From contig NZ_CVTD020000026.1 of the NCBI RefSeq assembly GCF_002904165.1, forward strand, positions 1 through 64,000: a DNA stretch of 64,000 bases. The letters are read 5' to 3'. A model generated the notes under the pieces. That model saw only the letters and a list, made by a program, of their open reading frames with translations, searched no databases and had not been told where the DNA came from. Source of the DNA: Herbinix hemicellulosilytica. GTDB taxonomy: Bacteria; Bacillota; Clostridia; Lachnospirales; Lachnospiraceae. The translations under genes and the position numbers were made by a program. Of this stretch, positions 1 through 64,000 are shown piece after piece (the first letter of the stretch is position 1; each line of letters starts with the position of its first letter).

Positions 1-35
1 CAAAGAGCCATAAAAAATAAATACTTAATGTCAAA

Positions 36-93
36 AGGCTCTATGCCATATTAAGAATAATTGATATATTTCTTAATAACTGGCACAGAGCCT
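36..93 (-). terminator. Terminator of the ABC-exporter operon
   Basis: The arms AGGCTCT (36-42) and AGAGCCT (87-93) pair, and further pairing (GCCA/TGGC, ATTAAGAA/TTCTTAAT) extends the stem inward. Read on the minus strand the hairpin is followed by CCTTTTG, a weak U-tract. It lies downstream of the permease stop at 210, so it probably ends that operon. Confidence 0.6.
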
Positions 94-209
94 ATTTAAA
101 TCTTTTATTATTTTAAATTTAAAGCCATTCAGATTAATTGCCAAAATTTTAAAGCAAATTATTACTTTTAAATATCGTAATCAGGTTACTATATGCATTC
201 ATTTATACT

Positions 210-1547
210 TTAATTTTCAGTCCTCATAGCCTCAATTGCACTGATCTTTGTCGCCCGTCTGGCAGGGAAATATCCGGACAAAAGTCCTACCACCACTGAT
301 ATTCCCAGACCAAGGAAAGGCAAATAAAACGGTATTATTGAAAATGTAGCAGCCATACCTTCTGCAGGCTGGCTTCCGGACATCAGCGCTCCAAACAAAG
401 GCTGCCCGTATTTGTTGATTAGAAATGAGGCCACAAAGCTAAATGCTACGCCGATAACACCGCCTAAAAATCCGATCATTCCCGCTTCAAACAGGAATAA
501 CATGCGGATATCCTTGACCATACATCCTAAAACCTTCATTATACCGATTTCCTTAGTCCTTTCATATATAGACATTACCATGGTGTTAGCTATACTTATG
601 GCAGACACAAACATGGATACGGCACCAAGGAAGAAGAATATGATCTGTAAGGTTTTAGATGCTTCTATAGTAGGCTTGATATATTGCATCACACTGTATG
701 ATTGATACCCCATTTCTTTTAACTTATCCTGGACTTCTTCGACATGGTCAATATTGTCTACATTAAGTCTTATCTGCTGATAATTTTCCAGCTCTTGAAG
801 GGCTTTCTTTCTGTCTTCCAAGACCAGGGTGTTAGCATATTGACGATATATTTTTTCGTAGAAACCAAGATCAATATATATGTAGTAATCGTGTTCCGAT
901 TTGGTTTCTACCATCTTGGCAATGTTATTTACCTGCCATACAAACTCTTTCTTTTTTTCATTTCTCCTATATTGCCAATCATTAAATTTGAAATATATTT
1001 TTTCCTTTTGCAGGTCAAGTTCTATAGGAGTATAGTTTCTCCAATTCTTTGAATCAAAAAATTCAGGCTGACCGGATCCGAATACAAATACACTGTCATT
1101 CTCTTCAGAAGGATATTCGCCATACTGCAGTTCCGGAAATTCAAAGTCATCGAATACGGCCATATCCATTGCCATCATATTGCTCCATCGGGTTTCATAC
1201 TTTCCCGTATAGAATGTTCCATTTACATTTACTACAGGTGTTACCGCCCTTACATGATCAATAGATTTTATTTTCTCTACCAGATTTTTGTCCAGCTTCT
1301 GCTGCTGGCTTCCGGTCCAGTTTCCGCTCTCGTCATAGATATCTCCCCAGGTGTATATGGTTATCATAGTAAGGCTTCCGAATTCCTTTACCTGGGTTTC
1401 GAAACTTTTATCCATTCCATGACCGATAGAAATGGTTATAATAATGAACAAACAGCCGATAACGACCCCCAGTACAGTTAGAATGGTTCTTACTTTTCTT
1501 CTGAACAGGCTTCTGAAACCCATTTTCAGCAAATCACTAATCCTCAT
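210..1547 (-). CDS. MacB/FtsX-type ABC transporter permease
   Basis: The 445-residue protein has the MacB layout: one N-terminal membrane segment (about residues 18-40), a large extracytoplasmic domain of about 260 residues, then three C-terminal membrane segments ending in the family motif YFPARRATKISAIEAMR. It is the membrane half of an ABC exporter or mechanotransmission complex driven by the ATPase at 4595-5392. The start is the ATG encoding MRISDLL, which has GGA upstream and overlaps the stop of the preceding gene by 11 bp; the frame stays open further upstream but without a better start. It is the last gene of a four-gene operon. The substrate is unknown; the partner genes suggest work on cell-envelope or surface protein rather than drug export. 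Confidence 0.85.
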   Translation of the reverse strand: MRISDLLKMGFRSLFRRKVRTILTVLGVVIGCLFIIITISIGHGMDKSFETQVKEFGSLTMITIYTWGDIYDESGNWTGSQQQKLDKNLVEKIKSIDHVRAVTPVVNVNGTFYTGKYETRWSNMMAMDMAVFDDFEFPELQYGEYPSEENDSVFVFGSGQPEFFDSKNWRNYTPIELDLQKEKIYFKFNDWQYRRNEKKKEFVWQVNNIAKMVETKSEHDYYIYIDLGFYEKIYRQYANTLVLEDRKKALQELENYQQIRLNVDNIDHVEEVQDKLKEMGYQSYSVMQYIKPTIEASKTLQIIFFFLGAVSMFVSAISIANTMVMSIYERTKEIGIMKVLGCMVKDIRMLFLFEAGMIGFLGGVIGVAFSFVASFLINKYGQPLFGALMSGSQPAEGMAATFSIIPFYLPFLGLGISVVVGLLSGYFPARRATKISAIEAMRTEN

Positions 1548-2013
1548 ACAGATCAATTCCTTTTTTGATTTTAAGTTTGGCCAGGAACGCACCGAGAGCA
1601 ATACTTACAAGAAGCACGGCTGCGGATATTCCTATCACAAACGGCCATGAAGAAAGTAACGGATCTTTCACCTCGCTCATTCCAGTTTCCATATCCGGAT
1701 ACATTATTTCTCCTTCAACATATCCGGGATCAACATATCCTTCATCGAACTCCGGGATTCCAATTTCTCCTTCTTCGAAAGACGGCTCCGCTGTCACTCC
1801 GTCTTCCATGCCTTCATTAAAAGCATCTCCGGAAGTATTTTCCTCGGAAACAGCGTCGAACTCTCCGGCATTTACTTCATCCGAAGCTGTATTTTCGTTC
1901 ATAATGGCATCTGCTTCTGCATCTATGGTTATATTTTCATCGGATATAACATCCATAGTAGACATTTCCTCCGTAGCTGCTGTATTTTTTCCAATTCTCA
2001 TAAATTCACCCAT
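1537..2013 (-). CDS. Acidic single-span membrane protein of the ABC exporter operon
   Basis: I do not recognise the family. The 158-residue protein is mostly a strongly acidic, low-complexity stretch rich in Glu, Asp, Asn and Ser (about residues 10-115). One membrane segment follows (WPFVIGISAAVLLVSIALGA), then a short basic tail. The ATG preceded by GGAGG at good spacing is preferred over an ATG four codons upstream. It lies between the secreted CARDB-like protein and the permease, overlapping the latter by 11 bp, so its product is probably a linker or accessory subunit. The C-terminal membrane segment resembles in placement that of the 819-residue neighbour. Function unknown. Confidence 0.7.
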   Translation of the reverse strand: MGEFMRIGKNTAATEEMSTMDVISDENITIDAEADAIMNENTASDEVNAGEFDAVSEENTSGDAFNEGMEDGVTAEPSFEEGEIGIPEFDEGYVDPGYVEGEIMYPDMETGMSEVKDPLLSSWPFVIGISAAVLLVSIALGAFLAKLKIKKGIDLYED

Positions 2014-2052
2014 AATATCCTCCATTCCTATAAAAACCTTTTATAAGGCTAA

Positions 2053-4512
2053 TTAGAACATTTCCTCTTCTTTCTTGCGAAGTCTGTTTTTATATATGCT
2101 TATGATTACTTTCCTGGATACAGGAACAAATACTATAAATAATGCAACCTGTAATACTACAAATGCCCATGTAGGAAGAATAGGTTTCTTAGGCTCAGGC
2201 AGGACAGGATTGAAAACATCAACCCCTCCGTCTTCAATGCCCGGATCCCAAACCTGTGCTCCCATTACAAAGGTCTCAAATTCCTTAATATATACCTGTT
2301 CGTCCCCGTTGCTGTCTTCATATGTTATTTTTAATATTCCTTTAGCCATTCCTTCCACATTGGGGATTACATCAAATTCTCCATATTGGCGGTCTCCCGC
2401 ATTGACATTGCCTAAAAAATACATACTTCCGGCAGAACCAACAAAATCGCCTTCCACCGTAGCTATAACGTTATTAAGCATGGATTTACCCATGTTATAA
2501 AATTCAAACCCTAAAGTTGCCGGATTGCCCACCATTACATTACCGTCCCAGGAATAGACCTGGACATTATCTACCACCGGTCTGGCATTTTCCACAACCT
2601 GTAAATTTAATTCATGAGTTACTTTCTCTCCGATTTCTCCGGTAGTAGGATTTGGCTTAATACCGTCGTATTCATATTCTATGGTTACCGTTATCGGATA
2701 TGCTGCGGTTGCCGCATCCGATTTGATCTTCAGCTCAAGAGTATTGGTATAGGTTTCTCCGGGTCCGATCTTACTTACAAAGAAACTGTTGCTTCCCTGG
2801 GTAGGGGAGAATATCTCTCCCTGACTGCCCGAAGACTTACCGGATACAGTTATAATAATGTTTTTAGCTGCTACCGATGAATGGGTATTGCGTACCTCAA
2901 ATGTGAAATTGAATATTGAACCGGCACGGAGTTCTTCTGCATCCGATCCGTAATTGCTGATTATAAGCTTAGGTTTGCTGGCACTTCCCAACTCATTTCT
3001 TACATTTAAAATAGGTATGTCTATATCACTTCCGCCATCGGTATATGAATATCCCAGTGTCAGGATATTTAATCCTTCTACGGCACTTTCAGATACCGTA
3101 AAGTTCATAGTTACTCTCTTTTTAGTTCCGGCTTTTAGCACATTTATATAGTAGTAAGGATCGGAATCTACAGGAATAAAGCTGCTTCCTGCCAGATTTT
3201 TTATAAGCAATTTAAAATCATTAAGATCCTTTGAACTCTTGTTTTCCACATCAAAGGATACGGAGATTCTTCCTCCTGCTTCAGGACTTTCGGGAGTCTG
3301 TTTAACGTTGCTTATAAGTACGACTGGATTTCCGTCTTCTGTTACCCCTTCCGCTTCTATACTCGGGTAAATTGTTAAAGTAGACTTATACTCCACTCCC
3401 TGCTCATCAAAATATACCAGATTTAATTTAATTTCTTTTACTCCTCCCGTAATGTCTTTGGAAACCAGCAACGGGATTTCGGTTTTATATGTACTCTTGG
3501 CATCTATATCCCACAATTCTATATAGTCGGTGTAATAATCTTTTATAAATTTTGAAGCTCCGAGGCTTGATTCGTCCACACTGATTCTGGGATTATAGGC
3601 TGTTGTTTTACCGTTGTTTTTAAACTTTACAATGAGGCCCAGTTTTTCACCGGGTTTTACACTTTTCTCATATTCATAACCGTCCAAAATAAGGTTAGGC
3701 GCATCATTATTTTCTTTTAAGGTAATATATACATCATAAGAATCGGTTATGGATTCTCCTTCTGCTGTCTTATGAGTCAGATTAACTTTAATAACATTCA
3801 TTCCCGGTTTTGCACTGGACAAAATCTTAATAGGAATTTTAACGGCTACTTCCTTAAGTCTTTCAATATCCTGAAGCTTAATATTTTTAGTAGCATAGTC
3901 GGCTATCATTCCTGTATCGCCGTAATCTACACTTACAAAAACATTTCTGGCAGTAATTTCACCGTCGTTTCTTACGGTAAATGTTAATTCAGTACTTTTT
4001 CCTATAACCGCATTGCTATATTTAATATTATAAATTCCCAGCTGCGCCGGTCCTATTTCCTGTAAAATCTGAGTATTAACTGTAAAATCCGTTGAAGCCG
4101 GATTCCCATTCTCATCGGTACTGTAAATGTATAATTTAATCTGGTAAATACCTATTTTTGCAGTTTCTGAAACTGTAACATCAAATTCTATGTACTGATC
4201 AACAGATTGATATTCATAAATTATATCGGTATTTAAACCTAATCCGGGCGTAACCAGTTTCGGCTGTGTAGCGGTATAAGGAGTCCCGCTGGTATCGGCT
4301 ATTATAACCGGTGAATGTATGGAAGATCCCACAGCCCTTACCGGAACTTTAAGTGTTGTTGTCTCACCGGGAGTTAAAACATAAACTTCCGGCTTGGGGT
4401 TAATCACTTGAATTCCCTGTGCTTTAACCGGTATTGTATTACCTGCCAAAATCATAATTAACAATACTGCCGATAAAAATGTTGATATAAATCTTTCTAC
4501 TCTCTTACTCAT
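2053..4512 (-). CDS. Secreted multi-domain CARDB/Ig-like protein, membrane anchored
   Basis: This 819-residue protein starts with a signal peptide (hydrophobic core about residues 10-27, likely cut after VKA). About 700 residues of repeated beta-rich modules follow, with recurring patterns such as LTFTVRNDGEITARNVFVSV and FEVRNTHSSVAAKNI that are typical of CARDB or NEW3-like domains (COG1361 type). A C-terminal membrane segment (WAFVVLQVALFIVFVPV) and a basic tail complete it. It is thus displayed outside the cell but anchored. Being in one operon with a MacB-type ATPase and permease, it is probably the extracellular part of that complex. RBS GAGGG precedes the ATG. The exact ligand is unknown. 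Confidence 0.8.
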   Translation of the reverse strand: MSKRVERFISTFLSAVLLIMILAGNTIPVKAQGIQVINPKPEVYVLTPGETTTLKVPVRAVGSSIHSPVIIADTSGTPYTATQPKLVTPGLGLNTDIIYEYQSVDQYIEFDVTVSETAKIGIYQIKLYIYSTDENGNPASTDFTVNTQILQEIGPAQLGIYNIKYSNAVIGKSTELTFTVRNDGEITARNVFVSVDYGDTGMIADYATKNIKLQDIERLKEVAVKIPIKILSSAKPGMNVIKVNLTHKTAEGESITDSYDVYITLKENNDAPNLILDGYEYEKSVKPGEKLGLIVKFKNNGKTTAYNPRISVDESSLGASKFIKDYYTDYIELWDIDAKSTYKTEIPLLVSKDITGGVKEIKLNLVYFDEQGVEYKSTLTIYPSIEAEGVTEDGNPVVLISNVKQTPESPEAGGRISVSFDVENKSSKDLNDFKLLIKNLAGSSFIPVDSDPYYYINVLKAGTKKRVTMNFTVSESAVEGLNILTLGYSYTDGGSDIDIPILNVRNELGSASKPKLIISNYGSDAEELRAGSIFNFTFEVRNTHSSVAAKNIIITVSGKSSGSQGEIFSPTQGSNSFFVSKIGPGETYTNTLELKIKSDAATAAYPITVTIEYEYDGIKPNPTTGEIGEKVTHELNLQVVENARPVVDNVQVYSWDGNVMVGNPATLGFEFYNMGKSMLNNVIATVEGDFVGSAGSMYFLGNVNAGDRQYGEFDVIPNVEGMAKGILKITYEDSNGDEQVYIKEFETFVMGAQVWDPGIEDGGVDVFNPVLPEPKKPILPTWAFVVLQVALFIVFVPVSRKVIISIYKNRLRKKEEEMF

Positions 4513-4594
4513 CCAATATCCCTCTACTTCCTATTATTTGTTATTATATCTTTGAGTTTAAATTAGTTTTAATCTTAAGACATTAATACAATTG

Positions 4595-5392
4595 CTAATT
4601 GCTTGCCGATAAGGCATTTATATTATCAGCTGTTTGCTCATAAACCTGATTTGGTGTGTTTTCGGAGCTTTCCTGACTTTCCTTACTGTCAGGATTAACC
4701 TCAATAATCTCCTGAATCTTACCGTCAAGTATGTGAATAATTCTATCAGCATAATCAGCTAAACTCCTGTCATGGGTAACCATGACTATCGTCTGATTAT
4801 TCGCCTTTGCCATACTTTTTATGAGCTCCATAACCTCTCTGCTCGTTTTCGAATCCAGGTTACCGGTAGGTTCGTCAGCAAATACAATCTCCGGTTTACT
4901 GACAAAAGCTCTGGCAATTCCTACTCTTTGCTGTTGTCCTCCGCTCATTTCCGTAGGTTTATGTTTCAGGCGTGACCCTAAACCGACATTTATAAGCATC
5001 TGGCGGGCCAACTTCCGTCTAATCTTTGGCTTCATATGTTTAAAAACAAGAGGCAGTTCCACATTTTCCAGGGCTGTCATGGAATTAAGCAAATTATATG
5101 ACTGAAATACAAAGCCCAAAGTGTTTTGCCTGAACTTTGCCAATGCTTTTTCACTCATTTTATGTATATTATACCCTTTAATAATTATTTGGCCCCTCGA
5201 AAGCTTTTCTATGCCGGCCATCAGATTCAGCAAAGTCGATTTACCGGATCCCGATGCGCCGTACAAGCAGCAAAATTCTCCTCTTTTTATAGAAAAGCTT
5301 ACGTCATCTACGGCAACAATACGTTCCTTACCCATTCGGTAAATCTTTTTCGCATTTTTGACCTGTATAATAATATCCTGATCGTTTTTCAT
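4595..5392 (-). CDS. MacB/LolD-type ABC transporter ATP-binding protein
   Basis: The 265-residue nucleotide-binding subunit shows Walker A GASGSGKST, Q-loop FVFQSYNLL, signature MSGGQQQRVGIARAF, Walker B IVFADEPTGNLDS and the H-loop VTHD. This set and the NLDS after Walker B are typical of the MacB/LolD exporter class. It powers the permease at 210-1547. The start is placed at ATG (MKNDQDII), preceded by AGGATGG; the open frame extends nine codons upstream without a better RBS. The C-terminal 40 residues are a polar Ser/Glu/Asn-rich tail. It is the first gene of the operon, with a promoter at 5459-5487. Confidence 0.92.
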   Translation of the reverse strand: MKNDQDIIIQVKNAKKIYRMGKERIVAVDDVSFSIKRGEFCCLYGASGSGKSTLLNLMAGIEKLSRGQIIIKGYNIHKMSEKALAKFRQNTLGFVFQSYNLLNSMTALENVELPLVFKHMKPKIRRKLARQMLINVGLGSRLKHKPTEMSGGQQQRVGIARAFVSKPEIVFADEPTGNLDSKTSREVMELIKSMAKANNQTIVMVTHDRSLADYADRIIHILDGKIQEIIEVNPDSKESQESSENTPNQVYEQTADNINALSASN

Positions 5393-5458
5393 ATGGCACC
5401 ATCCTATACTTTTAGGCAAATTTTAGGCAAAGCCAGTATTATGTTTACAATATATTAC

Positions 5459-5487
5459 ATTATAATCCTTGTTAAAATTTTAATCAA
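5459..5487 (-). promoter_or_regulatory. Vegetative promoter of the ABC-exporter operon
   Basis: On the minus strand TTGATT (plus 5482-5487) and TATAAT (plus 5459-5464) are separated by 17 bp, some 65 bp before the ATPase start. This fits a sigma-A promoter. Confidence 0.6.
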
Positions 5488-5598
5488 TAAATAATTTCTT
5501 TTATTTTCCTGATGTACTATATATTAGACGATTGAAACAAAAAAATATATCCATTAAATTTATAAAATTTATAAATTTTTTTATTTCTGTAAATTTAT

Positions 5599-6816
5599 TC
5601 AAATTTTGTTCGGTTTAGCATCATTTGTCGTATCTGCAGGTTTTACAGTCTGACTTTTTTTAGCGGCTCTGTTTTCAACAAATCTTACAAATACCAGTTT
5701 CACATAAGCACCTACCGGCACCGCAAGAAGCATACCCAAAAAGCCGCCGACCGCACTGCCGAAGATTAGAGATATTATTATTATCAGAGGATGAATTTTA
5801 ATTGAACGGCTTAAAAGTTTCGGCCCGATATAATTTCCGTCAATAAACTGAATGACGGCAAGAATTATAATGGATATTACAAGTTTTTTTATTTCACCGT
5901 TTATGAGACAAACGAATGCCGTACTTACATAGGCAATAACCGGTCCGAAATACGGTATTAAATTGCCTATTCCGGCAAATATGCCTATAACCAGTGCAAA
6001 TCTGACACCGGTAAGAGACAAAGTTAGGCTTATTAGTACCATCATAACAAGAGCATCGGTCAATTGCCCTCTAAGATAACCGGAAAAGGCATAATCCAAA
6101 TCATTCAGTATAAGGGTAATTCTGTTGTTGGTGTTTTCGGAAAAGACTGCATAAAATGTTTTCTTTATAAAATCCTTAATTATTTTTCCGTCGATGATAA
6201 AATAAAATCCGATGATAAAGCTAAAAATAACCGTTGTAAGATATTTTGATATATTAGTAAGAGTATTGACTATGTTTTGTGCCAAATTCTTTAGTGCATC
6301 CAGTATTACAGTCACGGTCTCTTCCACATACTGCTCCAACTGGCTTGAACGAATATCTAGCTTCTCCATATTTTGCAAAATAGAATTATAAAAAGCTTCC
6401 AAACTCTTTTTATAACCTTCCGCCAGTCTTATAATATCATCAAAGTTAGCCAGTTTTAGCTGATCCGTCACGCTGTAAATCAGCAGTGATATTAAAGAAG
6501 CCACAACTATAAACAATAGTACAACAGACAAAACAGCCGCCCAGGTTCTTTGCCTTTTCATTTTTTTAAACAATTTAAACTTATGAAATTTTTCTTCAAA
6601 AAATCCTACAACCGGATCCATCAGATAAGCAAATACAAAACCTAATATTACCGGTTTTATCACCTTAAGCAGCCAATTTAACTTTTCAATCAGTACAGAC
6701 AAAATCTGCCATGCATTTTTCGCCAATAAAGAAAGTATATAAATAATAATAGCCGTGAAAATAACATACAGGGATATCTGCAAATACTTACGATTAAATC
6801 GGTCTTTAAGCTTCAT
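5599..6816 (-). CDS. AI-2E family transporter-like membrane protein
   Basis: The 405-residue integral membrane protein of the UPF0118/AI-2E (PerM/YtvI-like) family has about eight membrane segments. There is a long amphipathic region around residues 95-165 between the second and third blocks, and the typical C-terminal core with GIGNLIPYFGPVIAYV and IDGNYIGPKLLSRSIKIHPL. Members have been linked to autoinducer-2 release, Na+/H+ antiport or sporulation, so the substrate cannot be told from sequence. It is followed, 10 bp away on the same strand, by nothing else of its pathway: the cytidylate-kinase-like gene ends just upstream and may be cotranscribed. Confidence 0.85.
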   Translation of the reverse strand: MKLKDRFNRKYLQISLYVIFTAIIIYILSLLAKNAWQILSVLIEKLNWLLKVIKPVILGFVFAYLMDPVVGFFEEKFHKFKLFKKMKRQRTWAAVLSVVLLFIVVASLISLLIYSVTDQLKLANFDDIIRLAEGYKKSLEAFYNSILQNMEKLDIRSSQLEQYVEETVTVILDALKNLAQNIVNTLTNISKYLTTVIFSFIIGFYFIIDGKIIKDFIKKTFYAVFSENTNNRITLILNDLDYAFSGYLRGQLTDALVMMVLISLTLSLTGVRFALVIGIFAGIGNLIPYFGPVIAYVSTAFVCLINGEIKKLVISIIILAVIQFIDGNYIGPKLLSRSIKIHPLIIIISLIFGSAVGGFLGMLLAVPVGAYVKLVFVRFVENRAAKKSQTVKPADTTNDAKPNKI

Positions 6817-6825
6817 TAAAACGAT

Positions 6826-7479
6826 TTATCTCCTTTCGCCGTATTTAATATAATCCGCAATAATTTCAACCGCATTGTCTATACCCACATAATCACTTCG
6901 TACAGATATATGATAATTTTCAGTCCTGCCCCATTTTTCGCCGGTATAATAATTGTAATAATTCGCTCGTTGCTTATCGATTTTTAAAATATTATCCTCG
7001 GCCTTTTCTTTAGGCATACCGTACAAATTAATTGCTCTTTCCTTGCGGTAAGCCAAATCTGCCCATATAAATACATGAACAGCTTCCCGGCGGTCTTTTA
7101 ATATATAATTGGCGCATCTTCCTACTATAACGCACGGCCCTTCCCCGGCTATTTTTCTGATTACATCAGACTGAGCCAGATATATCTGATCATCCAGAGA
7201 AAGATTAATAAAACCTATATCCTGGTTTCCGTATGCATTCATCCCCATAGCTATGGTATATAGAAGGCTGTTGGTTGCCTTTTTTTCCGCATTTTCAAAA
7301 AAAGCTTCAGAAAAGCCGCTCTCTTTTGCAGCTCTTGTAATTATTTCTCTGTCATAAAAAGGAACACCGAATTTTTTAGCCAGTTTCTCTCCTATTTCCC
7401 TTCCGCCGCTTCCGTATTGCCTGCTTATTGTAATAATGTTTTTAATAGTATTCACCCCCAAATACATTATCAAATACAT
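6826..7479 (-). CDS. Cytidylate kinase-like protein
   Basis: A P-loop nucleotide-kinase-like protein of about 210 residues. The N-terminal TISRQYGSGGREIGEKLAKK is the hallmark of the cytidylate-kinase-like family (Cytidylate_kin2), with GPCVIVGRCANYIL in the middle and a C-terminal HISVRSDYVGIDNAVEII. The family is widespread in clostridia and its true substrate is not established; it is distinct from canonical Cmk. The start is uncertain: ATGs at 7479 and 7467 lack a clear RBS, and a GTG at 7455 (VNTIKNI) lies directly beside a GGGGG run and would give the usual N-terminus. The gene ends 10 bp before the AI-2E-like gene, suggesting one transcript. Confidence 0.82.
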   Translation of the reverse strand: MYLIMYLGVNTIKNIITISRQYGSGGREIGEKLAKKFGVPFYDREIITRAAKESGFSEAFFENAEKKATNSLLYTIAMGMNAYGNQDIGFINLSLDDQIYLAQSDVIRKIAGEGPCVIVGRCANYILKDRREAVHVFIWADLAYRKERAINLYGMPKEKAEDNILKIDKQRANYYNYYTGEKWGRTENYHISVRSDYVGIDNAVEIIADYIKYGERR

Positions 7480-7548
7480 TATTTAATACATCCAAATTCA
7501 GTATATCATACTATTTTTTATAATTGTTAATATTAGAACAAAATAAGA

Positions 7549-10119
7549 TTAATTTTTAATTAAAAATCTTGCTTTTAAAATCACTCTTTTTATAGCGGAA
7601 GAACTGGTATATAACTGTTTGTATAAATTGTTATAAAACTCCTCTATGATCAAATACTCCATGAAACCAATTTCATTTTTTCCAAATCTGGCTTTCCTGG
7701 CAATATCCATGCATTCTTCAAAGTCTTTAACCGGAAGCAATGAAAAATTCATTTTTACATATTCTTCATTGTCTTCTAAGCTTTTTGCTTTATTTGGAAG
7801 CAAACCGCCGATAATAAATAACCGTTCAATGTTTTCATAAATCCTTAATGCTTTTTTGCTGAAGTTTTCATTTTTTTTGCCGAAATTTCTTTTAAATATA
7901 TATGAACATAATGCCGCGGTAAGAATAAGTATCGCCAAACCGTACCATATGGTGCCTGATGAATTTTTTTCGGCTTTTTTGCCATTAATGCCATCTTTCT
8001 TTACGGCTTTATTTTCACCAGGCTCAGGTGCGACCGTTATATTCATATTATCCGGAATTTTGGTAGGCTCTGGACTGGGACTAGCCATAGCCTTAGTAGG
8101 AACCGGAGTAGGTAATACATCATCCCTGCTTTGTTCAGTCCCGTTAATATCTGCAATTATGTCAGACATATCATCCATGCCTGACCCGACAGTAAAATCC
8201 ACCGGAATCCATCCAAAACCGTCCAAATAAACTTCAGCCCATGCATGGGCATTATTGTCCCTTACGGTTATTTCTACACTGCTGTCTTCTCCGTCTATTT
8301 CATCTAAATAAATGGATGAAGAATTCATAAGATCGGAACTGTTTATGGCATACCCTTCCACATACCTGGCCGGATATCCCATAGCCCGAAGCATCAATGC
8401 TCCTGCCGAAGCATAATGGGTACAATACCCTAATTTGTTTTCATACAAAAAATATTCTACAAAATCCTTGTCTTTTGGAAGCTTGCCCGGTGCAAGGGTG
8501 TACCGTGTATTATTAAACAAATATTCTTTTATATACGATATGGCATCGGCAAGATTTTCCGCTCGCCTTCCCAATGCTTCCCTAGAAAAATCATTTTTTA
8601 ATCGTTCTAATCCTTTCTCGGGCAGTCTGGTATAGATATCATATACAAACGCTCTGTATTTTTCTTCATTTTTTTTATATTCAGCCAATTGATCGTCTGA
8701 TTTAAGCCCTTCCCTTAATGTTTCATAAAAACTTCTATACAAAAATTCATTAAAACCGGTGGTTAAATTGTAATAATAATCATAGGTTCCTATTTTAATA
8801 TTTTCGTCGTTCTTAACCGACAGGTCATACTCATAACCGACCTTGTCCTTCTCATAAAAAATACTGAAATAGGGTACGTATATTAATCTTTTATCGGCTT
8901 TCAGATAAATAACCGTATATCGGCCTTTTTGAACAAAGTGCCGATACGGATAATAGCTTAAAATTATAGCATTTCCTATAACAGGATCATACTCTTCTCT
9001 TGACATATCTCCTATAATTTCTTTATACCTGTCGGCAATCTCTCTGGTATGGGGTTCCCAGCTGTCACCGGTATAAACGCTTCCAACATAACCTTTCAAG
9101 TATATGCCTTCCGTTACCGAGCTTAGCGGAACTTTTATCAGAAGATGCTCTGTATTGTCATAAACCACCTGATCCACTTTCCCAAGATCTCCAAAATTAA
9201 GTCCGCCGGAGCTTGTAATCTTGCCGGAACCTATATTCCATTTAACATCGGCAATTTTCTCCGAAACATCCTGTATGGAAAAATTCATAATCTTGTTTTG
9301 TATCCTGGATTTTGCTTCGTATATTTTGCTTCTGTTGAAATTTTCATAATGCCTGGCAGGAATAATAAGTTTTAAGGTAAAAAATAAAGACAGCGACAAG
9401 AGACAGATTATCATGGCTGATTTTATTCCAATACGGCGAATCATACTCTGTTGAAACCGGCTTGATTTATTATGGGAATAGTCCGCAACCTGCAATAGAC
9501 CGTTGGATACAGACATGAAAAGAAAAACCAGAATATATCCGATCAGTTGAATTTCCGGAGGGGTAATGCCCATGGCAAAGCTTACCGCCACAGGAAAAAG
9601 CATAAGGACATATATCATCCGGTTTAACCGGCCCCTAAGCAGCGAATAAGCCAAAATACCGGTTACCGGTACAAGAAAAAATATAATAACAAGGGTTAAA
9701 TCCTTTTTGGCGTTAGAAATATCGACAACAAATTTGAACGCCTCAAATTCATAATACTCGCTTGCCCGTTTTATTACTGCATTTTCCAAGAGATAAAACC
9801 CGTTCCGGATATTCTTAAAAAAATAACGGAATAAACCGCCATATATAACAAGGGAAATTATCATTTTTATTAAGTCATAGGCAGGGTGTATGAAAAAAAC
9901 AAAAAATATGCAACCTGTTATGAGTATACTAAAATACAGCCAAATGTATAAAATTTTTAAACTAAAACATCTTATTAAAAAGTCAATAAAGAAGCAGCTA
10001 CCGCCTAATACAGCAAGCAGTTGTATTAATCTCATATAAAAAGGAAATTTCTTCTTGTTTTCCTCTTCCAGATAAACGGTATTATCAAAAATTATACCGT
10101 CTTTTCTCTTTTTTTTCAT
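7549..10119 (-). CDS. Membrane transglutaminase-like protein (TgpA type)
   Basis: The 856-residue protein has several N-terminal membrane segments (to about residue 255) and an extracytoplasmic region with a transglutaminase core. The catalytic triad is readable as Cys in LGYCTHYASAGALMLRAMG, His in NNAHAWAEVY and Asp in GWIPVDFT. A Pro/Thr-rich linker (TPVPTKAMASPSPEPTKIP), another membrane segment and a cytoplasmic DUF4129-like tail follow. It is the third gene of a MoxR-DUF58-transglutaminase operon, separated from the DUF58 gene by 10 bp. In such operons it is thought to act at the membrane on proteins or peptidoglycan-linked peptides, but the substrate is not known. Confidence 0.88.
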   Translation of the reverse strand: MKKKRKDGIIFDNTVYLEEENKKKFPFYMRLIQLLAVLGGSCFFIDFLIRCFSLKILYIWLYFSILITGCIFFVFFIHPAYDLIKMIISLVIYGGLFRYFFKNIRNGFYLLENAVIKRASEYYEFEAFKFVVDISNAKKDLTLVIIFFLVPVTGILAYSLLRGRLNRMIYVLMLFPVAVSFAMGITPPEIQLIGYILVFLFMSVSNGLLQVADYSHNKSSRFQQSMIRRIGIKSAMIICLLSLSLFFTLKLIIPARHYENFNRSKIYEAKSRIQNKIMNFSIQDVSEKIADVKWNIGSGKITSSGGLNFGDLGKVDQVVYDNTEHLLIKVPLSSVTEGIYLKGYVGSVYTGDSWEPHTREIADRYKEIIGDMSREEYDPVIGNAIILSYYPYRHFVQKGRYTVIYLKADKRLIYVPYFSIFYEKDKVGYEYDLSVKNDENIKIGTYDYYYNLTTGFNEFLYRSFYETLREGLKSDDQLAEYKKNEEKYRAFVYDIYTRLPEKGLERLKNDFSREALGRRAENLADAISYIKEYLFNNTRYTLAPGKLPKDKDFVEYFLYENKLGYCTHYASAGALMLRAMGYPARYVEGYAINSSDLMNSSSIYLDEIDGEDSSVEITVRDNNAHAWAEVYLDGFGWIPVDFTVGSGMDDMSDIIADINGTEQSRDDVLPTPVPTKAMASPSPEPTKIPDNMNITVAPEPGENKAVKKDGINGKKAEKNSSGTIWYGLAILILTAALCSYIFKRNFGKKNENFSKKALRIYENIERLFIIGGLLPNKAKSLEDNEEYVKMNFSLLPVKDFEECMDIARKARFGKNEIGFMEYLIIEEFYNNLYKQLYTSSSAIKRVILKARFLIKN

Positions 10120-10129
10120 ACCTTCATCG

Positions 10130-11377
10130 TCACTCCGAATTAATTTTCAGATTTTTAAGTCCTGACTTTATGTCTGAAGAACTTACAAAAAACAGGCCCA
10201 TTCCGGTTTCAAGCAACTTTTCTTTAATATTATCGGCGGTAAAATCCTCTTGAGCAATTGAACTGTACTGGGCGGATTCTTCATCCTTATTAACGTATAT
10301 AATAAGTCTGCAGGTGCTTTTTATCAAAATAAGAGAATCCAGTTTTTCGTCATTAACCCTGTTTGTTATATAGAATACATCCGTATATAACTCGTTGGCG
10401 TACTGTGCAAAATAATCTGCCGCTACATCCACATCTTTAATGTAAGGGCCACTGCTTAACAATCCGTCTATAGCTTCATATAAGTCATTTTCATTAACTA
10501 TTCTTACTCTTATTATGGTTTCCTGTGTCTTGTCATACCAGGCAAGATAATGGATTTTACCTTTCAGCATAAAAGAATATGACAAAGATAGAGTACAATC
10601 CAGCAATGAATCTATTATATCCGGTCCGTCATTCCGCCCGGATATGGCCATATCGGCTATTATCACCACCGAGCAATTTAAAGGCTCGCTGAAATCCTTT
10701 ATCATAAGCTGATTCTGTTTTAGACTGAGCTTCCAATGTATTCTCTGGGGCCTGTCACCCTCCCGGTATTCCCTGATGGCAAATACCTCAGAGGGATCAT
10801 CTCCGCTTTTTGTATTTGAATAAGTATCGCTTTCTATCTGCATCCCGCAGCGGGCATTAATTATGTCATCGGTCATCTCATATAAATTTGGTAGCACCGC
10901 TACTTTAATTTCATTTAAATTTTTCTTTCTGAGAGAAAATATTTTTAAATAATCATATATTTTAACTTTAGATAAGGATACAACTATATTTCCTGCATAA
11001 TCCGATTTAAGGTTACAAGTGGCATGGGTAGTCGAACGGCTGTCAACGGATACGTAAAAAACCTGTTTGTGCTGCTTAAACCGGTCCGAAAAAGAGTTTA
11101 CATAACTGATTGTTATGCATATTACAGTAACAGGAAATAAGGTAGGATTATGAATTTGCACGGATACAGGTATGTTTTCCCCTTTACTTGCCACATGTGC
11201 TGAAGAAACCAGTTCAACGGACAGGCTTACATAGACATAAAAAAGAATAGCAAGAAGTATAAAAGGGCAAATCACAACCGCAAGAAACAAAATCCCCATA
11301 TAATAATCATTGTATAATACAGCTAAAAGCCCTGTAAGGATTATAATTGCAATATACTTTAACTGATTTTGTACCAT
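10130..11377 (-). CDS. DUF58 domain protein
   Basis: The 415-residue protein has two close N-terminal membrane segments (about residues 7-55), a beta-rich region, and the DUF58 core with the diagnostic FAIREYREGDRPQRIHWKLS around residues 200-220. A vWA-like region follows (VVIIADMA). DUF58 proteins accompany MoxR ATPases and are presumed to be their partners or substrates. RBS AAGGTGG precedes the ATG, and the gene starts 11 bp after the MoxR stop, so translation is probably coupled. Role in the pathway inferred from operon context only. Confidence 0.88.
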   Translation of the reverse strand: MVQNQLKYIAIIILTGLLAVLYNDYYMGILFLAVVICPFILLAILFYVYVSLSVELVSSAHVASKGENIPVSVQIHNPTLFPVTVICITISYVNSFSDRFKQHKQVFYVSVDSRSTTHATCNLKSDYAGNIVVSLSKVKIYDYLKIFSLRKKNLNEIKVAVLPNLYEMTDDIINARCGMQIESDTYSNTKSGDDPSEVFAIREYREGDRPQRIHWKLSLKQNQLMIKDFSEPLNCSVVIIADMAISGRNDGPDIIDSLLDCTLSLSYSFMLKGKIHYLAWYDKTQETIIRVRIVNENDLYEAIDGLLSSGPYIKDVDVAADYFAQYANELYTDVFYITNRVNDEKLDSLILIKSTCRLIIYVNKDEESAQYSSIAQEDFTADNIKEKLLETGMGLFFVSSSDIKSGLKNLKINSE

Positions 11378-11388
11378 TGCCCACCTTC

Positions 11389-12366
11389 TTAATATCTAAA
11401 GCCGTATTCCGCTTCTTTTCCTTTTATAATAATTCTTGGCGGCCTTACTATTCTTAAAATATCGTCCAGCAGGTTGTCCACGGTAATGTTGTTTACCCTT
11501 GCTTTCGGTTTTAATATAATCCTGTGGGCAGCAACATCTTTAAATATATACTGGACATCCGACGGTATTACATAATCTCTGCCGCTTAAAAAAGCCAAGG
11601 CTTTTACCATATTCATTATAGCCAGGGACCCTCTCGGACTTACTCCCAGTTCTATCAAAGGATTTTCCCTGGTTTGCTGTACAAGTAAGGTTATATACTC
11701 ATAAATGGAATCATGAATATATACACCCTCTACCATATTCTGCATATATAAAATGTCGTCCCGTTCAACTACTTTAGTAACCTTGTCCAGCGGATTGGAA
11801 TTCTGTCTGTCTTTAAGAATTCCTATTTCGCTTTTTAAATCAGGATATCCTATTGATAATCTTACCATAAACCTGTCCAGTTGAGATTCCGGCAACATCT
11901 GAGTACCTATGGACCCTATCGGATTTTGTGTAGCTATAACCACAAAGGGTTTGGGTACGTCTCTTGTTATGCTGTCAACCGTAACTTTGCCCTCTTCCAT
12001 AACTTCAAGCAAAGCCGATTGAGTTTTGCTGGATGTACGGTTTATCTCATCAGCCAAAAAAAGGTTACACATAACAGCACCGGGTTTGTACTGATAACTT
12101 TCCCCATCTTTGGTTAACAGATGAAATCCAACTACGTCCGTAGGCAGTACGTCCGGCGTAAATTGAAGCCTGTTATATTTGAGAGCCATAGCTTTTGAAA
12201 ATGCCAAAGCCATAGTTGTTTTTCCGACCCCGGGATTATCTTCAAGCAAGATATGACCTTTGGCCAAAACAGCCGCCAGGACCTTGATAATTATTTCCCT
12301 TTTTCCTATAACAACCTCATTTACTTCGTTTATAATTTGCAATGCTTTACTGTTATAAACTTCCAT
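11389..12366 (-). CDS. MoxR family AAA+ ATPase
   Basis: A 325-residue AAA+ ATPase of the MoxR/RavA branch. Walker A is EDNPGVGKTTMALAF, Walker B LFLADEINRTSSKTQSALLE, sensor 1 FVVIATQNPIGSIGTQMLPE, and the arginine-finger region is ESQLDRFMVRL. It is believed to act as a chaperone-like ATPase for the DUF58 and transglutaminase proteins encoded just downstream. The ATG (MEVYNSK) eight bases after AGGAG is preferred over a GTG three codons upstream that overlaps the RBS. Confidence 0.92.
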   Translation of the reverse strand: MEVYNSKALQIINEVNEVVIGKREIIIKVLAAVLAKGHILLEDNPGVGKTTMALAFSKAMALKYNRLQFTPDVLPTDVVGFHLLTKDGESYQYKPGAVMCNLFLADEINRTSSKTQSALLEVMEEGKVTVDSITRDVPKPFVVIATQNPIGSIGTQMLPESQLDRFMVRLSIGYPDLKSEIGILKDRQNSNPLDKVTKVVERDDILYMQNMVEGVYIHDSIYEYITLLVQQTRENPLIELGVSPRGSLAIMNMVKALAFLSGRDYVIPSDVQYIFKDVAAHRIILKPKARVNNITVDNLLDDILRIVRPPRIIIKGKEAEYGFRY

Positions 12367-12408
12367 CAGGGCCACTCCTGTTATCCAATTATTTCTGTAT
12401 ATGTTGTT

Positions 12409-12436
12409 ATTATAACATATTTTTACACCAATTCAA
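12409..12436 (-). promoter_or_regulatory. Promoter of the MoxR operon
   Basis: On the minus strand TTGAAT (plus 12431-12436) and TATAAT (plus 12409-12414) with a 16-bp spacer lie about 45 bp before the moxR start. Confidence 0.5.
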
Positions 12437-12614
12437 TTAATTTGGAACCCAAGTAGTCAATATATATGTAAATTATTAACATTTTTCTCTGGATTTAATA
12501 AGATAATTAGTATAGACTTAACATTTTAAAATCTTCTAAAAAATTATATTTTTATAATTTTACTAAAATATATAGGAGAAATTTTCTACATAGTAAAAAA
12601 TAATCAGCTACATA

Positions 12615-12642
12615 TTGACTTATCGTCAGAATCGTTTAAAAT
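12615..12642 (+). promoter_or_regulatory. Promoter of the foldase gene
   Basis: TTGACT (12615-12620) and TAAAAT (12637-12642) with a 16-bp spacer lie just upstream of the GGAGG site of the foldase gene, divergent from the MoxR operon promoter. The rest of the 300-bp divergent region is AT-rich without further features I can name. Confidence 0.5.
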
Positions 12643-12674
12643 TAACTTCATGATAAAACGTTGGAGGTAGCAAA

Positions 12675-13775
12675 GTGAACAAAACAAAGAAAACAATAAA
12701 AGGTACTCAGAATATAAAAAAGAAAAAACAGTTTAAAATCAGCCCCAAAATATGGATTGCGACTTCTGCAGTATTAGGCCTGTTATTAATAGGCGCCATT
12801 TTATTTGATCAATTGTATAAAAGGCCGTTAATAACCATAGAAGGTGAAAAATTATATCTTGAAGACCTTACTTACTATTTTTACAATAGCGAGTCCACCT
12901 ATGATTATATGAATCAGTTGTTTGGCGGTTCTTACTGGGACATGACTTACGACTATTCTACCGGCATGACTGTTAGGGACTACGCAAAATTGGAAACAAT
13001 AAATAATGTCATTTATACTGAAGTCCTTTATAGAGAAGCCGTAGCCAACGGATATACATTGACCCAAGAAGAAGAGAATACTATTAAGGAAGACATTGAT
13101 AAATTTTTAAACGATAGCGGCTTATCCGAGAAATTTATTGAACGGAACGGATTTACCCCTGAATATCTAACTGAGATATTCACTAAAATCAAATTGGCGG
13201 AGCGATACAAACAGGATGTTATTGACCTGTTGCCCATTGATGAAGAAGCAATCAAAGCAGATATAAATTATGACGAATACAGGCAATACGATATAGAGTA
13301 TCTGTTTATATCCACCAAAAAAACCAATGAAGAAAATTCTTCCACTGAACCTATGAGTGAAGATGAAAAGAAAGCCGCCTATGATAAAATTGCCGATATG
13401 AGGGAAAAAGCCCTGAATACTGAAGACTGGTCCACACTTGTTCCCGTTGAGGAAAACGAGCTTAGATACCTAAAAACAAACTTCCTTGCCAAAGATACAT
13501 TTTTCACCGATGAATTTAAAGAATCTGTAATGGCACTGGAAAACGGCGAAATAAGTGAAATCCTTGAAACAGAAGACGGATATTATGTTGTTCGCATGAT
13601 TAACAACAATTCATCAGAAGCCTATAACAATGCTGTGGAACAAGCAATCAAAGATAAGGAAGAAGAAGCTTTCAGCAAGCAATATACTGAAAATATCCTT
13701 CCCAAATATGATTATAAGTTGCATGAAAGAGCAATTAGGAATTTAAGAATGGGCAGAATTACAATGGTTGATTAA
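12675..13775 (+). CDS. PrsA/SurA-like membrane-anchored foldase (PpiC-type)
   Basis: The 366-residue protein starts at GTG with GGAGG eight bases upstream. A basic N-terminus and one membrane segment (about residues 28-46) act as an uncleaved anchor. A SurA-N-like helical region (about 65-190) follows, then a parvulin-like domain (about 200-320) with DIEYLFISTKK, FTDEFKESVMALENGEISEI and EDGYYVVRMI. Such proteins help secreted proteins to fold outside the membrane. There is no lipobox Cys, unlike classical PrsA. It stands alone, with its own promoter at 12615-12642. Confidence 0.8.
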   Translation: MNKTKKTIKGTQNIKKKKQFKISPKIWIATSAVLGLLLIGAILFDQLYKRPLITIEGEKLYLEDLTYYFYNSESTYDYMNQLFGGSYWDMTYDYSTGMTVRDYAKLETINNVIYTEVLYREAVANGYTLTQEEENTIKEDIDKFLNDSGLSEKFIERNGFTPEYLTEIFTKIKLAERYKQDVIDLLPIDEEAIKADINYDEYRQYDIEYLFISTKKTNEENSSTEPMSEDEKKAAYDKIADMREKALNTEDWSTLVPVEENELRYLKTNFLAKDTFFTDEFKESVMALENGEISEILETEDGYYVVRMINNNSSEAYNNAVEQAIKDKEEEAFSKQYTENILPKYDYKLHERAIRNLRMGRITMVD

Positions 13776-13885
13776 TTTTTCCTTATGGCCGTATAATATA
13801 TCTCTTTTCTGAAATAATAGTAGTGTATAATTCCATAAGATATAACAATGCATTTTTGCTTTGTTATTCACAGAAAGGAGATATC

Positions 13886-14029
13886 ATGGCCAAAAACAAA
13901 AACAATAATTACAAAAACAAGAATTCTGTAAAAAATCAGGAGAAAAATCAAGCTAAAAACTCGGTAAAAAATTCCCATGCCCAGGTTCCTGATGATTCAC
14001 CCGGTCGCAGCGGTCCGGGAGGCAACTAA
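13886..14029 (+). CDS. Small Lys/Asn-rich protein
   Basis: A 47-residue protein beginning MAKNKNNNYKNKN, built largely of Lys, Asn, Gln and Ser and ending SPGRSGPGGN. The ATG is preceded by AGAAAGGAG at ideal spacing, and a terminator follows at 14045, so it is very likely a real monocistronic gene. The composition recalls small basic spore or nucleic-acid-binding proteins, but I see no recognised domain and give no function. Confidence 0.65.
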   Translation: MAKNKNNNYKNKNSVKNQEKNQAKNSVKNSHAQVPDDSPGRSGPGGN

Positions 14030-14044
14030 ATATGAAATAATAAT

Positions 14045-14094
14045 AAAATGAGACTGGATACACATAAAATTCATGTGTATTTCAGACTCATTTT
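14045..14094 (+). terminator. Terminator after the small Lys/Asn-rich gene
   Basis: AAAATGAG (14045-14052) pairs with CTCATTTT (14087-14094), with an inner stem ATACACAT/ATGTGTAT, and TTTTGTTTAT follows. It ends 15 bp after the stop codon region. Confidence 0.8.
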
Positions 14095-14174
14095 GTTTAT
14101 AATTATGTAAAAATTCCCTACTAATTTCCTATATATAAAACACAGTATAGTTAAAATTTTGCTATCGTAATATC

Positions 14175-14202
14175 TTGCATTTTGAATAAATAGTGCTATA
14201 AT
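14175..14202 (+). promoter_or_regulatory. Promoter of trkA
   Basis: TTGCAT (14175-14180) and TATAAT (14197-14202) are 16 bp apart, about 75 bp upstream of the trkA ATG. Confidence 0.55.
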
Positions 14203-14278
14203 GAGTGAACGTAATTCCTATATCTAGATGAATCATAAAATATTTTTAAAAGTATATATAGCAGAGAGGAATATCAAA

Positions 14279-15634
14279 ATGAAAATAATAATTGTTGGGT
14301 GTGGAAAAGTAGGCAGTACCCTTGCCGAGCAACTGGATAAAGAAGGCCATGATATCGTTGTTGTGGATAAAAAAAGTGCTGCTCTAAAAAAGGTTACCGA
14401 TTCCCTTGATGTTATGGGAGTTATAGGAAGCGGAACCAGCCACCGTACCTTGCTCGAAGCCGGAATAGAAACGGCTGACCTTTTAATTTCGGTAACCGGT
14501 TCTGACGAACTTAACCTGCTTTGTTGCCTTATAGCAAGAAAGACGAGCCGCTGCCATACCATAGCCAGGGTACGTAATCCGCAATATAACGAGGAAATTG
14601 AATTTATAAAAGAAGGCTTGGGTCTTTCTATGACTATAAATCCAGAATTGGAAACCGCGGTTGAAATAGAACGGCTTATAAGGCTTCCGTCCGCAATAAA
14701 AGTCGAAACTTTTGCCAAAGGCAAGGTAGAATTGCTTAAACTTCATATACCGGAACACTCAGTGCTTGACGGTATGAAAATTTCGGAACTGTCCGACACA
14801 CTTCGTTGTAAGGTATTGGTGTGTGTGGTAGAGCGCGGAAATAATGTTTACATTCCGTCGGGAGGTTTTGAACTTAGTTCAAACGATTTGATATCAATAA
14901 TAGCATCTCCGCAGAATGCCATTGACTTTGTGCATAAATCCAGAATACTGGTCAACGATATAAAAAATATCATGATAGTCGGCGGCAGTACCATTGCAGA
15001 ATACCTTGCGCTTAGGTTGGCTGATTCCAATATTAACTTAAAAATAATAGAACAAAATCTTGAAAGATGTGAAGAACTTAGTGAACTTCTTCCCGATGCG
15101 ATTATTATCAACGCCAACGCCGCAGACAGGGATGTTCTTATAGAAGAGGGTATTGAAGATATCGACGCATTCGCGTCTCTTACAAATCTGGACGAAGAAA
15201 ATATAATACTGTCCCTTTATGCTAAAAAGCATTCTAAAGCAAAGATATTTACAAAAATTACACGGCTGACATATGAAGATATTATTTCCGAAATGCCTTT
15301 GGGAATAATTATTAACCCGAAGTTTATTACAACCGACAGTATCCTGCAGCACGTAAGAGCTATGCAAAATTGCGGAGGTTCCGGTATAGAAGCGCTATAC
15401 AGAATAGTAAGTAATAAAGTCGAAGCTTTAGAATTTTATGCAGGAAAGAATGCAAAACTTCTTGGCATCCCATTGGAAGCGCTTTCACTTAAACCAAATA
15501 CATTGGTTTGTTGCATAAACAGAAACGGTGAAATAACAATCCCTACCGGAAAGGATTATATTTTGGAAGGAGATACCGTCATTATTGTGACTACAAATAA
15601 AGGTTTATACGATCTTAATGACATTCTGCTGTAG
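14279..15634 (+). CDS. trkA: Trk potassium uptake protein TrkA
   Basis: The 451-residue cytoplasmic regulatory subunit of the Trk K+ uptake system has two tandem RCK units. Each begins with a Rossmann NAD(H)-binding motif: IIVGCGKVGSTLAEQLDKEG at the start and IMIVGGSTIAEYLALRLADS near residue 230. Each unit ends in a TrkA-C domain. This duplicated form is the TrkA rather than the single-RCK KtrA form. The ATG (MKIIIVG) follows GAGAGGA; an upstream in-frame ATG at 14228 has no RBS and is rejected. trkH follows 109 bp downstream. Confidence 0.92.
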   Translation: MKIIIVGCGKVGSTLAEQLDKEGHDIVVVDKKSAALKKVTDSLDVMGVIGSGTSHRTLLEAGIETADLLISVTGSDELNLLCCLIARKTSRCHTIARVRNPQYNEEIEFIKEGLGLSMTINPELETAVEIERLIRLPSAIKVETFAKGKVELLKLHIPEHSVLDGMKISELSDTLRCKVLVCVVERGNNVYIPSGGFELSSNDLISIIASPQNAIDFVHKSRILVNDIKNIMIVGGSTIAEYLALRLADSNINLKIIEQNLERCEELSELLPDAIIINANAADRDVLIEEGIEDIDAFASLTNLDEENIILSLYAKKHSKAKIFTKITRLTYEDIISEMPLGIIINPKFITTDSILQHVRAMQNCGGSGIEALYRIVSNKVEALEFYAGKNAKLLGIPLEALSLKPNTLVCCINRNGEITIPTGKDYILEGDTVIIVTTNKGLYDLNDILL

Positions 15635-15657
15635 TGCTGTGTATCTTAAACAGCACT
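15633..15657 (+). terminator. Hairpin after trkA
   Basis: AGTGCTGT (15633-15640) pairs with ACAGCACT (15650-15657) and ATATATTTTCT follows. The stem overlaps the trkA stop codon. The poor U-tract suggests partial read-through into trkH. Confidence 0.45.
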
Positions 15658-15743
15658 ATATATTTTCTCTTATTTTTATATATAAAAGAACAGTTTAAAT
15701 CATTTAAATATATCTAAAACAGTCAAAAGGGTTGGGATTAGAA

Positions 15744-17204
15744 ATGAATAAATCGATTATATTCTACATAATAGGATGGATTTTAAATATAGAAGCAGCA
15801 TTGATGATTTTTCCGGCTATTTGTGCCTTAATATACGGTGAAAAAAGCGGATTCGCTTTTTTAATTACAATAGCCGCCTGCTTATTGATAGGACTTCCCT
15901 TGTCCTTAAGAAAACCTAAAAGCAGAATATTTTTTGCAAAAGAAGGATATATTACGGTCGCCCTTTGCTGGATGTCTTTAAGTATTATGGGTGCACTTCC
16001 ATTTTTCATAAGTGGGCAAATACCCAATTATATCGATGCCCTGTTTGAAATTATATCCGGTTTCACAACCACCGGTTCAAGTATTTTAACCGATGTTGAG
16101 GCAATGGATTATGGTATGCTGTTGTGGAGAAGCCTTACCCACTGGATAGGCGGTATGGGAGTTTTAGTTTTTCTGCTTGCAATTATTCCTATGTCAGGCG
16201 GTGAAAGTATACACTTCATGCGTGCGGAAAGCCCCGGCCCGTCTGTGGAAAAATTGGTACCCAGAATTAGAGCAACTGCCCTATTACTATATAAAATATA
16301 TCTGGGAATGACCCTTTTACAAATTGTTTTGCTTTTAATCGGCGGTATGCCTCTTTTTGATGCTCTGACTATTACTTTCGGTACGGCGGGAACCGGCGGA
16401 TTTGCTATTAAAAATACCGGTATTGCTGATTACACCCGGTACCAGCAAACCGTTATAACAATATTTATGTTTTTGTTCGGTATCAATTTTAATGTTTACT
16501 ATCTTCTTTTATTAAGAAAATTCAAAGATGCCTTTAAAAGTGAAGAATTAAAATGGTATGTATCAATTGTAGCTGCTTCTATTTTTCTGATATCCTTAAA
16601 TACCGGCGGTCCAAAAGGATTTTTCGCTGCAATTCATCCTGCGGCTTTTCAGGTTTCATCAATAATCACTACAACCGGATTTGCCACTGTAGACTTTAAT
16701 TATTGGCCTACATTTTCAAAAGTAATTCTTGTAATTTTAATGTTTATCGGAGCCTGTGCAGGCAGTACCGGCGGGGGTATGAAAGTCTCCCGTATTGTTA
16801 TTCTAATTAAAACTGTGCGCCATGAAGTTTCTTCACTTATGCATAAACGAAGCGTCAGAGTATTAAAAATTGACGGAAAGAAAATTGAAAATGAAACCAT
16901 ACGTTCCATTCATGTGTTTTTTGTAGCTTATATACTCATATTTGCTGCATCTCTTCTGATAGTATCACTGGATAACCAGGATTTCACCACAAGCTTTACG
17001 GCCGTTGCGGCTACATTAAATAATATTGGTCCGGGTCTTGAAACGGTTGGCCCTATGGGTAATTTCAGTGCTTTTTCAAACCTGACCAAAACTGTTCTAA
17101 TGTTTGACATGCTGGCAGGAAGGCTGGAAATTTTCCCGATGCTTGCTCTTATAAATCTAGTAAAAAGCAAAATAATGTCCCACAAAATCACATTGACCAG
17201 GTAA
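15744..17204 (+). CDS. trkH: Trk potassium uptake membrane protein TrkH
   Basis: The 486-residue K+-translocating subunit has the four pore-loop motifs of the Trk/Ktr family: SGFTTTGSSI, GTAGTGGFAIKNTG, ITTTGFATVDF and TLNNIGPGLE. A gating-loop-like GACAGSTGGGMKVSR sits before the last repeat. About ten membrane segments can be seen. It imports K+ and is gated by TrkA, encoded just upstream. ATG at 15744 is chosen; a TTG four codons earlier is possible. The terminator overlaps the end of the gene. Confidence 0.92.
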   Translation: MNKSIIFYIIGWILNIEAALMIFPAICALIYGEKSGFAFLITIAACLLIGLPLSLRKPKSRIFFAKEGYITVALCWMSLSIMGALPFFISGQIPNYIDALFEIISGFTTTGSSILTDVEAMDYGMLLWRSLTHWIGGMGVLVFLLAIIPMSGGESIHFMRAESPGPSVEKLVPRIRATALLLYKIYLGMTLLQIVLLLIGGMPLFDALTITFGTAGTGGFAIKNTGIADYTRYQQTVITIFMFLFGINFNVYYLLLLRKFKDAFKSEELKWYVSIVAASIFLISLNTGGPKGFFAAIHPAAFQVSSIITTTGFATVDFNYWPTFSKVILVILMFIGACAGSTGGGMKVSRIVILIKTVRHEVSSLMHKRSVRVLKIDGKKIENETIRSIHVFFVAYILIFAASLLIVSLDNQDFTTSFTAVAATLNNIGPGLETVGPMGNFSAFSNLTKTVLMFDMLAGRLEIFPMLALINLVKSKIMSHKITLTR

Positions 17205-17223
17205 AATCCGGTCAATGTTTTTT
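17190..17223 (+). terminator. Terminator of trkH
   Basis: ACATTGACC (17190-17198) pairs with GGTCAATGT (17210-17218) and is followed by TTTTTT. The upstream arm lies inside the last codons of trkH. Confidence 0.85.
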
Positions 17224-17320
17224 ATGCTCAACTTGCAAATGTTAACTCTTAACAACTATTACTTCAGTTACCTAATAGGCTCAAATTCAACTTCATAAAG
17301 TCATTTTCATTATTACTTTA

Positions 17321-18004
17321 TCAGCAAAAATCAGGTAATACGGCTCCGTCTTCGGAGAAAGGTATTAAAAATTCTGGTATACCACTGGCATAAGGGGCAA
17401 TCTCATACTGCTGAAAATATATAACAACGCCGTCGTTTGTCAAATAGAAATTGCTGAGATTTAAATTTTCCCTTACGAGATTTTCGTAGTCATCAAAATA
17501 CATCATTATTCCATTTTGAGGTTCATTTTTTATTTGCTCCAGTATTTCCCTTATATAATATTCCCTAATATCCGTACCGGCAGAAAACAGGTCTGTAATA
17601 GAAAGCGGCCTGCTGCAGGCTATATTCCATGAATCCGATGTACGGACCGTTGACCCGTGGGCTCCTCCGGTATACACATACCGGTCAAAATAAAAGCTTA
17701 AAATACAATCCCGGTTGTATGTTACGGTAAAATCTTCATATATCTCATACTGTCTTACCGGAAATTGATTAGCCATCGCATATTCATAATCAACCGTTGC
17801 CTGCATATATAGGTTTTTGATTTCTTTATTTATGTACATCATGGCCCTTGTCCTGTAATAGGCATTTATCTGCTCCAGAATAAGCAGATTATAATGTGAA
17901 GTGAAATAAGGATAGTTAACTGTATAGGTCAAAATAACCTGATTTTTATAATACATTTCCTGTGTTATAACATTCTTGCCAACAAAAATACGGCATTCAG
18001 GCAT
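17321..18004 (-). CDS. DUF4163/DUF3298 domain protein (RsiV/PdaC-like)
   Basis: A 227-residue protein with an N-terminal DUF4163-like part (YKNQVILTYTVNYPYF) and a DUF3298-like part with the diagnostic FYFDRYVYTGGAHGSTVRTS and a closing IPFSEDGAVLPDF. These domains form the extracellular part of the anti-sigma factor RsiV and occur in PdaC-like proteins. This copy has no signal peptide or membrane segment, so it may be cytoplasmic or an intact domain that lost its export signal. ATG at 18004, eight bases after GGAAG, is preferred over a TTG three codons earlier. Stand-alone gene. Confidence 0.75.
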   Translation of the reverse strand: MPECRIFVGKNVITQEMYYKNQVILTYTVNYPYFTSHYNLLILEQINAYYRTRAMMYINKEIKNLYMQATVDYEYAMANQFPVRQYEIYEDFTVTYNRDCILSFYFDRYVYTGGAHGSTVRTSDSWNIACSRPLSITDLFSAGTDIREYYIREILEQIKNEPQNGIMMYFDDYENLVRENLNLSNFYLTNDGVVIYFQQYEIAPYASGIPEFLIPFSEDGAVLPDFC

Positions 18005-18153
18005 ATAATTCAACTTCCGAAAAGTTTTCTTATCAAATCATATGCCTGATACCGTTTATCTATGCTTATCATTATATTACTGTTTACATTATATTGCCGG
18101 GCATATCTCATTCATTATTATAAATATATTATTAAATTCAGTTTATAAATCTT

Positions 18154-20241
18154 CTATCTTATAGGACAAGCCCCTGTTTCACATTCTTTATCGATTATAT
18201 CATGGATATCGTCATTCTCTAATTTTGCCAAGAGTTCATAATCGAAGGGCTTAATTTTTTGAAGCCTCTCTTCGTAGTCCTCCTTTGTGGTACGCTCGAA
18301 AGGAAGGAGAGGGTATGTTTCTTCTGACAAAGGCAGGAAAGTTATTCCTACTATATCGTCAAAATTATCATAAACCCACTGTGCAACCTCATCCCATTCG
18401 TGATCTCTGACATGAACCGTAATAGAGGTATTATGGTCGGTCCAATGTTTCATTGACAACTTATAAAGCTCCAATTGCTCTATAGCTCCCACATCAAATT
18501 TTGTCTTGCCTTCGGATGCCTTAACCGGGAATTCTATAACCTTAATGGTACAATCTTCATCGGTCTGTCCTACCTCATTATAGATCGGATAGCATCCAAG
18601 TTTCTCAACCATTTTATACAAAGGATCGTTTACGGAAATTCTTATCCTGCGAATATAATAATTGGAGTGAGCAAAGTGAATTCCGCTGCTAACACAAGGT
18701 AACATTGATAATGTTCCCTCCGGTTTTATAGTGGTCATAAGACTCGGAGGTTCAATTCCCAGTTCTTTGCAGTAACGATGGCCTTCTTTGTGAACTTCTT
18801 CTTTCAATCTCGAAAGCAGGCCTGCCAGGTCATCATAGCTCATGCCGGTTTTATTTACCATGTCCATTATGCCGGTAAGAGATACCCCGATAATTCTGTC
18901 CTCCTGCATAACCTTATTCCATTCTGGAAGTTCAACATCAACCAAAGTCATCCTGATTGCCACCCTGGTTGACAGCCTAATAATTTTTTTAAGCTGTTCT
19001 TCATCCAAAACAGATCCTTTAACGAATCCCATCAGGTTATTGGTAGTAAGATTACAGCACTGTTTTGACCTAAGAAGAATTTCACCGCAGGGATTGCAGC
19101 CTTTAAAGGAAGGCTTTCTTCTTAAAGCTTCAGACGCATTTATAAAGCCCGGCTCTCCGTTTATTTTAATTGATTCCAAAATCTCTCTAATTCTTTCTTT
19201 AGAGGGGCGCTCAGTATAAAGTACGGAATTATTGCTCATCTTTCTGTGGGATATTTCTGTATCCTCTATCCATTTACCGTCAATAACCTTGTATATATTG
19301 CGTTTTGCATTTATAACTTCATCGTCGTCTTCATCGCATATCACCATCATAGCGCTTCTTCTGACTCCGCCGGATACCACATTCTCGCTGATGATTGTTG
19401 CAATATCAAGTATGTCTATGGTCTTAAGAACGCCGTCCTGCCTGCGATTTATAACCTTATTAATTTTTTCAAACATCTTTTTTAAAGATTTATGACCGGA
19501 AGCTCTGCCTCCAAATCTTCTTAACCTCTCACCCTCAGGTCTTACATAACTGTAATCAATTATTATCTTTGTTACATTTTTAAATTCGTCAAGGGTAACC
19601 AGCTTAAAAAAGCTGTCCAGAGCATCACACCAGCCTTCTTTACTGTCGCCTACAATAATTACCGCAATGGAATTATCCTTATCATCATGAATGCATCTGG
19701 TATTTTCCATTTCCTCTTTGGAAGTAACGGCCCTTATGGTACCGTCATATCTACCCTCCAAGGTAACGCGGCGCACCTTTGGCAGCTTTCCTATCAAATC
19801 TTTGGTTATACGGACTCCTACTCCGCTTCCTATCATAAGCAGATAAAAGACATCTACCAGATCGGATAATTTCTCTATATTGGTAAAGGCACAGTTATAG
19901 TTGGATAAAGGATATTCTTCCACAATTTCGGTCCCGCCCATATAAAGGGTTCTTCCGGAAGTAAATGTCCTGAGATTAAATAAGTTGTCAAATAAAAGCT
20001 CGGCTTCCTTAATCTCCTCGTCCATATTTATATTTATGCCCATTTTCTTTTTAAACTTGATACCCAGGCCTACATTATACTCCGTTGTCCTAAGAACCGT
20101 CTCAAACCATGTTTCGCGTCTTTTTTTATCTTCAAGATATCTGGAATAGGTCCGAAGATAAACAAATTCCCCGATGGGACTGAGCGGGTTTTTTGCATTG
20201 CGATATGTACTTAAAAATTCCTCTGATAATAAACGTTCCAT
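18154..20241 (-). CDS. nrdJ: Adenosylcobalamin-dependent ribonucleoside-triphosphate reductase (class II)
   Basis: The 695-residue enzyme reduces ribonucleotides to deoxyribonucleotides using coenzyme B12. Visible motifs are the redox Cys in SNYNCAFTN (about residue 116), the radical-site loop GCNPCGEILL, SGVGVRI for substrate binding, and a C-terminal Cys pair CETGACPIR that recycles the active-site disulfide. The length matches the monomeric Lactobacillus leichmannii type. ATG follows AAGGAG. A consensus promoter and a possible pair of NrdR boxes lie upstream. The class II enzyme works with or without oxygen, which suits an anaerobe that meets traces of air. Confidence 0.93.
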   Translation of the reverse strand: MERLLSEEFLSTYRNAKNPLSPIGEFVYLRTYSRYLEDKKRRETWFETVLRTTEYNVGLGIKFKKKMGININMDEEIKEAELLFDNLFNLRTFTSGRTLYMGGTEIVEEYPLSNYNCAFTNIEKLSDLVDVFYLLMIGSGVGVRITKDLIGKLPKVRRVTLEGRYDGTIRAVTSKEEMENTRCIHDDKDNSIAVIIVGDSKEGWCDALDSFFKLVTLDEFKNVTKIIIDYSYVRPEGERLRRFGGRASGHKSLKKMFEKINKVINRRQDGVLKTIDILDIATIISENVVSGGVRRSAMMVICDEDDDEVINAKRNIYKVIDGKWIEDTEISHRKMSNNSVLYTERPSKERIREILESIKINGEPGFINASEALRRKPSFKGCNPCGEILLRSKQCCNLTTNNLMGFVKGSVLDEEQLKKIIRLSTRVAIRMTLVDVELPEWNKVMQEDRIIGVSLTGIMDMVNKTGMSYDDLAGLLSRLKEEVHKEGHRYCKELGIEPPSLMTTIKPEGTLSMLPCVSSGIHFAHSNYYIRRIRISVNDPLYKMVEKLGCYPIYNEVGQTDEDCTIKVIEFPVKASEGKTKFDVGAIEQLELYKLSMKHWTDHNTSITVHVRDHEWDEVAQWVYDNFDDIVGITFLPLSEETYPLLPFERTTKEDYEERLQKIKPFDYELLAKLENDDIHDIIDKECETGACPIR

Positions 20242-20334
20242 TTCCGTACTCCTTCCTGTCGGCTTAATTCCTATGGATTTTTAATATTAATCATTTCACA
20301 ATTATATTTGGATAAACCGTTTGGTTTTATTCGG

Positions 20335-20380
20335 CACAACATATTGTATGATATATTATATTATACTACTATATGTATGT
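20335..20380 (-). promoter_or_regulatory. Possible pair of NrdR boxes before nrdJ
   Basis: Two partly palindromic elements, CACAACATATTGTATG (20335-20350) and TACTACTATATGTATG (20364-20379), share an ATAT core exactly 30 bp apart (20341 and 20371). One lies between the -35 and -10 of the nrdJ promoter, the other just downstream of it. NrdR boxes usually come in pairs about three helical turns apart. The match to consensus is partial, so this is an inference. Confidence 0.38.
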
Positions 20381-20383
20381 CAA
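20355..20383 (-). promoter_or_regulatory. Promoter of nrdJ
   Basis: On the minus strand a perfect TTGACA (plus 20378-20383) and TATAAT (plus 20355-20360) are separated by 17 bp, about 115 bp upstream of the nrdJ start. Confidence 0.7.
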
Positions 20384-20443
20384 TACTAATTGATTACTAT
20401 TATCATTTATTACCAAAATTAATATTTTAAAGGCAAAATAATA

Positions 20444-20485
20444 AACACTATTTTAGGAATTAAAGTTCCGTCCTTAAATAGTGTT
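20444..20485 (-). terminator. Terminator between the GntR gene and nrdJ
   Basis: AACACTATTTTAGGA (20444-20458) pairs with TCCTTAAATAGTGTT (20471-20485) with a small bulge. T-rich tracts lie on both sides. It should stop transcripts from the GntR gene before nrdJ. The remaining 210 bp up to the GntR gene hold only an 18-codon reading frame (MDQTVMAGISLEEIAKEK) that looks like gene debris. Confidence 0.65.
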
Positions 20486-20696
20486 CATTTTCTCTAATTA
20501 AATTAAATTATATATTAATTATCGGTATTTAAGTTTATCCCTGGCTAAAACTGTTTATAAACCTCATCTCTTACCCCAGATTTTTAACGCAACAGCCAAT
20601 TCTTATTTTTCTTTGGCTATCTCTTCCAAAGAAATGCCTGCCATAACCGTTTGGTCCATTTTTTATCATGCTCCAATCCGATTAAAAAACTGTCTG

Positions 20697-21416
20697 CTAC
20701 TCTTCAAAATATGCCGTTGCATCATAGGGAATATCTTCGATCCGTTTAGCCAAGTTATCCCACAAAAGCTTGTAAAGTTTGTCTGAATCTTTCATCTTCA
20801 AAGCCTGCAGATAGCTTTCGTGCTCTAAGATCATGTTTTCCCTGTCATTCTTATCTTTAATAAATTTTTGTCCGTAAATCAGCTTAAAGAAAGATAAACA
20901 GTCCCACAACGATTCAATCATGGAACATATACGGGTTAAACCGCTTATATTATAAATACTGAAATGATAATAACGGTTAAGAATATATATCTCTTTGGCC
21001 GGTACCTCGTCCTGGCGTACGGTCATCTTATACTGTTCATGAATCTTTTCCAAAAGTTCAATGTCTTTCTCAGTGACTTTATTGCAGGCATAGCTTGCTG
21101 CAACAGGTTCCAATGCTTGTCTTGCTATATAAATCTGCCTTACATCTTCCTGCGTAAGCTTAGCAAGTCTGGTTCCCACATAAGGTATAGATTCTGCCAA
21201 TCCCATCTTTTCCATGCTGCTTAAGGCTTCGCGAATAGGCATACGGCTGACTCCCAGTTTGCTGGCCAGCTCTTCGGTATTTAGCTTTTCTCCCATATGT
21301 AGTTTTCCGTCCATGATCCAATCCATCAGTTTATCAAGAACTAAATTAGGCAGCTTGTTATGTTGAATAACATCTGTATTAACATTATTCATTGTAATGC
21401 GCATATTTAAATTCAT
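20697..21416 (-). CDS. GntR family transcriptional regulator (FadR/FCD type)
   Basis: A 239-residue repressor-type protein with an N-terminal winged helix-turn-helix (about residues 22-88; LNTEELASKLGVSRMPIREA is the recognition region). A helical FCD effector domain (about 95-230) has metal or ligand-binding His candidates in YYHFSIYNISG and EHESYLQAL. FCD regulators usually sense sugar acids or other carboxylates. It stands directly downstream of the remains of a class II aldolase and a triose-phosphate-isomerase-like gene, so it probably once controlled that lost pathway. Whether it still has targets here is open. Confidence 0.85.
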   Translation of the reverse strand: MNLNMRITMNNVNTDVIQHNKLPNLVLDKLMDWIMDGKLHMGEKLNTEELASKLGVSRMPIREALSSMEKMGLAESIPYVGTRLAKLTQEDVRQIYIARQALEPVAASYACNKVTEKDIELLEKIHEQYKMTVRQDEVPAKEIYILNRYYHFSIYNISGLTRICSMIESLWDCLSFFKLIYGQKFIKDKNDRENMILEHESYLQALKMKDSDKLYKLLWDNLAKRIEDIPYDATAYFEE

Positions 21417-21470
21417 GACTATTCTACCATCCTGTACATAAATTATATAAACTTAGTATGCTTATCAAAC

Positions 21471-21597
21471 CTATAGGATTTCCACCTGAGCGGTTTCTTC
21501 AATTAATTCTGCCGTATGAAAAGTATTAAGAGTGTCCTTGTCCATAACCACAATACCATGGTAGGCAAGTATAAATCCCGGAAGCTATGGATGCTCT
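21471..21597 (-). pseudogene. Remnant of a class II aldolase (C-terminal end)
   Basis: Between an in-frame TAG (plus 21595-21597) and the natural-looking stop TAG (plus 21471-21473) the minus strand reads LPGFILAYHGIVVMDK followed by DTLNTFHTAELIEETAQVEI. The HG motif and the ELIEETAQ helix are typical of the C-terminal part of class II aldolases/decarboxylases such as L-fuculose-phosphate aldolase or OtnC. The rest, including the metal-binding HxH motif and N-terminus, is missing. A short frame with GGTGAGG at 21627 precedes it but runs in another phase. I call it a decayed gene; identification rests on about 36 residues. Confidence 0.6.
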
Positions 21598-21656
21598 TTT
21601 AATACTGCTTTCTATGCTTTTTAACATTCAATTCCTCACCTATCAATTTTATCATA

Positions 21657-21836
21657 TCATCCATGTTTTTCAAATCCCTTCGTCAAAATTCCTCTTTTCA
21701 TAATTATATCAATATTTTTTATAATCCGATAGAAACTATCTGTTTGTCATGAGCTTCTTCCAATGAACAGACCGTCTATACTCGGTTCCTTTATCAGTGC
21801 TTCAGTATTTACCATACTCAAATTTATTATTGAGGC
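21657..21836 (-). pseudogene. Remnant of a triosephosphate-isomerase-family gene
   Basis: The minus strand reads SMVNTEALIKEPSIDGLFIG then RSS, a TGA (plus 21747-21749), and in the same frame QTDSFYRIIKNIDIIMKRG up to a second TGA at 21657-21659. The first part matches the C-terminal phosphate-binding loop of TIM-family isomerases (GGSVN...IDGLxIGRSxWD). There a Trp normally follows, so TGA probably replaces TGG by one base change. About three quarters of the gene is gone, cut off where the serS promoter begins. With the aldolase remnant and the GntR gene it marks a dead sugar-phosphate operon. Confidence 0.6.
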
Positions 21837-21846
21837 TTACACCCCC

Positions 21847-21875
21847 TTGAAAAATATTATAAAAAGGTTTATAAT
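21847..21875 (+). promoter_or_regulatory. Promoter of the serS T-box transcript
   Basis: TTGAAA (21847-21852) and TATAAT (21870-21875) are exactly 17 bp apart. The start point would be near 21882, immediately before the T-box RNA. Confidence 0.75.
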
Positions 21876-21881
21876 TGGTAA

Positions 21882-22118
21882 AAATCAATATGGACATATC
21901 AGCGATGATAAAAGCTACGATTTGTGAACTTCTTCAGAGAGCCGATGGTTGGTGGGAATCGGTGAAGGACCAAATCTTTCCACTTTTGGAGCTGTTGGCG
22001 ATGAGTCAAAGGCTGGTACCCTTTACAGTACTGACGAGTGGTCGGCTCTTTTAGCCGGCAATTTGGGTGGCAACGCGGATCCTTCCGTCCCATTAAATTG
22101 GGACAGAAGGATTTTATA
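21882..22118 (+). promoter_or_regulatory. T-box riboswitch (tRNA-Ser) before serS
   Basis: The leader has the T-box sequence GGGTGGCAACGCGG at 22065-22078. An intrinsic terminator directly follows (ATCCTTC at 22079-22085 pairing with GAAGGAT at 22106-22112, then TTTTATATT). The 5' half shows stem I elements including CAGAGAGCCGATGGTTGGTG. A plausible specifier is TCC followed by A at 21979-21982, a serine codon, but I did not fold the RNA. Uncharged tRNA-Ser would pair with the T-box bulge and prevent termination. Reading frames that cross this region on either strand are accidental. Confidence 0.92.
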
Positions 22119-22213
22119 TTATATGCATAACGGCTGTTTTTGCCTGCCTGTACCTTTAAAATAATTAATTTAAATCGAGTATATGTAATTAAAAATTTGT
22201 AAGGAGGAATATT

Positions 22214-23491
22214 ATGATTGATTTAAAATTTCTCAGAGAAAATCCTGAAATTGTTAAAGAAAATATCAGAAAGAAGTTTCAGGATCATAAGCTGGAACTG
22301 GTAGATGAAGTCATCGCTCTGGATATCGAAAACCGCAAAACCAAACAGGAAGCCGACAATTTAAGATATGAACGCAATACCCTGTCAAAGCAAATAGGAG
22401 TCCTTATGGGCCAGGGCAAAAAAGATGAAGCCATGGAACTTAAGAAAAAGGTTACAGAGCAATCCGACCGTCTTAAAGAACTGGAAGAAAAAGAGGCCGA
22501 ATTAAACGAAAAAATAACCAAGATAATGATGATTATACCAAACATAATCGATCCCAGTGTTCCTATAGGTAAAGATGACAGTGAAAATGTAGAACTTCAA
22601 AAATTCGGCGACCCTGTTGTTCCCGATTTTGAAATACCCTACCATATCGATTTAATGGAAAGATTAAACGGTATAGACCTGGACAGTGCCAGAAAAGTTG
22701 CAGGAAACGGCTTCTACTACCTGATGGGAGATATCGCAAGGCTCCATTCGGCCATTATTTCCTATGCCCGTGACTTTATGATAGATAAGGGTTTCACTTA
22801 TTGTGTTCCTCCCTTTATGATAAGAAGCGAAGTTGTTACCGGTGTTATGAGCTTTGCCGAAATGGAAGCCATGATGTATAAGATAGAAGGGGAAGACTTG
22901 TACCTGATTGGTACCAGCGAACATTCCATGATTGGTAAATTTATAGATACAATTATACCTGAAGAAACTCTGCCCCAGACTCTAACCAGCTATTCGCCTT
23001 GCTTCCGTAAAGAAAAAGGAGCACACGGTCTTGAGGAAAGAGGCGTATACAGAATTCATCAGTTTGAAAAACAGGAAATGATCGTGGTATGTAAACCCGA
23101 AGACAGTATGATGTGGTTTAATAAAATGTGGCAATACACCGTAGAATTGTTCCGTTCTTTGGATATCCCGGTACGGACCATCGAATGCTGTTCCGGTGAT
23201 CTTGCTGACCTTAAGGTTAAATCTATAGACGTGGAAGCATGGTCGCCAAGACAGAAAAAATATTTTGAAGTAGGAAGCTGCTCCAATCTGGGTGATGCCC
23301 AGGCTAGAAGGCTTAAAATTCGTGTAGTCGGCGAAGGCGGCAAATATTATCCTCATACATTAAACAACACAGTAGCCGCTCCTCCCAGAATGCTTATAGC
23401 ATTTTTGGAGAACAACTTAAATGCCGACGGTTCGGTCAATATTCCCAAAGTCCTTCAGCCTTATATGGGCGGAAAGACCATTATAAAGTAA
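22214..23491 (+). CDS. serS: Serine--tRNA ligase
   Basis: A 425-residue class II aminoacyl-tRNA synthetase. It has the long N-terminal coiled-coil arm that holds tRNA-Ser (about residues 30-100), motif 2 around CFRKEKGAHGLEERGVYRIH with HQFEKQEM, and motif 3 HTLNNTVAAPPRMLIAFLEN. GSCSNLGDAQARRLKIR matches the SerRS serine-binding region. It differs from the common bacterial form, which has TAEVP and HTLNGSGLAVGR where this one has TSEHS and HTLNNTVAAPPR, so it belongs to a variant clade. AAGGAGG precedes the ATG. Regulated by the T-box upstream. Confidence 0.93.
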   Translation: MIDLKFLRENPEIVKENIRKKFQDHKLELVDEVIALDIENRKTKQEADNLRYERNTLSKQIGVLMGQGKKDEAMELKKKVTEQSDRLKELEEKEAELNEKITKIMMIIPNIIDPSVPIGKDDSENVELQKFGDPVVPDFEIPYHIDLMERLNGIDLDSARKVAGNGFYYLMGDIARLHSAIISYARDFMIDKGFTYCVPPFMIRSEVVTGVMSFAEMEAMMYKIEGEDLYLIGTSEHSMIGKFIDTIIPEETLPQTLTSYSPCFRKEKGAHGLEERGVYRIHQFEKQEMIVVCKPEDSMMWFNKMWQYTVELFRSLDIPVRTIECCSGDLADLKVKSIDVEAWSPRQKKYFEVGSCSNLGDAQARRLKIRVVGEGGKYYPHTLNNTVAAPPRMLIAFLENNLNADGSVNIPKVLQPYMGGKTIIK

Positions 23492-23580
23492 TATAAATCA
23501 TAAGATCCTTTATGAAGGTTAAACACATAACGAAATAAGGCTTTGGTTTAAAGTTTATAAAACGGCTGTAATAAAATAAT

Positions 23581-23631
23581 AACACACCGCTTTGATTTGA
23601 TAATTATATTATCAAATCAAAGCGGTGTGTT
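23581..23631. terminator. Bidirectional terminator between serS and the multicopper oxidase gene
   Basis: Perfect 24-bp arms (23581-23604 and 23608-23631) with a 3-nt loop, A-rich before and T-rich after, sit between two converging genes. It can terminate both. Confidence 0.9.
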
Positions 23632-23638
23632 TATAGAA

Positions 23639-25636
23639 TTACCTTGTTATCTTCAAAGGTCTCATCATCTCATTGTCTTCATGATCCAATAGATGACAGT
23701 GCCATACATATCCTACCCCTGAAGCAGGATCAAAGGAGAAATAATTTTCACCGGGTTGTGACAAGCCTTCAGGTACATCCTGCGGGCTAAATCTTACCCT
23801 AATTCTGGTTACCTGGCCTGGATGAACTATAACCGTATCCTTCCAGCCTCTTTCGTTTTCAGCAGGCGGAATCGGTTCTCCTATTAAGAACGGCTCTACG
23901 GGTATTGCTACGGGAGGTTTTTTAAGAGGCAACGGCCCGTTTATCCTGCTCCATTCTCCTTCATAGGCATTTACATTAAAATTATGCCGGCCGATGATCT
24001 GGAACTGGATCAGATGTAAATGAATTGGATGGGAGCCAGCGGTCAGACTTACAATATACCAGTCCTCAGTGGCACCCACTATGGGAGTTTCTGTAACGTT
24101 ATCCGTCCACAACTGTCCGTTAAGAAGCATCATGGTTGGTATACCGCCGGATGCCGCAATATCATTTACAGTTAAAATCCGTCTTGGCACATCGGCATAC
24201 AAAGTCGGAATATAATTTAAAACTTTCGGAAGTTCCTTGGGCTTAACGGGTTTAGCCGCATCTAATGGAACCGTAAATTGCATTATTTGACCGACCGTTT
24301 CAGGATCAGGCGGAGCACCAAAAGGATACGGAGCCGGTGCATTATTTAAAAGAACTATTTTCGTACCCGGCTCAATACCCGAAAAGTCCACTACAATATC
24401 AGCTCTTTCACCAGGTGCAATCAAAAGTGATTGCAATTCTGCGGGATACTTTAGCAATCCTCCGTCACTGCCAATCTGAGTAAATTTCATACCGTTTGAA
24501 AAACTGAGATTATAGAATCTTGAGTTTGAACCGTTAAGTATTCTGAAACGATACTGGCGTCTTTCCACATCCAAGTTAGGCCATGCCTTACCGTTTACCA
24601 CAATAACATCTCCGAAAAAGCCCGGAGACCAATAAGGATTTTCTTCGGGAGTAGTTCCCTCATTTATAAACAGCAAAGAACCGTCAGTATTAAACATCTT
24701 ATCCTGTATAATCAAAGGAATCTCATAATCTCCTGAGGGTAAATCCAATCTTTGCTCGGAAAATTTCTTTTTAGATACCTTTTCATCCCTAAGAAGATAA
24801 AAACCGGCCAGACCGGCATATACATTTAGCCTTGTCATACCTAACGTATGATCATGATACCACAAGGTTGCCGGCTCCTGAGTGTTAGGGTAGGTATAAG
24901 TATCACTTACAAAAGCCGGTCCGTGTTTTCCATCATGAGTAAACCAGGCTTCAGGATGGCCATCGCTGTCTGACTGCACCTCGACGCCGTGTAGATGTGT
25001 TACCGTCGGTACAGGCCACTGGGCATTCTTAAATCCCGGCGGGAAAGACGGCCACGGTTTCGGCGGGTCCATGGGCATACCGTTAGGATTTGCCCAATGC
25101 AGAGTAGGATCTACCGCCAAAAAATGAGGTTCCTTAATCTTGTTTTTCCATTTTACCACGACCGGTATGCCCCGTTTTGCCTCAAAGGTACTTCCCGGTG
25201 AACTGACATGATAAATCAGTTTATTCGTTTTAGGATCATGAACAAATCCACCGTAACCGTATACCTTGGTCTTTGGGAATCCGGGCGGCAATATCTGCTG
25301 CATTGTCTCGCATATATCAATCTTGTAATGGTGCTGTATCTGAATGTGGTGCTCACCATTTTTCTTTATTTTTTCCTTAACCGTTTGAGGGAAAAAAGTA
25401 AGAGGTTTTTCCAATTTATTTACATACTTTGGTATTGCAAGAGGATCCAGTTTTTCAACCCGAACAACCGGCGTTTCCTTTGGCTCTTTGCTTTTTTTAA
25501 TTTTCCCGAACTTTTTTAATTTTTTTAATTCTTTAGATTCTTTTATGGTAAGATTCTTCCTTCTTTTCTTTGATAGATTCTTTTTTAATTTTCTTCTGCC
25601 TCTATGTGATCTTTTGCCACTATTTGATAAAGCCAT
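23639..25636 (-). CDS. Multicopper oxidase (CotA-like laccase)
   Basis: The 665-residue protein has three cupredoxin domains and all four copper-binding motifs: VTHLHGVEV, WYHDHTLGMTRL, HPIHLHLIQF and VWHCHLLDHEDNEMM. The last contains the Cys and Met ligands of the type 1 copper. The GGLL/ERADIVVDF region and the layout match CotA of Bacillus spore coat and bilirubin oxidases. A Lys/Arg-rich N-terminal extension of about 80 residues has no signal peptide, which fits a spore-coat or intracellular protein. Such enzymes oxidise phenols or bilirubin with O2, surprising in an anaerobe. RBS AGAAGG. Stand-alone gene. Confidence 0.9.
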   Translation of the reverse strand: MALSNSGKRSHRGRRKLKKNLSKKRRKNLTIKESKELKKLKKFGKIKKSKEPKETPVVRVEKLDPLAIPKYVNKLEKPLTFFPQTVKEKIKKNGEHHIQIQHHYKIDICETMQQILPPGFPKTKVYGYGGFVHDPKTNKLIYHVSSPGSTFEAKRGIPVVVKWKNKIKEPHFLAVDPTLHWANPNGMPMDPPKPWPSFPPGFKNAQWPVPTVTHLHGVEVQSDSDGHPEAWFTHDGKHGPAFVSDTYTYPNTQEPATLWYHDHTLGMTRLNVYAGLAGFYLLRDEKVSKKKFSEQRLDLPSGDYEIPLIIQDKMFNTDGSLLFINEGTTPEENPYWSPGFFGDVIVVNGKAWPNLDVERRQYRFRILNGSNSRFYNLSFSNGMKFTQIGSDGGLLKYPAELQSLLIAPGERADIVVDFSGIEPGTKIVLLNNAPAPYPFGAPPDPETVGQIMQFTVPLDAAKPVKPKELPKVLNYIPTLYADVPRRILTVNDIAASGGIPTMMLLNGQLWTDNVTETPIVGATEDWYIVSLTAGSHPIHLHLIQFQIIGRHNFNVNAYEGEWSRINGPLPLKKPPVAIPVEPFLIGEPIPPAENERGWKDTVIVHPGQVTRIRVRFSPQDVPEGLSQPGENYFSFDPASGVGYVWHCHLLDHEDNEMMRPLKITR

Positions 25637-25797
25637 AAAAAGCCTTCTTTCCGAATGTTCTTAAAATATATTATGAAACATTCGTCAAGAAGGTTCTTAT
25701 TTCGACCGTATTCAAATATTATATTATCACCAATTTTAATATAACATTAAATTCTGTAAGTTCCAAAATGTATATTTAAAGAGATCAGTAAAATCTT

Positions 25798-25947
25798 TTA
25801 TAAATTCACATAAGTAGGCTCATGCCCTATGGCAGGAAGCACTTTCCTTGTAAGATCTGCCGTTTTAAAACGGATCCTTGATGTATTGATGCAAGAATAA
25901 CAGACAAAATAAGTTTCAGGTCTGCCCTGATATACTGTATAGCTCAT
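25798..25947 (-). CDS. Small CxxC protein of 49 residues
   Basis: The minus strand holds a short frame starting MSYTVYQGRPETYFVCYSC and ending GHEPTYVNL. It is preceded by GAAGGGA at a workable spacing. A CYSC pair could bind a metal or be redox active, but there is only one pair. I do not recognise a family; similarity to the N-terminus of a larger zinc-ribbon protein, left as a fragment, is possible. The 160 bp between it and the oxidase gene contain only AT-rich sequence and presumably the promoter of that gene. Confidence 0.45.
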   Translation of the reverse strand: MSYTVYQGRPETYFVCYSCINTSRIRFKTADLTRKVLPAIGHEPTYVNL

Positions 25948-26038
25948 ATTTTCCCTTCAATCCTGTATTACTGTTCAGTCATTATAAGTATATATGTACA
26001 AATCATCTTTAATTTCCTGTATTATAATTCTAATGCTA

Positions 26039-26437
26039 TTATACATTAACCTCTAATTCTTCATTAACCATCGAAATTAGCTTTTCCTTCAAATCCATTA
26101 CTATTTCCAGTTTTGTTTCTTCAATTATTTGTCTTACTTTATCATTGTTTTCTTTAGCTTGTTCCAAAAACACTTTCCAGTTTGCCGGTATAGTATCAAA
26201 TCTTAGCAAAAAGTCGGCAAACAAATTTATATCCTTGTATCTGCTTAAATCTTTTCCTTCCAATTGCTTTGTATCCGTAATGAATAAAGCCTTGAATAAC
26301 TCATATAAATTGGCTTTAATCCGCTCAAGTTCAGCTTCATCCTTTCGGCCTTCAGCCTTATAAGCCTCAACGGTACGTTTATATCCTTCAATCTTTTCAT
26401 TTAGGAATGAAAGATATTTTTCCTTAACTTTATTCAT
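26039..26437 (-). CDS. Conserved-looking helical protein of unknown function
   Basis: A 132-residue, highly charged, almost wholly helical protein (Lys, Glu, Ala, Leu rich) beginning MNKVKEKYLSFLNEKIEGYK. Its central segment DTIPANWKVFLEQAKENND interrupts two likely coiled-coil regions. There is no signal peptide, membrane segment or Cys pair. An AGGGAGA-type RBS sits before the ATG. I do not recognise the family. Cytoplasmic. Confidence 0.7.
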   Translation of the reverse strand: MNKVKEKYLSFLNEKIEGYKRTVEAYKAEGRKDEAELERIKANLYELFKALFITDTKQLEGKDLSRYKDINLFADFLLRFDTIPANWKVFLEQAKENNDKVRQIIEETKLEIVMDLKEKLISMVNEELEVNV

Positions 26438-26875
26438 CGATCTCCCTCTTCTATTATTATATATTGAAATTTTTAAACACTGGCAGTCGTAAGTGACAAT
26501 ATATCAAAAAGCAGCTTTTATAAAAAACTATTTTAAGTGAAAATATTTGTAACGGCAGAATTTGAATTAGATATAAACAGAATAAAATAAACGGTAATTT
26601 AAAATTATTATAGCTGATATTACTAACGGTGACAATGTAATAAAATATAATTCTTATATTAAGATATGACAACTTCAAATATAAAATGAAGTTTCATAAT
26701 ATTCTGACGATCTATACAGAAATGAAAATAATTATAAATTATTAATATAAGCAGCATGTATTTGCGACAGCATCTTTAAATAAGCCAAAGAAAAGCCATA
26801 AACGGCTAACCGGGCTATAAACCATGAAAATGAACTTATAACTAAGGATAATATGACTGCATATACAAAAAAAAT
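26438..26875. other. AT-rich intergenic region
   Basis: About 440 bp without a supported gene. A 73-codon frame on the minus strand (26457-26678) is low-complexity Ile/Leu/Phe/Tyr-rich and has no RBS. I see nothing else except possible promoter sequence for the gene at 26437. Confidence 0.5.
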
Positions 26876-26900
26876 TCCAACGTTATTATAAACGTCGGAA
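26876..26900 (-). terminator. Terminator of tRNA-Leu(AAG)
   Basis: On the minus strand TTCCGACGTT pairs with AACGTTGGAA and a run of eight T follows. It lies 15 bp beyond the tRNA 3' end. Confidence 0.8.
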
Positions 26901-26914
26901 CCCTTAATAACTGA

Positions 26915-26999
26915 TGCAGTCGAGGGGACTTGAACCCCTACCCAGAAAACCCGGACTAGATCCTTAGTCTAGCGCGTATGCCAATTCCGCCACGACTGC
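26915..26999 (-). tRNA. tRNA-Leu (anticodon AAG)
   Basis: An 85-nt class II tRNA. The acceptor arms GCAGTCG and CGACTGC pair, the D-arm carries TGGCGGAATTGGCATACGCG, the anticodon loop is CTAAGGA between CTAGA and TCTAG, the variable arm is long and the T-arm has GGTTCAAGTCC. CCA is not encoded. The anticodon loop gives AAG, which reads CUU Leu codons (and others if A34 is modified). Confidence 0.92.
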
Positions 27000-27194
27000 C
27001 TATATTTTTTACGCTAATTTTTCTAGCGAACGAATTATATTATAACAATATTTAATCTAAAAAGCAATACTAAACTTAAAAGAAATTGATAGAAATTGAA
27101 TGAAAAATTCTTACAATTTTAAATTTTTGCCTGATTTAATCAAAAGGTGACCAGTTAAAACTACTTCGTATATCCAAGTTTTATTAATAAACAG

Positions 27195-27230
27195 ACCGGT
27201 ACCATTCAAAGTTACCGGCCTTTTGTCGTT
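27195..27230 (-). terminator. Possible terminator of the lipoprotein gene
   Basis: CCGGTA (27196-27201) pairs with TACCGG (27213-27218). T-rich sequence lies on both sides, stronger on the plus strand. It is 50-80 bp downstream of the lipoprotein stop. Confidence 0.4.
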
Positions 27231-27279
27231 TTTTAAATGGATGTTATACGGTGTAGAAATAATTATAATTATCCTCTTT

Positions 27280-28356
27280 TTACTTATTATAAACAATAGT
27301 TTTATTCCTTAATGTTTTGTTTGCCATATCAACGTAACAAATGCTTTCCTGATCAGTATTAATTATTTTCAGTAGCAGAAATCCGTCTTCACTACCTAAG
27401 GAAAGCCGGGCTTCCGGTTCCTCATACAATAAATACAACTCCCCATTATCATAAAGATAAGCCCTATATTTTGATGAATCTTCCGATATCCACGCGATGT
27501 AATCATCAGCTCGTACCGCATATAGTATATTTGAACTTCCAACTTTAATACATTCTTCCAAATCGTTTGTATAAATATTTGCAGATTCAATATAGAAACA
27601 CCCGTCATCCTCATTTTTTAAGGCATAAGTTATCATTCCGTTATAAACTGACGGAATAACAAACGATTTTGCCATTTTTAAGTCATCTAAACTGAATTTA
27701 AATGACTTATTAGTGTCAAGGTCAATAACATGAATGTTTTTATCATCATTGCTGATAAATTCATATAAGACCAAATATTTATCAAAAATATGCATCTGAT
27801 CAATCTCAGAATATTCTTTAATGCTCCATATTTTACCATTCTCTAAATCATACTCATAAATTAAACTTGTTACGGCCTCATTCATCTTAATATAATTCCA
27901 AAACAGCCTTCCTTTATATTCACATATGTGATATATTCTTCCGTATCCTGATTCCCCTTCGTATTCATACACTGTCTGCCAGGTTCCGGTATCCATATTA
28001 AAACGCATAATGCATAATTGCCGGCTTGATATGCCTTGACTTAAACCATCTATTTTAGCTGCTTCGGCATATACTTCATTTCCGTTAAAGCAGTAAATGC
28101 CAATTTCGTATTCAGGATCGGGTAAAGTGTAATCTTTGAAATTTTTATATTCTGAAACAGATTCTTCAGTAAAATAATCGCTAACCGGTTGAATCTGTCC
28201 GGAAAAATGTTTTGACAAATCCAAATCAACCTTGTTGCTGTCGGTATTTGCCAACTTTTTGAATGAACCCGAGCATGATACTATAAGTATACATATGAAG
28301 AATATGCTTAATACAGAAGATAATCTGGTGTTAAAAATTTTTTTATTTTTCTTCAT
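27280..28356 (-). CDS. Predicted lipoprotein, beta-propeller-like
   Basis: The 358-residue protein has a lipoprotein signal: basic start, hydrophobic stretch, then the lipobox ILIVSC, so Cys28 would be lipidated and the protein held on the outer face of the membrane. The rest consists of repeated beta-strand units with aromatic and Asp/Gly turns (for example GRIYHICEYKGRLFWNYIK, DKYLVLYEFISNDDKNIHVI). These look like propeller blades of a DUF5050- or WD-like protein. No family is recognised with confidence. Monocistronic. Confidence 0.7.
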   Translation of the reverse strand: MKKNKKIFNTRLSSVLSIFFICILIVSCSGSFKKLANTDSNKVDLDLSKHFSGQIQPVSDYFTEESVSEYKNFKDYTLPDPEYEIGIYCFNGNEVYAEAAKIDGLSQGISSRQLCIMRFNMDTGTWQTVYEYEGESGYGRIYHICEYKGRLFWNYIKMNEAVTSLIYEYDLENGKIWSIKEYSEIDQMHIFDKYLVLYEFISNDDKNIHVIDLDTNKSFKFSLDDLKMAKSFVIPSVYNGMITYALKNEDDGCFYIESANIYTNDLEECIKVGSSNILYAVRADDYIAWISEDSSKYRAYLYDNGELYLLYEEPEARLSLGSEDGFLLLKIINTDQESICYVDMANKTLRNKTIVYNK

Positions 28357-28667
28357 AAAACATATCTCCTTTAACTTTTGATAAATCTATTTATATAGAC
28401 AAGCAAACAATAAATTTGCAACATCTGTTTACAACATTTTTTAAATATCTGTTTAAATTTTTCTATTACTAAAATATTGGTATCATTTTTCTCTCCGTGC
28501 ATATAATATACTAAAGTTATTTATTAATTATATTTCAATAATCTGTCAGACGCAAACATAATTTGCTAATGAATGTTTATAATTACAGGTATCAATCTGA
28601 AAATATATATTTATACCGCCTGATTTTTATTAGGTTAATAATATATTTAAAATTTACATTTTAAGGA
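28357..28667. other. AT-rich divergent intergenic region
   Basis: About 310 bp between the lipoprotein gene (minus) and the asnA promoter (plus). It is more than 75 percent A+T and should hold the lipoprotein promoter. I see no gene or clear operator. Confidence 0.5.
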
Positions 28668-28696
28668 TTGACATTTAAAAAATCATATAATATACT
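28668..28696 (+). promoter_or_regulatory. Promoter of asnA-glnN
   Basis: TTGACA (28668-28673) and TATACT (28691-28696) are separated by 17 bp. Transcription would start near 28703. Confidence 0.7.
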
Positions 28697-28711
28697 TGAT
28701 GAGTAAACAGC

Positions 28712-28745
28712 AACGGCGCTGTGGAAATATTTCCACAGCGCCGTT
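28712..28745 (+). terminator. Perfect hairpin with U-tract at the very start of the asnA transcript
   Basis: AACGGCGCTGTGGAAA (28712-28727) is followed, after TA, by its exact reverse complement (28730-28745), then TTTTATTTTATT. It begins about 10 nt after the predicted transcription start and about 40 bp before asnA. It looks like a factor-independent terminator used as an attenuator. Confidence 0.75.
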
Positions 28746-28782
28746 TTTATTTTATTAAATTTTAAAGAGAGGATGGGTAGAT

Positions 28783-29790
28783 ATGAGCAAAGTATTCATA
28801 CCAAAGGCTTATCGTTCAGCTTTAACCTTGTATGAAACACAGACTGCAATCGGCATGATTAAGAGGATTTTTGAGGACAATTTATCTAAAGCCCTGAACT
28901 TGAAACGGGTATCGGCTCCGCTTTTTGTTGAGCCTCAAACCGGTCTTAACGATGACTTAAACGGAGTAGAGCGTCCGGTTGAATTTGATATTAGGGAAAC
29001 CCAAGGTACGGCACAGATTGTTCACTCCCTGGCCAAATGGAAACGTTATGCGCTTCACAAGTACGGTTTTAAAGTCGGTGAAGGCTTGTATACCGATATG
29101 AATGCGGTACGCAGAGATGAGGATATGGATAACCTTCACTCCATATATGTTGATCAGTGGGACTGGGAAAAAGTTATAGACCGCGAAACCCGAAACGTTG
29201 AAACACTAAAAGATACCGTACGTAAAATTGTCGGTGCAATCTGCGAAACACAAAAAGAGTTAAAAGCACATTTTGCCGGACTTCCCGATCTGCTTTCACC
29301 TGAAGTAAGCTTTATAACCACTCAGGAACTGGAAGATATGTATCCGGAACTTTCCCCGAAGGAAAGAGAAAACGAATACCTAAGAGAACATAAAACTGCC
29401 TTTATAATGCAGATCGGCGATCTTCTTAAATCCGGCCAGAAACATGACGGAAGAGCTCCCGATTATGACGATTGGCAGCTTAACGGAGATATCGTATTCT
29501 GGAACGATCTTTTAGGATGTGCTCATGAAGTTTCATCCATGGGTATCAGAGTAGATGAAGTATCTCTTAAAGAACAGCTTGTAAAAGCAGGCTGTGAACA
29601 TCGTGCCAAACTGCCCTTCCACAAAGACTTACTCGAAGGCAAACTGCCTCTGACTATGGGCGGCGGTATAGGTCAATCCCGCCTGTGCATGCTCCTTCTC
29701 GGAAAAGCGCACATCGGCGAGGTTCAGGCATCTGTTTGGGATCAGGAGACTATCTCAGCCTGTGAAGCTGCCGGAATAATATTACTGTAA
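28783..29790 (+). CDS. asnA: Aspartate--ammonia ligase (asparagine synthetase A)
   Basis: A 335-residue ATP-dependent enzyme making asparagine from aspartate and free ammonia. It belongs to the class II synthetase-like AsnA family, with the expected length (330 in E. coli). Motifs are [47 protein letters not shown] and a closing [30 protein letters not shown]. glnN follows 35 bp downstream, so the two ammonia-fixing enzymes probably share a transcript that starts through the hairpin leader. Confidence 0.95.
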
Positions 29791-29825
29791 AATGTACATA
29801 AGTAAAAGAAAAAGGGGGAATTAAA

Positions 29826-31919
29826 ATGAAGGATGTACCTAATTTGTTCGGCAGTATGGTTTTTAATGATGCCGTTATGCAGGCCAGACTGCCCAAAGAT
29901 ATATATAAAGCATTAAAGAAAACAATGACAGAGGGAACTCATCTTGAACTTGACGTAGCCAATGTTGTAGCCAATGCTATGAAAGATTGGGCTGTAGAAA
30001 AAGGGGCTACCCATTATACCCACTGGTTCCAGCCGATGACCGGCGTTACGGCAGAAAAGCACGACAGCTTTATATCTCCTCAAAAAGACGGTCGTGTCAT
30101 CATGGAATTTTCAGGAAAGGAACTGATTAAGGGAGAGCCTGATGCTTCAAGCTTCCCTTCAGGTGGTTTAAGGGCTACTTTTGAAGCAAGAGGTTATACC
30201 GTTTGGGATTTAACATCCTATGCCTTTATCAAGGACGGTACCCTATATATACCTACGGCTTTCTGTTCATACAGCGGTGAAGCTTTGGATAAAAAGACTC
30301 CTCTGCTTAGATCCATGGAAGCCCTTGATAAACAAGCTATGCGTATCCTTAGGCTTTTCGGCAACAAGGACGCAAAAAGGGTTATTACCACTGTAGGTCC
30401 CGAACAGGAATACTTCCTTATAGATAAAGAAGTATATTTAAAGCGTCCTGATTTAATTTACACCGGCAGAACCCTGTTTGGCGCAAGGCCTCCCAAGGGG
30501 CAGGAAATGGAAGACCACTACTTTGGCAATATCAAGCCTCGTGTGGCCGCATTTATGAAAGAGCTGGAGGAAGAATTATGGAAACTTGGGGTTCCGGCAA
30601 AAACCAAACACAACGAGGTTGCTCCGGCACAGCATGAGCTGGCCCCTGTGTTTGGTACCACAAATATAGCCACCGACCATAACCAGCTTACCATGGAACT
30701 TCTAAAGAGCATAGCCAACAAACACGGCCTTACATGCCTGCTCCATGAGAAACCTTTTGCAGGTGTCAACGGAAGCGGCAAGCACAACAACTGGTCTATT
30801 TCCACCGATACCGGAGTAAACCTGCTTGAGCCCGGCGATACACCTTATGAAAATGCTCAGTTCCTGTTATTCCTGGTGGCTGTAATCAAGGCAGTAGACG
30901 AATATCAGGATCTTCTTAGAGTATCCGTTGCCAGCGCAGGCAACGACCACAGGCTTGGAGCAAACGAAGCCCCTCCGGCTATCGTATCCATGTTCTTGGG
31001 TGATGAGCTTACACAGCTTCTTGAAGCTATTGAAAACGGTACTGCCTACCAAGGTAAAGAAAAACACCAAATGGAAATCGGTGTTACGGTACTGCCTCAC
31101 TTCCCTAAGGATACCACCGACCGTAACCGTACATCACCGTTTGCATTTACCGGCAACAAATTCGAGTTTCGTATGCTTGGCTCTGCATTCTCGATTGCAG
31201 GTCCGAATATAGTTCTGAATACTGCTGTTGCAGAAGTATTGAGGGAATTTGCGGATGTTCTAGAAAATTCCGAGGACTTTAAAGGTGATTTGACTAAACT
31301 CATACAAAAGACCATTAGTGAACATAAGCGCATCATCTTCAATGGCAACAACTACTCTGAAGAATGGGTACAGGAGGCAAAAAGACGCGGCCTGTCTAAT
31401 CTGAAGACTACAGTTGATGCACTTCCCGCCTTTGTATCACAAAAGAGCATAGATTTGTTTACCCGCCATCATGTATTTACCGAAACTGAAATTCATTCCC
31501 GATACGAAATTTTGCTTGAAAATTACAGCAAGACCCTGCATATCGAAGCTCTGACCATGATCGATATGGTTAAGAAAGGCATTATTCCTGCCTGCGTAAG
31601 CTATCAGAATGAAGAACTGCAGCTTCTTAACAGCAAAAAAGCATGCGGAAGCAGTTTCGACTGCACACTTGAAGAGCAATTGGTAGATAAACTCTCAAGG
31701 CTTTCTTCCCGTTTGGTTAAGAAGCTTGAAGAGCTGGAAAACACCTTACTTGAATCAAAATCTCAAAGTGACGCTTTAAGTGTTGCCAGATTCTATCGTG
31801 ACAAAGTATTTGTAGCCATGTCCGAGCTTCGTCTTATTGTAGATGAACTTGAAACTGTTGTTGCAAAGAAATATTGGCCGTATCCTACTTATGCTGAGAT
31901 TTTATACAGTGTAATCTAA
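29826..31919 (+). CDS. glnN: Glutamine synthetase type III
   Basis: The 697-residue enzyme makes glutamine from glutamate, ammonia and ATP. Its length and motifs are those of the GSIII family: [63 protein letters not shown] and [20 protein letters not shown] enzymes are dodecamers common in Bacteroidetes, cyanobacteria and clostridia and are not adenylylated. Downstream of asnA on the same transcript. GGGGG lies just before the ATG as RBS. Confidence 0.95.
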
Positions 31920-31972
31920 TCCGGTCAATTAATTTACGGTAAGAATTTAAACTATGAATAGGCGCAGAAAAA

Positions 31973-32030
31973 ACACTTATAAATCACCTGCTGCCATTTC
32001 CTTAACCTAATAAAGGTGATTTATAAGTGT
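31973..32030 (-). terminator. Terminator of dapL (and stop for glnN)
   Basis: ACACTTATAAATCACCT (31973-31989) pairs perfectly with AGGTGATTTATAAGTGT (32014-32030) over a 24-nt loop. Only on the minus strand does a T-run (TTTTTT) follow, so it best ends the dapL transcript. The rest of the 330-bp region between glnN and dapL shows nothing else. Confidence 0.7.
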
Positions 32031-32251
32031 AAATTATGCCCTTAATTATTAAATCCCTATTTACTTATCTTAAACTCCGGTATTTATCAAATTTAGCAAT
32101 TTGAATGCTATGATATTTATTGCTATGGTTTTTACTATGATGATTTTAACTTTGATATTTATAAATTAGACACTAAGTTTATAAACATTTTTATCTTCTT
32201 TAATCTCACAAAATCTACGTCTGCCAAGGCTTTATTATTCAATTATAAACT

Positions 32252-33433
32252 TCATAGCATTAAATTCTTAATTCTTTCCATTGCTGTAATCACTTTTTCC
32301 CTGTCGCCAAAGGCGGTCAGCCTAAAGAAGCCCTCGCCGTTATTTCCAAACCCTGCCCCCGGTGTACCCACAACCTGTGCGTTTGTAAGCAGATAGTCAA
32401 AAAACTCCCAGGATAACATATTTTTCGGACATTTAAGCCAGATATAAGGGGAATTTTCTCCGCCCACAAACCATATGCCAAGCTTTTTTAAGGTATCGGT
32501 TATAATCCGGGCATTTTCCATATAATAAGCTATATTTTCTTTTATTTGCCCAAGGCCTGTGTCCGAAAATACCGCTTCGGCACCTCTTTGTATAATATAC
32601 GGAACCCCGTTAAACTTAGTGGTCTGCCTTCTTAACCATAATTTGTTAAGCGGTACACCGTCTCTTATAAGTTCCATGGGTATAACAGTATACCCGCATC
32701 TTGTTCCGGTAAAACCGGCTGTTTTGGACAAAGAGCAGAATTCTATGGCACACTTCTTTGCTCCCTCAATCTGATATATGCTTGTAGGCAGTTTCTCATC
32801 CTGAATATAGCTTTCATAAGCACTGTCAAATAAAATTACCGCATCCCTTTTTAAAGCATAATTAACCCATTCTTTCAGTGCCTCTTTGCCGTATACGGCT
32901 CCGGTCGGATTGTTTGGTGAGCAAATATATATAATATCAGCTTCCACTTTATAATCGGGCATAGGAAGAAAATTATTTTCCTCATTTCCGTTCATAAAAA
33001 TAATCTTTCTTCCATCCATTATATTGGTATCAACATATACCGGATAAACCGGATCTGGAATAAGCACGGTATTGTCTGTTTCGAATATGTCAAGGATGTT
33101 GCCGAGGTCACTTTTGGCTCCGTCGCTTATAAAAACTTCCTGCTCGGTTAAGTCCACACCCTTTTTCTTATAATAACCGCATATAGCCTGCCGTAAAAAG
33201 CCGTAGCCCTGCTCTTCGCCGTATCCTCTGAAAGTTTCCTTATTTCCCATTTCAAAAGAGGCCTTACTTAACGCTTCTACGACAGCCGGTACCAGAGGCC
33301 TTGTAACATCTCCTATGCCTAGGCTGATTACTTCCTTATCCGGATTTTGCTCTTTATATTCCCTTACTTTTCTTCCTATTAATGAAAACAGGTAACTGTC
33401 CTTTAAATTTAAATAATTTTTATTGATTTTCAT
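32252..33433 (-). CDS. dapL: LL-diaminopimelate aminotransferase
   Basis: A 393-residue fold-type I PLP enzyme that converts tetrahydrodipicolinate directly to LL-diaminopimelate in lysine and peptidoglycan synthesis. The start [17 protein letters not shown], the substrate loops [12 protein letters not shown] and [17 protein letters not shown], and the PLP lysine in [16 protein letters not shown] match DapL. RBS AAGGGG. The next enzyme, DapF, is encoded 3 kb away as a fusion with CarB. Confidence 0.92.
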
Positions 33434-33902
33434 AACTACCCCTTTCTCATTCTTATTTCATTACAAGGATTCCGTTTCAAAATACATGCCTTTTAAGGGT
33501 GTCTTTTATCCTTTTAATTTCCAGGTGTTTAAAGTGATTTTATCAGCTTCACACAGAAGTATGATGTATTCATAAATGTATCTATAAATGCATTTACAAA
33601 TGTATCTATAAATGTATTTATAAATGTTCATAATAGTATTACATTAAGTATTACATGTATTACATAAAGAATTTATTAGGTATTACATAAAATTTACATT
33701 AAATATTAAATATTGCTGTATGCTGTTAATAAAAATTTATATTTATGTGTTTTAAAATAAAATTATTCATGCTTTTTAGCAGGTAAGGTTTTCCCTTGTT
33801 AACAGATCCGCTAAGATGGCGTGTATACAATACATTCTTATTCTCTATCTTTTTCTCTATCTTTCATATTTACTTTTAATTAAATCTAATGTGTATTTTA
33901 TT
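33434..33902. other. AT-rich region upstream of dapL
   Basis: About 470 bp between dapL and hisF, both on the minus strand. It holds the 12-bp tandem repeat described separately and four scattered TATTACAT copies (about 33636-33690). No gene is supported. Confidence 0.5.
33572..33631. repeat. Five tandem copies of a 12-bp unit
   Basis: Units ATAAATGTATCT, ATAAATGCATTT, ACAAATGTATCT, ATAAATGTATTT and ATAAATGTTCAT follow each other without gaps. The last is the most degenerate. They lie 140-200 bp upstream of dapL. Confidence 0.85.
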
Positions 33903-34697
33903 TTACACTCTGATCGGCCTTACATGAATATTTTCTTTCATCAGGTATTCCTTTATTTCCGCCACTTTATAATTCCTCTCCATTCTCGGAGAGTAAAGCA
34001 TACTGCTTATTATAGCAGCCTGGGCAGCCGTCTTTGAAAAAAGCTCTTTTAAATGTTCGGGTTTTCCTGCCCCGCCGGATGCTATCAAAGGAACCGATAC
34101 GGCCTCACCTGCCATTTGCATAAGCTCAATATCATAACCTGACAGGGTACCGTCATTGTCGATACTGTTTATGCATATTTCTCCGGCTCCCAGGTCCTGC
34201 CCCCTTTTTATCCATTCTATGGCATCCATTCCGGTTGCCAGGCGGGCACCGTCAATGTATACTTCATACCCGCTCGGAATTTTTAAAGATTTTTGTGTTC
34301 TTTTAACCTGAGTGGAAAGAACTATGCACTGAGATCCGAAAGCCAAAGCCCCTTCTTTTATAATAGCCGGGTTTCTTACGGCCATAGAATCTATGCTGAT
34401 TTTTTCGGCTCCCGCCTTAAGGGCCTCATGCATATCTTCAAGGTTTTTTATGCCTCCGCCCACGGTAAAAGGGATAAATATACGTGCGGCAACTTTTTTA
34501 ACCACTTCTATATTAATCCTTCTTTTTTCGGCACTGGCTGTTATATCATAAAATATAAGTTCATCAATCTGTTCATCATACATTACTGAAGCCAAATCTT
34601 CTGCTGGACCCACATCTATATTGTCCTGAAACTTTACGGCCTTGGTTACCCTGTCTCCTATAATGTCAAAACAGGCTATTAAACGTTTGGTTATCAT
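33903..34697 (-). CDS. hisF: HisF-like imidazole glycerol phosphate synthase cyclase subunit
   Basis: A 264-residue (beta/alpha)8 barrel of the HisF family. The catalytic Asp11 is present (IACFDIIGDRV), as are the phosphate-binding IPFTVGGGI and IASGGAGKPEH. The second catalytic Asp (Asp130 in Thermotoga HisF, in AIDAKR) is replaced by Gln in LSTQVKR. The protein pairs with HisH encoded immediately upstream, the stop and start overlapping as TAATG. No other his gene is near. It may be a divergent histidine enzyme or a HisF paralogue of other function. Confidence 0.8.
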   Translation of the reverse strand: MITKRLIACFDIIGDRVTKAVKFQDNIDVGPAEDLASVMYDEQIDELIFYDITASAEKRRINIEVVKKVAARIFIPFTVGGGIKNLEDMHEALKAGAEKISIDSMAVRNPAIIKEGALAFGSQCIVLSTQVKRTQKSLKIPSGYEVYIDGARLATGMDAIEWIKRGQDLGAGEICINSIDNDGTLSGYDIELMQMAGEAVSVPLIASGGAGKPEHLKELFSKTAAQAAIISSMLYSPRMERNYKVAEIKEYLMKENIHVRPIRV

Positions 34698-35305
34698 TAT
34701 AACCTCCCTCCTTTCAAAGAGAGGAAACCGTTAAGCAGTGAAAGGCCGGCTTTCGCACTCTTTTCTATATGAAACTGGGTTCCGTATATATTTCCCTTAC
34801 ATACCGCCGCCGTAAACAGACCGCCGTAATCCGCCGTACCCCAAATATGGCTCTTATCTTCCGGAACTACATAATATGAATTAACAAAATAAAAATAATC
34901 GTCTTCAGCTTTATATCCCATATTTTCCGAGAAAGTAACCTTATTCCATCCCATCTGGGGCACACGAACTTTTTCACGGTCAAACTTTACCACCTGTCCG
35001 GGCAAAAAGCCCAAGCAGTCGGCATCATCCTCCTCACTGTGGTCAAAAAGGATCTGCATACCTACACAGACTCCAAGAAAAGGTACCTTATTTTCAAGAA
35101 CAGCCGTCTTTATGGCATCAATAAGACCCAGTTCCTTTAGAGATTCCATAGTAGCTCCGGCAGAGCCTACACCGGGCATTATGATGTGGGTCATTTGAAG
35201 CACTCTTTCAGGCGTATTTACCAGTTCAGCTTTGTAACCCAGATGTGCAACTGCCGATAATACACTGGGGCCGTTTCCTGCCTTATAATCTATTATACCG
35301 ATCAA
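34697..35305 (-). CDS. hisH: HisH-like glutamine amidotransferase subunit
   Basis: A 202-residue class I glutamine amidotransferase of the HisH family. The catalytic Cys is in LGVCVGMQIL, and His and Glu in GTQFHIEKSAKAG (usually FHPEKS). MPGVGSAGA forms the oxyanion region. It releases ammonia from glutamine for the HisF partner. RBS GGGGAG before the ATG. Translationally coupled with hisF. Isolated from other histidine genes, so its role in histidine synthesis is not certain. Confidence 0.85.
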   Translation of the reverse strand: MIGIIDYKAGNGPSVLSAVAHLGYKAELVNTPERVLQMTHIIMPGVGSAGATMESLKELGLIDAIKTAVLENKVPFLGVCVGMQILFDHSEEDDADCLGFLPGQVVKFDREKVRVPQMGWNKVTFSENMGYKAEDDYFYFVNSYYVVPEDKSHIWGTADYGGLFTAAVCKGNIYGTQFHIEKSAKAGLSLLNGFLSLKGGRL

Positions 35306-35613
35306 GTTATCTCCCCATTTCTATTTATGTTTTTATGTATCATAACAGATGACTGCATAAATATACAATATAAAAATTAACCAAAATAATTTTTTAGGAA
35401 ACGAATGATTATATGAAAATACCTTAATTTTTGTACCATAAGGATAACATCTTTATTTACCTGTATTTATCGAATTTTCTTATATATAATTTTTTAATAT
35501 TAATCTTTTATTTAATTTTCTTATATTTATGTGTATAATCTTATTTGTTTATATGTATAATCCTGCATTTGCCTATATAAACTTTCATCATCCGTTCCCG
35601 ATACCGAATCGTT
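35306..35613. other. AT-rich intergenic region between carB-dapF and hisH
   Basis: About 310 bp, very AT-rich with repeated TTATATTTATGTG-like stretches. I see no gene, no clear terminator and no confident operator. A hisH promoter must lie to its right if hisHF has its own transcript. Confidence 0.4.
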
Positions 35614-38600
35614 TTATATTTCCACCTCTCCGTCAAAAACCTTCTTGCAGTCACCGGTCATGTAAACCGTATTGTCGGTATAGCGGATTATAAGGTCGCC
35701 GCCTAAGAGCTGTACCAAAATATCCTCATCTTTCTTACAATATCCATTCAGTACCGAAGCTACGGCAGCCGCACAGGCACCGGTTCCGCAGGCCATAGTT
35801 TCACCGCTTCCCCGTTCCCAGACTCTTATCTTTATATTATTTTCCCCTAAAACCTGCACAAACTCGGTGTTTACCCTGTCGGGGAACAAAGGATTATGTT
35901 CGAATAAAGGCCCGATTTCGGAAAGCTTAAGTAAGTCCACATCCCCGCAAAATACCACGCAGTGAGGATTTCCCATAGAAACGCAGGTTATGGAATACTC
36001 TTTATCCCCTATAACAACGTTTCGGGCTATTATACTCTCCCCCGACAGGTTTACGGGAATGCTTTTAGGATTAAGTTCGGCTTTTCCCATATCGACCCTG
36101 ACGGATGAAACCAGGCCGTTTTGGGTATAAAGTTTAAGCCTTTTTATTCCCGACATAGTTTCTATAGCCATGTCTTTCTTGCGGACGATATTATTGTCAT
36201 ACAGGTATTTTGCTACACAGCGGATAGCATTGCCGCACATCCTGCCTTCACTGCCGTCCAGATTGAACATCCGCATCCTGGCATCGGCCTTATCTGATGG
36301 CAAAATCAGGACTATTCCGTCGCTGCCTACTCCGTAATGACGGTCGGACAAAAATACCGACAAAGATTCGGGGGAATTTATCTCAGTATCAAAACAGTTA
36401 ATGTATATATAGTCGTTGCCGCAGCTTTGCATCTTTGTAAATTTTAGTTTTAAATGCTCACTTCTTAAATCATTTATATCAATCAGTTCTGTGTTAATCT
36501 CGGAATACCCGGACAAAAGGCATTCCGCCAAAGCATCCGCCGTATTTACCGAGGTTAGGCAGGGGATTCCTAACGCCACAGCCCGCCTTCGAAGTTTTAC
36601 GTCATCCTGGGCCGGATCTCTTCCCTTAGTGGATGTGGAAATTATGTAGCTTATTTTTCCGCTTTCAAGAAGCGATGCCGTATTGTTTTCTTTTTCTTCG
36701 TGTATTTTACCTACCGCATGTACTTTTAAGCCTCGTTTTGAAAGGTAATCAGCCGTTCCCCGGGTAGCATAAAGGGTAAAGCCGCATTTTAACAACTTTC
36801 TTGCAATAAATACGGTTTCGGGTTTGTCGCTGTCTCTTACGGTAATTAAAACTCCGCCCTGTTTTTTTAGCCTGTATCCTGCCGCAACCAGACCTTTATA
36901 TAAGGCTTCCCTCAGATTCTTTCCTATGCCTAAGACCTCTCCGGTAGATTTCATCTCCGGGCCCAGGTGGGTATCCACATCCGCCAGTTTTTCAAACGAA
37001 AATACAGGCACCTTAACGGCTACATAAGGAGGGATTTTCCCTATACCACTTTTAATTCCCATAGTTTCAAGAGTCTCACCCATGCTGACTCTGGTAGCCA
37101 GTTCGCACATGGGTACCCCGGTTACCTTGCTCATATAAGGTACCGTTCGGGATGCCCTCGGGTTTACCTCTATAACATAAATTTCATTCTCATGCAGAAT
37201 ATACTGGATATTAACAATGCCTTTTACCTGAAGTTCTATACAAAGTTTTTTGGTTATATCAAAAATTCTTTCGGCAAGCTCGTCATCCACATTTACCGGA
37301 GGATATACGGCTATACTGTCTCCGGAATGGACCCCGGTTCTTTCTATATGCTCCATTATACCCGGTATAAATACGTCCTCGCCGTCACTGATGGCATCCA
37401 CCTCAAGCTCTATTCCCGAAAGGTATTTATCGATAAGGACCGGATTTTCCTGCTTGCTGCTTAAGATAATTTCCATATACTCGCAAATATCATCCGGATC
37501 AAAGGCTATAATCATGTTCTGGCCGCCAAGGACGTAAGACGGCCTCATAAGAACCGGGTATCCCAGTTTTGCCGCTGCCGTCAAAGCCTCGTCTGTTGTC
37601 ATGACGCAGTAGCCTTTGGGCCGGGGTATATTTAACATTTCCAGCAACTCATCAAAACGGTTTCTGTCCTCGCAAACATCTATGCTGTCGGCAGATGTCC
37701 CTATTATGGGAACCCCTCTTTCATGAAGTTTTTTTGTAAGTTTGACTGCCGTTCCACCGCCGAATGCCACCACGACACCCACGGGTTTTTCGATTTCTAT
37801 TATGCTCATTACATCATCTATGCAAAGCGGCTCAAAATACAGGCGGTCTGCCGTATCAAAGTCCGTAGATACGGTTTCCGGGTTATTGTTAATGATTATT
37901 ACTTCATATCCCATCTTTTTCAGGGTCCAGACACAATGTACGCAGGCATAGTCAAATTCAATACCCTGACCGATACGAATAGGCCCGCTTCCTAAAACTA
38001 CTACACGGGGTTTATCCGACTTTTCGATAAACTCCAGGGCTTCATTTTCCACCGCATCCGAAACCGAATAGAAATAAGGGGTAACGGCGGCAAATTCGCC
38101 CGCACAGGTATCTACCATTTTGTATTTGTAGGAAACCGTCTTTTTAGGCATAATGTTGTCTGCAATATTTTTCAGTTTATATAAGAACCAGCGGTCAACT
38201 TTTGTGATATCGAATATTTCATCTATGCTTATACCTCGCCTGATTGCTTCATAGATTACAAATAGCCGTTCATCGGTAGCCTTGTTTAATAGCTTTTTAA
38301 TTTCTATATCGCTCTTGGATAAAAACTTAGGCAATACCAGATCTCTTAAGCCTATCTCCGCTCCTCTTACCGCCTTTAATATAGCCTCTTCAAAGCTATC
38401 GGCAATAGCCATTACTTCTCCGGTAGCCTTCATCTGGGTACCCAGTTCTCTTTTGGCATATACAAACTTATCAAAAGGCCACTTTGGAAATTTAACGGCC
38501 ACATAATCGAGAGCCGGCTCAAATGCCGCATAAGTATTGCCGGTCACCGCATTTACTATCTCATCCAGATGATATCCGATGGCAATTTTGGTTGCAACCT

Positions 38601-39558
38601 TTGCTATGGGATAACCGGTAGCCTTGCTTGCCAGGGCGGATGACCTGGAAACTCTGGGATTTACTTCTATAACCGCATATTCAAAGCTGTCGGGATTTAA
38701 GGCAAACTGACAATTACAGCCCCCTTCCACCCCAAGGGCATTAATTATGTCAAGGGCCGCGGTCCGAAGCATCTGATATTCCTTATCGGCTAGTGTCACT
38801 GCCGGGGCAATAACTATGCTGTCTCCCGTATGTATTCCGACCGGATCAAAGTTTTCCATGGAGCAAACGGTAATCGCATTTCCGGCCCTGTCCCTCATAA
38901 CCTCAAATTCAATTTCTTTCCAGCCTGCTATGGATTTTTCCACAAGTATCTGATGGATGGGCGACATAGCAAGGCCCCCCTTTGCGATTTCTATAAGCTC
39001 AGCCCTGGAATAAGCTATACCGCCTCCTGTTCCTCCTAAAGTAAAGGCGGGACGCACAATCACGGGGTAACCCGTTTCATCCGCAAACTTTAAAGCCCCG
39101 TCAACATCGGTTGCTATAACGGAAGGTACTACCGGCCGGCCTATCTGCTTCATGGTTTCCCTGAATAAGTGTCTGTCCTCGGCCTTGTCAATCGCCTCCG
39201 GGGAACTGCCAAGAAGCCTAATATTCATTTTTTCAAGGAAACCCTCTTTGGCAAGCTGCATGCAAAGATTAAGCCCCGTCTGACCTCCCAGTCCCGACAG
39301 GATGCTGTCGGGTCGCTCTTTTTCTATAATCCGCTTTACGGTAGTAAGGGTAAGAGGCTCTATATAAATTTTATCCGCGATATTTTTGTCTGTCATAATG
39401 GTCGCAGGGTTGGAATTGATAAGAACAATTTCAATTCCTTCCTCTTTAAGCACACGGCAAGCCTGCGTTCCTGCGTAGTCAAATTCCGCAGCCTGACCTA
39501 TAACTATCGGGCCGGATCCGATAACAAGGGTCTTTTTGATACTTTTATCAACAGGCAT
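35614..39558 (-). CDS. carB-dapF: Carbamoyl-phosphate synthase large chain fused to diaminopimelate epimerase
   Basis: A 1314-residue fusion. Residues 1 to about 1035 are CarB: two ATP-grasp halves starting [20 protein letters not shown] and [20 protein letters not shown], with [18 protein letters not shown] and [16 protein letters not shown], then the MGS-like allosteric domain ([13 protein letters not shown]). Residues about 1036-1314 are a complete DapF of normal length, with both catalytic Cys in [15 protein letters not shown] and [14 protein letters not shown]. There is no stop or frameshift between them. ATG (MPVDKSI) overlaps carA by 11 bp. It makes carbamoyl phosphate and meso-diaminopimelate. 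An internal ATG near 36432 (MQSCGND) might yield separate DapF. Confidence 0.93.
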   Translation of the reverse strand: [1314 protein letters not shown]

Positions 39559-40633
39559 GCTTATTTTCCTCCATTCTATCCACAAACAAATCAAACAGAT
39601 ACCTGGTGTCATGGGGACCGTGACAGGCCTCAGGATGAAACTGAACCGAGAATGCTTTGGTCTTTTTATACCGTATACCCTCACAGGTACCGTCATTGAC
39701 ATTGACAAACCATTCCTCAGCCAGATTTTTGTCAATAGTCTCTCTTTTGACCGCATACCCATGATTTTGGCTGGTTATGTAAACCCTTCCCGTGTTCATA
39801 TCCTTAACGGGCTGGTTGGCTCCGCGATGACCGTATTTCAGTTTATATGTCTCAAAACCGTGGGCCAGGGCAAGAAGCTGGTGTCCCAGGCAGATTCCGA
39901 ATATAACCGTTCCTGTCTTAATAAGTTCCTTTAAATTTCTGATAATCTCCGTATTCTCTGCCGGATCACCCGGCCCGTTACTGAGCATTATTCCGTCGGG
40001 AGCCAGGTCCATTATGTCCGTATAAGACGTGTTCCAGGGAAGTACCCATACGTTACAACCCCTTTTTAAAAGCTCTCTCTTTATGTTCTCCTTTAAACCG
40101 AAATCAAGCAAAGCAACGGTATATTTTCCGTTATCCGATTTATAAAACTTCCGCTCAGTGCAGGAAACTGCCTGAACAGCATTTTTTATTCTGTATGAGC
40201 ATATTTCATCCAAAGAAACCTTATCCGGGCTTTCTTTTGTAATCCGTCCGTTCATAACACCCTGTTCCCTTATTATCCTTGTAAGAGCTCTGGTATCAAT
40301 TCCGTAAAGCCCGGGAATATTTCTTTCCTTCAAAAAAATGTCAAGCTGACCCTCACTGCGAAAATTTGAGGGGGCTTGGCATGGTGTTTTAACTATATAT
40401 GCTAAGGGACCGACGGATGTGCTTTCAAAATCCTGTGATATTACTCCATAATTGCCTATAAGGGGGAAGGTATGAAGCACAATTTGACCGTAATAACTAA
40501 GATCCGTAAGGGTTTCCAAATATCCGTTCATTCCTGTGGTAAATACAATTTCTCCCGTCACATCCTTCTCGGCCCCGAAACTAAAACCCTCAAAGACCAT
40601 ACCGTTTTCCAAAATCAAATACAGGGTGCTCAT
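39548..40633 (-). CDS. carA: Carbamoyl-phosphate synthase small chain
   Basis: The 361-residue glutaminase subunit supplies ammonia to CarB. The N-terminal CPSase domain has EIVFTTGMNGYLETLTDLSY. The class I amidotransferase triad is visible as Cys in FGICLGHQLLALAHG and His/Glu in FSVQFHPEACHGP. GGAGG lies upstream of the ATG. It follows purF by 4 bp and overlaps carB, so the three are one transcript. Confidence 0.95.
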   Translation of the reverse strand: MSTLYLILENGMVFEGFSFGAEKDVTGEIVFTTGMNGYLETLTDLSYYGQIVLHTFPLIGNYGVISQDFESTSVGPLAYIVKTPCQAPSNFRSEGQLDIFLKERNIPGLYGIDTRALTRIIREQGVMNGRITKESPDKVSLDEICSYRIKNAVQAVSCTERKFYKSDNGKYTVALLDFGLKENIKRELLKRGCNVWVLPWNTSYTDIMDLAPDGIMLSNGPGDPAENTEIIRNLKELIKTGTVIFGICLGHQLLALAHGFETYKLKYGHRGANQPVKDMNTGRVYITSQNHGYAVKRETIDKNLAEEWFVNVNDGTCEGIRYKKTKAFSVQFHPEACHGPHDTRYLFDLFVDRMEENKHAC

Positions 40634-40637
40634 TCTT

Positions 40638-42053
40638 TTACACCTCCTCCAGGTCCTGCTTTGTTACGGATACTTTACACTTATGGCCCGTAAAGCATCC
40701 GGTACAAAAGCTTAGCCTGCATTTTTTACATGCTTCTTTTAATCCTTCGATACTTATATATCCTAAACTGTCCGCTCCGATCTGTTTGCAGATTTCATCA
40801 ATGCTCATTTTATTTGCAATCAGATTATCAGGGCTGTCTATATCCGTTCCGTAATGACAAGTATATCTAAAGGGAGGAGAGGAAATCCGCATATGAACCT
40901 CTTTGGCACCGGCACTTTTAAGGCTTCTTACTATCTTCTCGCTGGTGGTTCCCCGTACTATCGAATCATCCACCAATACTATTCTTTTTCCTTCAATGTT
41001 GGCTTTAAGGGGATTTAGCTTTAACCTTACCGCGTAATCCCGCATATCCTGGGTAGGATATATAAAGCTTCTTCCTATATATCTGTTTTTTACAAACGCC
41101 GGAACCAAAGGAATATTGCTTTCAATGCTGTATCCTATGGCTGCTTCCAGGCCAGAATCCGGAACACCGCAGACAATATCAGCTTCTACAGGGTATTCCC
41201 TTGCCAGGGCTTTGCCCATATTTACCCGGGCTTCATAAACACTAAGCCCGTCGATTACCGAATCATGCCTTGCAAAATAAATGTATTCAAAAATACAAAG
41301 ACCGCCGGTTTCATCTTCATTCTTAAGTACGACTTCTTCGTATGTTATTTTTCCGTTCTCGATAATAATTACTTCACCCGGCCTTACGTCACGGATGTAA
41401 TCAAAGCCGCAGGTATCAAGCGCACAGCTTTCCGAGGCTACGGCTATCCCGTCGGAATTTTTCCCTATGCAAAGCGGTCTGTACCCTTTCGGGTCCCGAA
41501 CGGCTATCAGTTTATTTTCGCTGCCGGCTATAATCAGGCTAAATGCCCCTTTTAAATATCCCCCGGCCTTTATAACTCCTTTAAGGGTATCCTGCTCTCT
41601 GGTAATGTGATAGGCTATTAAGGCCGATACCACCTCACTGTCGCTGCTGGAATTAAAGTCAACCCCGTAACTTTTAAGCTGTGTCCGAAGTTCCAGTGCG
41701 TTGGTGATATTGCCGTTATGCGCCGTGGCAATACGGCCCGTAAGATATTCTGTTATGAAGGGTCCAACGTTTTCTTTAGTATTGCTGCCTGTGGTTGAAT
41801 ATCTGGTATGGCCTACGGCAATATGACCTTTGAGGCGGTTTTGGAGTACGTTTCCGGAGAAAACTTCGCTGACCAGCCCCAGATTTTTGTGGTATAAGAT
41901 TTTCCCTTTGGATACTACGGCTATGCCTGCCCCCTCCTGGCCCCTGTGCTGCAGGGTAAGTAATCCGTTATAAGTAATTCCGGCAGCTTCCTCCTTCAGG
42001 GTAGAAACTCCGAAAACCGCACATTCTTCATGAATTTTATCGCTGATTTCCAT
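40638..42053 (-). CDS. purF: Amidophosphoribosyltransferase
   Basis: A 471-residue enzyme for the first step of purine synthesis, transferring glutamine nitrogen to PRPP. The N-terminal Ntn domain becomes active when the short leader MEISDKIHEE is removed to expose the Cys of CAVFGV. The PRPP-binding motif is RIVLVDDSIVRGTTSEKIV. Cys residues in CKKCRLSFCTGC indicate the Bacillus-type enzyme with a [4Fe-4S] cluster. The ATG nine bases after GAGGAG is preferred over one two codons earlier. Confidence 0.95.
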   Translation of the reverse strand: MEISDKIHEECAVFGVSTLKEEAAGITYNGLLTLQHRGQEGAGIAVVSKGKILYHKNLGLVSEVFSGNVLQNRLKGHIAVGHTRYSTTGSNTKENVGPFITEYLTGRIATAHNGNITNALELRTQLKSYGVDFNSSSDSEVVSALIAYHITREQDTLKGVIKAGGYLKGAFSLIIAGSENKLIAVRDPKGYRPLCIGKNSDGIAVASESCALDTCGFDYIRDVRPGEVIIIENGKITYEEVVLKNEDETGGLCIFEYIYFARHDSVIDGLSVYEARVNMGKALAREYPVEADIVCGVPDSGLEAAIGYSIESNIPLVPAFVKNRYIGRSFIYPTQDMRDYAVRLKLNPLKANIEGKRIVLVDDSIVRGTTSEKIVRSLKSAGAKEVHMRISSPPFRYTCHYGTDIDSPDNLIANKMSIDEICKQIGADSLGYISIEGLKEACKKCRLSFCTGCFTGHKCKVSVTKQDLEEV

Positions 42054-42183
42054 AAACATTATCTCCTCGGCTACAATTCATCTTTTGGTTTTGCAAATTA
42101 ACATCTTAATTGCTGTATTCGCTCTAACCGGCTTTACCGCTCTATCTGCTTTATACCGTCTGTAACAGCATGCAAGTAAATAT

Positions 42184-42900
42184 TTAATTTGCCGTATAAA
42201 GCTGCTTATAGGGATTTTTTGCATTGGGCCTTAATACGTAAAAACTGTCTGCCGCCAATTTTTCTGCGTCAAAGCCGAAAATTTCGCAATACTCGGTCAA
42301 ATAAGGTATCATCTCTTCCTTATCTTCCTTTGTGGCAATCCCTACTACAACCTGGGCGGGCAGGCCTGTAAGCTCTTTGTCGGTGCGGATAAATATGCAC
42401 CCGCCGTGCATCCCGGTACCGGTAAATTCACCAACCGGAAGGTCATCCGCTCCGATACCCAGGACAACAATGAGTCCTCCTGCCAGATACTCCCCGAGAA
42501 AGCTTCCTGCTTTTCCGCCTACTACGATAACCGGCTTTTTATCCTTGTACTGCTTCATGTGTATGCCTGTACGGTACCCGGCATCGCCCTTTACATAGAT
42601 GCAGCCTCCCCTCATAGCATACCCCAAGGCATCCCCGGCATTTCCGTATACAATTATTTTTCCCTCATTCATGGTATCCCCGACGGCATCCTGAACGTTT
42701 CCTTTTACTTTAATTATGGCACCGTCAAGATAAGCTCCCAGGGCATTTCCGGGTGTCCCTTCAATGGTTATGACCTTATCCTTAAGGCCGCTGCCAATGT
42801 ATCGTTGCCCGTAGCAGTCACTTATAAACACATCCCCTTCGGCTGCTTTTATCATCTCGTTTAACTCTTTAAAATCCATGTTTTCCGCTGATATATTCAT
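42184..42900 (-). CDS. Glutamate synthase GXGXG-domain subunit (GltB domain 3)
   Basis: A 238-residue right-handed beta-helix protein with repeated Gly motifs (YIGSGLKDKVITIEG, GAYLDGAIIKVKGNVQDA, GGCIYVKGDAGYRTG) that corresponds to the C-terminal domain of the GltB alpha subunit. In archaeal-type split glutamate synthases it is a separate protein (GlxC-like). It overlaps the FAD oxidoreductase gene by 4 bp (ATGA), showing coupling. The 120 bp between it and purF carry nothing I can name. Confidence 0.88.
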   Translation of the reverse strand: MNISAENMDFKELNEMIKAAEGDVFISDCYGQRYIGSGLKDKVITIEGTPGNALGAYLDGAIIKVKGNVQDAVGDTMNEGKIIVYGNAGDALGYAMRGGCIYVKGDAGYRTGIHMKQYKDKKPVIVVGGKAGSFLGEYLAGGLIVVLGIGADDLPVGEFTGTGMHGGCIFIRTDKELTGLPAQVVVGIATKEDKEEMIPYLTEYCEIFGFDAEKLAADSFYVLRPNAKNPYKQLYTAN

Positions 42901-44126
42901 AGATCGGCACCTCCCAGTTTTCTTACCCGTTCCTCCTTGGTAAATGCCATCAGGCCCGGTCTTTCACATATCAGTGAAAAGTCTATGGAGGAAAGCGGGG
43001 TCCTTTCACGGATCAGGCTTGTATATATTCCTGCCTTATCTACATTTTTAATAAGTATGTATCCGTTAAGCCGGTCCGATCCGTAAAACAGTTTTTTATA
43101 GCCTCCGTCTTTTTTATCCGTATAAACGTCACCGTAATATGATCCTGCGGTAATTATATGAAGGCCGAAAAAGCCTATGGCATTCATAGGAATGGCTTTG
43201 GCAAAGCTCATATCTGCCCCTGCCATATTAGCCCCGGCACATTCCCCCTGCATATAGGCATTGGGAAGAAGCGCCATTATTTTGCTTTGGCCGGTTGAAA
43301 CGTCCACGGACTGAGTGCAGTCACCTGCAGCATAGATATCTTTTGCCGATGTTTCACACCTGTCATTAATTATTATGCCCTTGTCTATGTCGGCGATTCC
43401 GGCAAGGAGTTTCGTATTGGGCCGGACACCCACGGCTATTACCAGTATGTCAGAATCTACGCTTGCCCCATTATCTAAGATTGCAGTATTGCCATCAAAA
43501 GTTTTTACGCCGGAGGAAAGAATAAACTTCATGCCCTTCCTTTCAAGATGGTCCTGAACAATACGGGCACCCTCATCATCCAAAATGCTTGACAAAATCC
43601 TAGGAGCCAAATCCACTACGGTGATTTCCTTAACCTTATCCAATATTCCTTCGGCACACTTAAGTCCTATAAGGCCTGCTCCCAATATCAGAACTTTCTT
43701 TTCCTTACCAAGGGAGGCCTGTAATTTCCTCGCATCATCCAGGCTCATAAAGGTAAATTTATCTTTTACCGTATCCAGTCCTTCTATAGGCGGAACAAAA
43801 GCAGAAGAACCGGCGGCAACCAGCAATTTATCATAAGGTATGGTCTTTTTATCGTCCAGCTCAACATACTTATTGTCCGGACATATCTTTGTTACCGTCT
43901 TTCCGGCAAGAAAAGTGCATTTGTTTCTTTTATAAAAATCATCATCCCTGTATTTCATCCTTTGCTCGTCGGTTTTTCCCTGCAAAAGATATGATATGAG
44001 CGGGCGGGAGTATGTATGATGGGGCTCACTTGAAATAATTGTTATTTCACCCGATTTATCAAGCTGTCTTATTTTTTCCACAGCCCCGATTCCGGCAGCG
44101 GAATTTCCGATAATTACATATTTCAC
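42897..44126 (-). CDS. FAD/NAD(P)-dependent oxidoreductase of the glutamate synthase cluster
   Basis: A 409-residue pyridine-nucleotide-disulfide-type flavoprotein. It has an N-terminal FAD fold (KYVIIGNSAAGIGAVEKIR), a central NAD(P) fold (KKVLILGAGLIGLKCAEGI) and the second FAD motif DIYAAGDCTQSVD. It resembles NirB N-terminal and rubredoxin reductases. GTG at 44126 gives the usual MKYVIIGNSAAG start; a GTG at 44135 overlapping the upstream stop is possible. Surrounded by glutamate synthase pieces, it probably feeds electrons to the FMN subunit in place of GltD. Confidence 0.85.
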   Translation of the reverse strand: MKYVIIGNSAAGIGAVEKIRQLDKSGEITIISSEPHHTYSRPLISYLLQGKTDEQRMKYRDDDFYKRNKCTFLAGKTVTKICPDNKYVELDDKKTIPYDKLLVAAGSSAFVPPIEGLDTVKDKFTFMSLDDARKLQASLGKEKKVLILGAGLIGLKCAEGILDKVKEITVVDLAPRILSSILDDEGARIVQDHLERKGMKFILSSGVKTFDGNTAILDNGASVDSDILVIAVGVRPNTKLLAGIADIDKGIIINDRCETSAKDIYAAGDCTQSVDVSTGQSKIMALLPNAYMQGECAGANMAGADMSFAKAIPMNAIGFFGLHIITAGSYYGDVYTDKKDGGYKKLFYGSDRLNGYILIKNVDKAGIYTSLIRERTPLSSIDFSLICERPGLMAFTKEERVRKLGGADL

Positions 44127-44131
44127 AACCC

Positions 44132-44563
44132 TCACCCTCTTTCCTCAAAAACTATGGCTCCGTTGGGACACCCCTTGACACAGGCCGGTGTCCGGTCTGC
44201 CGTTCTTATGCAAAGCTCACATTTAAGTACCGTTTTATCATCAGCATATGAAATGGCCCCGTAAGGGCAGCAAAGAATACATGTAAAGCAGCTTATGCAT
44301 TTATCAGAATTTATTGTGACAACACCGTCAGATACGGTTAAGGCTCCCGTAATACACCCCTTTACACAAAGAGGCTCCTTACAGTGGCGGCAGGATACCG
44401 CAAAACTTATATCATCCTTTTCCTCTATTTTTATTCTGGGATTAGTCCTGATCCCTTTGAGGGCTCTTGCCATGTCTTTTTCTCCGGTTCCTGCGAAAGT
44501 ACAGTAATATTCGCACAGGTGGCAGGCAAGGCACCACTTTTCATTTACATATACTCTTTTCAC
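44132..44563 (-). CDS. 4Fe-4S dicluster ferredoxin-like subunit
   Basis: A 143-residue HycB/DmsB-type iron-sulfur protein with four Cys clusters: CLACHLCEYYC, CRHCKEPLCVKGC, CISCFTCILCC and CELCIRTADRTPACVKGC. It can hold several [4Fe-4S] centres and passes electrons between flavoprotein and partner. It starts at GTG after GAGGTGA, five bp after purA. By position it is the electron-transfer subunit of the split glutamate synthase. Confidence 0.85.
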   Translation of the reverse strand: MKRVYVNEKWCLACHLCEYYCTFAGTGEKDMARALKGIRTNPRIKIEEKDDISFAVSCRHCKEPLCVKGCITGALTVSDGVVTINSDKCISCFTCILCCPYGAISYADDKTVLKCELCIRTADRTPACVKGCPNGAIVFEERG

Positions 44564-44567
44564 CGGG

Positions 44568-45839
44568 TCACCTCATTTCGATATAATCATCCCGGCCGGG
44601 CCCTACCGATACGTAACGGATCGGACACCCTACAGCCTTTTCAATAAATTCTATATATTTTCTGGCTGCATCCGGCAGGTCTTCGGGCTTTCTGCACCCT
44701 GAAATATCCGTTTTAAATCCTTCCATATATTCATAAACGGGTTTTGCTCTCATAAGCCTGTCACCGACAGGAAATTCCTCGCATCTTTTCCCGTCAATTT
44801 CATAGGCAACGCAAACCGGTATTTTATCCATATAAGCCAGCACATCCAGTTTCGTAAGGGCAATAAAGTCGGCTCCCTGAACCTTTACGCCGTACCTGCT
44901 TGCCGGAACGTCAAAACCTCCTACTCTTCTTGGCCTTCCTGTGGCAGCTCCGTATTCCGCCCCGGCTTCACGTAAGGCTTTGGCTTCATCCCCGAAAAGT
45001 TCAGCCACAAACGGGCCTTCGCCGACACATGTGGAATATGCTTTCATTACCCCCACCACGTTGTCAAGCTTGATGCCGGGAATTCCCGCTCCTGTGGTTG
45101 CATATGCCGCCAGGGTCTGGGAAGAGGTGGTATAAGGGTATATACCGTAATCAATATCCCGCAGGGCTCCAAGCTGGGCCTCAAACAGGATATTCTTATT
45201 TTCCTGCACTGCTTTATAAAGATAAGCTGAGGTGTCTGTTATATATGGCATTAAAGGTTTTCCGTATTCAATAAGCCACTCATATATCGACTCCAAAGAC
45301 AGCCTTATCTGACCGTAACCGCTTAAAATAATGTCCTTCCATTCCAAAATGTTGGCAAGTTTATCTTTTAGGGTTTCCGGTTCTAAAAGGTCCATCATCC
45401 GAATGCCCTTTTTCATGTATTTATCCCCGTAAACCGGAGCTATGCCCCTTCTTGTAGAACCGTATTTTTTGTCACCCAGCCGTTCCTCTTCCAGGATATC
45501 CTGCTGCTTATGGTACGGCATGCATATAAATGCTTTGTCACTTATTTTCAGTTTATCCGGTGTTATTCTTATTCCCTTGCTTCGGAGGGTTTCTAACTCC
45601 CCGTATAAATGCTCCAGATCAATTACCATGCCACATCCCATAACGTTAACGACATTATCACGAAGGATACCCGACGGAAGAAGATTTAGTATAAATTTTC
45701 CCTTATCATTTATAACCGTATGGCCTGCGTTGTTTCCTCCCTGATACCTGCAGATTACATCATAATCGGCAGAAAGCAGGTCTACCATGCGGCCTTTTCC
45801 TTCATCTCCCCAGTTTATTCCCACAATAGCAGTAAGCAT
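44568..45839 (-). CDS. purA: Adenylosuccinate synthetase
   Basis: A 423-residue GTP-dependent enzyme that joins IMP and aspartate on the way to AMP. The P-loop is INWGDEGKGRMVD, with CRYQGGNNAGHTV, STRRGIAPVYGDK and the C-terminal GTP-binding TKLDVL. ATG (MLTAIVG) after GAGGTG is preferred over a GTG three codons earlier that overlaps the RBS. Confidence 0.95.
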   Translation of the reverse strand: MLTAIVGINWGDEGKGRMVDLLSADYDVICRYQGGNNAGHTVINDKGKFILNLLPSGILRDNVVNVMGCGMVIDLEHLYGELETLRSKGIRITPDKLKISDKAFICMPYHKQQDILEEERLGDKKYGSTRRGIAPVYGDKYMKKGIRMMDLLEPETLKDKLANILEWKDIILSGYGQIRLSLESIYEWLIEYGKPLMPYITDTSAYLYKAVQENKNILFEAQLGALRDIDYGIYPYTTSSQTLAAYATTGAGIPGIKLDNVVGVMKAYSTCVGEGPFVAELFGDEAKALREAGAEYGAATGRPRRVGGFDVPASRYGVKVQGADFIALTKLDVLAYMDKIPVCVAYEIDGKRCEEFPVGDRLMRAKPVYEYMEGFKTDISGCRKPEDLPDAARKYIEFIEKAVGCPIRYVSVGPGRDDYIEMR

Positions 45840-45888
45840 ATTTTTCACCTCAATAATTTAATTGGCTTGTTACAGGCCAGATGTTTTC

Positions 45889-47316
45889 TTAAACCTGTAT
45901 ATTAACATCTACGCCCAATAAGTCTTTGTTTTCATCTAGTATGACGGCTATATCCGACAAGTATTCTTCCGTCTGTTCTTTTGCCCGGCCCGTAAAACGG
46001 CGGACATCCGTAATGGTATTTAATTCTTCTTCTGTTAATCCGAAAGCCTTATCTTCCAATATCCGCTTAAGCAGATCATTTTCCCCGCCTTCTTGCTTTA
46101 CTTTACCTGCCGCCGCAATGGAATGTCTGCGGATGCGCTCATGAAGCGCCTGCCTGTCTCCGCCTTTTTTGACGCAGTACATCAATATATTTTCCGTTGC
46201 CATAAAAGGAAGTTCCTCATCCAGGTGCTTCTTTATCATCCTGGGATAAACCGTAAGGCCGCTTACTATATTAATGTAAAGAGAAAGAATACCGTCTACC
46301 GCAAGAAAGGCTTCAGGTATCGAAATCCTTCCGTTGGCTGAATCGTCAAGAGTCCGCTCAAGCCACTGGGCACTTGCCGTAAATGCCGGATTTTGCGTAT
46401 TTACTATCACATATCTGGCAAGAGAAGCTATCCTTTCGCTTCTCATAGGATTTCGCTTATATGCCATGGCCGAAGATCCGATCTGGCCTGCTTCAAAAGG
46501 CTCTTCTATTTCTTTTAAGTGGGACAATAGGCGAATATCGTTTGAAAACTTTGCGGCACTTTGGGCTATACCCGAAAGAACAGAAAGCACATAATAATCT
46601 ACCTTTCTGGAGTAGGTCTGGCCGCTGACCTTGTATACGCTGTCAAAGCCCATCTTTTCAGCTATTTTTTGCTCCAAAAGTTTTACTTTTTCATGGTCAC
46701 CTTCAAACAGGGAAAGAAAGCTGGCTGCTGTTCCTGTAGTTCCCTTGCAGCCAAGAAGTTTTAGGTTTTTTAGAGTAAATTCCAGCTGATCAAGGTCAAA
46801 GACCAGATCCTGCATCCAGAGGGTTGCCCTTTTTCCTACCGTGGTAGGCTGGGCTGCCTGAAAATGGGTATAGGCTAAACATGGCAGGTCCTTGTATTTA
46901 TCAGCAAATTCATAAAGTTTTGCAAGAGTATTTATAAGCAGCTTTTTTATACGCAAAAGGGCACTTCTCATAAGAATAATGTTGGTATTGTCCCCCACAT
47001 AACAGGAAGTAGCCCCAAGATGTATAATAGGTTTTGCCAGTGGGCACTGCTCACCGTAGGCGTGTATATGTGCCATTACGTCATGGCGTACTTCCGCTTC
47101 TTTTTTCTTTGCAACTTCATAGTTTATGTCATAAATATGGGCCTTCATTTCTTCAATCTGATCATCGCTTATAGGAAGTCCCAGCTCCTTTTCGCTTTCC
47201 GCCAGAGCAACCCAAAGCTTGCGCCAGGTGGAAAATTTATTATCGTCAGAAAAGATTTGCTGCATTTCCTTACCGGCATAGCGTTTGCACAAGGGATTTT
47301 CATACACCGATGACAT
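45889..47316 (-). CDS. purB: Adenylosuccinate lyase
   Basis: A 475-residue fumarase/aspartase superfamily enzyme used twice in purine synthesis (SAICAR to AICAR, adenylosuccinate to AMP). It carries ATSCYVGDNTNIIL, AYTHFQAAQPTTVGKRA and the flexible signature loop GSSAMAYKRNPMRSERI. It starts inside the end of purC (17-bp overlap) after AGGAGG. The length is close to the eukaryotic-like PurB clade. Confidence 0.95.
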   Translation of the reverse strand: MSSVYENPLCKRYAGKEMQQIFSDDNKFSTWRKLWVALAESEKELGLPISDDQIEEMKAHIYDINYEVAKKKEAEVRHDVMAHIHAYGEQCPLAKPIIHLGATSCYVGDNTNIILMRSALLRIKKLLINTLAKLYEFADKYKDLPCLAYTHFQAAQPTTVGKRATLWMQDLVFDLDQLEFTLKNLKLLGCKGTTGTAASFLSLFEGDHEKVKLLEQKIAEKMGFDSVYKVSGQTYSRKVDYYVLSVLSGIAQSAAKFSNDIRLLSHLKEIEEPFEAGQIGSSAMAYKRNPMRSERIASLARYVIVNTQNPAFTASAQWLERTLDDSANGRISIPEAFLAVDGILSLYINIVSGLTVYPRMIKKHLDEELPFMATENILMYCVKKGGDRQALHERIRRHSIAAAGKVKQEGGENDLLKRILEDKAFGLTEEELNTITDVRRFTGRAKEQTEEYLSDIAVILDENKDLLGVDVNIQV

Positions 47317-48010
47317 CTTTAAGCCTCCTTAGTACTTCTTTATAGCCTTCAGTCACATTACCCAGATCTCGCCTGAAGCGGTCCTTGTCGAGTTTCTCTT
47401 TTGTATTGGCATCCCAAAAGCGGCATGAATCCGGAGAAATCTCGTCGCAAAGTATTATTTCCTTTCCGGCTCTTCCGAATTCCAGTTTGAAATCCACAAG
47501 GATAATCCCGGCTTTTAAAAACAGGCCGCTTAGAAGCTCGTTAATTTTTTTAGCCTGTTCGGACATTTCCTTCAGTTCTTCAGCCGTAGCAATTTTAAGT
47601 GCCGTTATTTGGCTATCGTTTATCATAGGGTCTCCCAGTTCATCGCTTTTTAAACTGAATTCCACGACCGTATTGGCAAGAGGTGTTCCTTCCGGCACTC
47701 CGTATTTTTTTGAAAAACTGCCTGCCGCTAAGTTTCTTATAATTACTTCAACCATAACTATTTCGGCTTTTCTTACAAGAATTGTGGTTTCATCGATAAC
47801 TTTTATTAAATGGGTTTTTATGCCGTTTTCTTCCAGGTACTCGTACAATAAATTTGATATTTCGGCATTTAATCTGCCTTTTTCGGGGATCTCCTCTTTT
47901 TTTACTCCGTTAAAAGCCGTAGCCGTATCTTTAAACCTAATAATGTAGCTGTTTTCATCCTCCCCTTCGTAAATTATCTTTGACTTGCCTTCATACAAAA
48001 TCCTGTCCAT
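47300..48010 (-). CDS. purC: Phosphoribosylaminoimidazole-succinocarboxamide synthase
   Basis: A 236-residue SAICAR synthetase. The start LYEGKSKIIYEG, the motif FKDTATAFNGVKKEEIPEKG, VEVIIRNLAAGSFSKKYG and LVDFKLEFGR are diagnostic. ATG (MDRILYEGK) follows GGAGG; an upstream in-frame ATG has no RBS. The 250 bp before it, up to the glutamate synthase gene, hold no gene. Confidence 0.95.
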   Translation of the reverse strand: MDRILYEGKSKIIYEGEDENSYIIRFKDTATAFNGVKKEEIPEKGRLNAEISNLLYEYLEENGIKTHLIKVIDETTILVRKAEIVMVEVIIRNLAAGSFSKKYGVPEGTPLANTVVEFSLKSDELGDPMINDSQITALKIATAEELKEMSEQAKKINELLSGLFLKAGIILVDFKLEFGRAGKEIILCDEISPDSCRFWDANTKEKLDKDRFRRDLGNVTEGYKEVLRRLKDVIGV

Positions 48011-48259
48011 GCCCTTCCTCCGTTCCGACATAATTTCGTGTATGTTTACAGCCAAATTAGACGGCTGGTTTTACTGGTGCAGCTTTATTTTTCTTTGCGT
48101 AGATTATGCGGTTTTTAGTCCGGCAATATGTTCTACACTAAACATTTTTTGGACTAAACATTTATGAAACATTTTTGATATGCCTGATGTGTTTTTATAA
48201 TAACAATTTGTTAGTCCTTTTGTGCGCGAGACAAACCCTTATCTTTTTTACTTCTTACT

Positions 48260-49765
48260 TTACTCTCCCGCATGTTTGATTCCCAGAATTTCAAGCTCTT
48301 TTTCGTTTAGGCCCACACCCCGAAGCATCAGGCGGTTACCCTTAAGGGCTTCGATTGAATTGATACCCATACCGCCCATCATTTCCATAATTTCATGCTT
48401 CCAGGCATTCATCAGGTTAACCAGCCTCTTATAGCCGATTTCGGGATTTAGGCGTTTTACAAGCGAAGGAACCTGAGTTGCTATACCCCAGTTACATTTG
48501 CCCGAATGACAGCTTCGGCAAAGATGGCAACCAAGAGCAATCAGGGCGGCTGTTCCTATATAGACACAGTCAGCCCCGAGTGCTACGGCCTTTACGACAT
48601 CCGCACTGGAGCGTATGCTTCCTCCGACGACGAGGGAAACATTATCCCTTATGCCCTCGTCCCGGAGCCTCTTATCCACACTGGCTAAGGCTAGTTCTAT
48701 AGGTATTCCTACATTGTCTCTGATTCTGGTGGGAGCCGCTCCCGTACCTCCCCTAAATCCGTCGATGGCTATAATATCGGCTCCGCTTCTTGCTATGCCG
48801 CTGGCAATAGCCGCCACGTTGTGCACTGCGGCAATCTTAACGATAACCGGCTTTTTATAATCGGTTGCCTCTTTTAAGGAGTAGACAAGTTGCCTTAAAT
48901 CTTCTATTGAATATATGTCATGATGGGGTGCGGGCGAAATTGCATCTGTACCTTCAGGTATCATTCTGGTTTTTGATATGTCTCCTACGATTTTTGTTCC
49001 GGGCAGGTGTCCGCCTATACCCGGTTTAGCTCCCTGGCCCATCTTAATCTCTATGGCAACCCCGCTGCTTAGATAATCAGGATGAACTCCGAACCTGCCG
49101 GAAGCCACCTGCACAATAGTATGGTCCCCATACTTGTAAAAGTCCTCATGAAGGCCGCCCTCACCGGTATTGTAGAAAATGCCAAGTTCCTTTGCGGCCC
49201 TTGCCAGGCTTTCATGGGCATTGTAGCTGATGGAACCGTAACTCATGGCACTGAACATAACAGGCATAGAAAGGGTTAGATGCGGAGTAAGATTATCGAC
49301 CAGTTTGCCCTCGGCATCTCTTTTAATAGCCTTAGGCTTGGCACCCAAAAACACTTTGGTTTCCATAGGCTCACGAAGGGGATCGATAGAAGGGTTTGTA
49401 ACCTGAGAAGCATTAAGGAGGATTTTATCAAAATAAATAGGATAATTTTCGGGGTTTCCCATACTGGACAGAAGGACTCCGCCGCTTTCTGCCTGCCTGT
49501 AAATTTCATTTATGGTCTTATTACTCCAGTTGGCATTTTCCTTGTAAGTATTGTCAGACTTAACAATCTTAAGGGCCCGGGTAGGACAAAGAGCCACACA
49601 CCGGTGGCAATTTACGCACTTTGAATCGTCACAGGTCATCTTATTTAAATCGGGCAGGTATTCATGAACACCATTGGCGCACTGGCGTTCACAAACCCGG
49701 CATACTATACACCGGTCATAATTTCTTACTACTTCGTATTCAGGATATATATAATTAACTGCCAC
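48260..49765 (-). CDS. Glutamate synthase FMN/Fe-S subunit (archaeal-type GltB core)
   Basis: A 501-residue protein. An N-terminal two-cluster ferredoxin domain (CIVCRVCERQC, CVNCHRCVALC) is joined to the FMN-binding TIM barrel of glutamate synthase (GEGGLHEDFYKYGDHTIVQ, GQGAKPGIGGHLPG, IDGFRGGTGAAPT) and the [3Fe-4S] motif CHLCRSCHSGKCNWGIA. It reduces 2-oxoglutarate plus ammonia to glutamate. It starts at GTG after GGAGG, overlapping the amidotransferase gene by 11 bp. The ammonia is supplied by that neighbour. Confidence 0.92.
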   Translation of the reverse strand: MAVNYIYPEYEVVRNYDRCIVCRVCERQCANGVHEYLPDLNKMTCDDSKCVNCHRCVALCPTRALKIVKSDNTYKENANWSNKTINEIYRQAESGGVLLSSMGNPENYPIYFDKILLNASQVTNPSIDPLREPMETKVFLGAKPKAIKRDAEGKLVDNLTPHLTLSMPVMFSAMSYGSISYNAHESLARAAKELGIFYNTGEGGLHEDFYKYGDHTIVQVASGRFGVHPDYLSSGVAIEIKMGQGAKPGIGGHLPGTKIVGDISKTRMIPEGTDAISPAPHHDIYSIEDLRQLVYSLKEATDYKKPVIVKIAAVHNVAAIASGIARSGADIIAIDGFRGGTGAAPTRIRDNVGIPIELALASVDKRLRDEGIRDNVSLVVGGSIRSSADVVKAVALGADCVYIGTAALIALGCHLCRSCHSGKCNWGIATQVPSLVKRLNPEIGYKRLVNLMNAWKHEIMEMMGGMGINSIEALKGNRLMLRGVGLNEKELEILGIKHAGE

Positions 49766-50852
49766 TATTTACACCTCCGTTTAAAAGGACAATCACAGGT
49801 TCTCCGCCTGAAGGGGCCCATACTCTGTCAAGATCCGGCTCTACAATCCTGATAGCCGCTTCTTCGTTGGCAATATATACTTTATCTCCCTTTTCACCGA
49901 CAACCATGCTGCGCAGTTTCAGTCGGTCGTTAAGGGCCATTATCCCACCGTCAAATCCGACTATAATTGAGAAAGGGCCTGTAATCAGCTGGGCTGAGAA
50001 CGCATTTCTTAGATATTCATGGTATTTTTGCTTCTCCGGCTCCATCCGGCTTATAGTCTGCCAGAAGGGGGCAGCTATAACCGAAGCGATTTCTTCCATC
50101 TTTAATCCTATTTTTCTGTGCAGGTAATCGATAATATAGGTAATAACCTCAGTATCGGTAAGAAGCGTACATTTGTATCCGTACATTTCTATGGCACGGC
50201 GGTTGGCGTCATAGGAAGATATTTCACCGTTATGTACTACCGAATAATCAAGAAGGGCAAAAGGATGAGCCCCTCCCCACCAGCCCGGCGTATTGGTAGG
50301 ATAACGGCCGTGGGCGGTAAAGCAGTATCCTTCATATTCTTCAAGCCTGTAAAACCTTCCTACATCCTCAGGAAAACCGACCGCTTTAAAAACACCCATG
50401 TTTTTGCCGCAGGAAAATACGTATGCTCCCTGGATACGGGTATTTACGCGAAATACGCACTTTGCCATATATTCCCGCTCATCAAGCTGGCTGTCAGCCA
50501 GTTTTGTAGCAAACGGAGTTACAAAGTATCTCCATATAAGGGGTTCGTCCGTAATGCCTTTAACTTTTCTTGTGGGAATCTTTGAGAGATTGATTATGTC
50601 AAAATGCCGTTCCAAAAATTCTTCACAGCTTTTTTTGGCACCGGTATTTTCATAAAAGATATGAAGTGCATAAAAATCTTTGTATTCGGGATATATTCCG
50701 TAAGCCGCAAAACCTCCTCCAAGGCCGTTTGAACGGTCATGCATAACCGATATGGACTTGATAATAGCTTCGCCGCTCATGCGTTTACCTGTTTTATCTA
50801 TAATGCCGGATATGGCACAACCTGACGGTATTCTTATTTGACCTTCCCGCAT
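49755..50852 (-). CDS. Glutamate synthase glutamine amidotransferase subunit
   Basis: A 365-residue class II (Ntn) amidotransferase like the N-terminal domain of GltB. The nucleophile would be the Cys of CAISGI, here at residue 12, so a leader of 11 residues must be cut off. HGRYPTNTPGWWGGAHPFAL and SVVHNGEISSYDANR are the substrate loops. GGGAGG precedes the ATG. First gene of the long minus-strand operon behind the attenuator leader. Confidence 0.9.
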   Translation of the reverse strand: MREGQIRIPSGCAISGIIDKTGKRMSGEAIIKSISVMHDRSNGLGGGFAAYGIYPEYKDFYALHIFYENTGAKKSCEEFLERHFDIINLSKIPTRKVKGITDEPLIWRYFVTPFATKLADSQLDEREYMAKCVFRVNTRIQGAYVFSCGKNMGVFKAVGFPEDVGRFYRLEEYEGYCFTAHGRYPTNTPGWWGGAHPFALLDYSVVHNGEISSYDANRRAIEMYGYKCTLLTDTEVITYIIDYLHRKIGLKMEEIASVIAAPFWQTISRMEPEKQKYHEYLRNAFSAQLITGPFSIIVGFDGGIMALNDRLKLRSMVVGEKGDKVYIANEEAAIRIVEPDLDRVWAPSGGEPVIVLLNGGVNSGS

Positions 50853-50886
50853 AATTAAACCTCCCGCTTAAAGTGTAGATAGGTAA

Positions 50887-50982
50887 CTAAAAAGGCGCCC
50901 ATCACATAATGTGTGAGCAAAGCCAACCAACCGGTATAAGTCCGGTTATAAGCTTTTTACACATTATCTGATGAACGCCTTT
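50887..50982 (-). terminator. Attenuator-like hairpin leader of the glutamate synthase/purine operon
   Basis: Arms 50891-50914 and 50959-50982 form 24 pairs with one mismatch (two G-U included), enclosing AAGC/GCTT and an AACCGG/CCGGTT inner stem. Read on the minus strand the stem closes with GGCGCC and TTTTT follows. It begins a few bases after the predicted transcription start. It would stop transcription of the operon unless the fold is prevented. I could not match it to a known riboswitch. Confidence 0.75.
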
Positions 50983-50995
50983 GTTCAGTGAAAAT

Positions 50996-51024
50996 AGTAT
51001 AATACATGGATTTTTATTTGTCAA
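50996..51024 (-). promoter_or_regulatory. Promoter of the glutamate synthase/purine/carbamoyl phosphate operon
   Basis: On the minus strand TTGACA (plus 51019-51024) and TATACT (plus 50996-51001) are exactly 17 bp apart, the same hexamers and spacing as at asnA. The start would be near 50989. Confidence 0.75.
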
Positions 51025-51131
51025 ACATAAAAAGGAAAAAATTAAATCTTTTTATCAACTTATGCATGAAAAAGAATATATATACATCCCTATATTACAT
51101 ATTATATGCAGGGACAAAAAAAGAAGTAAAC

Positions 51132-51180
51132 ATTTGTGCGTCATAACCGGACGGCTTTTGTGCCGATATGACGCACAAAT
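51132..51180 (-). terminator. Terminator of the Rieske oxidoreductase gene
   Basis: ATTTGTGCGTCATA (51132-51145) pairs with TATGACGCACAAAT (51167-51180) and an inner CGGC/GCCG stem. T-rich sequence with seven T follows on the minus strand. Confidence 0.8.
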
Positions 51181-51191
51181 CAATCCATATA

Positions 51192-52745
51192 TTATTTATT
51201 TCTTCTTTTAACACAGGCATCAAAAACATCTCTCATGGCCGGATTGTTAATCAGCCTGCCCTGATAATCAAACCTGGAGCCGTGGCAGGGGCAGTCCCAG
51301 GTAAGTTCATTCTGATTCCATTCCAACTTGCATCCCAGATGAGGACACTTGGTGGAAACAAAATAATATTTGTCATTGTTGTCACGATACACTCCTACTC
51401 TTTGTCCTGCATAGCGTACAACTCCGGCTTTACCCTTTTCAATGTCCTTTAGCTTGTCATGGGGTATTTTTAAATGTTCCTCAAGCAGGCTTATTGTAAT
51501 GATGGCCGCATCTTTAATAAGCACCCGGCTTCCGGAAAGCATTAATCTTCTTGGAATAAAGACTTTGCGGTATTCATTTTCTTTTCCTGTAATCATATCG
51601 CTTATAATCATGGCCGCTACCATAGAGCCTGTCATACCCCATTTGTTAAATCCCGTAGCCACGTATATATTGGGTGTGCGGACCGAATACCTTCCTATAT
51701 AAGGAATAGCATCAGGGGTTATGCAATCCTGATTTGACCACTTGTATTTAATCTTTGCGTTCGGATACCACCTGTTTGCGGCTCTCTCTAACAGCCTGTA
51801 AGCATCAGGCGGCTGATACTTGCCCGTTCTGTGGCCGCCGCTTCCTAAAATGAGATAGTCTTTGTATTTTCTGAAGGTAAAGCCGTCCGGATCGGCATCA
51901 AGATACATACCGTCAAGGTCAAATTTTTTTTGCTCTCCCTCCAAAGCCGCAAGATATTCCCGCTCCTGATGGAGTCTTATAAAATAATACCCCGGTACAT
52001 TTATAAAAGGATAATGGGTGGCTATGACAATATTTTTAGCCTTAACGCTGCCATGTTCGGTTATAATAAGCCCATTTTTATAAATTTGGGTCACCCTGGT
52101 ATTCTCATAAATTTTTAAAGTGTCCGCCACCGCATCGAGAAATTTTAAAGGATGAAACTGGGCCTGATTGTCAAATCTGATTGCAGCCTTAACCTTAAAA
52201 GGCAGGGCTGTTTCTCTGGTAAATACGGCGGGAAGCCCTAATCTTTTAGCGGCTTCCACTTCCTGAACTATCCTTTGCTCATTATCAAGGGTATAAACAT
52301 AACTTGGAAGTACTTCAAAGTCACAATCTATATTAAGTTCATCAATTATTTCCTTGTATTTTTCTATGGCAAGCTGGTTGGCCATGGCATATTCCATGGC
52401 TCTTTGCTCTCCTTTATAAGTAAGAAGTTTTTTATATATCAACCCATGCTGGGAGCTTATCTTTGCTGTAGTATTTTTTGTTATTCCTTCGCCGGCTCTT
52501 CTGCACTCTAAAACCACAACCGGTACTCCCCGCTTTTGCAGCATATAAGCTATAAGTACTCCTGCAAGGCCTGCTCCGATTACCGCTACTTCGCAGCTGA
52601 TATCGCTTTTTAATGTGGGGCCGGCTATCCTGCCTGAAAAATCGTCATCTTTACCGAATCTGTACTCCTTTTGAATCCATATGGACTCTCCTATTTCAGT
52701 CCCTTCCTCTTTAAATGTACCGTTTTCCTTCCATAAAATATCCAT
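51192..52745 (-). CDS. FAD-dependent oxidoreductase with C-terminal Rieske domain
   Basis: The 517-residue protein has a DAO-type FAD domain (VAVIGAGLAGVLIAYMLQKRG, then TGFNKWGMTGSMVAAMII) and, after about residue 425, a Rieske [2Fe-2S] domain with both ligand motifs CPHLGC and CPCHGS. This fusion is widespread in Firmicutes (YhfW-like); the physiological substrate is unknown, with a glycine-oxidase-like reaction the usual guess. ATG (MDILWKE) after GAGGTG is preferred to a GTG three codons earlier. Soluble, single gene. Confidence 0.87.
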   Translation of the reverse strand: MDILWKENGTFKEEGTEIGESIWIQKEYRFGKDDDFSGRIAGPTLKSDISCEVAVIGAGLAGVLIAYMLQKRGVPVVVLECRRAGEGITKNTTAKISSQHGLIYKKLLTYKGEQRAMEYAMANQLAIEKYKEIIDELNIDCDFEVLPSYVYTLDNEQRIVQEVEAAKRLGLPAVFTRETALPFKVKAAIRFDNQAQFHPLKFLDAVADTLKIYENTRVTQIYKNGLIITEHGSVKAKNIVIATHYPFINVPGYYFIRLHQEREYLAALEGEQKKFDLDGMYLDADPDGFTFRKYKDYLILGSGGHRTGKYQPPDAYRLLERAANRWYPNAKIKYKWSNQDCITPDAIPYIGRYSVRTPNIYVATGFNKWGMTGSMVAAMIISDMITGKENEYRKVFIPRRLMLSGSRVLIKDAAIITISLLEEHLKIPHDKLKDIEKGKAGVVRYAGQRVGVYRDNNDKYYFVSTKCPHLGCKLEWNQNELTWDCPCHGSRFDYQGRLINNPAMRDVFDACVKRRNK

Positions 52746-52811
52746 ATAATTCACCTCAAGGCTATATTTGCCTAAAAGGTTTAAAATTATTCTTAAAGAG
52801 GTGGTAAAATA

Positions 52812-52846
52812 AAAAACCGGAAATTTATCAAAAGTTTCCGGTTTTT
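52812..52846 (-). terminator. Terminator of tRNA-Asn
   Basis: AAAAACCGGAAA (52812-52823) pairs with TTTCCGGTTTTT (52835-52846). T-runs occur at both ends; it separates the tRNA gene from the Rieske oxidoreductase gene. Confidence 0.75.
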
Positions 52847-52907
52847 CATATGAGGATCTATGGAATTTTGCATTAAATTTGTTAGCAAATGCCTATTAAT
52901 AAAAAAA

Positions 52908-52979
52908 CTCCCCGAGTAGGGCTCGAACCTACAACCCCGCGGTTAACAGCCGCGTGCTCTACCATTGAGCTATCGAGGA
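52908..52979 (-). tRNA. tRNA-Asn (anticodon GTT)
   Basis: A 72-nt tRNA without CCA. Acceptor TCCTCGA/TCGGGGA pairs with one G-U, the D-arm is AGCTCAATGGTAGAGC, the anticodon loop CTGTTAA lies between CGCGG and CCGCG, and the T-loop is GGTTCGAGCC. Confidence 0.95.
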
Positions 52980-52991
52980 ATACAAATTAAT

Positions 52992-53018
52992 ATTATATCG
53001 GCGATTTGCGATTGTCAA
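52992..53018 (-). promoter_or_regulatory. Promoter of tRNA-Asn
   Basis: On the minus strand TTGACA (plus 53013-53018) and TATAAT (plus 52992-52997) lie 15 bp apart, just before the tRNA. The IS copy sits about 30 bp further upstream and leaves this promoter intact. Confidence 0.5.
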
Positions 53019-53022
53019 TATC

Positions 53023-53048
53023 CTTTTAGTATTTTATTCGAAAAATTT
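53023..53048. repeat. Left copy of the 26-bp direct repeat flanking the IS
   Basis: The sequence begins CTTTTAGTATTTTATTCG and ends AAAAATTT, directly against the left IS end. An identical copy follows the right end at 54124-54149. Confidence 0.9.
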
Positions 53049-54123
53049 TGTAGGTTTACAATACATGTGTTACAAAATTAAATAAATAAAAACGGAAATG
53101 CTCTCTTTTGTGTTATATTTAAGTTACCATACAAAAATACAAACAGAAAGGAGAAGCATTTCCGTATGGCTATTATAACACAGGATATGAGATTTAGACT
53201 AGCATTAATTAAGTATGCTGATAAATATGGTGTTTCAAAAGCTGCTGCTCGTTATAAAACCAATCGCCAGTATGTCTATCGCTGGAAACGCCGTTACGAT
53301 GGCTCTTGGGATTCTCTTAGAGATCGGTCCAGAAGGCCTCATCATCATCCTAATCAGCATACTGAAGAAGAAATCAAACTTATTAATAACATGCGCCGTC
53401 GTAATCCTCATGATGGTTTGGTTGTTTTTTGGGTAAAACTTAGGCAACGTGGCTATAAAAGATCCATCACCGGTCTATATCGTTTTCTTCGTAAGAAAAG
53501 CCTTATGCCTACTAAACCAAAAAAACCAAAGTACATTCCTAAGCCTTATGAGAAAATGTCATATCCTGGCCAGAGGTTCCAGATTGATGTCAAGGCCGTA
53601 CCTTCTTCATGCCTGGTTAATGAAGCCAAGGGGCAAAAGTTTTATCAGTATACTGCTATTGATGAATATTCCAGATGGCGTTATGTTGAAGCTTTTGAAG
53701 AGCGTAGTACATATTCATCTATGCAGTTTTTAGAGCACCTTGTAAAAGCATTTCCACTGCCCATAGAATGCATTCAAACAGATAATGGCATGGAATTCAC
53801 TAAACGCCTTTCATCAGGAAATAAAGCTAAAACACCGACAATTTTTGAAGTACGACTTAAGCAACTAGGTATTCGTCATAAACTCATACGGCCATTTACG
53901 CCCAGGCATAATGGTAAAGTAGAACGAAGTCATAGAAAGGATAATGAGCGATTCTATTCAACGCATACCTTCTATTCATTCGAGGATTTCAGTAAGCAGC
54001 TAACTATATATAACAAAAGAGAGTATAACCGTTTTCCAATTAGACCCCTGGGATGGAAATCGCCACAAGAAGTCTTAAATGATTTTATTAAGTATGGTGT
54101 AACATATGTTTGACAAACCTACA
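53049..54123 (+). mobile_element. IS481-type insertion sequence, 1075 bp
   Basis: The element has 25-bp imperfect terminal inverted repeats, 53049-53073 beginning TGTAGGTTTACAATACATG and 54099-54123 whose complement begins TGTAGGTTTGTCAAACAT. A single intact transposase gene fills it. Both ends abut a perfect 26-bp direct repeat. The ends and gene are undamaged, which suggests a recent insertion. Confidence 0.88.
53166..54113 (+). CDS. IS481-family transposase
   Basis: A 315-residue single-frame DDE transposase. A helix-turn-helix domain (SKAAARYKTNRQYVYRWKRR, about residues 24-43) binds the ends. A second HTH-like part follows to about residue 115. The catalytic acids are in RFQIDVKAV, QTDNGMEF and HNGKVERSHR, the D-D-E set of the retroviral-integrase fold (rve). 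RBS GGAGAAG upstream of the ATG. The stop lies within the right inverted repeat. Confidence 0.93.
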   Translation: MAIITQDMRFRLALIKYADKYGVSKAAARYKTNRQYVYRWKRRYDGSWDSLRDRSRRPHHHPNQHTEEEIKLINNMRRRNPHDGLVVFWVKLRQRGYKRSITGLYRFLRKKSLMPTKPKKPKYIPKPYEKMSYPGQRFQIDVKAVPSSCLVNEAKGQKFYQYTAIDEYSRWRYVEAFEERSTYSSMQFLEHLVKAFPLPIECIQTDNGMEFTKRLSSGNKAKTPTIFEVRLKQLGIRHKLIRPFTPRHNGKVERSHRKDNERFYSTHTFYSFEDFSKQLTIYNKREYNRFPIRPLGWKSPQEVLNDFIKYGVTYV

Positions 54124-54149
54124 CTTTTAGTATTTTATTCGAAAAATTT
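54124..54149. repeat. Right copy of the 26-bp direct repeat flanking the IS
   Basis: Identical over 26 bp to 53023-53048 and directly adjacent to the right IS end. Most likely a target duplication, though long for IS481 relatives. Confidence 0.9.
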
Positions 54150-54218
54150 ATTTTTATACGAGGCGGCAAGTCTTTAATTTTTATCTATAAATTGGTCATA
54201 TATTTATAAATTTTATAG

Positions 54219-54247
54219 TTGAATTTAAATTTCCTCTGTGTTATAAT
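54219..54247 (+). promoter_or_regulatory. Promoter of tRNA-Leu(CAG)
   Basis: TTGAAT (54219-54224) and TATAAT (54242-54247), 17 bp apart, lie 30 bp upstream of the tRNA. Confidence 0.65.
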
Positions 54248-54277
54248 CTAATTCGTTCGGTAAATAAAACTGAATAT

Positions 54278-54362
54278 GCAGTTGTGGCGGAATTGGCAGA
54301 CGCGCTAGATTCAGGTTCTAGTCCGGGTTAACTGGGTGGGGGTTCAAGTCCCCCCAACTGCA
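54278..54362 (+). tRNA. tRNA-Leu (anticodon CAG)
   Basis: An 85-nt class II tRNA. Acceptor GCAGTTG/CAACTGC pairs fully, the anticodon loop TTCAGGT lies between CTAGA and TCTAG-type stems giving CAG, the variable arm is long and the T-arm has GGTTCAAGTCC. CCA is not encoded. It borders the defence genes to its right and could be the attachment site of an island. Confidence 0.93.
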
Positions 54363-54370
54363 GTAGAAGC

Positions 54371-54400
54371 GCTTGAAACGATATGTTTCAAGCTTTTTTT
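54371..54400 (+). terminator. Terminator of tRNA-Leu(CAG)
   Basis: GCTTGAAAC (54371-54379) pairs with GTTTCAAGC (54385-54393) and seven T follow. Confidence 0.88.
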
Positions 54401-54691
54401 CTATCCGGATTAAGCTATATCCCAAAGATATATATCACATAAGGTCTGTACTACATACTTTTCTTCATATACGCGAAAACACTCTTGCACTTCGGATATA
54501 CACATCCAACAGCCTTAAGTTTTAGTGGCAATTAACCATATAACTTAACCTGTTTCCTGTTATTTGCGGCTTTTCTGTTTATTAATCGCTTTATGCCAAT
54601 ATTGATTAGATATATCATTTATGATAAACTAATTTAGATGTAAATTATTATTAATATTAATTGATTGGTTTAAGATTTATGGAGGATTGTT
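54401..54691. other. Region between tRNA-Leu and the restriction gene
   Basis: About 290 bp, AT-rich. A TTGATT...TAAACT pair with 17-bp spacing near 54602-54630 could be the promoter of the restriction-modification operon, and GGAGG sits before its first gene. A 32-codon open stretch on the minus strand (about 54410-54510) lacks an RBS and is not called. Confidence 0.35.
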
Positions 54692-56917
54692 ATGTCTGTT
54701 CTGGAGGATTTTAAGCAATCCCTTTTACCGGGAAATTATGCACTGACAAAATCAATGGAATTAACAAAATCTACGTACTGTGGTACTTTATGGTATACAA
54801 AAAAATTTTTAACTCTATATTATTATGTTTTCTTATCAAATGAAATCACTACTATATCCTATAAAGACAAAATTAGAACATCATTTGAATTATACGTTAA
54901 CAGTCTCGACGATTCTGTTAAAGATGAGGCCAACTCATTCTTTTTCCCTGATAATCCTACTATTAATGTAAAATCAGATCAATTTATTTTGTTTACCGAA
55001 TTTGCTGGATATACAAAATTTAATTCTAATGAGGAACGTGATGCATACATAAGGAATGCCAAAAAATTATACTTTGCCATTTTGATGGGAAGCGGAGGTC
55101 AAACTGGAGTAAAAAAGCTTTTAAAAGAATATATTCAACAGCCCGGTTTTGTATATTCAAAAGCAAATATTGAAAAATGTATTTTAGATGCTGCTATTAA
55201 AACTTGTGTTACTGAAATAAACAATAACAAAAAAATCAGTGATAATTCTGTTAAATACATAATTTCAGACCAGGCTGTCAAACATTTGATTGACATTGCA
55301 CAACACCAAAAGATTAGTGCTACAGACGTTCTTCAAGCAATTAATGACTTTCCACACAGTAATCCTAATTTCCGCATGATTGAAAGTGACCTGCCTGCAT
55401 TTATAAGAAATGAACGTCAATTGTTGTATTACTATGGATTTTTCCATTCAAAATCATCCGGTGCCAACGATTTTGAATTTAGCAGTTTAACACCGGTCGG
55501 GGAACTAGCCTTAATGGCAAATGCATCAGAATTCTTAGCCATTTGGGAACATCAGAAATTAAAAATGATTTCTCAACCGGCAACAGCCGAAATTAATAAT
55601 TTGTCAAATATAAAATGCAACCTTGATCAATTCGGAATAAGTTATTCACCATATACGGATATATTGGGATCACTCTTAAGAAGAGGCTCATTTTCTATTG
55701 ATGAATATAAATATATCATAGCAAGAAAGAAACATAGTATTCCGGAAGAAGACTGGATTAAAGAAGAAAATGCTATTTTTGATGACTTACAAAATATAAA
55801 GCAAATTGTTAACAATTACAAAAGAGCAATGGATATTAGAGACGAAGATGCCAGAAAAGAATTATTGAAGTATATTTTAGGCATCCGGTCCGACTTAAAA
55901 TTTGATAAATCAACCAATCCATTAAATATTGTGAAATTGGATAAAAAATCAATAACAGTTGTAAATAAGGATGCATTGGACCTTTTATATAAAGTTTATT
56001 CAAAATTAAATAACTACAAGATTCAAAAATATGAAAGTATTTTTATAGATTCCGAAAATGATTTAAAAAGCAGATACCGGGATGCCATAAACGGGATTAA
56101 TACTGCTGTTAATGAACGCGTAAAAATATACTGGGATTTGTATAACATACGTGTTGATAAATTTATTCTCGTCAGTATAATGGCAACTATTGCTGCAGTT
56201 ATGTCGGATATAAATGATATAGAAAACTTATCACAAAGTTCCATTGATAAAATATGCCAAAAAATCTTTAATACATTTAAAAAACTATTAAGATATATGG
56301 GCTTTCGCTCTTTAACGTCTATTAAGAAAGAAATATCGAATATAATATATTCGATTAAAAATGAAGATTATTCTGTTTACTTAGAAAAAGAAGCTGATTA
56401 TGATGAAGAGTCAGTTGCAAAATACAGGACCGAAAGTGCAAGCGACTTAAAATCACGTATTGAAGAAATATCCAAATTGGCTGTAGTATCTCCTATAAAA
56501 GAGATATCCAGAAATTCCAACCTTACTAATTTATTAAAATCTTATTATATGATTTGCTTTGCCGAAGACAATATGCTTAAATGCGAATGTTGCGGACAAG
56601 AAACATTTATTACACAAGCAGGTGAACCTTATGTGGAGTTTCATCATTTGATACCATTAAAAATAGCTTATGGCCCTGATCATTATCTCAATTTATTTGC
56701 TCTTTGCCCAAATTGTCACAGAAAATTTCATCACTTGCCAATCAAAGATAAGGAAGTAATTTATATTAATTTAAACGAGAACAATTATTTACACCTAAGC
56801 TTCATTGAACGTTTACGTATATTAAAAGAACAAAACTTATTAAAATCATATCACCTGGAATTTTTACTGGCTGATAAAGCAATAACACAAGCTGATTATG
56901 AAGATATTGCAGCATGA
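54692..56917 (+). CDS. Putative type II restriction endonuclease with C-terminal HNH domain
   Basis: The 741-residue protein has a long helical N-terminal part (residues 1 to about 620) that I do not recognise. It ends in a clear HNH nuclease domain: zinc-type CECCGQE at about 631, the catalytic EFHHLIPL at about 650 and CPNCHRKFHH at about 672. Two DNA methyltransferase genes follow within 8 bp and then overlap, so the natural reading is the cutting enzyme of a restriction-modification system, with the N-terminal part for target recognition. GGAGG precedes the ATG. Codon use and low GC suggest transfer. McrA-like modified-DNA cleavage is an alternative. Confidence 0.7.
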   Translation: MSVLEDFKQSLLPGNYALTKSMELTKSTYCGTLWYTKKFLTLYYYVFLSNEITTISYKDKIRTSFELYVNSLDDSVKDEANSFFFPDNPTINVKSDQFILFTEFAGYTKFNSNEERDAYIRNAKKLYFAILMGSGGQTGVKKLLKEYIQQPGFVYSKANIEKCILDAAIKTCVTEINNNKKISDNSVKYIISDQAVKHLIDIAQHQKISATDVLQAINDFPHSNPNFRMIESDLPAFIRNERQLLYYYGFFHSKSSGANDFEFSSLTPVGELALMANASEFLAIWEHQKLKMISQPATAEINNLSNIKCNLDQFGISYSPYTDILGSLLRRGSFSIDEYKYIIARKKHSIPEEDWIKEENAIFDDLQNIKQIVNNYKRAMDIRDEDARKELLKYILGIRSDLKFDKSTNPLNIVKLDKKSITVVNKDALDLLYKVYSKLNNYKIQKYESIFIDSENDLKSRYRDAINGINTAVNERVKIYWDLYNIRVDKFILVSIMATIAAVMSDINDIENLSQSSIDKICQKIFNTFKKLLRYMGFRSLTSIKKEISNIIYSIKNEDYSVYLEKEADYDEESVAKYRTESASDLKSRIEEISKLAVVSPIKEISRNSNLTNLLKSYYMICFAEDNMLKCECCGQETFITQAGEPYVEFHHLIPLKIAYGPDHYLNLFALCPNCHRKFHHLPIKDKEVIYINLNENNYLHLSFIERLRILKEQNLLKSYHLEFLLADKAITQADYEDIAA

Positions 56918-56925
56918 GGTGACAT

Positions 56926-57750
56926 ATGCTAAATATAAATGATATAAAAAACAAAATTTTTAACGCATATTCTAATGATTTGTTATGTGAATTTCCAAAT
57001 GATATAATAGATTTAGTAGTAACAAGTCCACCATATGATGACTTGAGAGACTACGAAGGTAAAATTGTATGGAACATGGATATATTTAAAAAAATAGCCA
57101 ATGAAATATACCGTATATTAAAACCTGGCGGAGTAGTAGTTTGGGTAATCGGCGACAGGACTTTAAATGGCAACAGATCGTTAACCAGTTTTAAACAGGC
57201 TCTTTATTTTCAGGAAATTGGCTTCAATATGTATGACATTATAATATATGAAAAAGCAGGCTCCGGGCCGCCTCACCCAAATAGATATTTTAATACATAT
57301 GAATTTATGTTTGTTCTAAGTAAAGGCAAGCCCAAAACAGTAAATCTCTTAAAAGACAAGCCCAATAAATGGGCAGGGGCAACAACATATGGCGAAGTTA
57401 CAAGAAGAGAAAAGGATGGTTCTCTTACAAATAAGGGCAAAAAAACCATTCAGGAGTTTGGAGTTAGAACTAACATATGGCGATATGCAAACGGAAACGG
57501 TTACTCTACAAAAGATAAGATAGCCTATTTACATCCGGCAATTTTTCCGGAAAAATTAGTTGAAGATCATATCTTATCATGGAGTAACCCGGGCGACTTA
57601 ATATTGGATCCATTCGGAGGAAGCGGAACAACAGCAAAAGTTGCCACAATTTTAAAAAGAGACTGGGTGTTAATAGAAGCCGTAAAAGAATACTGTGATA
57701 TTGCAGAAAAACGATTGGCGGGTATTACAGATGCAAACGATAATAATTAA
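56926..57750 (+). CDS. DNA methyltransferase (amino-methyltransferase, beta class)
   Basis: A 274-residue site-specific methyltransferase adding a methyl group to the amino group of adenine (N6) or cytosine (N4). The catalytic motif IV TSPPYDDL is at about residue 33 and the S-adenosylmethionine-binding motif I DPFGGSGTT at about 228, the IV-before-I order of the beta class. ATG follows GAGGTGA, 8 bp after the nuclease gene. It probably protects one strand or one part of an asymmetric site, the second methyltransferase the other. Confidence 0.88.
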   Translation: MLNINDIKNKIFNAYSNDLLCEFPNDIIDLVVTSPPYDDLRDYEGKIVWNMDIFKKIANEIYRILKPGGVVVWVIGDRTLNGNRSLTSFKQALYFQEIGFNMYDIIIYEKAGSGPPHPNRYFNTYEFMFVLSKGKPKTVNLLKDKPNKWAGATTYGEVTRREKDGSLTNKGKKTIQEFGVRTNIWRYANGNGYSTKDKIAYLHPAIFPEKLVEDHILSWSNPGDLILDPFGGSGTTAKVATILKRDWVLIEAVKEYCDIAEKRLAGITDANDNN

Positions 57751-59074
57751 TGCTTGTTATGAAAAAATCAAAAAAACGTTACATGATTCATATGATTTAC
57801 TTTCTGATGAAGGATGTTTATTTGCTATTGTCAGAACAGAATATGACAATAACTATAATGTTGTACATGACTTCTTTCAGGTAATTAATGAAGCCATTAA
57901 TATTGGCTATGATTATATTAATACTATTGTATATCCATCTTCATTTTATCAAAATACTTTTATAATTGATAACGTTAAATATATAGTATGGCTTGCGAAA
58001 AACCGCAAAAAAATGAAATTTAATAAAGATGCCATTAGAGAAAAACATATCTGGAAAGATATTGAATGGGGTAAAAGAGAAAAAAACTATAATCCCAAGG
58101 GAAAAGATCCGGGGAATGTTTGGATACCGACAGAAGATGATGGGCACGCAAATATAACTAATCATATTATTCTGGATGATGAAGGAGTTATAAAAAGGAT
58201 ACTTGATATGTCAGATTGCGGCTCTGATTTTATATTAATTAACGAGCCGACTGTGTATAATAATACACCTCCATCCCTTGACAATGCTCATCAAACCGAT
58301 ACAAACCTTACAATAAATGATTTATTTAGTCGAGTGTATTTTAAATCATCTGAAAACATGGATGATATAGAGGATGAAACCATCAAAGTGGTTGTTACCT
58401 CACCGCCTTATTGGAATCTTAAAAATTATTTTAAAGAAGGCCAAATAGGACAGGAAAGCTATGATTTGTATTTAGAACGAATAAAAAAAGTCTGGAGCCA
58501 ATGTTACAAAAAGTTGACCCCTGATGGCAGCTTATGGATAAACATAAATATCAGAATGCATAACAGTAAAGTTATACTTATACCATATGACATTATTAAA
58601 ATCTGCAAGGAAATCGGTTTTTATTATAAAGGGATATTGATTTGGCATAAGTCATCAGGGATTCCAACCAATGATAAAAATCTGGTTGACAGACACGAAT
58701 ACATATTAGCTTTCACCAAAAATTATGATGTAAATTTAAACTGCGATATAATGAGCTCTTTTTCAGACTATAAAAATGACATAATTAACGGAAAAGCTTT
58801 TTGGAATATTAACCGAAAAGCGGGCAGCATAGGTAAAAAATATATTCATCCGGCTATATACCCTAATGAACTTGTTACTCGCATAGTTAAAATGGCTTCA
58901 AATCCCGGTGACATAATACTTGATCCATTTCTGGGAAGCGGCACTTCATTAATTGCCTCTGTGCAGTTAGGCAGAAATTTTATAGGTTATGAGTATTATG
59001 AGGGTTTTCAGCCTTTGATGGAGTCACGATTTAAGGTTGAAATACCAAATACAAAAGTAGATTATATAATATGA
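57731..59074 (+). CDS. Second DNA methyltransferase with an extra N-terminal module
   Basis: The 447-residue protein has a beta-class methyltransferase in its C-terminal half: TSPPYWNLKNY at about 223 (this form is common in N4-cytosine enzymes) and DPFLGSGTS at about 398. The first 200 residues resemble a second methyltransferase scaffold (YLLS-like opening DSYDLLSDEGCLFAIVRTE, then VKYIVWLAKNR) but have neither a PPY nor a DPF motif. They may be a catalytically dead copy used for DNA recognition or dimer contact. The ATG overlaps the previous gene by 20 bp. Confidence 0.85.
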   Translation: MQTIIINACYEKIKKTLHDSYDLLSDEGCLFAIVRTEYDNNYNVVHDFFQVINEAINIGYDYINTIVYPSSFYQNTFIIDNVKYIVWLAKNRKKMKFNKDAIREKHIWKDIEWGKREKNYNPKGKDPGNVWIPTEDDGHANITNHIILDDEGVIKRILDMSDCGSDFILINEPTVYNNTPPSLDNAHQTDTNLTINDLFSRVYFKSSENMDDIEDETIKVVVTSPPYWNLKNYFKEGQIGQESYDLYLERIKKVWSQCYKKLTPDGSLWININIRMHNSKVILIPYDIIKICKEIGFYYKGILIWHKSSGIPTNDKNLVDRHEYILAFTKNYDVNLNCDIMSSFSDYKNDIINGKAFWNINRKAGSIGKKYIHPAIYPNELVTRIVKMASNPGDIILDPFLGSGTSLIASVQLGRNFIGYEYYEGFQPLMESRFKVEIPNTKVDYII

Positions 59075-59160
59075 CAGAAATCATTGGCTTTACCGACAGC
59101 TTAAGTTTACAATATACCATTAAAGTTTAATAAATGTCTTTAGATTAATAGGCATTGAAA

Positions 59161-59210
59161 AAACCTCCCGGTGGTTTATTTACATACTGACACCGGGAGG
59201 TATTCTTTTA
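59161..59210. terminator. Terminator between the restriction operon and the CRISPR array (left)
   Basis: ACCTCCCGGTG (59163-59173) pairs perfectly with CACCGGGAGGT (59191-59201). On the minus strand TTTTTT follows, so it best ends the leftward cas13a/array transcript. On the plus strand the tract is weaker (ATTCTTTTA). Confidence 0.85.
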
Positions 59211-59297
59211 TGGGCAAAATAGTAGGGTTGTAAATTATCCTATGCACATATCCTATAAATTTTAAAGAAACTATTTAAAAAGAGTTGTTTGACAACT

Positions 59298-59330
59298 GCA
59301 GGCCCGGTTCTTATCCGGACCTGCTTTTTC
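59298..59330 (+). terminator. Terminator between the restriction operon and the CRISPR array (right)
   Basis: GCAGGCCCGG and CCGGACCTGC pair with one mismatch and TTTTTCTTT follows on the plus strand. It would stop the restriction-modification transcript before the array. From here to 59495 the sequence is AT-rich with no further feature. Confidence 0.75.
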
Positions 59331-59495
59331 TTTAAGCGGAAAAATCTAACAAAAAAATAATCCTAATCTTTCTAAAATCACTTCAAATGTGAACTATTTA
59401 AAACAATTCGTAACACTTAAAAACATTTCTATAAGCTCAACCCCACAATTTTTAAGTTAATTACTTAAAACCGATTACAAGGACATTATCAAACA

Positions 59496-59859
59496 GTAAC
59501 AATCCCCGCCTGCGGGGATTGTTACGAACTCATTGATGAATTAAAGAGAAGATTGGAGGGGTTGCAGTTCCCCTGTATACGGGGATTGTTACTAATATTA
59601 ATACCGAAATAATCAGGCAGAAAGGTCGTTGCAGTTCCCCTGTCTACGGGGATTGTTACGTCCTTGTACTGGATCATTATTTTTAGGTTTCGGTGTTGCA
59701 GTTCCCCTGTCTACGGGGATTGTTACTAAATATCCTCAATATACTATCAACAAAAGAACAGTTGCAGTTCCCCTGTCTACGGGGATTGTTACAAGTTAGG
59801 TCAGGTCATCTTTGGATAACACATGAAGTTGCAGTTCCCCTGTCTACGGGGATTGTTAC
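59496..59859 (-). CRISPR. Type VI-A CRISPR array, six repeats and five spacers
   Basis: Five 32-bp repeats (59561-59592, 59628-59659, 59695-59726, 59761-59792, 59828-59859) are identical except for one base in the first. A sixth, degenerate repeat is at 59496-59525. Spacers are 34-35 bp. In crRNA sense (minus strand) the repeat reads GTAACAATCCCC, a 7-nt loop, GGGG, then AACTGCAAC: the short CCCC/GGGG stem with a 3' end next to the spacer is typical of Cas13a guides. The degenerate copy at the left marks the leader-distal end, so the leader is on the cas13a side. Repeat and stem match, from memory, those of HheCas13a. Confidence 0.97.
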
Positions 59860-59970
59860 TGCGGCATTTAAAAAGCCTTATTACAAGCGGGTTTGAGCAG
59901 GCAAAAGTGCGAAACCCCTGATTGGGATAAATTGTAAGCCCGCAAACCCGCATAAAATGGGATTCGAGTT
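59860..59970 (-). promoter_or_regulatory. Leader between cas13a and the CRISPR array
   Basis: These 111 bp join the end of cas13a to the first repeat. They contain the inverted repeat GCGGGTTTG (59887-59895) and CAAACCCGC (59943-59951). No convincing promoter is seen, so the array may be transcribed with cas13a or from a weak leader promoter. Confidence 0.5.
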
Positions 59971-62900
59971 TTATGTGTGCTTGGGATTCGCACTTGATTT
60001 GTTTTTGTCTTCATAATCAAATTTAAATAAATTACCTATACATTTTAAAATACTTTTATCATACACTTCCTCTTTAATACCATTACATATCCACTCTTTT
60101 TGCTTATCAAACATGTATGAATTTTTATAAATGTAGCAATCTTTTTTATGTAAATGCTTAAGGTGTATAATCGGTTCATTTTCTATGTCTTCTTTTTCTT
60201 TAATATTAAAATATATTTGACCTTCGTCTACTCTACCCTCCCACTTTATTCTAATATGATAATCATTTAAAAGCAAATCATTGATAGTTTTAGTAACGGC
60301 ATTCTGCCTTTTACGGTCATAAGCCAGTAAAATTCTTAAAGAGTTAATCAAACTTTCCAATGAACTTTTTGAATTTTGCTCTGTTTGGGTAAAATGATTC
60401 AAATGCGCAATAGGATTTCTTTTCCATATTATAGCGCCAAATTCATTTTTATTAAGTTTTTTATTCCAGCAAAGCATACTTACTAATTCTCTGTTTTTAT
60501 TGTTAAGATTATTCTGTATCTTTTTAACTATACGCCCATCATTATTATCATCATTATTATTAAATATAGCTTCAAATCTTCTCTCCTCCAATACGCCATT
60601 ATACACCAAAGCCTTAAACAAGAAATGCATATCCCGCTCCCAGTCTTGTGTATACCCTACCATACGGGCTGCTATATCAACATGAATCCTAAATATCCTA
60701 TAAAGAGATTCAAAATTTATTTTATGCTGTAAATGCTTGTAGCGGGCAACTTGTTCTAGGTTTTCTACATATTCTTTTACCTTGTAAAAATCCTTTTTAT
60801 CCAGGTATAAGGAATCTTTACCATTTTGCTTTTCAGATTTAAGTTTAATACGTTCAAGTTGTTCATGTAATTCATTTAAGCTGTTTTGATAATCTTTTAT
60901 TATATTGCTTAATTTAATATATTCCAGACATTCTTTTTTCGTAATAAGATAATAACCTTTAAAAATATCTTTATACAAATGCAAAGGAGCCGATCTCATC
61001 AGCAGTGCCATATATTTTCTTGTCACAGGTGTCTTACTATCAGAATGATAATATAAATTTGAAGTTTTCGGGTTTTTGAAAACTTTTTTTTCAATAAAAT
61101 CTTTGAAATATTTTTTTATCATTGTATCATATCCTGATTCTGCCTTAGCCGAAATTTCAGGGATTGACGGCATTGTAAACCTTACAAGCTCCATTAATTC
61201 TTCCAGTTCCGCAAGCAGTTCTGTTTCTTTTTCAAGCTTTGTACGGTTACCCGGAAATCTGCGTTCCTTCAGAGAACAACGGTATTTTATAAACTGGTGC
61301 TGCAATTTACATATCTCATTTTCATCCAGCAGGCGCAAAAACAAGTAGAAACATAAAAGATCCTTCCTTTTTATGTTCTTCTTATCTTTCTCATCTTCTT
61401 TGCCATCTGTTTTTACGGCTTCTGCGCTTGTATTATCTGTACTTTTACCCTTGTTGTCAATAAATGTACTTATGCTAAATCTGCATTTTATATTAAACGG
61501 GCTTTTTACTTTTTCTTCAGGAAACAGTTCTTTCAGAGTATCGTTTAAGCCAATGTTTTCTTTTGACAATGGGGGCTGTAATTCATTCTTATAATTTTTA
61601 AGTTTATTTTCCAAATATGCACCAAACGCCCATACAACAACATCCCGGATAAATTGTATGTAGTTATTGTTTCCCTCTTCTTTTTCATTTACTTCTTTTG
61701 CCCTGGCCATTTGCTTACGCTGAAGTACTTTTAAATAGTCGTCAAGTGATTCTCCCTGATAATCGGGGATGCTTTCATAGCGATATGTATTAACTGTAAT
61801 ATCATCATTTTCGTCAAAATTTTTATGTTTCTTATTATTTTTCGTATTTAATCTCTCTTCTGTTTCTTTGCGATTCCATTCTTTTGTCCGGTTTATAAAA
61901 TCGGTTATTAATGCTTCATTTTCCCTGACCTCAGGCAAAAATGCATGGTAATATATCAACTGCAGCAAATTCTTATATGCATTATAGCTCTGATCATTAT
62001 TTTTAACTTCAATATACCATGTTAACTCCCTGTATTCTTCCAGGGCTTTATATGAATTTTGTCCTTGATCCCCTGTTTCTTTGGGACCTTTATCCCTTAT
62101 ATATGCCTTATTAAGATTAGCACCTCTTTTATATACATTTTTAAACGCAGGCATTAAAGAGTTTTTCGGTGAGTAGAGGGCAAATTCCAGCCCGCATGTT
62201 TTGAAACAGTCGGATATCATATCAGCCTTATAATATTCCGCAATACCAAGGCTTCGAATCTGCTCACGAAATACATCGTATAAGTTTTCTATATCCCGCT
62301 TAATAAACTCTGCCGCTACAGAATAATCAATTTTGTTCTGACCGCTATTTTTATCATCTAATTCTTTAAGTAATTCCAGTAAAGAACTCTCCTTAAAATG
62401 GAATGTTCTATTACGCAGATAAGAAACACTTTCAATTGCATTTTTAACCAGTACAATTAAATTCTCTATATCATCATCCGGTCTATCTTTCTTGTCCTTA
62501 ACATATACCGGATAGAAAAAGGCCAGCTTCTCTTTAAAATGGTCCTGCATCCTGCTGCAAGTTCTAAGTTTATTAAAATAATTACTTTCTATTGCTTCCT
62601 TAGCTTTTTTCGTTGTAATATCATCAAATTTTACTGTGTTGCTATCATCAATGAAAAAGCTGGTAAGTCTGTTAATTCCCCAGGATAAGGAAGTCATTAC
62701 GGATTTTTTAAATGCTTCCTCCACCTGGATATACGACAGGCCATAGGAGTTAAGAAAATCCTCCTGCCAAGTATCATTGTAATAAAAGTAATACAGTAAT
62801 TTACCCTGCTGTATAAGTCCTGCAACAAGCTGATTTATTATTGAACGGTTAACTTCTTTTTTTACAACTTTATATGAGCAGTAATTTTTATATTTATCTA

Positions 62901-63828
62901 CCAGGCTCTTATCTTTGCTTTTGTTGGAATGCTTTGATTTGACAGGAAAATACTTCTTAAAATATTGCTCCACTTCTTTAAGAAAAAGTAAAAACTCCTC
63001 TTTATCCGGATTATATTTTGCACTGCCGCCATTATCAAGCCCGGCAGCCGGCCGGTCTCCGGAAACAAACCTATTATAATTAGTCCTTAAATTCTTGTGG
63101 TACTCTCTTAGCTCTTCGGAAACAGCCCTGGAAATTGACCGGGCTTTTTTATCTGTTTTGTCTAATCTATTAGTTATATTGGCTTTCAATTTATCGTAAT
63201 CATATATTTCCCAATACTTTTCAAGCATTTTTTCATTGAATGTTTTATTAGGCACATCAATCAGCTTAAACAACCATTTCATTTTTTTGGTCGAAGGAAC
63301 AAGTTTACTTCCTTCAAGAGAGAACGGAATACGGTTATTTTTTATCGACTTTAAAAGCTGCTCCTTTCTGTTTACAATATCTTTTTGTATCATTTCTTTT
63401 ATTTTCTTAAGTTCAGGAAGTACCTCTTCTTCCGGTATACCGGCTTGTATCTTACGTATCAAATTTTCCAGTGTATCATTAGAATCGGGCGCTTTTAGGT
63501 TTCTGCCAAACCCTGTCAGGTTTTTGTTTATTAATATATCTAAATTATCAGGATCGCTATCAACATCAATAGGCTCACATACTATTTTATCGTTACTGCC
63601 AACCAATCCTTTTACAAACATATAAAATGGGTTTTTATCGTCTTCTCCGTTTTTTAAAATGCGGCCACGCCAGGAACGTTCAAAGTCCATGCTCTCTATA
63701 ACTTTATCTGTGCAATCATTATCCTCCGAATCATAATAAAGCAAACCTTGGGACATATCCCTGTAAAACGCAGCAGTTATTTTTTGATCTACACTATTCC
63801 CACTAATTCTTCTGCGGGTTAGCTTCAT
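59971..63828 (-). CDS. cas13a: CRISPR-associated RNA-guided ribonuclease Cas13a (C2c2)
   Basis: A 1285-residue type VI-A effector. It processes its own crRNA, binds complementary RNA and then cuts RNA in cis and in trans through two HEPN domains. HEPN-1 has LRNRTFHF with R472, N473 and H477; HEPN-2 has [11 protein letters not shown] with R1137, N1138 and H1142, both R-N-x3-[11 protein letters not shown] before HEPN-2 and [16 protein letters not shown] and [11 protein letters not shown] after it are conserved in Cas13a. Cas13b, c and d have different layouts. ATG (MKLTRRR) after GGGGG is used; a frame extension of 27 codons lacks an RBS. Array lies downstream on the same strand; no cas1/cas2. 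Confidence 0.97.
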
Positions 63829-63880
63829 AATAATTACCCCCAAATTTATATGTAAATTTAACCCACTGTCTATTAATGTC

Positions 63881-63909
63881 AAAATATCATACAAATTTGT
63901 AAAAGTCAA
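63881..63909 (-). promoter_or_regulatory. Possible promoter of cas13a
   Basis: On the minus strand TTGACT (plus 63904-63909) and TATTTT (plus 63881-63886) have a 17-bp spacer. A second TTGACA at plus 63877-63882 has only a weak -10 (TAAATT). One of these probably drives cas13a. Confidence 0.35.
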
Positions 63910-63960
63910 TGTTTCAGCCAGATATTGGAGGTAATACTTAACTTATGCTTTCTTAGCAAA

Positions 63961-63986
63961 AAGGTAGCCGAAATTAATCAGCTACC
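63961..63986 (-). terminator. Terminator of the gene before cas13a (outside the window)
   Basis: AGGTAGC (63961-63967) pairs with GCTACCT (63980-63986) and TTTTT follows on the minus strand. It shows that cas13a begins its own transcription unit. Confidence 0.75.
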
Positions 63987-64000
63987 TCAATTATCTATCA

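What the first reader, a model, noticed from the sequence alone, without database searches (positions are those of the whole stretch)
59496..63909. Complete minimal type VI-A CRISPR-Cas13a system
One effector gene with both catalytic HEPN motifs intact (R472/H477, R1137/H1142) and a short array on the same strand form a self-contained RNA-targeting immune system. There is no adaptation module in the window, so spacers must be acquired in trans or the genes lie beyond the right edge. The repeat and length agree from memory with HheCas13a, a Cas13a of thermophilic origin, so the family is described; the locus is still the main system of this window.
Basis: partly seen in the sequence, partly recalled or inferred. 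Interest (0 to 1): 0.9.

Follow-up and report, generated by a model that had tools for sequence, protein, structure and literature searches.

The report
Known RNA-cutting CRISPR immune system
This is an intact, already described type of bacterial RNA-targeting CRISPR system (Cas13a) from a genome with no detectable spacer-capture genes; two of its five memory sequences match bacterial-virus genes, and its array begins and ends with sequence signals shared with relatives.

Summary
On the minus strand, 59971-63828 encodes a 1285-aa Cas13a (NCBIfam NF038188, 894 bits) with both HEPN motifs (RNRTFH 472-477, RNPIAH 1137-1142). Downstream on the same strand lie five full 32-nt repeats, five spacers and a sixth, altered repeat. 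It is most likely HheCas13a of Herbinix hemicellulosilytica, already in print; the name rests on recalled length and repeat. The assembly (3.04 Mb, rated 100% complete) has no Cas1 or Cas2 match, so adaptation genes do not lie beyond the right edge.

(2) CGCACTTTT starts exactly 52 nt before the first repeat in six of six loci of this Cas13a lineage (26-59% protein identity) and not before the arrays found at three of six other Cas13a loci. (3) The last repeat is a self-complementary, terminator-like fold-back, shared with one relative (48% identical Cas13a) but not two more distant ones. I met (2) and (3) in no paper, but searched narrowly. The system is ordinary; the array-edge signals are the new part.

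The parts
59971..63828 (-). cas13a, 1285 aa
   Evidence: NF038188 893.9 bits over 1-1192/1192 of the profile; PADLOC Cas13a; translation
62398..62415 (-). HEPN1 motif RNRTFH, residues 472-477
60403..60420 (-). HEPN2 motif RNPIAH, residues 1137-1142
63855..63882 (-). promoter-like TTGACA-16-TAAATT upstream of cas13a
   Evidence: consensus match only; 28 such sites found in 59000-64000 against 22.1 +/- 5.6 in shuffles
59860..59970 (-). leader between the cas13a stop and the first repeat
59903..59911 (-). leader motif CGCACTTTT, starting at -52 from the first repeat; only copy in the window
   Evidence: same offset in 6 of 6 lineage loci
59989..59993 (-). second leader element GTGCG (inverted CGCAC) at -134, inside the last codons of cas13a
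   Evidence: -134 in three loci, -123 in one, direct CGCAC at -131 in two
59828..59859 (-). repeat R5 (leader-proximal), crRNA sense GTAACAATCCCCGTAGACAGGGGAACTGCAAC
59793..59827 (-). spacer S5
   Evidence: no target found
59761..59792 (-). repeat R4
59727..59760 (-). spacer S4; 33/34 match to a 74-aa ORF of phage contig IMGVR_UViG_3300010273_000008
59695..59726 (-). repeat R3
59660..59694 (-). spacer S3
   Evidence: no target found
59628..59659 (-). repeat R2
59593..59627 (-). spacer S2; 35/35 match to a probable tail gene of phage contig IMGVR_UViG_3300010286_000068
59561..59592 (-). repeat R1, one substitution
59526..59560 (-). spacer S1 (leader-distal)
   Evidence: no target accepted
59496..59525 (-). 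terminal repeat R0: self-complementary fold-back (13 pairs, -20.9 kcal/mol against -9.2 for the normal repeat), terminator-like

Best explanation
An intact type VI-A CRISPR-Cas13a interference locus, most likely the described HheCas13a locus. cas13a and its array lie on one strand; the array is read from the cas13a side (from the cas13a promoter or from the leader) and the last repeat, turned into a near-perfect hairpin, ends the transcript. crRNAs guide Cas13a to phage mRNA; target binding activates the two-HEPN RNase, which cuts the target and bystander RNA. Shown here: gene, motifs, array, strand agreement, two phage matches antisense to predicted ORFs, no Cas1/Cas2 match in the assembly, conserved leader motif. 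Taken from PMC9282225 (passages): the HheCas13a enzyme is RNA-activated and thermostable and does not process pre-crRNA. Inferred: co-transcription, termination at R0, dormancy by collateral cleavage, spacers acquired by a Cas1-Cas2 no longer in the genome or acting in trans.
For: NF038188 at 894 bits against a cut-off of 150; both HEPN motifs, whose R and H residues are also in the Thermoclostridium protein and whose pattern is kept in the four relatives aligned; repeat found only at this locus; S2 35/35 and S4 33/34 in IMG/VR phage contigs, the first with tail genes, the second with an integrase, a PhoH-like protein and an RNA-polymerase-like protein; both ORFs lie on the strand to which the crRNA is antisense; no self-target beyond short weak matches; no Cas1 or Cas2; fold-back terminator-like last repeat.
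Against: No expression data. For three of five spacers no target was found. Both protospacers have G as the first base 3' on the mRNA; LshCas13a disfavours G there (recalled), so either this enzyme tolerates G or these two targets are poor. The name HheCas13a was not checked against a reference sequence. R0's tail is only moderately T-rich (TGTTTGATAA).
Confidence: 0.93

Rival explanations
1. A fading remnant: an old interference gene with a frozen array that can no longer take up spacers and may not be expressed. (This overlaps with the best explanation as far as the loss of adaptation goes.)
For: Only five spacers; no Cas1 or Cas2 match in the assembly; the last repeat is altered.
Against: Open reading frame of 1285 aa with both HEPN motifs; four of five full repeats identical; an exact phage match; leader motif kept at one fixed distance over 26-59% protein identity.
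Confidence: 0.15
2. The fold-back last repeat is an anti-repeat: its 3' arm pairs with the 5' half of the other repeats and lets a host RNase III mature the pre-crRNA, in place of the processing activity that this Cas13a lacks.
For: The arm GCGGGGATTGTTAC forms a 14-pair duplex with the repeat, -24.0 kcal/mol here and -21.0 in G777; the same 12-mer is kept in G777 although G777's repeats read TCTCC; HheCas13a is reported processing-defective (PMC9282225).
Against: The arm's own 5' half is next to it and folds at -20.9 to -22.1 kcal/mol; not present in Tcc, also reported processing-defective, nor in Megamonas; a terminator explains hairpin plus T-rich tail more simply; G777 keeps a G-U wobble instead of a compensating change.
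Confidence: 0.07
3. Adaptation is served in trans by the Cas1-Cas2 of a co-resident CRISPR system.
For: Three of six genomes of the lineage carry one Cas1, on another contig than cas13a.
Against: Those Cas1 proteins are type I-C, beside Csd1, with unrelated repeats and no CGCACTTTT in the stretches fetched; this genome and two others of the six have no Cas1 match (of those two MAGs one is 90% complete, and one is unrated).
Confidence: 0.2
4. The protein is another HEPN family, not Cas13a.
For: None found; Pfam has no match at E 0.001.
Against: NCBIfam and PADLOC Cas13a full-length matches and the array.
Confidence: 0.01

Closest known systems
HheCas13a (Herbinix hemicellulosilytica)
   Different: None known; no reference sequence was available, so identity is likely but not tested.
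TccCas13a (Thermoclostridium caenicola, L028; PDB 8ewg/8h4u, listed there as Cas9)
   Same: Same lineage; cas13a followed by a 32-nt-repeat array on the same strand; CGCACTTTT at -52.
   Different: 30% identical; 12 exact repeats plus one altered, last repeat altered in the same half but not folded back; its genome also has a type I-C Cas1 and a Cas6 match.
Cas13a of clostridial MAG AS08sgBPME_437 (L026)
   Same: 54% identical, nearest relative found; near-identical repeat; same leader motif and -134 element.
   Different: Contig ends after one repeat, so its array end cannot be seen; no Cas1 match in its genome.
   Same: Same effector family, over the NF038188 cut-off.
   Different: Separate side of the tree, 100/100; at the three loci where an array was found the repeats differ and no such leader motif precedes them; four of the six genomes have Cas1.

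Membership tests
Type VI-A CRISPR-Cas (Cas13a) | Cas13a effector by family profile | tested here: met
   NF038188 893.9 bits, cut-off 150, whole profile
Type VI-A CRISPR-Cas (Cas13a) | Two R-x4-H HEPN motifs | tested here: met
   RNRTFH 472-477, RNPIAH 1137-1142
Type VI-A CRISPR-Cas (Cas13a) | Adjacent repeat-spacer array on the effector strand | tested here: met
   the nearest relative has a near-identical repeat in the same orientation
Type VI-A CRISPR-Cas (Cas13a) | crRNA complementary to invader transcripts | tested here: met
   2 of 5 spacers matched, both antisense to predicted phage ORFs; transcription of those ORFs not tested; no target for 3 of 5
Type VI-A CRISPR-Cas (Cas13a) | RNA-activated RNase activity | not testable with these tools
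   reported for HheCas13a in PMC9282225 (passages)
HheCas13a itself | Sequence identity to the published protein | not tested
   I found no reference sequence in the collections; the repeat letters are in no held main text
Adaptive (spacer-acquiring) CRISPR system | cas1 and cas2 in the genome | tested here: not met
   0 matches for PF01867 and PF09827; the controls rang in 9 and 7 of 14 genomes
Cas6-processed array | Cas6 in the genome | tested here: inconclusive
   no PF10040 match in G000, but the control rang in only 2 of 14 genomes

The most novel reading that the evidence does not exclude
In this Cas13a lineage, in which no Cas1 was found beside cas13a, the array is bounded by two kept cis-signals: a leader with CGCACTTTT at exactly -52 and a second CGCAC element 71-82 nt further up in either orientation, read by an unidentified integrase or regulator; and, in the Hhe branch, a fold-back last repeat that ends the transcript and may also act as an anti-repeat for host-driven crRNA maturation, making up for the enzyme's lost processing. 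The locus would then be an adaptive system with a foreign spacer integrator and a tracr-like element inside its own last repeat.
Probability: 0.08. Interest if true: 0.8.

Novelty: already known. Interest (0 to 1): 0.45.

Why it matters
HheCas13a is used as a thermostable diagnostic enzyme (PMC9282225, PMC10949237, passages), yet I met no account of its natural context in the papers searched. Two matched phage sequences give natural targets to test, including whether it tolerates a 3' G. A leader motif at one fixed distance, in a lineage with no Cas1 beside cas13a, gives a concrete handle on how type VI-A arrays take up spacers, which PMC6753606 of 2019 (start of abstract as listed) calls unknown. 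The fold-back last repeat gives a testable element for array termination or maturation in a Cas13a reported not to process its own crRNA.

Tried and rejected
Non-Cas13 HEPN family: rejected. Adaptation genes right of the window: rejected (whole assembly). S1 match to a Paenibacillus plasmid VirD4 gene: rejected, 13 of 34 matched letters are repeat, E 0.1. Megamonas spacer against a C. difficile phage gene: rejected, 28/34 and AT-rich. Tcc array against INPHARED: no match at E 1. INPHARED matches of the window array: E 6, rejected. A hairpin between the leader motif and the first repeat: 71% of 42 cells paired, covariation score reached by 8 of 500 shuffles, but sliding by +3 gives the same score; left as suggestive only. 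Rfam: nothing at E 1 in 58900-64000. Relatives in plasmids, in viral contigs and in a first scan of genome contigs with one sequence: none; the second scan with a two-row alignment gave four. G777 motif hit on C85 carries the same leader as C46 and is taken as one array split over two contigs. L030 has the contig length, ORF coordinates and downstream letters of L029 and was dropped from counts. L002, L012 and L013 are short weak matches, not used. Papers searched; seen as passages only: PMC9282225, PMC10949237, PMC6753606, PMC8776769; the rest as listings.
Full report
What is there. The window is G000:C26:1-64000 of a 3,036,611-base, 35-contig assembly rated 100% complete. On the minus strand, 63828-59971 encodes 1285 aa with RNRTFH at 472-477 and RNPIAH at 1137-1142. 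NCBIfam NF038188 (Cas13a) matches over its full length at 893.9 bits, cut-off 150; PADLOC agrees; Pfam has no match at E 0.001. Among solved structures the best sequence match is 8ewg/8h4u, E 1.5e-88, whose chain is named Cas9 in that listing but whose letters, in the stretches shown, agree with the Thermoclostridium caenicola Cas13a of L010/L028. Downstream on the same strand, after 111 nt, come five full 32-nt repeats with spacers of 34-35 nt and a sixth, altered repeat. The repeat occurs nowhere else in the assembly within 3 mismatches.

Adaptation. No Cas1 (PF01867) and no Cas2 (PF09827) match in the whole assembly; the controls rang in 9 and 7 of 14 reference genomes. The genes are therefore not beyond the right edge. 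Cas6 (PF10040) also gave no match, but that control rang in only 2 of 14, so this test is weak. Of 13 genomes tested for Cas1, 7 had one. Of the six genomes of this Cas13a lineage three had one each (G440, G777, G1175), on another contig than cas13a; all three are type I-C Cas1 beside Csd1, with unrelated repeats and no leader motif in the stretches fetched. The other three (G000, G789, G1174) had none; G789 is 90% complete and G1174 is unrated. Cas2 was tested in G000 only. [quoted passage not shown]

Natural targets. Because Cas13 acts on RNA, I took for each spacer an open frame on the strand opposite to the crRNA (S3 and S4 have a second open frame there, not tried) and searched IMG/VR with codon-degenerate patterns: S1, S3 and S5 gave 0, S2 gave 1, S4 gave 1 (frames). 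Read back at the DNA level, S2 is 35/35 identical to L016 and S4 is 33/34 identical to L017; the best ungapped matches of the reversed spacers to the same contigs were 19 and 23. L016 carries a major tail protein, a tape measure protein and, at the match, a 477-aa incomplete ORF in a PHROG of unknown function, 36% identical to a putative tail spike protein of Roseburia phage Jekyll, so probably a tail gene. L017 carries an integrase, a PhoH-like protein and a large protein related to SPbeta-type phage proteins, annotated in some records as RNA-dependent RNA polymerase; the match lies in a 74-aa ORF with no PHROG match. In both cases the crRNA is antisense to the ORF. On the mRNA both protospacers are followed by GAAT; the flank agrees with the anti-tag at position 1 only (S2) or at positions 1 and 9-11 (S4), so there is no extended self-like anti-tag. 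Exact 20- and 22-mers of S5 and S3 gave 0. INPHARED and PLSDB gave nothing convincing for any of the five spacers. No self-target beyond short weak matches in the host assembly. The two contigs come from metagenomes with close numbers; their habitat is not told by the tools and no held paper text names them.

Lineage. Of 397 genomes of the same family searched with the protein, 2 matched: the window's own and G390, weakly (17 bits, E 6.9e-4). With the NF038188 profile, counts over its cut-off were 7 of 397 (family), 2 of 391 (class) and 1 of 398 (phylum), each with the window's own genome included, and 3 of 33 (order of G440). A second genome-contig scan gave L026-L029. Pairwise, the window protein is 54% identical to L026, 48% to L031, 34% to L027 (Megamonas), 30% to L028 (T. 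caenicola) and 30% to L029. In a 12-row tree these six are one side of a branch (100/100), apart from the six other Cas13a of the window's own family; the root is a midpoint, two rows of the other group (L042, L043) are long, and the make-up of L042, L043 and the window protein departs from the alignment's.

Leader. In all six lineage loci CGCACTTTT begins exactly 52 nt before the first repeat and is its only copy in the sequence examined (1 copy in the 64-kb window). A second element lies further up: GTGCG at -134 (Hhe, L026, L031) or -123 (L027), or direct CGCAC at -131 (L028, L029). Outside the 13-column block that holds the motif, pairwise leader identity is 27-61%, and 7 of 127 columns are invariant; the 61% pair is the window and L026. 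Of six other-clade loci, an array was detected at three (L039-L041) and the motif precedes none of these; L040 has a lone copy about 0.5 kb from its array, and L038, where no array was detected, has one inside cas13a; L042 and L043 have neither array nor motif. With the 14-letter form RGNTYCGCACTTTT, the window genome has one copy, at the leader; 6 of 11 genomes have at least one, and those of the two genomes outside the lineage (G277, G004) lie in stretches without repeats. Fixed spacing with either orientation of the far element suggests a protein-binding DNA site; whether for spacer integration or transcription I cannot tell. A small hairpin between motif and repeat is only suggestive.

Last repeat. 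R0 is self-complementary: 13 pairs, -20.9 kcal/mol, against -9.2 for the normal repeat. No palindrome with 14-bp arms and a loop of at most 2 arose in 20 single-base shuffles of the window, although the real window holds two longer ones elsewhere. The terminator scan lists R0 with 13 pairs and tail TGTTTGATAA. In G777 the last repeat is also folded back (15 pairs) and followed by TTTTCC. Its 3' arm keeps GGGGATTGTTAC, which matches the window's repeat rather than G777's own present repeat (TCTCC), so the arm looks inherited rather than newly copied (inference). T. caenicola and Megamonas have altered last repeats without fold-back and no terminator-like site in the stretch scanned: 2 of 4 arrays with a visible end have it; L026 and L029 run into contig ends. 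Most likely this is an intrinsic terminator formed from the last repeat. The anti-repeat reading is possible because the arm can form a 14-pair duplex with the repeat (-24.0 kcal/mol), but the adjacent half competes.

How it works. See Best explanation for what is shown, taken from print, and inferred. PMC9282225 (passages only) reports HheCas13a activity at 37-60 C, a need for spacers of 24 nt or longer, and that HheCas13a and TccCas13a do not process pre-crRNA.

Known or new. The system and, very likely, this very protein are known. Identity to HheCas13a rests on recalled length and repeat; the repeat letters are in no held main text and the primary paper is not held under the DOI I recalled. 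For the leader motif one search for papers holding five terms found none, and one search on array ends listed 15 of 144 papers, seen as listings only; that is a thin basis for saying they are not in print.

Noticed in passing
54692-59074 (+): Beside the Cas13a locus: a 741-aa protein with an HNH domain (weak type IV restriction match over that domain) and two overlapping N6/N4 DNA methylase genes, probably a restriction-modification cluster.
   Followed up: partly
53166-54113 (+): IS481-like transposase, 220.5 bits, just under the family cut-off of 224, left of the methylase cluster.
   Followed up: no
L017:6931-9249 (+): Phage protein with a DFDGD motif, related to SPbeta-type phage proteins annotated in some records as RNA-dependent RNA polymerase; perhaps a YonO-like RNA polymerase (recalled), on a phage contig matched by spacer S4.
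   Followed up: partly
L016:6383-6417 (+) and L017:203-236 (-): Both protospacers of this array are followed on the mRNA by GAAT; two cases only, possibly an acquisition motif.
   Followed up: partly
59860-59970 (-): The 111-nt leader folds at -33 kcal/mol, z -3.0 against shuffles; no Rfam match.
   Followed up: no
23581-23631 and 28712-28745: Two long palindromes with 24- and 17-bp arms elsewhere in the window, perhaps terminators or binding sites.
   Followed up: no
PDB 8ewg, 8h4u: The molecule is named Cas9 in the listing although its sequence is a Cas13a.
   Followed up: no
L040, about 4698-5680: Array of another Cas13a locus with uneven unit spacing, 69-89 nt.
   Followed up: no
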